In this document: piece after piece, positions 1 through 34,967 of the stretch
Layout of the letters: each line of letters starts with the position of its first letter
Position numbering within the stretch: position 1 is the stretch's first letter
Source: a virus
IMG/VR virus record: IMGVR_UViG_3300008120_000431
Span: 1 to 34,967 of that record
DNA: 34,967 nucleotides
Strand: one strand, 5' to 3'
The notes under the pieces: generated by a model
Told to the model about the DNA's origin: nothing
Database searches by the model: none
What the model saw: only the letters and a program-made list of their open reading frames with translations
Translations under genes and position numbers: made by a program

Positions 1-1227
1 GGCCAACCATTAGGAGCTACATCTTACTCATCACGTTTTGCTGATTATCTAAGACAGTCTATTAGTAACATGTCAGTGTGGGCTCTGGCTGCGGGTGGTA
101 TGCTTGCCGCTGGTTTTGGAGGATTTGGCGGCTTTGACGGCGGTGGCGCTTCTGGATTTTATGGTGACGGCGCAGGTTCTACCGAGAATGCTGAAAAAGC
201 TATGCAATATTTCATGTCTCAGGGCTGGTCCAGAGAACAGGCAGCTGGTATTGTAGGTAACCTTCAAGCTGAGTCTACCCCTAACTTAAATCCAAATGCT
301 TTCGGGGAAAACGATGTAAGACCTGGAGTGCACTCGTATGGTATTGCTCAATGGAATAGAGGCAGATGGGCCAACCTTCAAGCCTTTGCGCAAAGTAAGA
401 ATAAACCATGGAATGATTTTCAAACACAGCTTGAATTTATTCAGAATGAACTAACAGGCTCACACAGAAGAGCCGGTGATTTATTGCGGAACGCGCGCGA
501 CGCAGCAACCGCTGCTGAAATTGTTAATAGGCAATACGAAGTATCAGCTGATTATACTAATAGAAGAGCAGCAAATGCCATTGCCTTGCTTCAAGGCGGC
601 ACTGCACTTCGAACTGCTAATGGTACGATCGATCGATCTGCGGGCGGTACAGGTAGACTAACCAGTTTTTATGGTATGCGCAACGGTAGAATGCACGAGG
701 GGATTGACATTGCTGCCCCTACAGGTACACCTGTAGCAGCTGCTTATGGCGGTGTAATTACAACAGCGGGTATAGTTAGAGGTTACGGTAACGTAGTCTA
801 TATCGACCATGGTCAGGGCTATAGTACACGCTACGGACATCTTAATTCATTTGCATACGGTATAAGAGACGGGGTTCGTGTAAACGCTGGTGATATCATC
901 GGCGCAGTTGGAAGCACCGGTCGTTCAAGCGGGCCGCATTTACACTACGAGCTACGTACCCCTAATGGTGCAACCGATCCCATTTCAAGTTATAGAAGTA
1001 AACCATGGATTGTAGGTGGTAGAATTAGATCTGCTGCAGCGCTCACACCACCGGTATTAGCAGATATTGAACGTAGAAGAGCAAATCCAGATGCATGGGC
1101 AGGCTTGCCATACCTAGCCGATACGCGTAATCGTGATCTACCTCGTAGTTTGGGTGGGCAGCCTCCAGCACCGTTAACTCGAAATCCGCATTCAGAAAAT
1201 GCATTTAGAGCTCTGCAGAGCCGCTAG
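1..1227 (+). CDS. Virion-associated peptidoglycan hydrolase: tail lysozyme domain plus M23 peptidase (5' end outside window)
   Basis: The frame is open from base 1, and the first ATG (position 70) has no ribosome binding site, so the gene probably begins upstream of the window. Counting from that ATG, residues 40-110 resemble the phage tail lysozyme family: an alpha-helical muramidase fold with GWSREQAAGIVGNLQAES and a later SYGIAQWN. Residues 190-310 are an M23 (LytM) zinc metallopeptidase with HEGIDIAAP, YGHL and HLHYEL, which supply the expected metal ligands and catalytic histidine. A Gly-rich linker precedes both domains. Two catalytic domains on the strand opposite the replication genes suggest a structural baseplate or tail component that opens the cell wall during injection, the role of T4 gp5; that role is inferred. 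The stop is TAG. Confidence 0.85.
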   Translation, partial: GQPLGATSYSSRFADYLRQSISNMSVWALAAGGMLAAGFGGFGGFDGGGASGFYGDGAGSTENAEKAMQYFMSQGWSREQAAGIVGNLQAESTPNLNPNAFGENDVRPGVHSYGIAQWNRGRWANLQAFAQSKNKPWNDFQTQLEFIQNELTGSHRRAGDLLRNARDAATAAEIVNRQYEVSADYTNRRAANAIALLQGGTALRTANGTIDRSAGGTGRLTSFYGMRNGRMHEGIDIAAPTGTPVAAAYGGVITTAGIVRGYGNVVYIDHGQGYSTRYGHLNSFAYGIRDGVRVNAGDIIGAVGSTGRSSGPHLHYELRTPNGATDPISSYRSKPWIVGGRIRSAAALTPPVLADIERRRANPDAWAGLPYLADTRNRDLPRSLGGQPPAPLTRNPHSENAFRALQSR

Positions 1228-1230
1228 ATA

Positions 1231-1253
1231 AAAAAGGGGAGCCGAAGCTCCCC
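1231..1253 (-). terminator. Rho-independent terminator downstream of gp32
   Basis: Read on the minus strand, a 7-bp GC-rich stem (GGGGAGC/GCTCCCC) closed by a TTCG tetraloop is followed by six T residues. It sits between two convergent genes. The T-run lies on the minus-strand side, so it should mainly end the gp33-59-32 transcript; the hairpin may also stop plus-strand transcription weakly. Confidence 0.9.
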
Positions 1254-1261
1254 TTAGTGAC

Positions 1262-2173
1262 TCAGTCATCTTCAGCTAGTCGCTTGAAGATAGCTTCCAT
1301 ATCATCATCGTCGTCATCGTCAACCGAAGCGGCCGGCTGAGGGCGAGGCTCAGCTGCACGATGCTGCGGCGCCGGATCAAACGGCGGTGTATCGTCATCT
1401 TCATCAACGAACTGCTGACGAGTATTAGCCGGTGCAGAGCCGCTGGTGTTGCCCAGTGCACGATCCAGGCGCTTCTTCAGTTCGTCATACGACTTGAAGT
1501 GCTTAGGATCGAGAAGTTCCTTCAGCGAGTACTCAGACTTCCAGATCTGCTCAAGACGATCATCATCACCCGTGAGAGGTCCAGGAGTATCAAACTCAGA
1601 CTTGTCGTAGTTCGGGTAACCCTCGAACTTACGAATCTTGAGCTTGAAGTTAGCACCTGTCCAGAGGTTGAACGGATCAACAGGCTTCTCATCTTCGAAC
1701 TGCGGGTTCATGAGATCCATGATCTTGTCAAAGATCTTCTTACCGTAGCGGAAGAGGAATACCTTACCTTCGTTCTCCGGATTAGCCGGATCCTTAACGA
1801 CATAGATGTTGGAGTAGTAGTTGAGCTGACGCTTCTGCTTACGAACAGTTTCCTGATCACCAGCGTTCCAAAGACGAGTATTAAGCTCGGCGATAGGATC
1901 CTGCTGTCCAATTGTGGTCAGAGAGTTCTCAATATACCAGCCACCTGGGCCCTTAAAGCCGTGCGTCCAGATACGAACGAACGGAACATCCTCGCCACCT
2001 GGAGCGGGGAGGAAACGAATAACAGCGTAGCCGTTACCAGCCTTATCGGTCTGGCAAGACCAGAGACGGTCATCGCGAGTAGGAGCGTTGGAATTGAGCT
2101 TGGTGAGTTCTTGATTAAGCTTCTCGAAAGAGTTCGAGGAATTGCGCTTAAGCTCATTAAAAGAAAAAGACAT
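1262..2173 (-). CDS. 32: gp32-like single-stranded DNA-binding protein
   Basis: The product (303 aa, close to the 301 of T4 gp32) is the ssDNA-binding protein of the T4-type replisome. The N-terminus is basic and Ser/Asn-rich, as in the cooperativity domain. The OB-fold core contains PFVRIWTHGFK and VVKDPANPENEGKVF, which align with T4 gp32. The C-terminus ends in a run of Asp and Glu, the tail that contacts other replication proteins in T4. The protein has a single cysteine (near residue 40), so the Cys ligands of the T4 zinc site are absent although the histidine is kept. It is last in the order gp33-gp59-gp32, the same relative order as in T4, and has its own promoter at 2200-2228. Confidence 0.95.
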   Translation of the reverse strand: MSFSFNELKRNSSNSFEKLNQELTKLNSNAPTRDDRLWSCQTDKAGNGYAVIRFLPAPGGEDVPFVRIWTHGFKGPGGWYIENSLTTIGQQDPIAELNTRLWNAGDQETVRKQKRQLNYYSNIYVVKDPANPENEGKVFLFRYGKKIFDKIMDLMNPQFEDEKPVDPFNLWTGANFKLKIRKFEGYPNYDKSEFDTPGPLTGDDDRLEQIWKSEYSLKELLDPKHFKSYDELKKRLDRALGNTSGSAPANTRQQFVDEDDDTPPFDPAPQHRAAEPRPQPAASVDDDDDDDMEAIFKRLAEDD

Positions 2174-2199
2174 ATTATGTACCTTTCGTATATTTGCGT

Positions 2200-2228
2200 A
2201 TTGTATCGTATGGTTTAGTATAACCCAA
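2200..2228 (-). promoter_or_regulatory. Promoter of gene 32
   Basis: TTGGGT and TACAAT are separated by exactly 17 bp, 27 bases upstream of the gp32 start. The spacing matches the other promoters in this window, though the -35 box is less typical. Confidence 0.55.
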
Positions 2229-2242
2229 TATGGGCATACTAT

Positions 2243-2818
2243 TTAGCTTATCAAAGGGCGAATTATAGACTTTATTTTCGCCTTATCATAATGTAGGAAT
2301 GGCCTATACTTTAAACACCGTTCTCTAATAGAGGGCCATAGTACGGTGTCATCTATCCTTGTATCCCATAATGGAAAGAAATTCAACTGATCATTAAGGA
2401 TAGTGAAGGATTCGATGGTTATCTTACCTCGGCGGAATATTACCAGAGCTTCTGGATGCTGCCCGTCTTTGCAACTGAATTTGGATATAAAGTCTTCTTC
2501 AAGCTTTCCGATATCGGACTGGAAGTTGTAGGTGAGGGATTGCTGTCGAGCAAGGTATTGAGTATACTGTCGTTCAGCATCTTCTGTAAAGAGGTCACCC
2601 ACCCATCCGGTAAAGTCATTGGAGACGTATTGAGCGACGAGGTACCCCATTGGGTCTTTATGCTTCGCGAGCTTGGCGAAATGGAACTTGTCTCTACGTC
2701 TGTTGAATGAGTCGAGGTTGGCATTCACTTTACCATTATATTTAAAGAAGTCGTATGAGGGGTTTGTGAAATGTGCCTTAATGGCGAGGAAGAGCTTATA
2801 TGCTTCAAACGGTGTCAT
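2243..2818 (-). CDS. 59: gp59-like loader of the DNA helicase
   Basis: The product (191 aa; T4 gp59 is 217) corresponds to the all-helical protein that loads gp41 helicase onto gp32-coated ssDNA at forks. The N-terminal MTPFEAYKLFLAIKAHF and the Phe/Tyr-rich KDPMGYLVAQYVSN segment are typical of the family. The start overlaps the stop of the gp33 gene by four bases (ATGA), and gene 32 follows after about 70 bases, so the three genes are probably co-transcribed. Confidence 0.92.
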   Translation of the reverse strand: MTPFEAYKLFLAIKAHFTNPSYDFFKYNGKVNANLDSFNRRRDKFHFAKLAKHKDPMGYLVAQYVSNDFTGWVGDLFTEDAERQYTQYLARQQSLTYNFQSDIGKLEEDFISKFSCKDGQHPEALVIFRRGKITIESFTILNDQLNFFPLWDTRIDDTVLWPSIRERCLKYRPFLHYDKAKIKSIIRPLIS

Positions 2819-3060
2819 ATAGGCAGTTTAGCTGTTTTCGGTAAGAAGTTCAACAGCTCTCCTTCTTGCTGTATCTGTGATTTAATCCTGAAGTTCCCCT
2901 TGATCATAGAGGCCGCGGTTTCTATTTCGAGTTCGTTCTTCTCACAGTAGTAAACTATAGCATCCATGTAGGTTAAATTATGTTTACGAACTAAGGTATC
3001 AATCTCTTTGTAAAATAGGTCCGTGCTTACGATCTTGGAGAACTTCAGGGCTTCACTCAT
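2815..3060 (-). CDS. 33: gp33-like late-transcription co-activator
   Basis: The product (81 aa) resembles T4 gp33, which binds the RNA polymerase beta flap and links it to the gp45 sliding clamp for late transcription. Recognisable segments are LTYMDAIVYYCEKNELEIE in the centre and FLPKTAKLPI at the C-terminus, both conserved among gp33 proteins of T4-like phages. It is first in the gp33-59-32 unit and lies three bases after the SleB-like gene. Its presence agrees with the TATAAATA late promoters seen in this window. Confidence 0.9.
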   Translation of the reverse strand: MSEALKFSKIVSTDLFYKEIDTLVRKHNLTYMDAIVYYCEKNELEIETAASMIKGNFRIKSQIQQEGELLNFLPKTAKLPI

Positions 3061-3063
3061 ACA

Positions 3064-3633
3064 TTATCCTCTGTAAAAGATATGATCACCGATTTTAATA
3101 ACTCTGCGGAGATTCCAGCGAGGGTTTACATAATCGGCATGATAAAATTTTGCGCCGAGTGTAACATCACCGACATTACGGAGATATACATCTTCGGCTA
3201 CTCTACGCGCTTCCGCAAACTGTTCCATAGAACGGATGCGCTTCTTTCCTTCACATACCCAGGAAAATTGACATACACGGCTTGTTCTTTGATAAACAAC
3301 ACCGCAAGGTGTCTTTGGGAATCTTCCGTCAGCAACGCGGTTCATAACTACGTTAGTGACAGCGATCTTACCTTTTGTAGATTGATTGCCAGCTTCGAAA
3401 TATGCATTCTCTGCTAAACATTGTATTTGGCGTCTGTCATTCGCACTGAGATAGACAGGCTCCTTAACGATGACTGGCTTTTCGACTACTTGAACGACTG
3501 GTACCTTTACTACAGCTGGTGCAGGTGTAGGCATCATAACAGCAATTAGTAGAATTACTATTGCTCCGATGAAGAAGCCTTCACCCCAGCGTAAGAAAGG
3601 AAAGTCTCTCTTGCTCTCGAATAGTTTTGTCAT
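3064..3633 (-). CDS. SleB-type cell-wall hydrolase with N-terminal membrane anchor (probable endolysin)
   Basis: The product has 189 aa. Residues 18-36 form a hydrophobic segment (FFIGAIVILLIAVMM core) after a basic N-terminus, consistent with a signal anchor. A Pro/Val-rich linker follows. Residues 65-185 match the hydrolase_2/SleB fold: LAENAYFEAGNQSTKGKIAV contains the catalytic glutamate region, and FYHADYVNPRW is the C-terminal signature. SleB enzymes are lytic transglycosylase-like muramidases. A membrane-anchored hydrolase of this size in a phage is most simply read as the endolysin, but no holin was identified nearby. The gene has its own promoter (3719-3747) and an approximately 80-base leader. 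Confidence 0.85.
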   Translation of the reverse strand: MTKLFESKRDFPFLRWGEGFFIGAIVILLIAVMMPTPAPAVVKVPVVQVVEKPVIVKEPVYLSANDRRQIQCLAENAYFEAGNQSTKGKIAVTNVVMNRVADGRFPKTPCGVVYQRTSRVCQFSWVCEGKKRIRSMEQFAEARRVAEDVYLRNVGDVTLGAKFYHADYVNPRWNLRRVIKIGDHIFYRG

Positions 3634-3718
3634 TTGTATCCTCTTAGATTCAATGACCTTGGCAGATGCGGATAGCTTTGATAGGGTGTCACAACCCGTA
3701 CAATCCGTCTACTATGAG

Positions 3719-3747
3719 AAGATACAAAATATAGGAAAATAAATCAA
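3719..3747 (-). promoter_or_regulatory. Promoter for the SleB-like gene and the gp33 unit
   Basis: TTGATT and TATCTT are separated by exactly 17 bp. The leader downstream (3634-3712) can fold: GGGT/ACCC inside a longer CGGAT/ATCCG pairing. This places the hydrolase and probably gp33-59 under one promoter. Confidence 0.55.
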
Positions 3748-3749
3748 GG

Positions 3750-4067
3750 TATCTTCAACATCCATCCCTCCATTACTAGGAATGCAAAATCATTAGTGTT
3801 TTCGTCGGTGGATATATCCGAAGATAAATCCGCTTTCTTAGCCATCTAAGACTTGAAGCTTTTGTAATGGTCAATGGAGGTAGATACCCCCGTCTTAAAA
3901 ATATATTTAGCTATTCTCTATAAACGAATAGATGCGTCTACCGTGCAGATAAACGCATCTATCGATGGCCGGTTACTGTGTCCGGCGATGGCATTTCGTT
4001 CCATCAGCTCCACCAAAGGTGCTTTTTCACGCCAACACTCTAAAGCAGTTGGCTGCTTGCAGCTCAC
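3750..4067 (-). other. Structured intergenic region downstream of the Ro-like gene
   Basis: About 320 bases without a convincing gene. The most obvious structure is a perfect 10-bp stem at 3928-3937/3953-3962 (ATAGATGCGT with its complement). Closer to the Ro-like stop codon there are short hairpins such as GCTGC-AA-GCAGC, CCAAC/GTTGG and GCCGG/CCGGC. No T-rich tract follows any of them in the right place, so they are not typical terminators. The region could be the 3' UTR of the Ro-like mRNA or a separate small RNA. Confidence 0.4.
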
Positions 4068-5486
4068 TTAAAGAGCGTAACGATCGCTCGATACGGTCTT
4101 AACCATGATAGACTCTGGCGTCATACCATCGAGGTCAGCCGAGAGGACCGACTTCATGATAGCAGGACTGAAACCAGAGACCAGAGCAACACCCTTTTCG
4201 TCGAAACGAACAGGAACGTTGTCGGCTGCGTTGAGGTTCCAGAAGACGACAGCAGGTACAGCGTACCCAGCGTCTTCATACTTGCGACGAATCATCTGCA
4301 TTGCAGAGTCATCGAAACGAGTGCACTCGTTGAACTGCATGTCCGACATGATCAGGAGAACCTGAGGCATATCTTCTGCTGCAACACGGTTAGTAGTTGC
4401 AACGCGCAGAATCTCTTCGAAAGCACCGTGCAGGTTGGTAGACATCTCCCAGTGGGAGCGCTCCATCTGACGGACCTTCTGCGAGAGAGTACCCTTGACG
4501 TGCTCGAACTTCGGACGAGTCGAGAAGGTCAGGAACAGATCCTTGAACGGACCAGTGTTCTTATCTGCACAGTAAAGACCGAGCGAGACAGCAACATCCA
4601 GACACGTAGTCTGAGCCTTACCGAGAACATGCTTACCCCCGATAGGAGAGGTCATCGACCCCGAGACGTCAACCAGTGGCAGAACCATGGCGTCACCGAT
4701 GTAGTTAGGCAGAGCCTTCCACTGTTCATCGGCAAGAGCAGAGTCACCGTGGCGAACGTTCTTAACGATGTCGTACGGATAAACCGCGCCAGCGTTAACC
4801 TTCGCAACCTTCGGGTCGCCCTTCTTCAGAGCTTCCTTATAAGCGGTGAATAGCTCAGGAGCGTTCTTACCGAACGCCTTCGAGTAGCGAGACATAGCCA
4901 GCGAAGGAACATGCGAGAAGTTAATTGCTTCCCACTCCTTAGCGCACATCTGCTGCTCAACAACCTTAGTTAGCTCAACGAGCCGCTTACGGTAGAACTT
5001 AGGGCTCCAACCGAATGCTTCTCGCAGCTCTGCAGCCTGCGGACCCTTACGAGGCATCCACTTAGCGCATAGACCGTTACCAGCCTCGAGCGCCTCACGG
5101 ATGAGGTTGTACGCGACAGACTTGACCTCGGCGTCTTCGAAAACAAGCAGGTCGTCCCAACGGCCGATCTCTGCAGTGTTACGAAGGATGCGAGTGTTCA
5201 GAAGCTCATGCTTGTAGTTCTTCTCAAGGAACTTGAGAGTCTTACGATAGAGCTCACGCTCACCTGCACCACCGCGGACATCACGAGCCCACTGCGCTAC
5301 ACGCAGAGCCAGCTCGCGGTCCTCGTGATAAGCCTTCTCGAACTGCTTCGAGATATCCTTACCACGTGACGCACCGATCTTGAAGAACAGATCAGTGGTG
5401 TTAGATAGAGACGACTTGAGAGCCTTCATACCATTCCAGGTACGAGCTTCAACTTCAGTGTTTAGTACTGCATTCTTAAAAGTCAT
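4068..5486 (-). CDS. Ro60/TROVE-like RNA-binding protein with vWA domain (DUF2828-type)
   Basis: The product has 472 aa. Residues 1-260 are helical and carry the signature RDVRGGAGERELYRKTLKFL together with EIGRWDDLLVF, typical of the TROVE/DUF2828 group, whose best-known member is the HEAT-repeat ring protein Ro60. Residues 268-470 are a von Willebrand A domain with an intact MIDAS: PLVDVSGSM (DxSxS), a Thr in STNLHGAF, and an Asp in LLIMSDMQ. Ro proteins bind misfolded non-coding RNAs in their central hole and Y RNAs on their outer face. The gene has its own promoter (5686-5714) and a 190-base leader with two tRNA-like folds. Good SD (GGAG, 8 bases). DUF2828 proteins are less studied than classical Ro60, so Y-RNA binding here is an inference. 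Confidence 0.85.
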   Translation of the reverse strand: MTFKNAVLNTEVEARTWNGMKALKSSLSNTTDLFFKIGASRGKDISKQFEKAYHEDRELALRVAQWARDVRGGAGERELYRKTLKFLEKNYKHELLNTRILRNTAEIGRWDDLLVFEDAEVKSVAYNLIREALEAGNGLCAKWMPRKGPQAAELREAFGWSPKFYRKRLVELTKVVEQQMCAKEWEAINFSHVPSLAMSRYSKAFGKNAPELFTAYKEALKKGDPKVAKVNAGAVYPYDIVKNVRHGDSALADEQWKALPNYIGDAMVLPLVDVSGSMTSPIGGKHVLGKAQTTCLDVAVSLGLYCADKNTGPFKDLFLTFSTRPKFEHVKGTLSQKVRQMERSHWEMSTNLHGAFEEILRVATTNRVAAEDMPQVLLIMSDMQFNECTRFDDSAMQMIRRKYEDAGYAVPAVVFWNLNAADNVPVRFDEKGVALVSGFSPAIMKSVLSADLDGMTPESIMVKTVSSDRYAL

Positions 5487-5497
5487 AATATTTCTCC

Positions 5498-5561
5498 AGG
5501 TTAAACTTTTTGCGTTTTAGATTACAAGTCTAGTGCATATATTGATTGCGGAACTTAACCT
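5498..5561 (-). ncRNA. tRNA-Thr-like fold in the leader of the Ro-like gene (element B)
   Basis: A 7-bp stem (AGGTTAA at 5555-5561 with TTAACCT at 5498-5504) encloses a perfect Thr(UGU)-like anticodon arm at 5517-5533 (TAGA/TCTA with loop CTTGTAA). The D-arm is not canonical and the T-arm is reduced to a few base pairs, so it cannot be a normal tRNA. The 3' strand ends directly against the SD of the Ro-like gene (5494-5497), so folding could affect translation. An alternative hairpin GCATATA/TATATGC (5535-5541/5561-5567) overlaps it. Confidence 0.45.
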
Positions 5562-5570
5562 ATATGCTAC

Positions 5571-5671
5571 GGGTTGATCGTGCCTTACCCGGGACCACCC
5601 AGCACATCGACCGAATCGAACGGTCCAGACTCCTGTTATCAAAAGAATAGTTCGTATGCTGAACTCAACCC
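5571..5671 (-). ncRNA. Y-RNA-like candidate upstream of the Ro-like gene (element A)
   Basis: A 101-base segment is closed by a perfect 7-bp stem (GGGTTGA/TCAACCC). Immediately inside the 5' strand is the hairpin GTTC-AGCATAC-GAAC. In the middle there is a perfect tRNA T-arm: GACCG, loop TTCGATT, CGGTC. A further GC-rich hairpin (CTGGG-TGGT-CCCGG) lies in the 3' part. The predicted transcription start of the promoter at 5686-5714 falls a few bases before the stem, so this is the first element of the Ro-like transcript. Bacterial Y RNAs have a Ro-binding terminal stem plus a tRNA-like module; the resemblance is structural only. Confidence 0.5.
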
Positions 5672-5685
5672 TTATTCAATACCTT

Positions 5686-5714
5686 GTTATACGATATTTT
5701 GCGTATAAAGGCAA
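5686..5714 (-). promoter_or_regulatory. Promoter of the Ro-like transcript
   Basis: TTGCCT and TATAAC separated by 17 bp. The stop codon of the preceding gene is built into the conserved upstream sequence TAACAGTTGCC. It belongs to the recurring promoter family of this window. Confidence 0.75.
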
Positions 5715-5717
5715 CTG

Positions 5718-6080
5718 TTATTTCACCCAAGCCAAGATATCTTCCATCTCGAGCTTATATGAGTGATACTTCTTGACCATCGACAGTACGCGAGGGAGGA
5801 CGTAAACTTTGAGTTTAACTTCATCCTTACACTTATGTTCGACAGTCTTATACGGAACACCAGCGATGAAGGCTCGAGCAAGAAACGTTGAACGGTTCTC
5901 GTTGCGAACATTCCACTTACGGTGTTCTGTGATGGAATTTAACTTCCATTCAAGCTTTTTGTTTGGTGATTGTACTTTGGAATGCCAGCGAAGTTGCTTC
6001 TTCAGCTTGGCTTCTTCAAATTTGATGACCTTGGCTTCAAGGCCGAGATGTTTAGACTTAATTTTCAGTTCAATAGACAT
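5718..6080 (-). CDS. Hypothetical basic protein
   Basis: The product (120 aa) is not recognised. It is rich in Lys, Arg and Glu and starts MSIELKIKSKHLGLEAKVIKFEEAKLKKQ, suggesting a helical N-terminus with many charged residues. The motif RWHSKVQSPNKKLEWKLNSI and the C-terminal VLPRVLSMVKKYHSYKLEMEDILAWV look like ordinary conserved phage protein sequence. No signal peptide or membrane segment. SD AAGGAAA lies 7 bases before the ATG. The stop overlaps the promoter of the Ro-like gene. Confidence 0.75.
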   Translation of the reverse strand: MSIELKIKSKHLGLEAKVIKFEEAKLKKQLRWHSKVQSPNKKLEWKLNSITEHRKWNVRNENRSTFLARAFIAGVPYKTVEHKCKDEVKLKVYVLPRVLSMVKKYHSYKLEMEDILAWVK

Positions 6081-6127
6081 AATAGTTTCCTTAATTTGAC
6101 GTTAATAATAAAGTTTAATTCACAACG

Positions 6128-6190
6128 TCAAATAGGAGGTCCTATTGCGTCATACGGCTACCCACCGATACCTTCGTTAGTCATATTCAT
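6128..6190 (-). other. Micro-ORF interrupted by an in-frame UAG, next to the amber tRNA
   Basis: A strong SD (AAGGAG) precedes ATG at 6188-6190. The frame reads MNMTNEGIGG, then TAG at 6158-6160, then PYDAIGPPI and TGA at 6128-6130. The residues after the TAG look like a natural continuation. The suppressor-type tRNA ends only 10 bases upstream of this ATG. Either this is a 10-residue leader peptide or a 20-residue peptide completed only when UAG is read through. Confidence 0.4.
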
Positions 6191-6200
6191 ACTCCTTATA

Positions 6201-6278
6201 TGGCGCGCGCAGTGGGATTTGAACCCACGCATGACAAGATTTTAGAGATCTCCGCTCTAACCACTGAGCTATGCGCGC
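6201..6278 (-). tRNA. tRNA with amber anticodon (CUA), suppressor type
   Basis: The cloverleaf is complete: acceptor GCGCGCA/TGCGCGC, D-arm GCTC/GAGC with loop AGTGGTTA, T-arm GTGGG-TTCAAAT-CCCAC, discriminator G and encoded CCA. The anticodon arm GAGAT-CTCTAAA-ATCTT gives CTA at 34-36 after the invariant T33. Reading TCT (Arg) would need C at position 33 and would break the stem. The variable loop is 7 nt, longer than usual. The amino acid it carries cannot be read from sequence. Confidence 0.75.
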
Positions 6279-6407
6279 ATCTATTTATATCAACGGGATG
6301 TCGGTTCTTTATTGGGAACCTAGGGAAGACCTAGTCTCATTTCGGTGAGACACCTAGATCAGGCGACCGCAGTCCCTGAACATCGTGCTAGAGTATCCGC
6401 ATATGGA

Positions 6408-6452
6408 TTACGCAGCTAGGCGCATATCCATGAGGTCGTTGTCATTAGCAGC
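6408..6452 (-). other. tmRNA tag-peptide reading frame (AANDNDLMDMRLAA)
   Basis: Fourteen codons and TAA, starting at resume codon GCT (6450-6452) after TGTC. The peptide begins AANDN and ends LAA, the usual form of alphaproteobacterial tags recognised by ClpXP. The middle residues DLMDMR are the variable part. Confidence 0.9.
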
Positions 6453-6501
6453 GACATTTAAGTTTATGGCCACTCGGCCAGCGAATCAGTCTCGAACCGC
6501 C

Positions 6502-6690
6502 TTATTCCGTCCCAGTCGATCCTAGTTCACCCCCATCATGAGTACAGAGTAGTTCACTTGCCTTGTTCACCCATATGAAAGGAAGAACCCCGTGAACCAG
6601 TAGAACGAAAGAAATCTTCCACGCTCTTAAAAGATGCTGCATGTATGTATACCCAGTATCTTTTAGATGCTTCATCTTCTCTGTACTCAT
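6502..6690 (-). CDS. Small DUF6356-like membrane protein encoded inside the tmRNA intervening segment
   Basis: The 62-aa frame starts at an ATG whose A is the last base of the tmRNA CCA end (6690). Residues 7-48 read like the DUF6356 family: a YMQHLLRAW motif, a hydrophobic stretch and HGVLPF followed by a Ser, predicting a single membrane helix. The last ten residues run into the 5' acceptor strand of the tmRNA coding piece and stop at TAA (6502-6504). No SD is separable from the tmRNA acceptor sequence (GGAGG-like complement is absent), so expression is uncertain. An RNA processed into mature tmRNA would release or destroy this message. Confidence 0.6.
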   Translation of the reverse strand: MSTEKMKHLKDTGYTYMQHLLRAWKISFVLLVHGVLPFIWVNKASELLCTHDGGELGSTGTE

Positions 6691-6759
6691 GGTGGAGGTG
6701 ACGGGTACTGCCCCCGTGTCCTCAGAACCTTTATCGTTGATTGTCAACAACTGATAATT

Positions 6760-7092
6760 TTATATAGCTTCATTTTGTTTATATTGCAACAGTTTTTTCG
6801 CTCTTTCTTTTACCCATTTATCAAAAGGTAGAAAAGCTCCCGATGCACCAGTCCAATCACGGAAAGCATCATCGTAGAAACCTATATCTATCTTTTGCTT
6901 TTGTAGCTCTACAAGCTCATCGGCCCACTGCTGCCACTTGTGGTCATCCACAACGTTATCGTCGAGCTCATAGTAGAGGTAGGAGTGTACCAGCATCTGT
7001 ATACGTCTCTGACGGATCTTTTCCGAGAGCGTTTGCACCGCATTAACTTTCGGATCATCTTCATCTTCAAAAAAAGCATCAAGCGTCTGCAT
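6760..7092 (-). CDS. Hypothetical protein with ligase Ia-like helical motif
   Basis: The product has 110 aa from MQTLDAFFEDEDD. An upstream in-frame start exists, but the chosen one has GGAAAG at the right distance and overlaps the previous gene by only 14 bases. The central part (RIQMLVHSYLYYELDDNVVDDH) resembles the N-terminal Ia domain of NAD-dependent DNA ligases in pattern (YYELDD, then a D-H turn), a segment that occurs alone in many phage proteins. No catalytic lysine domain is present, so no ligase activity is suggested. It ends eight bases before the estimated tmRNA 5' end. Confidence 0.7.
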   Translation of the reverse strand: MQTLDAFFEDEDDPKVNAVQTLSEKIRQRRIQMLVHSYLYYELDDNVVDDHKWQQWADELVELQKQKIDIGFYDDAFRDWTGASGAFLPFDKWVKERAKKLLQYKQNEAI

Positions 7093-7267
7093 ACTTTCCG
7101 AACTCCCAATAGTCCTTATCGTTCTTTGTGACGAAAAGAACCTTATAGCCTTCACCAAGAACACTATGATCTGCGATCATCTCATCGATGGTAAATGGCA
7201 TTTGAGACATTCGTTCATCGTTGGTCTTGATCCAGCCTTTGTTGGTAGAGATGAGATATGTGTTCAT
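7079..7267 (-). CDS. Hypothetical small protein
   Basis: The product (62 aa) starts MNTYLISTNKGWIKTND and is not recognised. Alternating hydrophobic and polar residues in the C-terminal half (EGYKVLFVTKNDKDYWEF) suggest a small beta-rich domain. It overlaps both neighbours (4 bases upstream, 14 downstream), so it is probably translationally coupled in a three-gene unit behind the promoter at 7691-7719. Confidence 0.7.
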   Translation of the reverse strand: MNTYLISTNKGWIKTNDERMSQMPFTIDEMIADHSVLGEGYKVLFVTKNDKDYWEFGKYADA

Positions 7268-7659
7268 TCCGTACCTCCTTCAAGAGCGGCCTTGATAGAG
7301 CCGTACTTGAGATCGAAGCACCATTCCAGGCGTTCGTATCCATAGAACTTGAGCTCTTCAAGCTCGCCTTCAGCATCAGCGATGATCTCGATTGCGCGAA
7401 CCTGATCGCAGTTGCAAAGTTCCATGGTATCGCGAACGCGATCGAAGAACTTGTCGAGGTTAGCGGACTGACGAACGCGATCTTCGTCGATCTGCATGCT
7501 CAGCTCAGCGCAGAGCTCGGTGTAACGACGATCGAAAGCTTCGACCGACTCAAAAGTGACGTAGCGGGGACGGAAGCCATACACATCCTTGTGCAGGTCC
7601 GAGAAGATGTCGCCATCCTTAGAGTTGGTAGCGGCATTGATATCAGAAAGAGTAAGCAT
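7264..7659 (-). CDS. Conserved phage hypothetical protein
   Basis: The product has 131 aa from MLTLSDINAAT. This start has GGAG seven bases upstream, whereas the ATG 21 bases further up has none. The segment FSDLHKDVYGFRPRYVTFES is seen in many unrelated tailed phages, but I know of no assigned function. The remainder is helical and acidic (LCAELSMQIDEDRVRQSANLDKFF). It is the first gene after its promoter. Confidence 0.8.
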   Translation of the reverse strand: MLTLSDINAATNSKDGDIFSDLHKDVYGFRPRYVTFESVEAFDRRYTELCAELSMQIDEDRVRQSANLDKFFDRVRDTMELCNCDQVRAIEIIADAEGELEELKFYGYERLEWCFDLKYGSIKAALEGGTE

Positions 7660-7690
7660 TTCGTATCTCCGTTTCTTCATCCTATAATTT

Positions 7691-7719
7691 ACTATAGGCT
7701 AAAACGGGGATTAATGCAA
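7691..7719 (-). promoter_or_regulatory. Promoter for the 7264-7659 gene
   Basis: TTGCAT, 17 bp, TATAGT, preceded by the conserved AACAG. It is a member of the recurring family. Confidence 0.75.
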
Positions 7720-7749
7720 CTGTTATTTTCGAAAAAAGATAAAAAAGTT

Positions 7750-7841
7750 TGGTAGTCCTGCCAGGACTCGAACCTGGATCGTCGGCTAATCTGGCCGTCA
7801 TGCCTTATAAGGACACCGCTCTACCTTTGAGCTACAGGACC
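7750..7841 (-). tRNA. tRNA-Ile(UAU) with an unusually long variable arm
   Basis: Acceptor GGTCCTG/CAGGACT, anticodon arm GTGTC-CTTATAA-GGCAT, T-arm CCAGG-TTCGAGT-CCTGG, A73, encoded CCA. The variable region is about 22 nt with a 4-bp stem (CGGC/GCCG). Such arms are normal only in Leu, Ser, Tyr and Sec tRNAs, so this is odd for an Ile anticodon. Confidence 0.8.
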
Positions 7842-8042
7842 ATTAATTATTTTGACTATATCCTTGCTGGATACCAATGTGCATAGAGCTTCAATTTCTT
7901 TCTGCCGTTTCTTTGGTATATCGTAATGATCCCTGTGAAACCAGCAACGCTTTATGTTTAATTCCATAGCCATTATGTGGAGGTTATCTATGGAATATGG
8001 TATGCAAATAAGATGTCTTTTGCCGTCTGTGATGTATGTCAT
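7821..8042 (-). CDS. DUF4031-like protein wedged between two tRNA genes
   Basis: The product (73 aa) starts MTYITDGKRHLICIPYSI and contains HIMAMELNIKRCWFHRDHYDIP, which matches the DUF4031 family (a short domain with a conserved W-H-x-DHYD-P core; function unknown). Its ATG uses the A of the CCA end of tRNA-Leu(UAA) upstream, with the acceptor GGGGG able to act as SD. The last seven codons, including the TAG stop, lie inside tRNA-Ile(UAU). Both ends therefore depend on tRNA sequence, so tRNA maturation and translation of this mRNA should be mutually exclusive. Confidence 0.8.
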   Translation of the reverse strand: MTYITDGKRHLICIPYSIDNLHIMAMELNIKRCWFHRDHYDIPKKRQKEIEALCTLVSSKDIVKIINGPVAQR

Positions 8043-8119
8043 GGTACCCCCGGTGGGATTCGAACCCACACTGTAGAGATTTTAAGTCTCCTGACTCTAA
8101 CCGATTGGCCTACGGGGGC
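8042..8119 (-). tRNA. tRNA-Leu(UAA) with short variable loop
   Basis: Acceptor GCCCCCG/CGGGGGT, anticodon arm GGAGA-CTTAAAA-TCTCT, T-arm GTGGG-TTCGAAT-CCCAC, A73, encoded CCA. The variable loop is only ACAGT, unlike the long arm of normal bacterial Leu tRNAs. CCA overlaps the start codon of the next gene. Confidence 0.85.
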
Positions 8120-8122
8120 ATA

Positions 8123-8214
8123 TGGAGGAGAGCGGGCGGTCTCGATCCCCAGACTGTCTTTCAAGTCCCAACCGCTTTCGAGGCGGTGCCCGGCGCCTGC
8201 CGAGTTCACTCTCC
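8123..8214 (-). tRNA. tRNA-Ser(CGA)
   Basis: Acceptor GGAGAGT/GCTCTCC, anticodon arm ACCGC-CTCGAAA-GCGGT, long variable arm with GGGAC and GTCT, T-loop ATCGAGA (A54). The discriminator is T, not the usual G. CCA encoded. Confidence 0.85.
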
Positions 8215-8215
8215 A

Positions 8216-8290
8216 TGGTACCCGTTACAGGTTACGCTCCTGTCACCTCTTGCATGTCAAGCAAGCGCTCTACTAATGAGCTAAACGGGC
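8216..8290 (-). tRNA. tRNA-Val(GAC) with deviant T-loop
   Basis: Acceptor GCCCGTT/AACGGGT, anticodon arm CTTGC-TTGACAT-GCAAG, CCA encoded. The T-loop is AGCGTAA instead of TTCGANT, and the D-loop ATTAGTA has no GG pair. Confidence 0.8.
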
Positions 8291-8291
8291 A

Positions 8292-8645
8292 TTAACTACG
8301 TGATTCGTTATCCGTATGCCATTGTCCATAGACGCAATGTAAAAATTCATGCCCTACAAACTCTGGTTCGTACTTTACCGAAGGCTTGACCATATGTATT
8401 GTACATGTATCAAACGGCGGACGAAGCACGCTGAAAGCTGCGAGATCAGGCGCCTTAACGCCGTATGAGCTTGCAGCTTGTAATAACTCACGCTCTGAAT
8501 TATATGTAACGATGTTAATCTGTACCTGCTGCTTTTCATATTGAGGGGTTCCAAACCTGTATCCATCAGCGCCTGTTCTAGGGGCTGGTTCGCAGGATGA
8601 AAGCAGCAATGCGGCAAATGTTAAACCTAGTACTTTCTTTAGCAT
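8292..8645 (-). CDS. Lipoprotein with HExxH-like metal-binding motif
   Basis: The product (117 aa) has a lipoprotein signal peptide: MLKK, a hydrophobic core and LLSSC, so Cys18 should be lipidated. The mature part ends with GHEFLHCVYGQWH, an HExxH zinc-ligand pattern with a third histidine shortly after, as in zincin metalloproteases, though the protein is very small for an active protease. SD AGGAGG is strong, and a late promoter (8664-8671) precedes the gene. A late envelope lipoprotein could act in superinfection exclusion or lysis; this is inferred only. Confidence 0.75.
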   Translation of the reverse strand: MLKKVLGLTFAALLLSSCEPAPRTGADGYRFGTPQYEKQQVQINIVTYNSERELLQAASSYGVKAPDLAAFSVLRPPFDTCTIHMVKPSVKYEPEFVGHEFLHCVYGQWHTDNESRS

Positions 8646-8663
8646 AAGAGTGCCTCCTATGCC

Positions 8664-8671
8664 TATTTATA
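8664..8671 (-). promoter_or_regulatory. T4-type late promoter
   Basis: TATAAATA, identical to the T4 late consensus, 19 bases before the lipoprotein start and directly after the CCA of tRNA-Leu(GAG). The SD AGGAGG lies between it and the ATG. Confidence 0.65.
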
Positions 8672-8748
8672 TGGTGTCCATGATGGGACTCGAACCCATA
8701 CTGTCTACCCCCTCAAGATAGTGACTCTACCAATTGGCCTACATGGAC
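8672..8748 (-). tRNA. tRNA-Leu(GAG) with short variable loop
   Basis: Acceptor GTCCATG/CATGGAC, anticodon arm CTATC-TTGAGGG-GGTAG, T-arm ATGGG-TTCGAGT-CCCAT, variable loop ACAGT, A73, encoded CCA. It has the same short-variable-loop design as tRNA-Leu(UAA). Confidence 0.85.
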
Positions 8749-8894
8749 GTATTTCTTTTTAGTAAAAGCGTACGCTGAGCTTTACAGTCCTGTGCGCGCT
8801 TATATGACTTATCATCGAATCTAGATCCATCAGGCCAACGAAGGCACCAACGGTCTCCAGATGCTTGATCAACTTGCAGATGATGTAGTATCAT
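8739..8894 (-). CDS. Small hypothetical protein ending inside tRNA-Leu(GAG)
   Basis: The 51-aa frame from the ATG at 8892-8894 overlaps the end of the upstream gene by 26 bases. The sequence (RWCLRWPDGSRFDDKSYKRA) reads like real protein rather than tRNA shadow. The last codons and the TAG stop fall in the first ten bases of the tRNA, where the conserved T8-A9-G10 forms the stop. The SD is weak. Function unknown. Confidence 0.5.
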   Translation of the reverse strand: MILHHLQVDQASGDRWCLRWPDGSRFDDKSYKRAQDCKAQRTLLLKRNTSM

Positions 8895-9495
8895 ATTGAA
8901 TACCGAGCGACTTATATAGCTCGAGAATCCAGTTATTTGAATCAGCGACGCGCTTCTTCTCTTTCTCAAGCTCTTCCTCGTAATGCTTGGCGTTCCACTC
9001 TACGCTCTTAACAGCGTCGTTGTAGAAGTCAATCGAGGTCTTAGAGATAGCAGTCTGCAGGCGTTCCAGGTCATACTTGGTGTCGCAATCAAAGCTAATC
9101 GAATCTACGATCTGCTTAGTCATAAACTCCTTCAGACCCTGGTGCTCAGATGTAGGAGGATTCCAAGCGCCTACCTTAGCCATCATAGCGTTATACTTTT
9201 CACGCAGTGCGCTCTTATCTTCAATCGCCTTCTGAATACGCGCAATTTCCTTATCGCGCTCTTCCTCACCATACGCTTCTTTCTGCTCTTCAGTGAGAGA
9301 CTGAAGATAGCCGTACTCAGCGAGTGCCTCAGGAAGCTTCTCTTCGTAATAGGATGACTCTTCGCGAAGCTTAGGTTTGTCAGAAGCTGGATCATCACGC
9401 TGCATAATGCATGCACCAAAAGCGCGTGCACAATTCAATGCGAAATCTTCGAACGACTGACCTTTTTCGATAGCGTGTGTATAACCGGTAGGCAT
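8869..9495 (-). CDS. Conserved T4-like hypothetical protein
   Basis: The product has 208 aa from MPTGYTHAIEKGQSF. This start has AAAGGA upstream, and the longer frame would run through a tRNA. The N-terminal FEDFALNCARAFGACIMQRDDP is a well conserved block in T4-like and other myoviruses, function unknown. The rest is strongly helical with Glu/Lys repeats (LEKEKKRVADSNNWILELYKS near the end), suggesting a coiled coil. No membrane segment. Confidence 0.8.
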   Translation of the reverse strand: MPTGYTHAIEKGQSFEDFALNCARAFGACIMQRDDPASDKPKLREESSYYEEKLPEALAEYGYLQSLTEEQKEAYGEEERDKEIARIQKAIEDKSALREKYNAMMAKVGAWNPPTSEHQGLKEFMTKQIVDSISFDCDTKYDLERLQTAISKTSIDFYNDAVKSVEWNAKHYEEELEKEKKRVADSNNWILELYKSLGIQYDTTSSAS

Positions 9496-9509
9496 AATAA
9501 ATTCCTTTA

Positions 9510-9584
9510 TGGTGCTCCTAAGAGGAATTGAACCTCTACTCCGTCCGTACCAAGGACGTGTGCTACCACTATCACTATAGGAGC
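9510..9584 (-). tRNA. tRNA-Thr(GGU)
   Basis: Acceptor GCTCCTA/TAGGAGC, anticodon arm CGTCC-TTGGTAC-GGACG, T-arm AGAGG-TTCAATT-CCTCT, A73, encoded CCA. Confidence 0.9.
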
Positions 9585-9588
9585 TCAG

Positions 9589-9679
9589 TGGAGGAAAGCC
9601 GCGGTCTCGATCCGCATACCTATTACTAGGCACCCTTGGTTTAGCAAACCAGGACAGTCACCCGACTGCTTGACTTTCC
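9589..9679 (-). tRNA. tRNA-Ser(GCU)
   Basis: Acceptor GGAAAGT/GCTTTCC, anticodon loop TTGCTAA, variable arm CCTA-GTAA-TAGG, T-loop ATCGAGA, discriminator T, encoded CCA. Confidence 0.85.
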
Positions 9680-9684
9680 ATCAA

Positions 9685-9772
9685 TGGAGGAGAGCGGGGT
9701 TCCCGCCACCCAGACCCTTTCGGGTCCCAACCGCTTTCCAGGCGGTGCCGAGACTCTCTCGGTTCACTCTCC
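9685..9772 (-). tRNA. tRNA-Ser(GGA) with deviant elbow
   Basis: Acceptor GGAGAGT/GCTCTCC, anticodon arm ACCGC-CTGGAAA-GCGGT, variable arm GACCC-GAAA-GGGTC, discriminator T, encoded CCA. The T-loop is GGCGGGA and the D-arm lacks a clear GG, so the usual D-T loop contact cannot form in the standard way. Confidence 0.75.
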
Positions 9773-9781
9773 TTTAGCCCA

Positions 9782-10588
9782 TTAACGTCCTACGTTGACG
9801 ATACCCTTGAAGTCGTACGGTACAACTACAGTGTTGACCTTACCAGCCTTAACACCTTCAGCGATATCCTGCAGAGCCATGGCAGCCATGTACTCAGTAG
9901 CACCGCGGTTAGCGTTCAGAGCAGCAATACGCTGCGCTTCCAGCTTAGCAGTCTGCACTTCAACTTCCTTACGCTTCTGTTCGTTCTGAGCCTGAACCAG
10001 AGCGTTAGCCGAGGCTACAATGTTTGCTGCGGGCTTAACCTGACGAACCAGAACCTGCGAGAGCGAGATTGCTCCATCGAGCTTCTCAGCAGCAAGCTGG
10101 TTGACGATTTCCTGACGAATCAGCTGTTCCATTTCAGCGCGATTATCAGCCATCTTAAGCGATTCATAACGACGAGCAACCTTGTAGGCAGCGTTACGAC
10201 CGAGCTGACGGATGTAGTTATACATCAGCAGCGTATCGCCTTCTTCCGTATCAGCGTGGAAGCCGCGGTTCTTTTCGATGTACAATTCAGCGACAGCGCC
10301 AGGATTGATCGAGTAGATGACAGCCATATCGAAGTCAGCAACAGTCGAGTTGTCCGAAGCTAGAGGAGTCAAATCAGTAATATCGACCTGAACGTCCTTG
10401 GTAGGGAAGGTCAAAACATCACCGAAAATGGTCTGGTTAACCGAACCAGGCATCAGCTCAGTGGTCTCAATGGTCTTGTCGAAAGCACGACGAACACCGA
10501 CTTCACCAGTTTCAATACGAGTACAAGCAGCAGTCGTGGCCATCAGACCAGCGAGAACGGCAACCTTAGCATAACGATTCATATTCAC
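9782..10588 (-). CDS. SPFH/Band 7 (prohibitin-like) lipoprotein
   Basis: The product (268 aa) begins with a lipoprotein signal peptide ending in TTAAC, so Cys22 is the likely lipidation site. Residues 27-200 form an SPFH domain (TGEVGVRRAFDKTIETTELMPG and beta-rich DVQVDITDLTPLASD), followed by a helical segment rich in Ala, Glu and Gln (VQAQNEQKRKEVEVQTAKLEAQRIA) that would oligomerise. SPFH proteins form membrane-associated rings, such as HflK/HflC controlling FtsH. In a phage, a secreted lipidated SPFH protein may shape the envelope or block superinfection; function unproven. The gene follows a small membrane-protein gene by eight bases. Confidence 0.85.
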   Translation of the reverse strand: MNMNRYAKVAVLAGLMATTAACTRIETGEVGVRRAFDKTIETTELMPGSVNQTIFGDVLTFPTKDVQVDITDLTPLASDNSTVADFDMAVIYSINPGAVAELYIEKNRGFHADTEEGDTLLMYNYIRQLGRNAAYKVARRYESLKMADNRAEMEQLIRQEIVNQLAAEKLDGAISLSQVLVRQVKPAANIVASANALVQAQNEQKRKEVEVQTAKLEAQRIAALNANRGATEYMAAMALQDIAEGVKAGKVNTVVVPYDFKGIVNVGR

Positions 10589-10596
10589 TTTTTCCT

Positions 10597-10773
10597 TTAG
10601 AACAAGATAACGATTGCAGCGATAATGCTAACCACTACCACTGTTACTACCATAGTATAACCCAGAGATTTAATCAACTGGATTTTTTCACGCCCGGTTG
10701 CAGCAGTGAAGCCTTGAATACCGGCAAACACCAATCCAAACAGTACGAGAAACCCTAAAATCATTTTAGCCAT
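10597..10773 (-). CDS. Small membrane protein, two helices
   Basis: The product (58 aa) starts MAKMILGFLVLFGLVF; GGAG lies eight bases before this ATG. Two hydrophobic helices (residues 3-21 and 38-57) flank a short charged loop with GREKIQLIKSLG. It probably forms an operon with the SPFH lipoprotein gene immediately downstream. The size and topology would fit a holin or antiholin, but nothing specific supports that. Confidence 0.75.
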   Translation of the reverse strand: MAKMILGFLVLFGLVFAGIQGFTAATGREKIQLIKSLGYTMVVTVVVVSIIAAIVILF

Positions 10774-10792
10774 AATATACACTCCAAAAAAA

Positions 10793-10868
10793 TGGTGGAC
10801 CCCGTGGGGTTCGAACCCACGACCTACAGGTTAAAAGCCCGTTGCTCTACCTACTGAGCTAGAGGTCC
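10793..10868 (-). tRNA. tRNA-Lys(UUU)
   Basis: Acceptor GGACCTC/GGGGTCC, anticodon arm ACGGG-CTTTTAA-CCTGT, T-arm GTGGG-TTCGAAC-CCCAC, A73, encoded CCA. Confidence 0.92.
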
Positions 10869-10875
10869 ATTGATA

Positions 10876-11073
10876 CTACAAATATATCGGGGTAAACTCG
10901 ATATAATCATATTTCCGTTTATTTTTGTCGATCTGCTTATAAAACTTCGGTGCTCTATCATTGGAGGGAAGGATGATGATAGGCGAAGATTTAAGCCGAA
11001 TGGTGGATAGGTTATGTGACGTAACTAGGTTATTATTTTCATCATAAAAATTAACCCTAACATAGTTGCTCAT
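10876..11073 (-). CDS. Small hypothetical protein
   Basis: The product (65 aa) starts MSNYVRVNFYDENNNL, with GAGG upstream; an ATG five codons earlier is possible. The sequence is basic and beta-strand-like (VTSHNLSTIRLKSSPIIILP), with no known motif. Confidence 0.65.
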   Translation of the reverse strand: MSNYVRVNFYDENNNLVTSHNLSTIRLKSSPIIILPSNDRAPKFYKQIDKNKRKYDYIEFTPIYL

Positions 11074-11094
11074 AATAATACACCTCAAAAATTA

Positions 11095-11166
11095 TGGTAC
11101 CAGTAGTTGGTAACGCTCCAACCAAACCAACCTTATGAGAGTCGGTCGAGCACTTGCTCTACTGGC
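11095..11166 (-). tRNA. tRNA-Met(CAU)-like sequence with aberrant D-arm; may be non-functional
   Basis: Acceptor GCCAGTA/TACTGGT, anticodon loop CTCATAA, T-arm GTTGG-AGCGTTA-CCAAC, A73, encoded CCA. The D-arm is only GAGC-AAGT-GCTC, directly after the acceptor with no bases 8 and 9. The 5' half is also the end of an open reading frame (11133-11330). The non-standard T-loop resembles that of tRNA-Val(GAC). Confidence 0.5.
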
Positions 11167-11330
11167 GCAAGAGGATCAACGTTGAAGGACCGTTTTACAG
11201 ACATTGTAACAACCGGTTCATCATCCGAGATTATCTTATACTTAGTATATCCTGCAGTTAGATTCAACTGTTCAAGAGTATAATTAGCTACACGGCTATT
11301 CTTATAATGCCGGAGCTTTACTGTAGGCTT
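11133..11330 (-). pseudogene. Open frame without start codon (5'-truncated gene?)
   Basis: The frame is open for 65 sense codons to TAA (11133-11135) and reads KPTVKLRHYKNSRVANYTLEQ, ITS-like later with SVKRSFNVDPLAPVEQVLDRLS, which looks like real protein. No ATG or GTG lies in frame near the 5' end; the first ATG is 22 codons before the stop. The frame abuts the -10 box of the promoter at 11331-11359, as if a promoter had replaced the gene's start. A TTG start in mid-frame has no SD. The 3' end overlaps the tRNA-Met-like sequence. Confidence 0.5.
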
Positions 11331-11359
11331 CTTATAGGCTCAAAATGAAAATAAGGCAA
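11331..11359 (-). promoter_or_regulatory. Promoter (recurring family)
   Basis: TTGCCT, 17 bp, TATAAG. Nearly identical to the copy at 12132-12160, including the GAGCC just before the -10 box. Confidence 0.8.
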
Positions 11360-11365
11360 CTACTA

Positions 11366-11581
11366 TTATTCCTTAACCTCGCGAGGAGCAATCTTATTGC
11401 CATCTACAGAAGCATCACTAAGATTAGCGCCGTCAGTTACAACTGCAGGTGCATCAGCAGCAGGGGCGTCGGTTGCAGGAGCTTCAGTAGCAGGAGCATC
11501 TACAGGAACTTCAGTTTCAGCCTGATTGCAAGCAGCGGTGAGAGCTGCAACAGCAAGAACCATATAAGTCTTAATATTCAT
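11366..11581 (-). CDS. Small Ala/Pro-rich lipoprotein
   Basis: The product (71 aa) has a signal peptide with lipobox LTAAC (Cys18), followed by low-complexity repeats of the type APATDAPAADAPA, and a polar C-terminus. The mature part is acidic and probably unstructured. It is the third lipoprotein of this region, after those at 8292 and 9782. The SD GAGG precedes the ATG. Role unknown; surface exclusion is one possibility. Confidence 0.75.
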   Translation of the reverse strand: MNIKTYMVLAVAALTAACNQAETEVPVDAPATEAPATDAPAADAPAVVTDGANLSDASVDGNKIAPREVKE

Positions 11582-11603
11582 ATTATACCTCGTTGTTGGA
11601 AAA

Positions 11604-11689
11604 TGGAGGAGGGTGATGGCATCGAACCATTAACCTTTCGGTTACTACAGTTTTCAAGACTGTGTGAGGAGCCAACCTCAGCACCCTCC
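11604..11689 (-). tRNA. tRNA-Ser(UGA)
   Basis: Acceptor GGAGGGT/ACCCTCC, anticodon arm ACAGT-CTTGAAA-ACTGT, variable arm TAACC-GAAA-GGTTA, T-loop TTCGATG, discriminator T, encoded CCA. Confidence 0.88.
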
Positions 11690-11742
11690 GTATAATAGGC
11701 TCTACCTATGTAGAATTAAGTCGCTTGATTGACACCTAAATT

Positions 11743-11817
11743 TGGTAGCCCGAACGGGTTTCGATCCCGCTTCTCCTGGTTGAGAACCAGACGTCCTAGC
11801 CACTAGACGACCGGGCC
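11743..11817 (-). tRNA. tRNA-Glu(CUC)
   Basis: Acceptor GGCCCGG/TCGGGCT, anticodon arm TCTGG-TTCTCAA-CCAGG, T-arm GCGGG-ATCGAAA-CCCGT (A54), A73, encoded CCA. Confidence 0.88.
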
Positions 11818-11822
11818 AAAAA

Positions 11823-11898
11823 TGGTAGACCATGTAGGATTCGAACCTACGACCTAAGGATTAAGAGTCCCGCGCTCTACCAACTGAGCTAATGGTCC
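11823..11898 (-). tRNA. tRNA-Lys(CUU)
   Basis: Acceptor GGACCAT/ATGGTCT, anticodon arm CGGGA-CTCTTAA-TCCTT, T-arm GTAGG-TTCGAAT-CCTAC, A73, encoded CCA. Confidence 0.92.
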
Positions 11899-11907
11899 AT
11901 TAAACTA

Positions 11908-12105
11908 TTAAATGTATCGATGATCGAAATCAGCGTAAGCAGCAAAACCAAGTACACGACGATCAACGTAATAACGATCTCGGACAGACAATAGATCACG
12001 AGTGTAAGCACCCAAAGCATCTACAGCTTCTTGTTCAGAAGCGTACACACCAAGAAGGTAATCACCTTCGTAATCCATCGAACCCATCAGTACAAAAACT
12101 TCCAT
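11908..12105 (-). CDS. Small hypothetical protein
   Basis: The product (65 aa) starts MEVFVLMGSMDYEGDYLLGVYASEQEAVDAL. The pattern of a beta strand, an acidic turn, a Gly-Val-Tyr-Ser/Ala strand and an EEA helix recalls the DUF7336 type of small domains; assignment is tentative. SD GGAGAT lies upstream. It directly follows the promoter at 12132-12160. Confidence 0.7.
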   Translation of the reverse strand: MEVFVLMGSMDYEGDYLLGVYASEQEAVDALGAYTRDLLSVRDRYYVDRRVLGFAAYADFDHRYI

Positions 12106-12131
12106 TGCCTTATCTCCTTTATTGATACCTT

Positions 12132-12160
12132 CTTATAGGCTCAAAATGGAAATAAGGCAA
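12132..12160 (-). promoter_or_regulatory. Promoter for the 11908-12105 gene
   Basis: TTGCCT, 17 bp, TATAAG, followed by AAGGTAT. A recurring-family member just after the end of the GapR gene. Confidence 0.8.
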
Positions 12161-12175
12161 CAGTTATTTTAAAAA

Positions 12176-12415
12176 TTAATCGAGGCCGAGAGCAGCCTTG
12201 TAGGTCTCAGTGAGCGCTTCTTCTTCCATGCGCGCATCACGAGTCTGCTTACGCAGCTTTACCATCTTACGCATAATCTTAACATCATAGCCAACAGCCT
12301 TAGCTTCAGCATACACATCCTTAATGTCGTCCGAGACGCCCTTCTTTTCTTCTTCGAGACGCTCAACGCGTTCAATCAGGAGGCGCAGACGATCATCAGT
12401 AGCTTCAACAGTCAT
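12176..12415 (-). CDS. gapR: GapR-like (DUF2312) nucleoid-associated protein
   Basis: The product (79 aa) is full length for the family. It contains [21 protein letters not shown], then [21 protein letters not shown], and a C-terminal [12 protein letters not shown]: the coiled-coil and basic DNA-binding layout of GapR. In Caulobacter, GapR encircles overtwisted AT-rich DNA and helps topoisomerases at forks and highly transcribed genes. The family is characteristic of alphaproteobacteria, so this is evidence for the host. Its ATG overlaps the stop of the glycosyltransferase gene (TAATG). Confidence 0.92.
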
Positions 12416-13086
12416 TATATAATCCTTTCACGGTATTGTTTGATTAAACGTTCATAGATAAAACCTTCGCGGCCTAGCAGCATATCGGAATGAAATTCCT
12501 TACAAGTAGCTGATGTAGGTGTATATGCGAAAGCATCAGAGATAACCCATATCTCGCCACCCTTGGCTTCTAGGGTATCACCAATCCAGTTATCACCGTA
12601 GTAGAACTCTAGCCCTTGTGGAATAGGTTCCCAATCACTACGATGAATGAAGAAGCATGATCCCCAGTGATAAGCGTTATCACGAGCATCGTTCAGCTTC
12701 TGCACTTCCATAACACCTGTATTAATATGATCAGGGTTACGAAGATTACCTGCATGATCGCGTTCATAGTTAAAGCCTACTAATCTCTTTGGCTGGCAAG
12801 CTTCATAGCCCTTCATAAACACCTTTAGATCGATAATAAGATCATCATTCATGATGCAAATCTTATCATTAGACGCGACAGCAACGCCAAAATTCCATGC
12901 AGCATTAACATAAATGTTGCGATCAAAATCGTAGCGCGCTACCTTCGGTATATCGATAGTAGGTGTTTCGGCAACGTTATTATTGATTATAATGATCTCG
13001 GAAATAATATCCACTCTAGACATATAATTAAGCATGTCTATAAATGGTTCAAATTTCCACATCGTAGGAATAATAACGGAGAGCAT
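12415..13086 (-). CDS. GT2-type glycosyltransferase-like protein
   Basis: The product (223 aa) begins [21 protein letters not shown], the nucleotide-binding start of family 2-like enzymes. NDDLIID provides the DxD-like metal motif near residue 80, and [12 protein letters not shown] precedes it as in GT2 folds. The C-terminal half ([35 protein letters not shown]) supplies the acceptor-side residues. Donor and acceptor are unknown. SD GAGG is well placed. Confidence 0.8.
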
Positions 13087-13098
13087 AATACCTCAAAA

Positions 13099-13172
13099 TG
13101 GATGCCCCTCTAGGACTCGAACCTAGGTTGACGGATTCAAAGTCCGCTCTCTTACCACTAGAGGAAGGGGCA
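13099..13172 (-). tRNA. tRNA-Gln(UUG)
   Basis: Acceptor TGCCCCT/AGGGGCA, D-stem CTCT/AGAG, anticodon arm GCGGA-CTTTGAA-TCCGT, T-arm CTAGG-TTCGAGT-CCTAG, discriminator T, encoded CCA. Confidence 0.9.
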
Positions 13173-13178
13173 ATGTAC

Positions 13179-13253
13179 TGGATCCTCGTGATGGATTCGA
13201 ACCACCATTCGCTGAGTCAGAGTCAGATGTCCTGCCGTTAGACGAACGAGGAA
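13179..13253 (-). tRNA. tRNA-Gln(CUG)
   Basis: Acceptor TCCTCGT/ACGAGGA, D-stem GTCT/GGAC, anticodon loop CTCTGAC, T-loop TTCGAAT, discriminator T, encoded CCA. Confidence 0.9.
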
Positions 13254-13259
13254 TGAAAT

Positions 13260-13335
13260 GGTGACCCCACCGGGTGTCGATCCCGGTTCTCAGCTGTGAA
13301 AGAGCTGGATTCTAGCCAACGTAAACTATGGGGCC
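13260..13335 (-). tRNA. tRNA-Glu(UUC)
   Basis: Acceptor GGCCCCA/TGGGGTC, anticodon arm CAGCT-CTTTCAC-AGCTG, T-arm CCGGG-ATCGACA-CCCGG (A54), A73, encoded CCA. Confidence 0.88.
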
Positions 13336-13417
13336 ATAATGGCTGTAACGCAAGTATGGGCCATTGACGAACAATGAAGCATTGGTTACAATTTAAACGG
13401 GACACGTACCATAAACT
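13336..13417 (-). other. Spacer with nested inverted repeats between tRNA-Gly and tRNA-Glu
   Basis: A 6-bp pairing TGTAAC/GTTACA encloses the hairpin CAATG-CTT-CATTG and an overlapping CATTG-TTCGT-CAATG. This may be a degraded tRNA or a small RNA. No reading frame is supported. Confidence 0.35.
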
Positions 13418-13492
13418 TGGAGCGGAGAACGGGGATCGAACCCGCGACCTTTTGGATGGCAACCAAATGCTCTACCGCTGAGCTACCTCCGC
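13418..13492 (-). tRNA. tRNA-Gly(GCC)
   Basis: Acceptor GCGGAGG/TCTCCGC, anticodon arm TTTGG-TTGCCAT-CCAAA, T-arm GCGGG-TTCGATC-CCCGT, discriminator T, encoded CCA. Confidence 0.92.
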
Positions 13493-13493
13493 A

Positions 13494-14741
13494 TTAAATC
13501 TTTTTAATAATTACAAAATCATCGCTATTATATAGCACAGTTGCATTGACAGCATCGATAATATTTTTAACAGCGGCACTATCACCGCCATTGAATATCA
13601 ATATACCGCCTCTCTTTAATAAGTTCCAGCTTAAAATGCCATCATAGATAACATCTTTGAACTCAGGCCAGGCATCGCTGTAGATAACATCAAAGCGAAT
13701 ATCTGGATCAGCCACAGCTTGCTCAAGCAGCTTATGTTCGCGAGGAACAGGTACGATGTTCAGCTTATAATAGTACTTGCTGAAGTACGTATTAAACGCA
13801 CATATCTGCTGCTCTCTTTGATTTGTGAAGCTAGATACGATCTGCATATAGCTATCGTCATGTTGTAGCAGCTTATTCGATAACCAGACACTGGAGAGCC
13901 CTTCATAGCCCCCGTGGACAAGGACAGCTTGCTCTCTACCGTCTGTCTTACCAGCCTCTTTGAGAACCCGTTCTAACACGGGGATACGCTGGTTAAACGA
14001 TAGATCCGTATAATGGAGCTGACGAATAGGAGGTACTGTACATCCAGGGCGCAGGTTCTTCAAGAATAGATCAGTATGATAAGCATTCCAGAAGCCCGGG
14101 TTGCCTGAGCTCTCAATACACGATTCACGATTACCAACAACGGCTACAACTGGTGGAGGATTAACTGTAACGAAGCTCATATCGAACATATTGCGCATGC
14201 CGAGCTGCCCATCGATTGAATCGTTCAGGCCATATTCCCGAATTTTATCGATAAGGAACTGAGCTGTCTTAGGTGTAATAGCATATGCATGCGTACCTTC
14301 CCAGCGCTCGACGTCCTGGTAGTCAGGAATCGATCCAATCGGGAATTTGTAATCATCTTCGTATTCAATACGAGGACCAAGCCAGAGGATCTCATCATCA
14401 TCTACATCGATGTTCGAGAGAGGGCCTTTGACGATAGCATCATGCTCAAGTACAACGCCAGGCTCATTTGACTCTACGATCATCTTCCAGATCTTGATAT
14501 GGCCAGCGGTACATGAGAAAGCACGGTTATGAATATGCCCCATTGTAGGCATCTGATTCAGATAATAAGGAATCATGCTGAGACCATATTCTACACAGAT
14601 ATCCTTATAGTCAGCTTCCTTATATCCCATAACAGGAATAGGATTAATACCTGGGAATTGCTTACATGAAGCTAAGCAATCATCCAGATACTTAAGCGAT
14701 CGAGGATCATCAATGTGAAGAATATAGACGTTCTCAAGCAT
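13494..14741 (-). CDS. Two-domain protein: GT25-like glycosyltransferase plus methyltransferase-like domain
   Basis: The product has 415 aa. Residues 1-230 resemble family 25 (LPS-type) glycosyltransferases: an N-terminal VYILHIDDPRSLKYLDDCLASC, AFSCTAGHIKIWKMI and VVLEHDAIV (the E-x-D acid motif), and THAYAITPKTAQFLI. Residues 275-415 form a Rossmann-like unit (VLVHGGYEGLSSVWLS, then DVIYSDAWPEF and GGILIFNGGDS) typical of class I methyltransferases of the TylF/Methyltransf_24 kind. Together they could transfer and methylate a sugar on phage or host surface glycans. The first glycine-rich loop is less canonical, so methyltransferase activity is uncertain. SD AAAGG precedes the ATG. Confidence 0.78.
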   Translation of the reverse strand: MLENVYILHIDDPRSLKYLDDCLASCKQFPGINPIPVMGYKEADYKDICVEYGLSMIPYYLNQMPTMGHIHNRAFSCTAGHIKIWKMIVESNEPGVVLEHDAIVKGPLSNIDVDDDEILWLGPRIEYEDDYKFPIGSIPDYQDVERWEGTHAYAITPKTAQFLIDKIREYGLNDSIDGQLGMRNMFDMSFVTVNPPPVVAVVGNRESCIESSGNPGFWNAYHTDLFLKNLRPGCTVPPIRQLHYTDLSFNQRIPVLERVLKEAGKTDGREQAVLVHGGYEGLSSVWLSNKLLQHDDSYMQIVSSFTNQREQQICAFNTYFSKYYYKLNIVPVPREHKLLEQAVADPDIRFDVIYSDAWPEFKDVIYDGILSWNLLKRGGILIFNGGDSAAVKNIIDAVNATVLYNSDDFVIIKKI

Positions 14742-14756
14742 AACAATACCTTTAAC

Positions 14757-14838
14757 TGGAGTGACGGGTGAGAATCGAACTCACTCTTTTCAGGCCTGGG
14801 ATTTGCAGTCCCGCGCGTTACCGGTCCGCCACCGTCAC
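14757..14838 (-). tRNA. tRNA-Cys(GCA) with extended variable loop
   Basis: Acceptor GTGACGG/CCGTCAC, anticodon arm CGGGA-CTGCAAA-TCCCA, T-arm GTGAG-TTCGATT-CTCAC, discriminator T as usual for Cys, encoded CCA. The variable region is about 12 nt. Confidence 0.88.
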
Positions 14839-14845
14839 ATTAAAA

Positions 14846-14919
14846 TGGTACCCACGAGTGGTAACGATCCACCGTCTTCGAGTTATCAGCTCGGTGCTCT
14901 ACCTTTGAGCTACGTGGGC
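14846..14919 (-). tRNA. tRNA-Ile(GAU) with swapped T-loop pair
   Basis: Acceptor GCCCACG/CGTGGGT, anticodon loop CTGATAA, T-stem GGTGG/CCACT, A73, encoded CCA. The T-loop is ATCGTTA: A54 and T58, the reverse of the normal T54-A58. Confidence 0.85.
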
Positions 14920-14920
14920 A

Positions 14921-15529
14921 TTAAACGATTCTAAACGCGACTGTCTCTCTACCTCGTGTACCGAAGTATTCGCAGTCATGTCCTGTGCGTTCTAAAAATT
15001 CGCGAAACGCTTTATATTCGTGGTCCTTGTAATCACCGGGATACTCTAACTCATCAAAGAGGAGTATCGTACCTTTAACTACACGGCTTTCGATGTTATT
15101 CAGAATAGTAACAGTAGACGAATACAGATCAGCGTCTAGATGCACAAAGGATACAGCAGGTCCTTGATGCTCTTGCATAAATTTAGGCAGCGTATCATCG
15201 AAGAGTCCTATGATTAGCTCTGCATTATCTCTTACTGCAGGTACATCACATGCAAAGTGTCCCTTGAGATGATCAGCGCGCCAATCTTCTGGTAGGCCCT
15301 GAAACCAATCAAACCCGTATACGGTCTGATCAGGGAAACTATCAGCAATACAATTGAATGTATAGCCTGTTGCAACACCAAATTCAAGCACCAGGCCAGG
15401 AATAGCTTCCCTTGCTACAGCGCCGAAAAAGGTTCTATCAACATCTTCAGAACGATGCGGGGACTTGGCGTGCATTTGAATTGCTGCATCTAGAAAACTA
15501 TCTATATTACTATATTCTGATAACCGCAT
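14921..15529 (-). CDS. SAM-dependent methyltransferase, TylF/Methyltransf_24-like
   Basis: The product has 202 aa. LVLEFGVATGYTFNCIAD (residues 46-63) is motif I of class I methyltransferases, VYGFDWFQGLPEDW gives the acidic residue binding the SAM ribose plus the FxGLP signature of TylF/MacO sugar O-methyltransferases, and FVHLDADLYSSTVTIL carries the DADLY metal-binding motif. It probably methylates a sugar hydroxyl and fits with the adjacent glycosyltransferase genes. SD AAGGAA; start overlaps nothing. Confidence 0.88.
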   Translation of the reverse strand: MRLSEYSNIDSFLDAAIQMHAKSPHRSEDVDRTFFGAVAREAIPGLVLEFGVATGYTFNCIADSFPDQTVYGFDWFQGLPEDWRADHLKGHFACDVPAVRDNAELIIGLFDDTLPKFMQEHQGPAVSFVHLDADLYSSTVTILNNIESRVVKGTILLFDELEYPGDYKDHEYKAFREFLERTGHDCEYFGTRGRETVAFRIV

Positions 15530-15546
15530 ATAGGTTCCTTATAAAC

Positions 15547-15622
15547 TGGGGTGAATGAGGAATTTCGAAATCCCGACCTGCCGGACCACAACCGGCCGCT
15601 CTGCCTCTGAGCTACATCCACC
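15547..15622 (-). tRNA. tRNA-His(GUG)
   Basis: An extra G-1 opposite discriminator C, acceptor GTGGATG/CATTCAC, anticodon arm GCCGG-TTGTGGT-CCGGC, T-loop TTCGAAA, encoded CCA. Confidence 0.9.
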
Positions 15623-15627
15623 ATAAT

Positions 15628-15737
15628 TGGCTGACCCGTGGGAATCGAACCCACCTTAGCGCTTATATCTTTGCAAGGCGCTCCCGGGCACACAATACAA
15701 AGACCCCGGGGCGCATTCTCACCAGACTTAGGGCCAA
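15628..15737 (-). tRNA. Disrupted tRNA, Ala(UGC)-like, with insertions
   Basis: The 3' part is good: T-arm GTGGG-TTCGATT-CCCAC, acceptor GGGTCAG and CCA. The anticodon stem AGCGC/GCGCT is perfect, but the loop is 15 nt: CTTGCAA followed by eight extra bases. A possible 5' acceptor strand TTGGCCC lies about 35 bases too far upstream. Either a pseudogene or a precursor needing splicing. A frame with MVYKYPGPSFIGPKSGENAP runs through it. Confidence 0.4.
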
Positions 15738-16119
15738 TAAAACTAGGCCCGGGATATTTATACACCATACGGGCGGCGGTGTTTTCGCTCTGTGGGATCC
15801 TCCCCCACGTACCGGCCTAATCATCAAGCAATGCTCGTGGCCGGATCTTAGTCTAAACGCACGATTTATTTTTCACGTGTCCCAGATCAAGAGCAAAATG
15901 GTCGGCAGTTTTAATACTTACCGAGGTATAGTGGACTTACAGAGACCGGCATTACCCGTAAAGATATCTCGCCACAAAACTGGGCGACGATTTTTTTAAA
16001 GTGGATCCCGTCCTCAAGACCGTAGTCTACACTGTCCTACCACTCGCCATATGCTATCATCCCGACTCGAACGGACTTCAGGTTAAGGCCACCAGACCTA
16101 CCACTCTATAGCATTGCAC
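15738..16119 (-). other. Cluster of degenerate tRNA-like sequences beside the homing endonuclease
   Basis: No protein gene is supported. Readable pieces: TGCTATA paired with ATAGCA around a TTCGAGT T-loop (about 16052-16115, no CCA); a D-arm-like AGTGGTAGGAC followed by a CCA-ending sequence (about 16010-16055); a 52-base sequence ending ACTGCCGACCA (15899-15950); CCGGCC/GGCCGG around a 21-nt loop next to GTGGG-GGAGGAT-CCCAC (about 15790-15850). A TATAAATA motif lies at 15755-15762. Confidence 0.45.
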
Positions 16120-16767
16120 TCACGAAACTTTTATATTTCTTCCTTTATACCATCCTTCTGGTATAATATCAACTTGTTTTATCTTTTTATTTTCTAAGCC
16201 GTTAGTAATCCACATTGTACCGTGCTGAGAATTATCTTTACCTACGTTCTTAGTCTTACGCATCTTTTGCTTAGTTACTTCAGTATGTTTCTTACCTGTA
16301 AAATGTCCTGGGTTTGTTTCATAATATTTTTTCAAACTACTCGAACATATGCTTCTAAGATGATCACGATACTCAGCTGATTCAGCCATTTTTCGTATTC
16401 TAGTTGCACGGCCTATTGCAAGATTTTCTAACCCGTAACCGGATTGGCCGTTCATACCATATACGTTTAATCCATTACGATTTAAATAACTAAATCCACC
16501 TTGGCCGCCAACACAAAGATTGTAAGTATCTTCCCGTAAACAAAACTCTTCAGTTACCAACTCTTTCTCTTTGGCATTCATCTCATCTTCAGTATCAAAT
16601 ACATGAAGAATTTCTTTCATAAAATTTTCTAAACCATGTTTACTTTGAGCTCTACGGAGTATCTTACCGGAGCCCATATAACCATCATTTAGATCATCTG
16701 TCTGATGCTTACCAATGTAAACTTTATTGTCAATTTTATTAGTAATTTTATAGATCGTATATTTCAT
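16120..16767 (-). CDS. GIY-YIG homing endonuclease (Seg-like)
   Basis: The product (215 aa) opens with YTIYKITNKIDNKVYIGKH, the GIY-YIG catalytic motif (IYK and YIG variants), followed by a family-typical LGSG-like GYMGSGKILRRAQSKHG and the Glu-containing EFCLREDTYNLCVGGQGG. The C-terminal half has basic segments (SSSLKKYYETNPGHFTGKKH, KQKMRKTKN) of the NUMOD3 type that bind DNA. Such free-standing Seg endonucleases spread by cutting uninfected loci. Its position in the tRNA cluster, next to broken tRNAs, fits insertion there. Expression is probably restricted to late infection by the hairpin and promoter upstream. Confidence 0.9.
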   Translation of the reverse strand: MKYTIYKITNKIDNKVYIGKHQTDDLNDGYMGSGKILRRAQSKHGLENFMKEILHVFDTEDEMNAKEKELVTEEFCLREDTYNLCVGGQGGFSYLNRNGLNVYGMNGQSGYGLENLAIGRATRIRKMAESAEYRDHLRSICSSSLKKYYETNPGHFTGKKHTEVTKQKMRKTKNVGKDNSQHGTMWITNGLENKKIKQVDIIPEGWYKGRNIKVS

Positions 16768-16773
16768 GTTTAT

Positions 16774-16829
16774 AGTCCGAGAAAATTATATCAGGTCTTA
16801 TATATGCCTATTTATAATTTTCTCGGACT
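16774..16829 (-). promoter_or_regulatory. Translation-blocking hairpin upstream of the homing endonuclease
   Basis: A perfect 17-bp inverted repeat (16774-16790 with 16813-16829, each arm with GTCCGAGAAAATTATA) and a 22-nt loop. The arm nearest the gene ends seven bases before the ATG and covers the ribosome-binding area. Transcripts from upstream would fold and stay silent. Confidence 0.8.
16809..16816 (-). promoter_or_regulatory. T4-type late promoter within the endonuclease hairpin
   Basis: TATAAATA straddles the 5' arm and loop. Transcription should start near 16802, so late transcripts lack the 5' arm and can be translated. The T4 I-TevI gene is regulated in this way. Confidence 0.75.
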
Positions 16830-16834
16830 CTATG

Positions 16835-16906
16835 CTCCCCGAGTAGGATTCGAACCTACGGCCGCTCGATTAACAGTCGAGTGCTCTACCGCTGAGCTAT
16901 CAGGGA
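16835..16906 (-). tRNA. tRNA-Asn(GUU), no encoded CCA
   Basis: Acceptor TCCCTGA/TCGGGGA, anticodon arm CTCGA-CTGTTAA-TCGAG, T-arm GTAGG-TTCGAAT-CCTAC, G73. CAT follows instead of CCA, so CCA must be added by the host enzyme. Confidence 0.9.
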
Positions 16907-16915
16907 ATGTTAAAC

Positions 16916-16990
16916 TGGTACCCGGTAACGGGATTGAACCGCTGACCCTCTCCGTGTAAAGGAGACGCTCTACCGCTGAGCTAACCGGGC
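16916..16990 (-). tRNA. tRNA-Val(UAC)
   Basis: Acceptor GCCCGGT/ACCGGGT, anticodon arm TCTCC-TTTACAC-GGAGA, T-loop TTCAATC, A73, encoded CCA. Confidence 0.92.
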
Positions 16991-16991
16991 A

Positions 16992-17174
16992 TTAATAAAC
17001 TGGAAACTTGATACCTCCGATCGGCGAATACGTCGCAACGGTTTGACCGTCGAGAAGAATGACAGCTTCGAAACCAGCCTTCTTAGCAGCTTCGAGCGCT
17101 TCATGCAACGAATCACCCATATAAACATCGCGACCAAAATTGACGAGCGAGGTCTGATAAATCTTAGGCAGCAT
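16992..17174 (-). CDS. Small hypothetical protein
   Basis: The product (60 aa) starts MLPKIYQTSLVNFGRDVYM; GGAG lies six bases before this ATG, better than the ATG four codons upstream. SLHEALEAAKKAGFEAVILLDGQTVATYSPIGGIKF suggests a helix followed by beta strands. Not recognised. It lies behind its own promoter. Confidence 0.7.
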   Translation of the reverse strand: MLPKIYQTSLVNFGRDVYMGDSLHEALEAAKKAGFEAVILLDGQTVATYSPIGGIKFPVY

Positions 17175-17198
17175 TGATATCTCCATTCCTTATATCTT

Positions 17199-17227
17199 CT
17201 TATACGCTCATTTTAAAAATAAGGCAA
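17199..17227 (-). promoter_or_regulatory. Promoter for the 16992-17174 gene
   Basis: TTGCCT, 17 bp, TATAAG, followed by AAGATATAAGG. Recurring family. Confidence 0.8.
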
Positions 17228-17256
17228 CTGAAGAATACAAGGAATGGAGATTATTT

Positions 17257-17700
17257 TTAGTGCAGATGTCTAACAGCGTGGTCAGCTGCGTGGGTAGCAG
17301 CGAATGACGCAGGCTTAATCTTTGCATCAAGGTTAAGCGATCCCTTAACCCAGCCAAGCGCTTCCTTAACGGCAACGTTCGACTTGTGCTTAGGATCTGG
17401 ATTGATGTCCAAGTGGACTTCCATATGACGATCACCGAGTACTTCAATTACCTCAGTGGCAGCGGCAACAGCTAGCTGAACTTCTGTTAGAAGTCTCTGC
17501 TTCAAGTTACCATAGTCTGGCATGTCTACTGATTCGTGGAAAAGCTTACAGCCCTTCTTTGAATCCATGTGAACGATAATAACAGTGGAGTACTTAGCAT
17601 ACCACTGCTTATTCTTTCTAAAACGAATCGAGTCACATCCAATGTAGACAGAAGACTGTGGGCTCGAGTTCAAGATTGCTTGCTTTGCCTCTTCATACAT
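17257..17700 (-). CDS. YkuK/DUF458-like RNase H-fold protein
   Basis: The product (147 aa) contains SVYIGCDSIRFRKNKQWYAKYSTVIIVHM near the N-terminus, RLLTEVQLAVAAATEV, then MEVHLDINPDPKHKSNVAVKEALGWVKG and a C-terminal KPASFAATHAADHAVR. The Asp in GCDS, Glu in TEV, Asp in HLDINP and the final ADH fit the acidic residues of the RNase H fold in the YkuK family. Nuclease activity is predicted from fold only. It lies between a tRNA group and a promoter. Confidence 0.85.
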   Translation of the reverse strand: MYEEAKQAILNSSPQSSVYIGCDSIRFRKNKQWYAKYSTVIIVHMDSKKGCKLFHESVDMPDYGNLKQRLLTEVQLAVAAATEVIEVLGDRHMEVHLDINPDPKHKSNVAVKEALGWVKGSLNLDAKIKPASFAATHAADHAVRHLH

Positions 17701-17746
17701 AACCTATCCTTTTACGGTTAATTTATCCAGCCACCGTGACTGAACC

Positions 17747-17822
17747 TGGCATCGGTGTGAGGATTCGAACCCCAACTTGTGGTTTTGGAGACCATCGTGC
17801 TAACCGTTGACACTACACCGAC
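17747..17822 (-). tRNA. tRNA-Trp(CCA)
   Basis: Acceptor GTCGGTG/CACCGAT, D-stem GTGT/GCAC, anticodon arm ATGGT-CTCCAAA-ACCAC, T-loop TTCGAAT, G73, encoded CCA. Confidence 0.9.
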
Positions 17823-17825
17823 ATA

Positions 17826-17902
17826 TGGCGGCCGCACTGGATTCGAACCAGACCCGAATGAATGATTGGACTCAATCAAACCTGCCCATGCAGCGTTCGG
17901 CC
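17826..17902 (-). tRNA. Aberrant tRNA, anticodon not assignable
   Basis: Acceptor GGCCGAA/TGCGGCC with one mismatch, T-arm CTGG-TTCGAAT-CCAG, G73 and CCA are sound. The D-arm is CTGC-ATGG-GCAG with a 4-nt loop. The middle arm TGATT/AATCA closes a 6-nt loop GAGTCC, which has no T33 and no normal anticodon position. The variable region is about 12 nt. Confidence 0.5.
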
Positions 17903-17909
17903 GATAAAA

Positions 17910-17962
17910 TGGTCGGTTTTCAGGCTTGGCTAGCTCGAGCGCCTTCCTGTTAGAGATTACCG
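17910..17962 (-). ncRNA. Mini tRNA-like hairpin ending in CCA
   Basis: A 53-base sequence starting CGGT and ending ACCGACCA, with an inner CAGG/CCTG stem over GGC/GCC. There is no T-arm or anticodon arm. A similar 52-base sequence (15899-15950) ends in CCGACCA and is also followed by TTTT. Confidence 0.35.
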
Positions 17963-17973
17963 AAAACTCTACC

Positions 17974-18050
<77 letters not shown>

Positions 18051-18056
18051 TTATAA

Positions 18057-18138
18057 TGGAGCCCCAGACAGGATTCGAACCTGCATTTTCGTTCCAGTTA
18101 CCTTGGTCTCGGTTCGTAGCCGAGCGGGATACTGGGGC
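18057..18138 (-). tRNA. tRNA-Arg(ACG) lacking a D-arm
   Basis: Acceptor GCCCCAG/CTGGGGC, anticodon arm CTCGG-CTACGAA-CCGAG (the classic Arg-ACG arm), T-arm GCAGG-TTCGAAT-CCTGT, discriminator T, CCA. Only seven bases (TATCCCG) separate the acceptor from the anticodon stem, so there is no D-arm. About 23 bases with a weak CCA/TGG hairpin lie between the anticodon and T-arms. Confidence 0.75.
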
Positions 18139-18144
18139 ATTAAA

Positions 18145-18218
18145 TGGTTGCGCAGAGGAGAGTCGAACTCCTAGCGATAGGTTATGAGCCTATCATGTTA
18201 CCGTTACACTACCGCGCG
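18145..18218 (-). tRNA. tRNA-Met(CAU), initiator-like
   Basis: Acceptor CGCGCGG/CTGCGCA leaves C1 opposite A72, the mark of bacterial initiator tRNA. Anticodon arm ATAGG-CTCATAA-CCTAT, T-arm AGGAG-TTCGACT-CTCCT, A73, CCA. The three consecutive G-C pairs of initiators are incomplete (two only). Confidence 0.85.
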
Positions 18219-18225
18219 TCAAATA

Positions 18226-18300
18226 TGGAGCGGACGATGGGATTCGAACCCACGACGAACAGCTTGGAAGGCTGACACTCTACCCCTGAGTTACATCCGC
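18226..18300 (-). tRNA. tRNA-Gly(UCC)
   Basis: Acceptor GCGGATG/CGTCCGC, anticodon arm TCAGC-CTTCCAA-GCTGT, T-arm GTGGG-TTCGAAT-CCCAT, discriminator T, encoded CCA. Confidence 0.92.
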
Positions 18301-18307
18301 ATTAAAA

Positions 18308-18392
18308 TGGTGGGCCAGTGAGGTATCGATCCTCCCCCGCGAACGGATCAGATTTACAGTCTGACTGCCGGAGCCACCGGCTTTACCGACCC
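18308..18392 (-). tRNA. tRNA-Tyr(GUA)
   Basis: Acceptor GGGTCGG/CTGGCCC, anticodon arm TCAGA-CTGTAAA-TCTGA, variable arm CCG-TTCG-CGG, T-loop ATCGATA, A73, encoded CCA. Confidence 0.9.
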
Positions 18393-18398
18393 ATGAAA

Positions 18399-18475
18399 TG
18401 GTACACCTGGAGGGACTCGAACCCCCAACTTCCTGGACCTAAACCAGGCGACTCTACCAATTGGCCTACAGGTGC
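18399..18475 (-). tRNA. tRNA-Leu(UAG) with short variable loop
   Basis: Acceptor GCACCTG/CAGGTGT, anticodon arm CCTGG-TTTAGGT-CCAGG, T-arm GGGGG-TTCGAGT-CCCTC, variable loop AAGTT, A73, encoded CCA. The third Leu anticodon on this unusual body. Confidence 0.87.
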
Positions 18476-18476
18476 A

Positions 18477-18552
18477 TGGTGCCTTCGGAGGGAGTCGAAC
18501 CCCCGACACGTGGATCTTCAATCCACTGCTCTACCAACTGAGCTACAAAGGC
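18477..18552 (-). tRNA. tRNA-Phe(GAA)
   Basis: Acceptor GCCTTTG/CGAAGGC, anticodon arm GTGGA-TTGAAGA-TCCAC, T-loop TTCGACT, A73, encoded CCA. Confidence 0.92.
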
Positions 18553-18560
18553 ATTTAAAA

Positions 18561-18636
18561 TGGTGGAGTATAAGGGACTCGAACCCTTCACCTCAAGCTT
18601 GCAAAGCTAGCGCTCTCCCGGATGAGCTAATACCCC
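18561..18636 (-). tRNA. tRNA-Ala(UGC)
   Basis: Acceptor GGGGTAT/ATACTCC, anticodon arm CTAGC-TTTGCAA-GCTTG, T-arm AAGGG-TTCGAGT-CCCTT, A73, encoded CCA. It lacks the G3-U70 pair that AlaRS uses: position 3-70 is G-C. Confidence 0.9.
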
Positions 18637-18641
18637 AATAA

Positions 18642-18716
18642 TGGTGCCCCCACGAGGATTTGAACCCCGGGCCTACCGCTTACAAGGCGGTTGCTCTACC
18701 ACTGAGCTATAAGGGC
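18642..18716 (-). tRNA. tRNA-Thr(UGU)
   Basis: Acceptor GCCCTTA/TGGGGGC, anticodon arm ACCGC-CTTGTAA-GCGGT, T-loop TTCAAAT, A73, encoded CCA. Its anticodon loop is the one imitated by element B at 5517-5533. Confidence 0.92.
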
Positions 18717-18725
18717 GAAATTTAC

Positions 18726-18824
18726 AGGATCGTTTGTTTAGGTGGGAATCGAACCCACTCCGATCGTTTAGAAGACGATTGCTCTACCGATGAGCTACTA
18801 TAAGTTCTTTGCTGAACCGATCCT
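18726..18824 (-). ncRNA. tRNA-Arg(UCU)-like module inside a terminal stem (element D, Y-RNA-like)
   Basis: A 7-bp stem AGGATCG/CGATCCT closes the element. Next comes GTTC-AGCAAA-GAAC, then a tRNA-like body: D-arm GCTC-ATCGGTA-GAGC, anticodon arm ATCGT-CTTCTAA-ACGAT, T-arm GTGGG-TTCGATT-CCCAC. The would-be acceptor strands pair poorly and there is no CCA. A terminal stem plus tRNA module is the design of bacterial Y RNAs. It may otherwise be an odd tRNA-Arg. Confidence 0.6.
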
Positions 18825-18833
18825 AAAACTGAC

Positions 18834-18898
18834 GGGAATGTGTTTGTCCGCCAAGACATCCATATTGTTTAGCGTTATTTGTTTGCTGTAACATTCCC
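18834..18898 (-). ncRNA. Small RNA with 7-bp terminal stem (element C)
   Basis: GGGAATG pairs perfectly with CATTCCC. Just inside, GTTA-CAGCAAACAAA-TAAC resembles the first hairpin of elements A and D. A second hairpin TGTC-TTGGCG-GACA follows. There is no T-arm and no anticodon arm. It lies between tRNA-Asp and element D. Confidence 0.5.
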
Positions 18899-18903
18899 AA
18901 AAC

Positions 18904-18979
18904 TGGCGACCTTGATGGGTTTCGATCCCACTACCTCCAACGTGACAGGCTGGCGCTCTCCCGATTGAGCTACAAGGCC
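18904..18979 (-). tRNA. tRNA-Asp(GUC)
   Basis: Acceptor GGCCTTG/CAAGGTC, anticodon arm CCAGC-CTGTCAC-GTTGG, T-arm GTGGG-ATCGAAA-CCCAT (A54), G73, encoded CCA. Confidence 0.9.
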
Positions 18980-18994
18980 AATAATGACTTATTA

Positions 18995-19023
18995 AATATA
19001 CCCTGCTCTCTGAAATAAATCAA
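18995..19023 (-). promoter_or_regulatory. Promoter of the main tRNA array
   Basis: TTGATT, 17 bp, TATATT, 15 bases before tRNA-Asp, the first gene of a dense 13-member tRNA run. Confidence 0.65.
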
Positions 19024-19288
19024 CTGCTATATGTACACTTAAGCAATCTTTTTATTCCTCGGGCGAATTTCGGAGTCCGGGGCTTCCGCTCCTAAGCCAT
19101 TGCCAAGGTTATTTCAGTGAGGTACGATGGCCCGATCTCACCTAGCATAGTCCGTCGACTAGCGATACCCCTAGCAGGGCATATTTAATAAGTCTCTTAT
19201 GGCGGGCGCCCCGAAGAGCAACCCGCCATAGAACTCTATCCAACGATGTCAAAGAGCAGGAGCGACGTTTCCGCCGCTCCATAGATTT
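19024..19288 (-). ncRNA. Unidentified structured RNA region between two promoters
   Basis: No reading frame is supported. Read on the minus strand it holds, in order, GGAGCG/CGCTCC, a 9-bp stem TATGGCGGG/CCCGCCATA over an inner GCTC-TTCG-GGGC, TAGTC-GACG-GACTA, GTGAG/CTCAC, and GGAG/CTCC over CGG/CCG. It starts right after a promoter. It is not tmRNA, and I cannot match it to RNase P, 6S or SRP RNA. Confidence 0.45.
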
Positions 19289-19317
19289 TATATAGCTTAA
19301 TTAACGGAAAAATGCAA
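19289..19317 (-). promoter_or_regulatory. Promoter for the structured RNA region
   Basis: TTGCAT, 17 bp, TATATA, just after the end of the 19330-19548 gene. Confidence 0.7.
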
Positions 19318-19329
19318 CAACTATTTTAC

Positions 19330-19548
19330 CTAATATGGCATAACCTGCCCTTTTTCGTTAATTATAACCATCGAATTAATTGCCTTACGCGGTCCACATA
19401 TACAAGACGCTAGCCTGATGGCTTCATCTTCATCACGTGTTTGAAACGTAACGAAGAATACGTCTTCCGGATCGAAGTGACCCTTTTCAGTGAGCAAGCA
19501 AGGAATTGCATACGCTGATTTTATTTTCTTCATACAGTATATAGGCAT
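19330..19548 (-). CDS. Small hypothetical protein
   Basis: The product (72 aa) starts MPIYCMKKIKSAYAIPC; the internal MKKIKSAY is an alternative start. FFVTFQTRDEDEAIRLASCICGP suggests a strand, an acidic turn and a helix. It has four cysteines in the ORF as given, but no paired CxxC. Not recognised. Last gene of the unit running from 20040. Confidence 0.65.
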   Translation of the reverse strand: MPIYCMKKIKSAYAIPCLLTEKGHFDPEDVFFVTFQTRDEDEAIRLASCICGPRKAINSMVIINEKGQVMPY

Positions 19549-19556
19549 ATGCGGTA

Positions 19557-19787
19557 TTATTTGCCACTCTTTTCTTGCTTCTTTTCGCGCTGATATTCAC
19601 CGAGAAAATAAAGACCTACGAAAGGTCCGAATACAATTACTATAGCAAGTACAAGCGGCCAGAGCATTGATGCGAGAAAGACAACCCAAAAAATTTCAGC
19701 TTTATCGTCGCGTGTTTCCCAGCGGCCTAGAGCATAGAGACCAACTGCTAGAAGAATAAATGCGATAATTAACCAAAGCCAACCCAT
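19557..19787 (-). CDS. Small membrane protein, two helices
   Basis: The product (76 aa) starts MGWLWLIIAFILLAVGLYALGRWETRDD with AAGGAG upstream. Two hydrophobic segments (residues 2-20 and 31-60) are separated by a charged loop, and the C-terminus is Lys/Glu-rich (EYQREKKQEKSGK). It shares the pattern WPL...GxYxLG with the neighbour at 19789-20040, suggesting an old duplication. Confidence 0.7.
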   Translation of the reverse strand: MGWLWLIIAFILLAVGLYALGRWETRDDKAEIFWVVFLASMLWPLVLAIVIVFGPFVGLYFLGEYQREKKQEKSGK

Positions 19788-19788
19788 A

Positions 19789-20040
19789 TTACGACTCCTT
19801 ACTAAAATGCTGACCGAGCTTATACAGGCCGAGCATTGGTACAGCAAGCGGCCAGATCATACCAATACCAAACGTGTACATAGCGTATCCAAAGGCTTTA
19901 TTTTCATCAAAAACAGTGCCTTCACCATCTTCATAACGGCGGCGTTCACGATAAAACAAAGCCTTGGAATTCATACCAGCGTTGAATACGCGATAAAGAA
20001 TAAACAGAATAAAGCCTACAAACCAAATACTACTCATCAT
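19789..20040 (-). CDS. Small membrane protein, two helices
   Basis: The product (83 aa) starts MMSSIWFVGFILFILYRVF (helix 1), followed by a basic and acidic loop (YRERRRYEDGEGTVFDENK) and helix 2 ending WPLAVPMLGLYKLGQH. AGGTG precedes the start. The start overlaps the preceding stop by four bases (ATGA). Function unknown. Confidence 0.7.
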   Translation of the reverse strand: MMSSIWFVGFILFILYRVFNAGMNSKALFYRERRRYEDGEGTVFDENKAFGYAMYTFGIGMIWPLAVPMLGLYKLGQHFSKES

Positions 20041-20216
20041 GGATTCACCTTATAAATTTCACGTAGTTCTTGACGATCCTGCATGATGAGATTGAGAACT
20101 ACACCAAGCTCATCATACGCTTCTTGATACTTACCTTCTTTACGAAGTTTAAATGCACCGAGCATGATCTCTGCGAAACCATCCTCGAACAGCTGTTCGA
20201 CTGACTTATTGATCAT
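20037..20216 (-). CDS. Small helical hypothetical protein
   Basis: The product (59 aa) from MINKSVEQLFEDGFAEIMLGAFKLRKEGKYQEAYDEL looks like one TPR-like helix pair (the GKYQEAYDEL segment). The chosen start overlaps the preceding gene by 11 bases. The upstream in-frame ATGs lie inside other genes and lack an SD. Confidence 0.65.
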   Translation of the reverse strand: MINKSVEQLFEDGFAEIMLGAFKLRKEGKYQEAYDELGVVLNLIMQDRQELREIYKVNP

Positions 20217-20370
20217 CTTCAATCTCCCAGTAAACGATACGCTTAACAGCATCCTTGCGGCGATGTTCGATCTTATAGAGAGGAACATCTTTCTCAGGAT
20301 AGAACTCCCAGGTGGGATCATCGTCCCACCCGGCGTTCGTGTCGATCAGATACCCAATCTTAGGCTGCAT
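20206..20370 (-). CDS. Small hypothetical protein
   Basis: The product (54 aa) starts MQPKIGYLIDTNAGWDDDPTWEFYPEKD; the start lies within the last codons of the DUF932 gene (11-base overlap). Acidic and aromatic in the middle, basic helix RRKDAVKR near the end. Not recognised. Confidence 0.6.
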   Translation of the reverse strand: MQPKIGYLIDTNAGWDDDPTWEFYPEKDVPLYKIEHRRKDAVKRIVYWEIEDDQ

Positions 20371-21328
20371 CTGCCATCTCAACGGCAGTCTCAAGAGCCT
20401 TAGTCTTGAGGTTCTTGTTAGCACCGTACCAAGCCGAAGTCAGACGAGCATCAACCGAGCGACCGATTTCATGGTCAGTCATGTAGGTGACGGTGTTGAA
20501 GAGTTCCCAATAGGTACCCTTACCGAACTCAGCACCAGGCTGCGAATCGAACTTAACGATATCAAGAGCACGCTCAGCCGAATTCGACAGTTCCTTCTTC
20601 GAGTCCTGCTTAGTAGTCAGAACCGGGAAGATACGCTTGAAGTAATCGACAACGTCTTCGTTCTGATAGCGCTTCTGCGACAGGAACTCAGCCATTTCCT
20701 TGTACTTGGCGAGCTTATGCTTAGCAACACCAAGAGCTTCCTTAACCTGCTCAGGGTCGAATTCACGGCGGTGCGAAACCTTAACCATGTTCTTCGACTT
20801 GGTATTGAGTGAGAGAGTTAGCGTGTTGTTGCAAACGACGCGAATCGGGGTGAAACGAACGTCGATCGACTGACCATACTGATGAGGATTAGTGAAGTGC
20901 AGATACGCATCAACGCGATCCTTACCACCGAACAGATCGAACGAATCCTTGACCTTAGCCAGAGCCCAGATGATCTTACCATCCTTCAGAGAGCCAGCAG
21001 TCTCCATCGACATATCGCCATGAGCGACAAAGTCGTTGAAGAATTCGAAAGCTTCCGAGTTCTGAACCGGATTCCAGTCATTCGTAATAACGTCGATAAC
21101 GCGCTGGTCAGACGAGCGAACCAGAGCACGGTGACCGGTCGGAAGCCGGCGATCGCCAACTTCAGCGAACAGTTCAACCGGATCGACAGTCCAGTCAAGA
21201 CCAGCAGCCTTGAGCATCTGATCAGGAGTCAGGTCATTCGAGACCTTAACGCCAAGACCGTGCCAAGGAACATCACCAGCATAAGCCATGGAAGCCTGAC
21301 CGTTGACGAATTCGAGTTCATGTGCCAT
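20360..21328 (-). CDS. DUF932 protein (phage/plasmid-like TIGR03299 type)
   Basis: The product (322 aa) has the hallmark N-terminus ASMAYAGDVPWHGLGVKV and the central VVCNNTLTLSL, ending with a C-terminal TVTYMTDHEIGRS region. These match DUF932 proteins found on phages and plasmids, whose biochemical role is not settled; some are linked to DNA recombination or anti-defence. Its codons include many GAA/AAG pairs like neighbouring genes. Strong own promoter (21360-21388). Confidence 0.9.
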   Translation of the reverse strand: MAHELEFVNGQASMAYAGDVPWHGLGVKVSNDLTPDQMLKAAGLDWTVDPVELFAEVGDRRLPTGHRALVRSSDQRVIDVITNDWNPVQNSEAFEFFNDFVAHGDMSMETAGSLKDGKIIWALAKVKDSFDLFGGKDRVDAYLHFTNPHQYGQSIDVRFTPIRVVCNNTLTLSLNTKSKNMVKVSHRREFDPEQVKEALGVAKHKLAKYKEMAEFLSQKRYQNEDVVDYFKRIFPVLTTKQDSKKELSNSAERALDIVKFDSQPGAEFGKGTYWELFNTVTYMTDHEIGRSVDARLTSAWYGANKNLKTKALETAVEMADAA

Positions 21329-21359
21329 AATATAAGTCCTTCACTGTTTCAATATCTAA

Positions 21360-21388
21360 GATATAATGTATTTTCAAAATAAATGCAA
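21360..21388 (-). promoter_or_regulatory. Promoter of the DUF932 gene
   Basis: TTGCAT, 17 bp, TATATC. It overlaps the conserved TAACAGTTGCA context after the preceding gene. Confidence 0.75.
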
Positions 21389-21391
21389 CTG

Positions 21392-21709
21392 TTAAATTCG
21401 AAGAAAAACGTCGTAGCCTTCTTCAGTGTAGCCGAAGTTGATATGATCATCTTCGATGCCAACGCCATAGAACTCTTCGATCATATCGCGTTCGAATTCA
21501 TCTTCAGCCTTAGCCATAAGCTCTTCCTTAGTCGGAAGCATAACCGACTTAACTTCGCCGATGAATTCGAATTCTTCTGGTTCACCACGCGAACCGATAA
21601 GCACATGATAGATGCCCGGCTGGGTAAACTTTTCAGCTTCAACACCTGTAAGGATGCTAGCGTCTTCAGCGGGTATAGCGAAGATCTGGTCAAAATTAAC
21701 TTCAATCAT
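21392..21709 (-). CDS. Acidic hypothetical protein
   Basis: The product (105 aa) starts MIEVNFDQIFAIPAEDASILTGVE and is strongly acidic, with EELMAKAEDEFERDMIEEF as a helix and a closing beta-like DDHINFGYTEEGYDVFLRI. Length and acidity would suit a DNA-mimic or inhibitor protein, but there is no specific match. SD AGGAAAG upstream; own promoter. Confidence 0.7.
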   Translation of the reverse strand: MIEVNFDQIFAIPAEDASILTGVEAEKFTQPGIYHVLIGSRGEPEEFEFIGEVKSVMLPTKEELMAKAEDEFERDMIEEFYGVGIEDDHINFGYTEEGYDVFLRI

Positions 21710-21735
21710 TTCTCTTTCCTTTCACTCTATATCTT

Positions 21736-21764
21736 CTTATAGGCTATTTTCAGAAAAACGGCAA
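21736..21764 (-). promoter_or_regulatory. Promoter for the 21392-21709 gene
   Basis: TTGCCG, 17 bp, TATAAG, then AAGATATAGAGTGAAAGG. Downstream sequence is nearly identical to that at 22568-22596. Confidence 0.8.
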
Positions 21765-21782
21765 CTACTTTTTTTGAAAAAG

Positions 21783-21995
21783 TTAGTCGAGAGGAATACC
21801 CGGGTCCTGCTTGCGACCCTTGAAGTGATCGTCAGTAACGCACCAGGACTGAGTCAGTCGGTCCTTGTTAACGAACTGCTGATTAGCATAGCCTGCTAGC
21901 TCAATACAGTGCTTCTTGTTCTTAGCAGGATATTCAAACTTCGTAATGAAATCACCATCATGGGTGAAGATCATAAAAATAAGCCAATACTTCAT
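21783..21995 (-). CDS. Small hypothetical protein with N-terminal hydrophobic segment
   Basis: The product (70 aa) starts MKYWLIFMIFTHDGDF; the ATG overlaps the preceding stop (TAATG). Its N-terminus is weakly hydrophobic. KNKKHCIELAGYANQQFVNKDRLTQSWCV has two cysteines. Not recognised. Confidence 0.65.
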   Translation of the reverse strand: MKYWLIFMIFTHDGDFITKFEYPAKNKKHCIELAGYANQQFVNKDRLTQSWCVTDDHFKGRKQDPGIPLD

Positions 21996-22183
21996 TACCA
22001 TACCTTTCTATCTGTTTCTTCGTCATAACCAGCAGTATAAGCTTTAACCTGATCTAGGGTCATTTGATGGCTTTCCATTCGAATATTCTGCCAGTAATAG
22101 TGAGGGCTATAGCGCCTACCATAGTAGGCATCTGAACTTCCTCGATCATACGGGCTATTATGACTCTTATCAAAGTTTGTCAT
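21995..22183 (-). CDS. Conserved small phage protein (DRGSSDAYYGR type)
   Basis: The product (62 aa) contains YDRGSSDAYYGRRYSPHYYW and a C-terminal VKAYTAGYDEETDRKVW. This combination (GxxDAYYGR, then AYxxGY) occurs in many small phage proteins; function unknown. Overlaps the preceding gene by four bases (ATGA). Confidence 0.75.
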   Translation of the reverse strand: MTNFDKSHNSPYDRGSSDAYYGRRYSPHYYWQNIRMESHQMTLDQVKAYTAGYDEETDRKVW

Positions 22184-22389
22184 ATTTCATCCTCTACTAA
22201 AAGATCATGCACATGCTGGGCATGCTTACATTTACCACGCATAGAACCAGCTACGCAGTTACAAGTAAAGCCGAGATTAGTCATCGAGACTTTGTACTTC
22301 TCCCCGGTACGCGAGGATTCAACTGGCCAGACGAATCCGATCAGATGATGGTTGGAGAAGTTAATATCGGGGAAGGATTGAATACGCAT
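22180..22389 (-). CDS. SWIM-like zinc-finger protein
   Basis: The product (69 aa) has CNCVAGSMRGKCKH, the CxCx(n)CxH spacing of SWIM zinc fingers, in the C-terminal half, after a beta-rich start (SRTGEKYKVSMTNLGF). SWIM domains bind nucleic acid or proteins. The start overlaps the preceding stop by one base (TAATG). Confidence 0.75.
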   Translation of the reverse strand: MRIQSFPDINFSNHHLIGFVWPVESSRTGEKYKVSMTNLGFTCNCVAGSMRGKCKHAQHVHDLLVEDEI

Positions 22390-22541
22390 TAAGCGTTAGC
22401 CTGCTCATCGAGTGCGAGAAGAACACCGAGACCAAAGATGGTCAAACCTGCGAGTCCCTGAATAAAGAAGCGAGTAAAGCTAGCATCTTCCGGGACGCAC
22501 ATGGTGAACAAACCGACGATCATAGCAACATACTTAAACAT
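22389..22541 (-). CDS. Small membrane protein
   Basis: The product (50 aa) starts MFKYVAMIVGLFTMCVPED and has a second hydrophobic helix (QGLAGLTIFGLGVLLAL) before a polar tail. SD AGGAAAG. First gene after the promoter at 22568-22596, heading the four-gene unit 22541 to 21783. Confidence 0.7.
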   Translation of the reverse strand: MFKYVAMIVGLFTMCVPEDASFTRFFIQGLAGLTIFGLGVLLALDEQANA

Positions 22542-22567
22542 TTCTCTTTCCTTTCACTCTATATCTT

Positions 22568-22596
22568 CTTATAGGGTATTTTCAGAAAAAAGGCAA
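22568..22596 (-). promoter_or_regulatory. Promoter for the 22541-21783 unit
   Basis: TTGCCT, 17 bp, TATAAG; the best example of the family, with AACAG upstream and AAGATATAGAG downstream. Confidence 0.85.
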
Positions 22597-22599
22597 CTG

Positions 22600-22800
22600 T
22601 TAAATTTGTTCCCAAAAACGAACCTTGCGACGAATCAGTTCCTTAGCAATGATCAGCTGAGTGCGATCGGCAAACTTAGCCAGATCAGCGTCAAGCTTAG
22701 TGCGATCGCACATGTCGAGGAACTGCATCGTTTCGATGAGACCATCTGTTTCAAAAAAGCGGACGGTGATAGGAGCCAGAAGAAGCTTAATCGAGGTCAT
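22600..22800 (-). CDS. Small hypothetical protein
   Basis: The product (66 aa) from MTSIKLLLAPITVRFFETDGL; GGAG lies eight bases upstream, and the longer frame would start inside another gene. Mostly helical with LDADLAKFADRTQLIIAKELI. Not recognised. Confidence 0.7.
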   Translation of the reverse strand: MTSIKLLLAPITVRFFETDGLIETMQFLDMCDRTKLDADLAKFADRTQLIIAKELIRRKVRFWEQI

Positions 22801-22801
22801 A

Positions 22802-22903
22802 TTACATCTCCACCATACGTTCATATTCAGCGCGATCGGCCTGCTCATCGAGCCACTCTTCGTAGCCTTCCCAGAGCGTTTCGTCAAGTTCGAGTACGTC
22901 CAT
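22802..22903 (-). CDS. Very small acidic protein
   Basis: A 33-codon frame with a good SD (GAGGAGAACGG) right after the promoter at 22929-22957. It encodes MDVLELDETLWEGYEEW and a Glu/Arg-rich end, almost certainly one acidic helix. The following gene starts one base after its stop, so they are co-transcribed. Confidence 0.65.
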   Translation of the reverse strand: MDVLELDETLWEGYEEWLDEQADRAEYERMVEM

Positions 22904-22928
22904 TTCCGTTCTCCTCATCTTATATCTT

Positions 22929-22957
22929 CTTATAAGCTATTTTGAGAAAAACGGCAA
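22929..22957 (-). promoter_or_regulatory. Promoter for the 22903-22600 genes
   Basis: TTGCCG, 17 bp, TATAAG. It follows a terminator by only about 10 bases. Confidence 0.8.
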
Positions 22958-22967
22958 CTGTTATTTC

Positions 22968-22991
22968 GAAAAAAAAGGGCCCGTAGGCCCT
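22968..22991 (-). terminator. Rho-independent terminator after the secreted nuclease gene
   Basis: AGGGCC-TACG-GGCCCT followed by eight T residues on the minus strand, just after the nuclease stop codon. Confidence 0.9.
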
Positions 22992-22995
22992 AATT

Positions 22996-23646
22996 TTATG
23001 GAAGGTCAAAACCTACCTTACGCTCAATCTCTTCGATAGAGACTGTTCTGACGGTTGCCTTATCGATGTTATCGACATAATAGACAGCCGCGTTACCAGA
23101 TGCAAAGTACGCAATCTTGTATAGTGCTACTGGTACAGGTACTTTGTTCTTACCGATTGTCTTAGCAGGGTATTGATATACAGCGCCGGTAATGACGTGA
23201 GTGAATGGTACAGAGCGAACTCTATCTTCTAGCATGCGCCATGCAACGCGATTGACTGATGGCAGCTGCGGTGTCATGTTAGTCATGAGAAATGTCTCTG
23301 ACATCTGCTTATCTGAGTTAGAATCAGCAGCAGGTGTCATATGACCGCGATCGTAACCTGAGTTAGTATAATCTTCAGGAGTAGGGCCGTTTGCAACGCG
23401 CTTATCAGCTCTGAAGTCGTTCTTACGAACTACCTTATTAGTACGTGGTGTGGCAATTTCTGATGAGAATACATTAGCGTTATTCTTTGTATCAAAAACC
23501 GTAACAAAGAACTCACTGCAGAGCTCAACTGTATTTGGTACTACAATCTCTTTACCGTTAGGATACAGATTAGGGCAATTGGATGCAGCTTGAGCTGGCT
23601 GCGCAGTAATAAGAAGTAAAGCTACTAAAGCAAATAATTTTTTCAT
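22996..23646 (-). CDS. Secreted DNA/RNA non-specific endonuclease (NucA-like)
   Basis: The product (216 aa) has a signal peptide (MKKLFALVALLLITAQPAQA, cleavage after AQA). The mature part contains DRGHMTPAADS, the DRGH active-site motif of the beta-beta-alpha-metal nuclease family, with the expected downstream FLMTNMTPQLPSVNR that supplies a metal-binding Asn. Enzymes of this family cut DNA and RNA without specificity. Export suggests destruction of extracellular or injected DNA, or release of nucleotides. It ends in its own terminator. Confidence 0.92.
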   Translation of the reverse strand: MKKLFALVALLLITAQPAQAASNCPNLYPNGKEIVVPNTVELCSEFFVTVFDTKNNANVFSSEIATPRTNKVVRKNDFRADKRVANGPTPEDYTNSGYDRGHMTPAADSNSDKQMSETFLMTNMTPQLPSVNRVAWRMLEDRVRSVPFTHVITGAVYQYPAKTIGKNKVPVPVALYKIAYFASGNAAVYYVDNIDKATVRTVSIEEIERKVGFDLP

Positions 23647-23677
23647 TCGACACCATACGGTAAGAGTGGAAACTCTT

Positions 23678-24337
23678 TTATTTAGCCATATGGTATTGCT
23701 TACAGCGATCCTTAGCTTTATCTAACCAGTCGTTAACGTGCTCTACGAATACCTGAGCTTCGTTCTCTTCCTCTACAGCGATAGCAACTACCAACTTAGG
23801 GTGATAGATCTGAGTCATTTCCCAGAGCATAAACGAGTACATAGCACACTGAAGGAAGTAATCTTCAATCCAGTCCTTACGCTTATTCTTACCAGAGGTT
23901 TTGAAGTCAATGATAGCTGGCTTGCCTTTATAGGATGCAACCAAGTCAACAGAGCCAGCTACCTTGAGCTTATGCGAAAAGAGAGAACCTTCAGAGACGC
24001 GAATGTTATCGACATCCTGAATTAGCACTTTCTCAAGTTGCTTGAACAGATGAACAGAGATTGGCATCTCTTCTGAGAGGTCAATCGGCTCATTCAGTAC
24101 GAGCTTTTCGCAGAGCAAGTGAGTGGCAGTACCACGCCGACCAGCCTGAGCGGTCTTCTTAGCAGCTGCTTCTTCACCTATGCGTTGACGCCAGGTAATA
24201 AGATGCGTTTGGTCTTTTGTTTTGGATAGAACGGTTGTCACCGATGGGTACTTTTCGCCAGTAGGAGTTTCATAGTGGCGAATTTCCCCATCGATGCGTA
24301 CGAGGGACGGAAGGTCAATTAGATCATGTTTAAACAT
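23678..24337 (-). CDS. RecB-like PD-(D/E)XK nuclease
   Basis: The product (219 aa) shows YPSVTTVLSKT near the start, then RRGTATHLLCEK, KVAGSVDLVASYKGKPAIIDFKTSG with the D...DxK catalytic pattern, and YFLQCAMYSFM (the QxxxY motif). This is the order in Cas4/RecB-type exonucleases found in T4-like phages. Likely acts on DNA ends in recombination or host DNA breakdown. It has its own promoter. Confidence 0.88.
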   Translation of the reverse strand: MFKHDLIDLPSLVRIDGEIRHYETPTGEKYPSVTTVLSKTKDQTHLITWRQRIGEEAAAKKTAQAGRRGTATHLLCEKLVLNEPIDLSEEMPISVHLFKQLEKVLIQDVDNIRVSEGSLFSHKLKVAGSVDLVASYKGKPAIIDFKTSGKNKRKDWIEDYFLQCAMYSFMLWEMTQIYHPKLVVAIAVEEENEAQVFVEHVNDWLDKAKDRCKQYHMAK

Positions 24338-24342
24338 TATTC

Positions 24343-24371
24343 ATCGTAGTCACTTTTTAAAATTAAATCAA
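24343..24371 (-). promoter_or_regulatory. Promoter for the RecB-like gene
   Basis: TTGATT, 17 bp, TACGAT, with the conserved AACAG upstream overlapping the previous stop. Weaker -10 box. Confidence 0.55.
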
Positions 24372-24380
24372 CTGTTATTT

Positions 24381-25130
24381 TCAGTAAAGACCTAATTGGT
24401 TTTCCGCAATGATAAAGTCCCTGACAAAGCCAGAACGAACGATATCGTCTATTTCGAATTCAATGGTGGTCATATCGCCCATGCGATTGAACACTCTCAT
24501 CATATCAGCGAGACCAGAGGCCTCTTTGTATCGCTCGCTAGTAAGGTCGTCTTGCTTAGTGTCACCGCAAAGGATGACCCGGGACTTATCTCCAGTGCGT
24601 GTAAGCACAGTGCGTAGTTCGACGTAACGCTGATTTTGACATTCGTCGATGAGTATAATAGCGTCGTCGATGGTCGTACCACGTAGGAACGATGTTGAGT
24701 GGAATTCAATAATTCCTTTTTGTTTGAGAATGTCGTAAGCATCATCTCGGTGATATAACTCAGCGCAGATGGCTTTGTAAGGAGCTTCGTAAACCTCGAG
24801 CTTTTGTTTCTCTGATCCGGGAAGGAAGCCGATGTCCTTTGATGATTGGGCGGTACGTATAATGACGAGCTTGCGTCTACGAGTACGGCCATTTTCAATT
24901 TCTTTCAGAGCGAGGTAGATGGAGATGAAAGTTTTACCTGTACCCGCACATCCGTGAAGGAAAAGATTATCGCCTTGGTCATAGGCGTTAAATGTGCGGA
25001 CCTGGTTGTCGGTAATCGGTTGAATATGATTCAGATTAAAATGCAACTGTTGTATTGTTGGAAATTTCATTAATCCCTTTTCAGCTAGTCTTTGTTGTCT
25101 TTTACTTAAACGCTGAGCTTTTGCCGACAT
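24381..25130 (-). CDS. phoH: PhoH-like P-loop ATPase
   Basis: The product (249 aa) has Walker A GCAGTGKTF (about residue 59), RTAQSSKDIGFLPG, Walker B IILIDECQN and the RVILCGDTKQDDL motif, the full set of PhoH family proteins. PhoH is common in T4-like and marine phages; its role is probably RNA or helicase-related, not settled. The N-terminus is basic (AKAQRLSKRQQRLAEK). Stop falls in the TAACAG context. Confidence 0.93.
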   Translation of the reverse strand: MSAKAQRLSKRQQRLAEKGLMKFPTIQQLHFNLNHIQPITDNQVRTFNAYDQGDNLFLHGCAGTGKTFISIYLALKEIENGRTRRRKLVIIRTAQSSKDIGFLPGSEKQKLEVYEAPYKAICAELYHRDDAYDILKQKGIIEFHSTSFLRGTTIDDAIILIDECQNQRYVELRTVLTRTGDKSRVILCGDTKQDDLTSERYKEASGLADMMRVFNRMGDMTTIEFEIDDIVRSGFVRDFIIAENQLGLY

Positions 25131-25175
25131 TGGAGCTCCTGTCTGTGCTAGAGTTAATCACAGGAACATAACGAA

Positions 25176-25472
25176 TTAGCGGGCGGCCTTAGCTTTCTTA
25201 ACAGCCTCCCTAGTCTTGGACGCTTTAACACCCTTATCACCATATTTTTCGGCTAGTGGTGATGTAGGGTTAGCTGCCGCAATACGCGACATCATATCGT
25301 TAAAGCCTGAATCGTTTTTATGAGTTACGCCGGAGATGCCAGATACAAAGGCAGGCGCATGTGGCACCTGCTCAATGTTCGGATCTTTGAGACGTTCTTC
25401 ACGGGCAGAGATGGATAGGAATTCGTCCCACTCTTCGCCTGTTGTCTTGTCTCTGAATGTATAAGTTGGCAT
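25176..25472 (-). CDS. T4-like conserved hypothetical protein
   Basis: The product (98 aa) begins MPTYTFRDKTTGEEWDEFLSISAREERL, resembling an FmdB-type start but without the zinc cysteines. The C-terminus is Lys-rich (KASKTREAVKKAKAAR). Similar proteins lie near RNase H and DUF6433 genes in other T4-like phages. A GATAAATA sequence, one base off the late consensus, lies just upstream. Confidence 0.75.
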   Translation of the reverse strand: MPTYTFRDKTTGEEWDEFLSISAREERLKDPNIEQVPHAPAFVSGISGVTHKNDSGFNDMMSRIAAANPTSPLAEKYGDKGVKASKTREAVKKAKAAR

Positions 25473-25487
25473 GAACCTATTTATCTT

Positions 25488-25652
25488 TCAATAGTCGTCA
25501 TCATCAACAAGTTCACTAATATTACGCGTTCTAAGTGCATTACGCATCCGCTTCATTTTACGACGCTCCTTTAGAGTGTCTTTTGTCTCGCGGTCATCAT
25601 AATAGTCTTCGTCGAATTCGAAATCACGAAACTTACGAAAATTCTTAGACAT
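25488..25652 (-). CDS. Small charged protein
   Basis: The product (54 aa) starts MSKNFRKFRDFEFDEDYYDDRETKDTLKERRKMKRM, acidic then basic then acidic (ELVDDDDY). It is likely unstructured, with an RNA- or protein-binding basic patch. It follows the DUF6433 gene directly, with a weak SD. Confidence 0.65.
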   Translation of the reverse strand: MSKNFRKFRDFEFDEDYYDDRETKDTLKERRKMKRMRNALRTRNISELVDDDDY

Positions 25653-25653
25653 G

Positions 25654-26070
25654 TTAGAAGATTCCTGGATATGCTTTCTTGATGGTTTCGGGTGAGAGTC
25701 CTGTGAACGGCAGCTTCTTTTCTTTAACTGAGATAAGCAGCTTGGCATCCGCAGGGGTGATTGATTCGAGTAGGTCTATAAACATCTTCTCTCGTTTTAG
25801 CTGATTCAGGCTATTATTGCCACCCTCTAAAAAGAGATAGAGCTTCTTTGCTTCACCGTAGAGCATATTATCTACGTTAGGATACTCGCAGGGCTTATAC
25901 GGCGGCGGACCTTCAGGTAGCAGCCATTTAGCTGATGGGTGGAAACAGTACTGGAGAATAATGCGAATAGGCTCACAGTCATTAGCTTGAAGGCATTTAA
26001 TTTGCTCTTGCTCATCAGGTAGCTTAGCTGTGAATTCTAAAATCCAGGCAATTGATTTACGGGTTGCCAT
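25654..26070 (-). CDS. DUF6433-like T4 group protein
   Basis: The product (138 aa) contains the family block WLLPEGPPPYKPCEYPN, preceded by CEPIRIILQYCFHPSAKW. DUF6433 proteins occur widely in T4-like phages, function unknown. It starts nine bases after the RNase H stop and is probably co-transcribed. Confidence 0.8.
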   Translation of the reverse strand: MATRKSIAWILEFTAKLPDEQEQIKCLQANDCEPIRIILQYCFHPSAKWLLPEGPPPYKPCEYPNVDNMLYGEAKKLYLFLEGGNNSLNQLKREKMFIDLLESITPADAKLLISVKEKKLPFTGLSPETIKKAYPGIF

Positions 26071-26079
26071 TTTCAGTCC

Positions 26080-26937
26080 TTAAAATTGGTCAATATCTGA
26101 CATTAGGTTCTTGAGACGATGCTCAACGAAATATGTAAAGAGCTTATCGCGGCTCTTACCGGCTTGACTAGAGTACGACTCCATAATAGCCTTACGCACA
26201 GCATCGGGGATAAAGTTAAGATCAACCAGCTGCTGATTACGCTTCCAGCCACGAAGCATATTCTCATCGCAGAAAGCCGAGGGCTCTAGAGTGAGCCACA
26301 GATCAAGCTTCTTAGTAGTAAGAGGCTTCTGACGACCGTTCAGTACGAATACATCATCGCGCGACAGGAAGTTAGGCACACCATCACCACGGTCGCCCTT
26401 CATGATATGCTCTTTGAGATACCGATCGGGGTTGTTCTCTTCGATCCACTTCTTACGAACTGGATCATACTGACGTACGTTCATGTAACCATGCAGCTGA
26501 CGGAAGTCCTTATCACCGGATACGATGAGGATCTTCTCAGACGTATTACCGTACTCATGACACAGCGTACCGATGACATCATCCGCTTCAGCTGTCTCTA
26601 TCTGAATAACGCGATAAGGGAAGTAAGTCTTCAGCTCTTCGCGAATCTTATTCAGCGATTCAAAGACCATGTTCCAGTCAATCTCAGACTGCTCACGGTC
26701 CTTCTTACGGTTAGCCTTGTAGTAGGGGAAGATCTGACGACGCCACGAGCCGCGGTCATCGCAGGCGATGATCATCTCGCCAAACTCATTACGGAACTTG
26801 GCATTATAGCCGCGTAGTGAGTTAAGTACCATGTGACGAAGAAGGTCTTCTTCGATCTTAATGTTTGTATGGTTTCCGATCTGAGCCATAAAGTTCGAGA
26901 TCATTACCTGGTTAAGGTCTACAATAATCACTTTCAA
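26080..26937 (-). CDS. rnh: T4-like RNase H (5'-3' flap exonuclease family)
   Basis: The product (285 aa; T4 RNase H has 305) contains MKVIIVDLNQVMISN (first catalytic Asp), EMIIACDDRGSWRR, ETAEADDVIGTL with the metal-binding Glu-Ala-Asp-Asp, and ILIVSGDKDFRQL, then KGDRGDGVPN, the helix-hairpin region. It removes RNA primers from lagging-strand fragments with gp32 and gp45. In T4 it is just upstream of dsbA-33-59-32, whereas here about 20 kb of tRNA and accessory genes lie between. Confidence 0.93.
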   Translation of the reverse strand: MKVIIVDLNQVMISNFMAQIGNHTNIKIEEDLLRHMVLNSLRGYNAKFRNEFGEMIIACDDRGSWRRQIFPYYKANRKKDREQSEIDWNMVFESLNKIREELKTYFPYRVIQIETAEADDVIGTLCHEYGNTSEKILIVSGDKDFRQLHGYMNVRQYDPVRKKWIEENNPDRYLKEHIMKGDRGDGVPNFLSRDDVFVLNGRQKPLTTKKLDLWLTLEPSAFCDENMLRGWKRNQQLVDLNFIPDAVRKAIMESYSSQAGKSRDKLFTYFVEHRLKNLMSDIDQF

Positions 26938-26946
26938 TACCTATCA

Positions 26947-27297
26947 TTATGCAATATCAGGATCGTCTGATTCCATGATTCGTTCAGTTTGTGCTTGCGC
27001 CTCTGCTTCATTAACGAAGAGTTGCCCAGCCACGTCATGAAGAGAATGCTTTATGTTACATGTATTATATAATGCCGCGCGAAGAGACTCCACTACTAAA
27101 GCAGTTGTCTTAACACATCTATCTTCTGTTAGATCAAAACCTTCTGCGTAGCAGCGGCTGAAAACAAATGATAGGGTGTCATCGATAAGCATTTCGATCT
27201 GTTCCCGACGCGCCATTTCAACATTCTCGAGAATCTCATCGATAGAGTTGGCTGGCGCACCCTTCTTAGCCTTGGGAAATACTATTACATTGTTCAC
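26947..27297 (-). CDS. Hypothetical protein, T4-like
   Basis: The product (116 aa) has a short basic N-terminus (MNNVIVFPKAKKGAP) and a helical rest (DEILENVEMARREQIEMLIDDTL, TKTTALVVESLRAALYN-like). It ends in an acidic tail. Conserved in look but not assigned. It overlaps the end of the Lys-rich gene by four bases. Confidence 0.7.
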   Translation of the reverse strand: MNNVIVFPKAKKGAPANSIDEILENVEMARREQIEMLIDDTLSFVFSRCYAEGFDLTEDRCVKTTALVVESLRAALYNTCNIKHSLHDVAGQLFVNEAEAQAQTERIMESDDPDIA

Positions 27298-28409
27298 TTA
27301 ATTACCCTCAGGATGATGGTATCGGTATTTATACGTCCGTTGGGCTGAGTCTCATTGGTCTTGAGATCAGTCATAATAGACCGCAGGCTGACCTTACCGG
27401 CGCTAAGCAGGTTCTGAATGGTAACTTCGGGCTTACGAACCGACTTGGTCAACGACTTCTCAACATCGAAGCCAATCAGAGTAGTACCCTTGACCTGAAT
27501 ACCATTAGGACCAGAAGCGTCGTAGCGAGTCAGCTTCTTGTACTTGGTGTTATAAGTCCATACCTGGCTTGCACCAATCATCTCAGCTGGGTTAACCGAC
27601 ATGATCTTGAGCGAGGGGAATTCCTTCTGGTACTTCATCTTCGAGACCTGATCGACGGCCGACTTAGCCTTCTTCTCACGCGGCTTACGAACCTTAGTAG
27701 CCTTCTTGTTACCGCAGTAGCGATCGCAATCAGCAATGAAGCCTTCCCAGTACTTCTTCTCCTCAGCGCGACGCTTCTTCTCCGCGCGAGTATCGAACTC
27801 ATCCTCTTCGAAGTCAGGAAGCCACTTTGCATAAAAGTCGCGAATAGCGTTAGCAGCCTGAACGGTTGCTTCCTTACCCTTGAGCCATTCGTAGATGTTA
27901 AGCCCAGGGTTAGTATCAAGCGCTTCTTCGCACTCAGTAATGAGAGAATGAATCTTAGCCTGAGTCCGTTCTTGAATAGTAGGCTGAGACTTTTCTTCCT
28001 TAGTAGTCTTAACCTCTTCCTTGACAAGCTTACCAGCGGCAATATAGCCGTTGATGCTTTCCTTAAAGCGTTCAATCACAGCTTCATCAAGCACATTACC
28101 ATTCATAATAATACGCGCAATAGAGCACGAAGTCTTGGTGATCTTATACTTGGCCAGCCGCTTAACAGCAGCGATATCAGCCTTAGCGTAGTCGTTACGC
28201 TTCATATATTCGAAGAGCCAATCGCGTGTCTCATCCTGATCGAACATGTAGTTATACCAGTTCAGAGCGTCACCGAAGCCCTTCTTCGAGATATCGATAG
28301 GTTCCGGGCCATAGTACTTGTCATCGATCGACTTAACGACCGCGCGCGACTTACGAACCTTGACAACCTTAACCTTCGTAGAAATCTTTTTTAGAGCAGC
28401 ACGAGCCAT
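27294..28409 (-). CDS. Large Lys-rich hypothetical protein
   Basis: The product (371 aa) starts MARAALKKISTKVKVVKVRKSR. Its centre is a charged helical region (EEKKYWEGFIADCDRY and KVRKPREKKAKSA). The C-terminal third (KIMSVNPAEMIGASQVWTYN, YKKLTRYDASG) is a beta-rich domain found in similar proteins of T4-like phages and cyanophages. No known catalytic motif. Probably a nucleic-acid-associated protein. It has its own strong promoter and a GAGG SD. Confidence 0.75.
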   Translation of the reverse strand: MARAALKKISTKVKVVKVRKSRAVVKSIDDKYYGPEPIDISKKGFGDALNWYNYMFDQDETRDWLFEYMKRNDYAKADIAAVKRLAKYKITKTSCSIARIIMNGNVLDEAVIERFKESINGYIAAGKLVKEEVKTTKEEKSQPTIQERTQAKIHSLITECEEALDTNPGLNIYEWLKGKEATVQAANAIRDFYAKWLPDFEEDEFDTRAEKKRRAEEKKYWEGFIADCDRYCGNKKATKVRKPREKKAKSAVDQVSKMKYQKEFPSLKIMSVNPAEMIGASQVWTYNTKYKKLTRYDASGPNGIQVKGTTLIGFDVEKSLTKSVRKPEVTIQNLLSAGKVSLRSIMTDLKTNETQPNGRINTDTIILRVIK

Positions 28410-28433
28410 AGTTTTTTCCTCAATTGATATCTT

Positions 28434-28462
28434 CTTATAATCTCTTTTTGAGAAAAAGGCAA
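28434..28462 (-). promoter_or_regulatory. Promoter for the Lys-rich gene
   Basis: TTGCCT, 17 bp, TATAAG followed by AAGATATC. The sugar-isomerase gene ends in the conserved AAATAAACAGTTGCC context. Confidence 0.8.
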
Positions 28463-28466
28463 CTGT

Positions 28467-29081
28467 TTATTTCCACATGGTCTTGCGAATATACTTCGCG
28501 ATCATATGCATAATGGCCTGATGGCAGTCTTCTGCTGCTTCATACTCGGAGCAGTCGACATGAAGGTTGGTACCATGGAAGTATTTGAGAGCTAGCTCTT
28601 TCGACTTACCGCCGTCGAACCCAGTGAGCGTGATGACGTGCATCTTCTCAGCGATGGCCGCTTCGATCGCTCTTACGATGTTAGGAGAATTGCCAGAGCT
28701 ACTAATGGTAATGAGAACCTCTCCAGGGTTCCCGAGGCGCTCAATCTGATAAGCGTACACTTCATCATAAGATATGTCATTAGATATAGCCGTCATTAGA
28801 GGGATATTAGCTGCGAGCGAATGCACACGCACCTTAAGAAAGTTTCCGTTTTCAGGGTCAAGCTGCGAACTACCCTTGGTATAATCGCATGCCCAATGCT
28901 GAGCAATTGCAGCTGAAGCACCGTTACCAATCGTATAGATGTTTCTACGTTCCTTAATGGCCTTGCAGATGGTATCTGCGGCTTTCTGGAATGCGGCTTG
29001 ATTAATAGATGATAGCCCACGCTCAACAGCATACGTATGCTGCTCCCGAATACTCTTCAGTGTATTAGTCTCTGTAGACAA
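28467..29081 (-). CDS. gmhA: SIS-domain sugar-phosphate isomerase (GmhA-like)
   Basis: The product (204 aa) matches phosphoheptose isomerases: IYTIGNGASAAIAQHWACDY, HSLAANIPLMTAISND, ISSSGNSPNIVRAIEAA (the Ser-rich phosphate-binding loop) and the C-terminal DCHQAIMHMIAKYI with the active-site His. It converts sedoheptulose 7-phosphate to heptose 7-phosphate. The chosen start is TTG with GGAG six bases upstream; an ATG seven codons earlier lies deeper in the kinase gene. It overlaps the kinase gene by 17 bases. Confidence 0.85.
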   Translation of the reverse strand: MSTETNTLKSIREQHTYAVERGLSSINQAAFQKAADTICKAIKERRNIYTIGNGASAAIAQHWACDYTKGSSQLDPENGNFLKVRVHSLAANIPLMTAISNDISYDEVYAYQIERLGNPGEVLITISSSGNSPNIVRAIEAAIAEKMHVITLTGFDGGKSKELALKYFHGTNLHVDCSEYEAAEDCHQAIMHMIAKYIRKTMWK

Positions 29082-30003
29082 CTTTAGCTCCTTCCTGAGC
29101 AATCTTTACATCTAGACAAACTCGATCCGAGAATGCTTCTCTTAGCCTGTCCTTATCATCGGTTAGAGCAAGCATATAGCCGCCTCCACCTGCACCGAGT
29201 AGCTTAGCACCTTTTGCGCCATATTGCAAGCACTTTTCGTACATATCATCGATTACTGATGTTGATATACCGTCGCTCATTTGCTTTTTAAGTTCCCATG
29301 AGGAATTAAGCAGGATGCCATACTGATGCAATTCAGGTGTATGAGTTGAATAGAGATCAGCCAGGAGAGATAATTCTCTTATGAAAAATTGCTTTGCATT
29401 AAAGTTAATGTTATCGAGAATCTCTGCAGCATGTCGCTGGATATTGGTAGGGATAAGAAGCATTGAGCTATGAATGGCACTCGGCGCCATCTTAGTAACC
29501 CATACTTGATCTTCTTTACCGTATTTGATATAGTTCATACCGCCCATGGCAGCAGCATACTGATCTTGCTTACCAATATGCCAGTTGCACATTGATATTT
29601 CGATATGGCATGCTGTCTCAGCGATCTGAAAAGGATTATATTCTAGATCTTTGTATTCAGCGAGAGCCGCGACCAATGCACATGTAAACGATGACGAACC
29701 GCCAAGACCTGTACCCATTGTAGGAATATCAGCGAAGGAAGTGATTTCGATGTTACTATGAATATCAAAATACAGTAGAGCATTACGTACGATATCATTC
29801 TTAATATCGTTAACGTTTGTAACAAGCTCTTGCTTCATGTAAGAGATCTTGATATGATCATGAGGTGTATGGTTAACAGTTACATACACGTACTTGTCAA
29901 TAGCGGTAGAGATAGTAGAGCCGCCCCACTCTCTATAATGGTCAGGTATATCAGACCCGCCACCGAAAAACGAAACACGCATAGGTGCTTTAGCTAGAAT
30001 CAT
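29065..30003 (-). CDS. GHMP kinase, HddA-like (heptose 7-phosphate kinase)
   Basis: The product (312 aa) starts MILAKAPMRVSFFGGGSDIPDHY, the sugar-binding signature, with the ATP loop PTMGTGLGGSSSFTCALVAAL and the C-terminal LLGAGGGGYMLAL motif: the three GHMP motifs in order. FGGGSDIP is typical of HddA/D-glycero-D-manno-heptose 7-phosphate kinases and LmbP-type enzymes. The GmhA-like neighbour supports heptose as substrate. It overlaps the epimerase gene by four bases. Confidence 0.87.
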   Translation of the reverse strand: MILAKAPMRVSFFGGGSDIPDHYREWGGSTISTAIDKYVYVTVNHTPHDHIKISYMKQELVTNVNDIKNDIVRNALLYFDIHSNIEITSFADIPTMGTGLGGSSSFTCALVAALAEYKDLEYNPFQIAETACHIEISMCNWHIGKQDQYAAAMGGMNYIKYGKEDQVWVTKMAPSAIHSSMLLIPTNIQRHAAEILDNINFNAKQFFIRELSLLADLYSTHTPELHQYGILLNSSWELKKQMSDGISTSVIDDMYEKCLQYGAKGAKLLGAGGGGYMLALTDDKDRLREAFSDRVCLDVKIAQEGAKVVYRD

Positions 30004-30968
30004 GCATCGTTCCTTAGCTTACACTTCTTATACCAATCCCAGGCAGATGTAACAATCTTCTCGAGATCGGTATGCTTATACTCAAATCCTGTTTGAAGGA
30101 ACTTAGTATTGTCAGCGATTAGATAGCCTGGATCACCAGGGCGTCTAGGTCCGTATGACCACTTAATGTCTTCGCCAGTATAATTCTGGAATGCTTCAAC
30201 CATTTCCTTATTGGTAAAGCCTTCACCTGACCCGAGGTTAAATGTAAAGACACCGCTCTTATCTTCGAGATATTCAGATGCATGGAAATGCGCTCTGCAG
30301 ATATCCATGACGTGTACATAGTCGCGTACGCAGGTGCCATCTCTGGTAAAATAATTATCGCCATTGATTACGAACTCACGCTTATCGTAGATAGCAGAGC
30401 AAATCTTAGCAAGAATACGCTCAGAGTCAAGATGATCTCCGGCGTTATTTTCATATGCACCAGCTACGTTAAAGTAACGGAAGATAACACAATCAATACC
30501 GGCAGGGTAGCAGATATCATCAATAGCCTGCTCACACATCAGCTTAGAATGGCCATACGGATTGCATGGAATCTTCTCTTGATTTTCCGACACAAAAGTT
30601 CCACGATCGCCGTATACAGCAGCTGTAGAAGAGAAGATAAATTTACCCTTCCAACCAGCTTGATGTAGATTGCCTAGAAGCTTAGACGTTTCGCCGAGGT
30701 TATTGTAATAATAGAGAGCAGGATTAGTTACTGAATCAGCAATAGCAGCTGAAGCAGCAAAATGGAAGATATGAGTGATGTCATGCTCTAGTACATATTG
30801 AGTTACTAGCTCATCTGATACGGAACACTTAAGTGAATGACTAAGCTTTAGATCGACGTGATTGCGTGGAGCGTTATCAACTCCAATACAGAAAATTCCA
30901 AGTTCCTGAAGCATCGAGACCATTACTGACCCGATGTAGCCTCTGTGACCTGTTACTAGTACTCTCAT
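30000..30968 (-). CDS. NDP-sugar 4-epimerase (GalE-like SDR)
   Basis: The product (322 aa) has the NAD-binding GHRGYIGSVMVSM at the N-terminus, IFHFAASAAIADSV, a catalytic FSSTAAVYG and YGHSK (YxxxK), and the C-terminal YGPRRPGDPGYLIAD, which fits GalE-type UDP-glucose 4-epimerases. It overlaps the HAD gene by four bases, so epimerase, kinase and isomerase form one operon. Confidence 0.87.
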   Translation of the reverse strand: MRVLVTGHRGYIGSVMVSMLQELGIFCIGVDNAPRNHVDLKLSHSLKCSVSDELVTQYVLEHDITHIFHFAASAAIADSVTNPALYYYNNLGETSKLLGNLHQAGWKGKFIFSSTAAVYGDRGTFVSENQEKIPCNPYGHSKLMCEQAIDDICYPAGIDCVIFRYFNVAGAYENNAGDHLDSERILAKICSAIYDKREFVINGDNYFTRDGTCVRDYVHVMDICRAHFHASEYLEDKSGVFTFNLGSGEGFTNKEMVEAFQNYTGEDIKWSYGPRRPGDPGYLIADNTKFLQTGFEYKHTDLEKIVTSAWDWYKKCKLRNDA

Positions 30969-31298
30969 ATTGGGAGCCTCCCGTCAAAATCGAAGAAGTG
31001 TTCGTCGTTAAATGCTTTATCGTCAATCCAGATGTCGTAGCTTGGTTTTCCGAGTCTGACTTCATGATACTTACAACCCCATGAATCAAGTTGCTGTTTA
31101 GTAAGCTCTGTCCAGTCAATACCTGAACCTGAGCCGCGAGCCGCGTGCTGTCCAGTAGATAATAGTATGACCCTCATCATACAGTTCGTTAATTCTGTTA
31201 ATACGATACTCATGAGGAGTCGAGCTAGGATAGTCCCATTTACCATCGACTTTGCGCGTCCAGCAAATAGTGTTGTCGATGTCTACAATGTATATCAT
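30965..31298 (-). pseudogene. HAD-type phosphatase gene split by a 7-bp tandem duplication
   Basis: The first part gives MIYIVDIDNTICWTRKV (DxDxT-like motif) and ends after HTIIYWTARGS. The second part continues in another frame as GSGIDWTELTKQQLDSWG and ends KPSYDIWIDDKAFND, the conserved HAD end. The shift falls at 31132-31145, where AGCCGCG occurs twice. Removing one copy restores ARGSGSGID and a 108-aa protein. Both ends overlap neighbours by four bases as an intact gene would. Mutation, phase variation or sequencing error are all possible. Confidence 0.88.
31132..31145. repeat. 7-bp tandem duplication AGCCGCG x2
   Basis: Two directly adjacent copies, in the codons for the conserved TARGSG segment of the HAD phosphatase. 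Confidence 0.9.
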
Positions 31299-32290
31299 GG
31301 CGTGTTATACTCAAAGAAGTTAACCCCTTGAGGCTTAGGTAGTGCCTTCGGTGGATCAGCGTTGATAATAGAGCGAAGAAGACCATCCCAAAGATAAGCA
31401 ATCTTATCAATATTATAGCGCTGATCGGCGTACATCTTGATAAACTTCAAGTAGTTCTGGTTCTGCTCTTCAAGAACAGTATCAATGACATGACACATAA
31501 TGTTATAGAACATTGTAGCGTGCATATTCTTATCCTCGACCCATGGATAGTGCAGACCAAGGTTACCTGTTATATCGGGAATACCGCCGAAGTTAGGAGC
31601 AACAATCTGTACACCAGCTGACATAGCTTCAATAATAGAAGCTGAGCTGCATTCCATCCAGGTCGAAGGGTAAGCTAGAATATGAGCCTTCTTGAGGTGC
31701 TCTCTGACAACCTCATTAGGCTGGAAGCCGTGATAGGTGATCTTAGGGTGATCGATACATGCCTTATAGAGAGGCTCGAACTGCTTATCGGCTTCTTCCC
31801 AGCCGTAGATCTTAAACGATGAGAATACGTCTAGATGGATATTATCATACTTCTGGCAAAGAGCATCAAAGACCGGAATAAGGATATCCAAACCACGTTG
31901 AGGCGTGGATGTATAGATTAGACGAATAGTGTCTTGTTCCTTAACAACGTTCTCAAACGGCTCAATGCCGGTATTAATAACATGAATGTTAGGGCTATGC
32001 GGCATGCCAAGTACAGTTTGAAACTGACTATGCTGCCAGTGGCCGCAGAAAATAATCTTATGAAACTTATCGATCGACTGTTGATTAGAGAGATGCTTTA
32101 GTTCCGGGTCCCAGGGTAGATCATGTACCCAATAGATTCGATACTTGCTCTCGTCAAGTTCGCGTACGCGAGAAAGCGTTAGTTGGAATTGATCCATAAT
32201 GGCTGGGTCAATACGCTCAATAAGGCGCTCAGCCATTAACTCAGAGCCACCGCGCGATTTAGCATTCAGCTCATTCTTCTGATATGACAT
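31295..32290 (-). CDS. Glycosyltransferase, GT4-type
   Basis: The product (331 aa) starts MSYQKNELNAKSRGGSELMAERL, a GGxE-like acceptor loop. The C-terminal Rossmann domain holds TIRLIYTSTPQRGLDILIPVF, ITYHGFQPNEVVREHLKKAHILAYPS and SSASIIEAMSAGVQIVAPNFGGIPD, the EX7E-like donor-binding region. It probably transfers a sugar made by the preceding genes. It starts the operon going left into HAD, epimerase, kinase and isomerase. Confidence 0.87.
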   Translation of the reverse strand: MSYQKNELNAKSRGGSELMAERLIERIDPAIMDQFQLTLSRVRELDESKYRIYWVHDLPWDPELKHLSNQQSIDKFHKIIFCGHWQHSQFQTVLGMPHSPNIHVINTGIEPFENVVKEQDTIRLIYTSTPQRGLDILIPVFDALCQKYDNIHLDVFSSFKIYGWEEADKQFEPLYKACIDHPKITYHGFQPNEVVREHLKKAHILAYPSTWMECSSASIIEAMSAGVQIVAPNFGGIPDITGNLGLHYPWVEDKNMHATMFYNIMCHVIDTVLEEQNQNYLKFIKMYADQRYNIDKIAYLWDGLLRSIINADPPKALPKPQGVNFFEYNTP

Positions 32291-32577
32291 TAATATACCT
32301 TTACATCTTCAATAGTTTCAGTGTTAACCGAACGCCAACCATCCGCTTCCAGATCCCAAACAGGAAGAACATTGTCCTTGGCTTCCCGAGTACGATCCGT
32401 CTTCTTCTCATACGGAATGGCAACGCCTTCACGAAGCGTACACTTCATGATGCGTTTAGTGCCATCCTTTTTTGTAAAAGTAATTTCTGCGTTTGATTCG
32501 CGCAGCAACTTGGCCAGTGCGGCCTTATCCTGCCAAGTATTCTGGTCTTGTGTCGAGATATTCTCTGAGCTGTTCAT
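32290..32577 (-). CDS. SH3-fold protein of T4-like phages (DUF2693-like)
   Basis: The product (95 aa) has AEITFTKKDGTKRIMKCTL and a closing LPVWDLEADGWRSVNTETI, the pattern of small phage SH3 beta-barrel proteins that are widespread in T4-like genomes, function unknown. The start chosen is the only ATG before the domain; it lies inside the end of the glutaredoxin gene (53-base overlap). Confidence 0.75.
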   Translation of the reverse strand: MNSSENISTQDQNTWQDKAALAKLLRESNAEITFTKKDGTKRIMKCTLREGVAIPYEKKTDRTREAKDNVLPVWDLEADGWRSVNTETIEDVKVY

Positions 32578-32770
32578 AACCACCAACTTTCACTCCATCA
32601 ACAATAATATAAGGTGCAGTACGTACATCAGGGAACGTAGCTACAAAATCTTCACGAAGAATGTCTTCGCCGATAACTGATTCTTTAAATGGGATGCCTC
32701 TAATGTTAAGCAGAGACTTTGCTTTAATGCAAGAAGGACAATCCTTCTTAGTATAGACTAGTACGTTCAT
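32525..32770 (-). CDS. Glutaredoxin-like protein
   Basis: The product (81 aa) is a compact glutaredoxin: YTKKDCPSCIKAKSLL holds the CPSC active site at residues 11-14, TAPYIIVDGVKVGGYEQLREYL has the cis-Pro and the GGY glutathione-side motif. In T4-like phages such proteins (NrdC, NrdH) reduce ribonucleotide reductase, and nrdB lies about 1.3 kb away. Overlaps the following gene at both ends. Confidence 0.9.
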   Translation of the reverse strand: MNVLVYTKKDCPSCIKAKSLLNIRGIPFKESVIGEDILREDFVATFPDVRTAPYIIVDGVKVGGYEQLREYLDTRPEYLAG

Positions 32771-33036
32771 TCGTCACCTTTTTTATTTCCGAAAATATTT
32801 GCCATGGCGAAGCGAGGGTCGCCATAGAGAGCATTAGCACGTACGCGAACAAATGCTTCCTTCTTCGAAGGCCCTGGAACCGTAATCCATGGATTCTTTC
32901 CGGCGCGCCAAGCTTCAATCTTATTAAGCGCTTTTTCGACTTCAGGGCGACCGCGGCGCACTTCCTTTACACCGGCAATATTACCGTTGCGTTCGCCCTT
33001 CGAAACATAAGTCTTACGCTTTACTTTTTTACCCAT
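32767..33036 (-). CDS. T4-like hypothetical basic protein
   Basis: The product (89 aa) is basic, starting MGKKVKRKTYVSKGERNGN. VEKALNKIEAWRAGKNPWITVPGPSKK and the C-terminal RVRANALYGDPR look conserved as in T4-like relatives. No motif known. Start has GGGTGA upstream; it overlaps the glutaredoxin start by four bases. Confidence 0.7.
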   Translation of the reverse strand: MGKKVKRKTYVSKGERNGNIAGVKEVRRGRPEVEKALNKIEAWRAGKNPWITVPGPSKKEAFVRVRANALYGDPRFAMANIFGNKKGDE

Positions 33037-33053
33037 AATTTAATCACCCTTTG

Positions 33054-33452
33054 TTAGTCATTACTATGTATAGAGCCTTTATCAATTAAAGTCAAGTCGT
33101 ATTCTCTGTCAATGTACTTATATTCGACTTTAACTGGCTCAAATTCTTTTATTGCTTCAAATACATCGTCAATATTAAGTTGTGAGCATGTATATACATC
33201 TAGCTGCATAAGACCAGGATCTACTTCATCCCATACATGCATAGCGATATGAGATGTTTCAATAATGGTAACAGCTGTAAGCCCTTGATTACCCGGCATA
33301 TCTGAATAGATAGCATACGGGCCCATTAGTATATTCATATCAATTTTATTGACAAGCGTTCTCATCCACTCTTTAATTTCGTGAGGACTGTAAGGTGGAT
33401 TATTTAATTCAGCACGGACAATCAGGTGCTTGTGTTCCAGTATCTTAGACAA
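33054..33452 (-). CDS. speD: S-adenosylmethionine decarboxylase-like protein
   Basis: The product (132 aa) contains GLTAVTIIETSHIAMHVW and GLMQLDVYTCSQLN, corresponding to the processing site and the catalytic Cys region of class 1b SpeD. The serine that becomes the pyruvoyl group is present in TSH; bacterial enzymes usually have ESH. The following His and the YTC cysteine are conserved. SpeD makes decarboxylated SAM for spermidine and is common in T4-like cyanophages. Confidence 0.87.
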   Translation of the reverse strand: MSKILEHKHLIVRAELNNPPYSPHEIKEWMRTLVNKIDMNILMGPYAIYSDMPGNQGLTAVTIIETSHIAMHVWDEVDPGLMQLDVYTCSQLNIDDVFEAIKEFEPVKVEYKYIDREYDLTLIDKGSIHSND

Positions 33453-33453
33453 C

Positions 33454-33867
33454 TCATATAACCCTTTCGACTAATAAATTTTTGACATGTGAGTGTTGAA
33501 TTTTGCACTGGACCCATGTATTATAGTAATTCGGATCCAACACCGCATCATAGTGAAAAATTAACTTAGCTTCCCAGTAGTTACATTCGCCTCTGGTCTT
33601 ACAAATACGTATAATCGTTCTTGTAAAATTTTCCTTGCCGAACTCTTCAACGTCCTTTAGAAGCTGAGGAGAAGATCCAAAGTAATCAGCCCAATCTGAT
33701 TCTTTACGGATCTTTTTACGTTTACCCTTTACTTGTTTATAGCCGGCTTTGGTTAAAAACTTACGACCGATATACTTTTTACCATTCAGAGTATTTTCAA
33801 TCTGGTAAATAAACCCGTACGCCCAGTCCGGTGGTTCGAATTCTTTACCTTCAAATAACCAAGTCAT
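33454..33867 (-). CDS. GIY-YIG endonuclease-like protein
   Basis: The product (137 aa) has YGFIYQIENTLNGKKYIGRKFL (GIY-YIG motif), then KGKRKKIRKESDWADYFGSS and WEAKLIFHYDAVLDP, with the catalytic Glu in the last block. This is the compact Seg-like form common in T4-like phages. No NUMOD repeats. Its SD (AGGAGG) lies in a hairpin. Confidence 0.88.
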   Translation of the reverse strand: MTWLFEGKEFEPPDWAYGFIYQIENTLNGKKYIGRKFLTKAGYKQVKGKRKKIRKESDWADYFGSSPQLLKDVEEFGKENFTRTIIRICKTRGECNYWEAKLIFHYDAVLDPNYYNTWVQCKIQHSHVKNLLVERVI

Positions 33868-33869
33868 TC

Positions 33870-33890
33870 TATATCCTCCTAGAGGATATA
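33870..33890 (-). promoter_or_regulatory. SD-sequestering hairpin before the GIY-YIG gene
   Basis: A perfect 9-bp stem TATATCCTC/GAGGATATA with a 3-nt loop holds the SD AGGAGG, three bases before the ATG. GATAAATA, one base from the late consensus, overlaps the upstream side. Confidence 0.7.
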
Positions 33891-33894
33891 TTTA

Positions 33895-34053
33895 TCAATT
33901 GTCAAAATCGTAATCTTGATCTTCTTCGAAGTCGTCCTCGGTATCTTCTTCCTCGACTTCGGCCCCACAGAAGGGGCAAAACTCTACTGCTGTATCGGAA
34001 TCTGATACTACTCTATATTCCGCCCAGCAGCTTTGGCATTCCATCCATTTCAT
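33895..34053 (-). CDS. Small zinc-ribbon protein with acidic tail
   Basis: A 52-aa frame, overlapping the end of nrdB (ATGA). MKWMECQSCWAEY supplies one CxxC and EFCPFCGAEVEE the second, together a C4 zinc ribbon. The rest is a run of Asp and Glu (EDDFEEDQDYDFDN). Such small phage zinc ribbons are common; function unknown, perhaps binding RNA polymerase or nucleic acid. Confidence 0.8.
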   Translation of the reverse strand: MKWMECQSCWAEYRVVSDSDTAVEFCPFCGAEVEEEDTEDDFEEDQDYDFDN

Positions 34054-34967
34054 AAGCTGAATCCCTTAAATGTGTCGCTAGTCACGTCCTGCTTTACAGC
34101 GCCAACAATATAAGATGTGATTTCTGTCTCCTGCGGAGCAACCTGTACTTCTGAACCGGCAATCCACTTCTGTGTCCATGGTAGCGGATTCGATCCTGGT
34201 TTACCATTGAGCCCGATAGCACCCATACGCTTAGCAGCAATGTGATCTACGTAATCGCATAGAAGCTGTTCGTTGAGACCGATCATTGATCCGTCTTTGA
34301 AGAGGTAGCGCGCCCATGCTTTTTCCTGGGCCACGACCTCATAAAACATTCCAATGCATTCGTCTCTTGTTTCCTCATTAATTTGAGCAAAGTCTGCATC
34401 TTCCTTTGGTAGAATCTTGAGGAGCTGCTGAGTCGAGGCCAGGTGAACGTTCTCATCGCGAGCAATAAACTTGATGATCTTCGCGTTGCCTTCCATCTTC
34501 TTGAGCTCAGCGAAGTTCCACGAACAGGCAAACGAGACATAGAAACGTACTCCTTCTAGAGCATTAACAGCGTTCAGACAGAGCCAGAGAGCTTTCTTAT
34601 GCTCATACTCGTCGTAGAATTCACCGGGATCGAACGCAAAATTATTCCACTTAATGAGCTCATCATAGTACTTAGAGATACTACCTGCACAGTCTAGGAT
34701 CTCAGGGATCTCCAGCATTTCATCAAAGACTCTGGAAGGATCAGGATAGACGTTACGAATGATATGAGTGTAGGAACGGGAATGAATCGTCTCGAAAAAC
34801 GTCCAAGTCTGGATCCAGGTTTCCAACTCAGGAAGCGAACATATTGGGAGAAAAGCCAGAGATGGAGCACGGCCCTGTACAGAATCAAGGAGGATCTGAC
34901 GCTTGAGATTCGATGTAAAAATATGCTTCTCATGCTCGGTCAGTCCTTTAAAATCCTTTGAGTCCTT
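34050..34967 (-). CDS. nrdB: Ribonucleotide reductase small subunit (class Ia), N-terminus outside window
   Basis: The frame is open to the right edge of the window, giving 305 residues of NrdB. Segments EGVRFYVSFACSWNFAEL, IKFIARDENVHLASTQQLL (with the Glu-x-x-His iron ligands) and the C-terminal NPLPWTQKWI typical of NrdB are present. The part before METWIQTWTFFE reads LKRQILLDSVQGRAPSLAF, so the TTG at 34824-34826 is internal and not the start. It makes dNTP precursors with NrdA, expected beyond the edge. Confidence 0.93.
   Translation of the reverse strand, partial: KDSKDFKGLTEHEKHIFTSNLKRQILLDSVQGRAPSLAFLPICSLPELETWIQTWTFFETIHSRSYTHIIRNVYPDPSRVFDEMLEIPEILDCAGSISKYYDELIKWNNFAFDPGEFYDEYEHKKALWLCLNAVNALEGVRFYVSFACSWNFAELKKMEGNAKIIKFIARDENVHLASTQQLLKILPKEDADFAQINEETRDECIGMFYEVVAQEKAWARYLFKDGSMIGLNEQLLCDYVDHIAAKRMGAIGLNGKPGSNPLPWTQKWIAGSEVQVAPQETEITSYIVGAVKQDVTSDTFKGFSL

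Follow-up and report, generated by a model that had tools for sequence, protein, structure and literature searches.

The virus record analysed here over its whole length (34,967 bases, hereafter the window), which derives from a T4-like phage with genes for gp32, gp59, RNase H and PhoH, contains four members, elements A to D, of a large family of phage RNAs in which a covarying terminal stem encloses exchangeable modules, and whose members are linked to the gene for a protein with a predicted Ro60 fold. We think it likely that this family is related to the Y RNAs, that its common part serves as a handle for Ro, and that its modules are addressed to tRNA-binding proteins, a decoy or docking role being the one we favor. 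The original prediction had proposed a phage Ro/Y system consisting of a Ro-like protein and a family of three RNAs (A, C, and D). That finding is genuine and reaches further than was claimed: the common design holds, and the tie between the RNA family and a Ro60-fold protein is strongly supported, but the elements number four, B (5498–5561) having been overlooked, and the idea of such a system is not new.

Where Y RNAs number one or two to a genome, the family would add arrays built on a common handle with exchangeable tRNA modules, in phages whose hosts are Gram-negative, Gram-positive, or cyanobacterial. It provides a likely ligand for phage Ro proteins, suggests what some of the puzzling "tRNA arrays" in large phages may be for, and includes named, cultured phages in which a link to tRNA-targeting defence is testable.

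Four elements on one strand

The four elements and the Ro-like gene all lie on the minus strand, with A and B directly upstream of the gene and C and D 13 kb from it, within a tRNA array. That array numbers 28 called tRNAs; the window also has a permuted tmRNA, and the Rfam matches above threshold in the window belong to tRNA, tRNA-like, and tmRNA families only. The features are as follows.

4068–5486, minus: gene for the Ro60-like protein, 472 aa (Pfam DUF2828 and DUF7788; PHROG 850, "RNA-binding protein")
5498–5561, minus: element B, handle with an anticodon-like arm; 22.6 bits (in the training set of the model described below)
5518–5532, minus: anticodon-like arm of B, TAGA-CTTGTAA-TCTA, anticodon UGU
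5571–5671, minus: element A, handle with a permuted elbow (T-arm, then D-arm-like hairpin); 22.0 bits (in the training set); fold z-score −1.0; a relative occurs in locus L005
5580–5605, minus: D-arm-like hairpin of A, GTGC..GCAC, following the T-arm (permuted order)
5609–5625, minus: T-arm of A, GACCG-TTCGATT-CGGTC
18726–18824, minus: element D, handle with an acceptorless D-, anticodon, and T-arm module, anticodon UCU; 32.7 bits with the leader-trained model; RF00005 match; fold z-score −2.8
18818–18824 and 18726–18732, minus: terminal stem of D, AGGATCG/CGATCCT
18742–18758, minus: T-arm of D, GTGGG-TTCGATT-CCCAC
18763–18779, minus: anticodon arm of D, ATCGT-CTTCTAA-ACGAT, anticodon TCT
18781–18795, minus: D-arm of D, GCTC-ATCGGTA-GAGC, from the sequence and the RF00005 match
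18834–18898, minus: element C, handle with a pseudoknot insert; 30.4 bits (model not trained on C); fold z-score −2.6
Ends of C, minus: terminal stem GGGAATG/CATTCCC, then GT; perfect, 8 bp
18845–18874, minus: H-type pseudoknot of C, CGCTAA..TGTC TTGGCG GACA; the pattern is shared by 17 elements

The perfect 7-bp terminal stem that the original prediction had described for A, C, and D was verified at the positions above, with CAGCA just inside it and the stem of C reaching 8 bp. Element A, which lies 84 nt ahead of the start codon of the Ro-like gene, carries its T-arm and then its D-arm-like hairpin without an acceptor, a partial permuted tRNA-like domain, and folds only weakly better than shuffles. 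B lies between A and the Ro-like gene, its 3' end abutting a GGAG that is presumably the ribosome-binding site of that gene; the folding energy of B alone is no better than that of shuffles.

Other RNA features lie on the same strand. A permuted tmRNA of the two-piece type occupies 6317–6793 (RF04321, 85 bits), and permuted phage tmRNAs are present in loci L005, L007, L008, and L012 as well; adjoining the window's copy is a tRNA called by ARAGORN with the anticodon CTA, of the amber suppressor type (6201–6278). Inspection by eye found a D-armless tRNA-like gene that ARAGORN missed, with a 7-bp acceptor, the anticodon ACG, and a long variable region (18058–18140). A 221-nt region bordering the tRNA array (18980–19200) is closed by a 22-bp stem (GACTTATTAAATATGCCCTGC.. 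/ ..GCAGGGTATATTTAATAAGTC) and folds strongly (−78.6 kcal/mol, z-score −5.0); it has no Rfam match and is predicted from its folding to be a further structured RNA. Locus L001, whose Ro gene region is identical to that of the window, carries a long element 808 nt upstream of that gene (GGGATG GTTACAGCA .. CATCCC GTTGAT), of which the window seemingly keeps only the 3' part, at ~6292–6420 beside the tmRNA.

A covarying stem and a conserved CAGCAA

The family was delineated from 80 viral loci with relatives of the Ro-like ORF, the 230 nt upstream of each start being inspected; most of these loci show one to three tandem units of a common plan. A first descriptor gave 108 sense hits within 500 nt upstream of a Ro gene and few per bin elsewhere or in antisense. 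A loose stem-hairpin descriptor, whose 24 hits in the window were not above shuffles, was rejected and replaced by a position-weight and stem model trained on 91 units at most 400 nt upstream of Ro genes, to which the window contributed A and B and neither C nor D. Over the window and 96 loci, the trained model made 258 hits of at least 8 bits, as against 2 in local shuffles; the further relatives on whose existence the original prediction had staked itself are thus abundant. The hits that could be placed relative to a Ro gene share its orientation, with one exception. In the window the hits are exactly four, in descending order D, C, B, and A, with D ranked first although it was not in the training set. 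Across viral contigs the non-redundant elements number 421.

The consensus reads GTTTT, AGGNNNN, GTTCAGCAA, the insert, AAAAAGT, NNNNCCT, and GTTGAA, the common part being AGGNNNN/NNNNCCT, which forms the terminal stem of 7 bp, the conserved CAGCAA next to it on the inner side, and GT after it. To test the stem, hits were collected from viral contigs with patterns that cover only the 5' half (GTTTTAGGNNNNGTTCAGCAA and GTTTTAGGNNNNCTACAGCA). The complementary 7-nt strand followed by GT was present in 112 of the 133 distinct viral hits that had enough sequence, compared with a mean of 17.9 and a maximum of 27 in 200 trials in which NNNN was exchanged among the hits. In a test of specificity with a slightly shorter pattern, the 3' strand and GT accompanied 96 of 107 hits in viral contigs and only 1 of 114 usable hits (0.5 expected by chance) in genomes of bacteria and archaea totalling 257 Gb. 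The elements are restricted to viruses, and bacterial chromosomes are essentially without them; the sole exception, L513, resembles a genuine unit.

Common outer ends, exchangeable contents, and tandem arrays would also be expected of mobile cassettes, with the handle as their recombination site and the tRNA pieces as passengers. We regard this reading as very improbable. The stem sequence varies from unit to unit with its complementarity kept, unlike a recombinase site; the units hold the orientation of Ro; and their contents are structured RNA, nearly always tRNA-like or small hairpins. The variable yet complementary stems likewise led us to reject an integron attC or recombination site as a candidate.

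The original prediction also gave the elements a common hairpin with CAGCA in its loop (GTTC-AGCAAA-GAAC and the like). This part did not hold up: 245 of the 421 elements can form at least 3 bp there, as against 244 after shuffling, and the core of C is a pseudoknot in place of the hairpin. A conserved helix at this position is accordingly rejected, and CAGCAA is conserved as sequence inside the stem, not as a hairpin loop.

Modules that resemble parts of tRNA

What the stem encloses falls into several classes, of which the window offers one example each of four: an anticodon arm in B, a T-then-D elbow in A, an acceptorless module in D, and a pseudoknot in C. Short inserts make up 224 of the 421 units. 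In 98 of them the loop of the best hairpin is 7 nt long, versus 28 in shuffles, and 71 of these 98 loops are of the canonical anticodon type, with U33 and a purine at 37 (4.2 in shuffles). Among 114 re-scored units, the anticodon most commonly displayed is UUU (Lys; 20), followed by UGU (13), UGA (9), UGG, GUU, and CAU (7 each), and UCU (6); 69 of the 114 share their exact loop sequence with a tRNA called in these data, versus 26.9 with shuffled loops.

Permuted modules, absent from shuffles, comprise 40 units with a T-arm and then a D-arm and 34 with a 7-bp acceptor between the two (74 of 421 together). Shuffles also yield none of the acceptorless D-anticodon-T units (14), of those with anticodon and T-arms (13), or of those with a T-arm and acceptor (10). 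In the pseudoknot class, 17 units fit the pattern, about 14 of them convincingly by eye, versus 1.3 in shuffles. Its core in element C pairs CGCTAA with TTGGCG and TGTC with GACA, and across the class the first stem covaries (CGCTAA/TTGGCG, GCTA/TAGC, GATCA/TGATC, GAACA/TGTTC) with TGTC/GACA constant. A further 106 short and 65 long inserts are unclassified.

Element D matches the Rfam tRNA model (RF00005) with 53.9 bits at 18734–18804, and it is not called as a tRNA by ARAGORN run on the window. No more than 4 of the 7 acceptor pairs are possible, and D lacks the 7-bp acceptor stem and 3' CCA position of a tRNA. This upholds the claim that the D-, anticodon, and T-arms housed in D come with no usable acceptor. 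Its likeness to bacterial Y RNAs, claimed at the same time, extends to the enclosing terminal stem and not to the arrangement within, since D has the order D-anticodon-T with an anticodon arm, whereas the bacterial Y RNA YrlA has a permuted T-acceptor-D.

With such a tRNA score and a place in a tRNA array, D could be read as a degenerate or unusual tRNA-Arg(UCU) gene, and A and C as chance look-alikes. We give this reading scarcely any credence, and its look-alike part is already refuted. That D is an ordinary tRNA-Arg is made unlikely by the conserved enclosing stem together with the absent acceptor, whose strands are unpaired. The same stem and CAGCAA recur in other phages around acceptorless modules that mostly carry UCU and elsewhere UCC, GCA, CAU, or UUU, and D heads the window's hits under a model not trained on it. 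Some of these relatives have the identical end AGGATCG-GTTCAGCAA. Pair counts were not drawn from the alignment of this class, because the 3' stem strand is misplaced in some of its rows; the evidence on the stem comes from the 5'-half search described above.

Two further kinds of unit were noticed. In loci L003, L004, L005, and L013, permuted tRNA units have an acceptor loop with an insert of ~130 nt after CACCA, apparently closed by a stem of its own. A recurrent class of long units in L031, L039, L051, L110, L147, and others contains GTGAG-TTTCGAGT-TCTCAC and, between this and the 3' stem strand, an A-rich stretch that includes AAAAAGTAGG. Automatic tRNA callers overlook or mislabel RNAs of the family, and they seem to mis-assemble the permuted units. 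Deposited annotations of a 432-nt "tRNA-Arg" in Klebsiella KP2025 (L088, 4863–5294) and of 113–121-nt "tRNA-OTHER/Ser" in Cronobacter S13 (L082, 6881–7123) overlap the Ro gene at its start or else units of the family.

A Ro60-like protein and its gene

The protein encoded at 4068–5486 is predicted to have the full Ro60 fold, a helical-repeat ring with a vWA domain. Its AlphaFold2 model (pLDDT 82, pTM 0.78) aligns over its whole length with Ro60 (1yvr; Z 20.4, rmsd 3.9, 394 residues), and also with Ro60 of Thermus phage phiLo (9l5y; Z 15.7) and Rsr (2nvo; Z 12.3); chains that consist of a vWA domain only score well under Ro60, with Z ~10, and Foldseek concurs with the Ro60 assignment. The MIDAS residues of the vWA metal site (D273, S275, S277, T350, D382) are invariant in 22 sequences. 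Judged by its sequence, the protein is far from TROVE and falls in the DUF2828/DUF7788 branch: the TROVE profile PF05731 has no match anywhere in the window, and a profile reaches TROVE structures at only E 5e-4. The gene is found in 681 of 50,697 GenBank phage records.

Co-occurrence of the RNAs with the Ro-like gene, a check named in the original prediction, was confirmed in a sample of 41 viral contigs of at least 60 kb picked by element sequence alone. A full-length Ro-like gene is present in 33 of them, compared with 3 of 31 control contigs of at least 60 kb that bear tRNAs (Fisher p = 2e-9, or 6e-9 without three contigs already in the Ro set); the controls hold 3 further weak partial vWA matches, and the 8 element contigs without a Ro gene may be fragments. 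The controls were picked by a tRNA D-arm pattern in place of thymidine kinase, a first marker that gave 3 loci only.

Position tells a related story. Among 74 Ro loci with upstream sequence, a unit lies within 1 kb upstream in 55 and ends at most 60 nt from the start in 47, most often at 20–29 nt; the 19 loci with no element within 1 kb upstream belong mostly to one clade (L057, L061–L079). A relaxed scan of 16 annotated phages placed units at most 1 kb from the Ro-like gene in the majority, among them Escherichia VpaE1 (three AGACC..GGTCT units), Mycobacterium LeBron, and phages of Staphylococcus, Enterococcus, Listeria, Campylobacter, Klebsiella, Stenotrophomonas, Cronobacter, and Synechococcus, at a density of 1.28 per kb near Ro versus 0.32 elsewhere. 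The same scan gave no convincing unit in Serratia BF or Aeromonas phiAS5 and only a weak one in Vibrio nt-1. In complete genomes the strict model finds nine units in Aeromonas LAh_6, four in Pseudomonas Milchi, and two in LeBron, in a single orientation within each genome.

Proximity of this kind, together with the run of B into GGAG, is what one would expect of cis-acting leaders, through whose copy at its own ribosome-binding site Ro represses translation, the distant copies regulating neighbors or having spread by recombination. As an account of the whole family this is unlikely. Most elements lie away from start codons, in arrays of up to six per kb or, as in LAh_6, nine to a genome; C and D are inside a tRNA array far from Ro; and repression has no need of elaborate tRNA modules. 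Within our preferred reading of a Y-RNA-like family, autoregulation by the leader copy nonetheless has a place: Ro would probably limit its own synthesis by feedback at that copy.

An RNA-repair operon was considered and rejected. A general RNA-repair pathway is unsupported because RtcB (0 of 41 element contigs, 0 of 31 controls) and Rnl1 (5 of 41, 4 of 31) are no commoner in element-bearing contigs. In Listeria LP-083-2 (L091) the Ro-like gene does lie ~1–4 kb from RtcB and an RNA ligase, and in Serratia BF an RNA ligase is encoded two genes upstream of it.

What the RNAs may do

The elements are probably made as stable small RNAs. We infer that Ro binds the stem and CAGCAA, since no other part is shared by every unit and this one accompanies the gene. 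The probable binding site of the Ro60-like ring is the handle, made up of the 7-bp terminal stem, the CAGCAA that it encloses, an A-rich stretch on the 3' side, and GT. This handle would hold an interchangeable module that copies a tRNA part, be it an anticodon arm, a permuted T-acceptor-D, or an acceptorless D-anticodon-T, or else a pseudoknot. While bound to Ro, the RNAs would display these pieces to host or phage proteins that bind tRNA. We favor a function as decoys or docking sites for tRNA-acting enzymes, anticodon nucleases foremost.

In its fullest form, which we put forward tentatively, the proposal is that in large phages a Ro60-like ring carries tRNA mimics that cannot translate, forming a library with one member for each target. 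The arms would occupy or absorb host anticodon nucleases such as PrrC, AriB of PARIS, Cas13a-like enzymes, and VapC, and the tRNA bodies and acceptorless tRNAs would serve for other tRNA-binding defence or processing enzymes, amounting to counter-defence built on the architecture of Y RNAs. The decoy idea is favored because defence enzymes cut anticodon loops, PARIS cutting tRNA-Lys (PMC11455837) and Cas13a uridine-rich anticodons (PMC11042736), and because the Lys UUU arm is the commonest. The role is a speculative one. Counting against it, the published precedent for decoys is that of nuclease-resistant phage tRNAs, not soluble arms, and Salmonella YrlA, itself not cut, has only been proposed as an inhibitor of an anticodon nuclease (PMC7790460).

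A tether is about as likely as a decoy. The elements would then be Y RNAs in the strict sense, Ro binding the terminal stem and the module tethering an effector such as PNPase, with different modules for different tRNA-binding enzymes; this is a serious possibility, if short of probable. Precedents are the tRNA-like domain of YrlA, RYPER, and the YrlA-PNPase pairing (PMC8394870). The predicted Ro60 fold of the window protein agrees with it, as do the permuted-tRNA members that match the YrlA model over its full length, though always under the gathering score of 69. We know of no binding of PNPase to inserts that consist of an anticodon arm alone, which weighs against the tether, and the many anticodons displayed fit many targets better than a single effector.

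Comparison with known systems

The closest known system is YrlA (RF02553) with Rsr. Both YrlA and the phage units have a terminal stem formed from the two RNA ends, both lie beside a gene for a Ro60-fold protein, and the permuted module of YrlA (T-arm, acceptor, D-arm) is that of many phage relatives, a permuted tRNA-like domain being present in the 74 units counted above and in part in A, with D in normal order and B and C having none. Permuted-tRNA units of Enterococcus iF6, LeBron, Klebsiella KP2025, and L018 match the Rfam model of YrlA over its full length with 34–48 bits. The gathering score of 69 bits is reached by none of 18 records, the best scoring 47.8 bits, and A, B, and C have no match to the model in the window; by this strict test the phage units do not count as members of YrlA. 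In the YrlA consensus, terminal stem and tRNA-like part are joined by an internal loop with AUGC, and at that loop the phage units have CAGCAA. Unlike YrlA, the phage units form tandem arrays, and they include classes outside its model, namely the anticodon arm alone, the acceptorless D-anticodon-T, and the pseudoknot.

Another point of comparison is the nuclease-resistant tRNAs of phages. These resist host anticodon nucleases (PMC10264068), as does T5 tRNA-Lys in the case of PARIS (PMC11455837), and they resemble the elements in carrying the anticodon arms of often-attacked tRNAs. The elements differ in being unable to translate, as they have no acceptor, or no anticodon, or an arm only.

Phage Ro60 systems with Y RNAs likewise combine a Ro60-fold protein with tRNA-like RNAs alongside; the present protein differs from the TROVE-type phage Ro60 in its DUF2828/DUF7788 branch and in matching no TROVE profile. 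Chen et al. 2014 reportedly described Y RNAs close to Ro60, in bacteria as well as phages, one of which has a tRNA-like domain. Mycobacteriophage records annotate a "Ro-like RNA binding protein," and TROVE proteins are mentioned in a survey of jumbo phages (PMC7824862). In the literature searched, with a coverage that omits many journals, we found no account of the arrays, the common handle, or the anticodon-arm units. Phage Ro/Y pairs as such are not new; the parts that appear to be new are the arrays, the common handle, and the anticodon-arm class. Taken with the comparison to YrlA, the phage units look like a divergent branch of Y-RNA-like RNAs, with another loop motif and many new modules.
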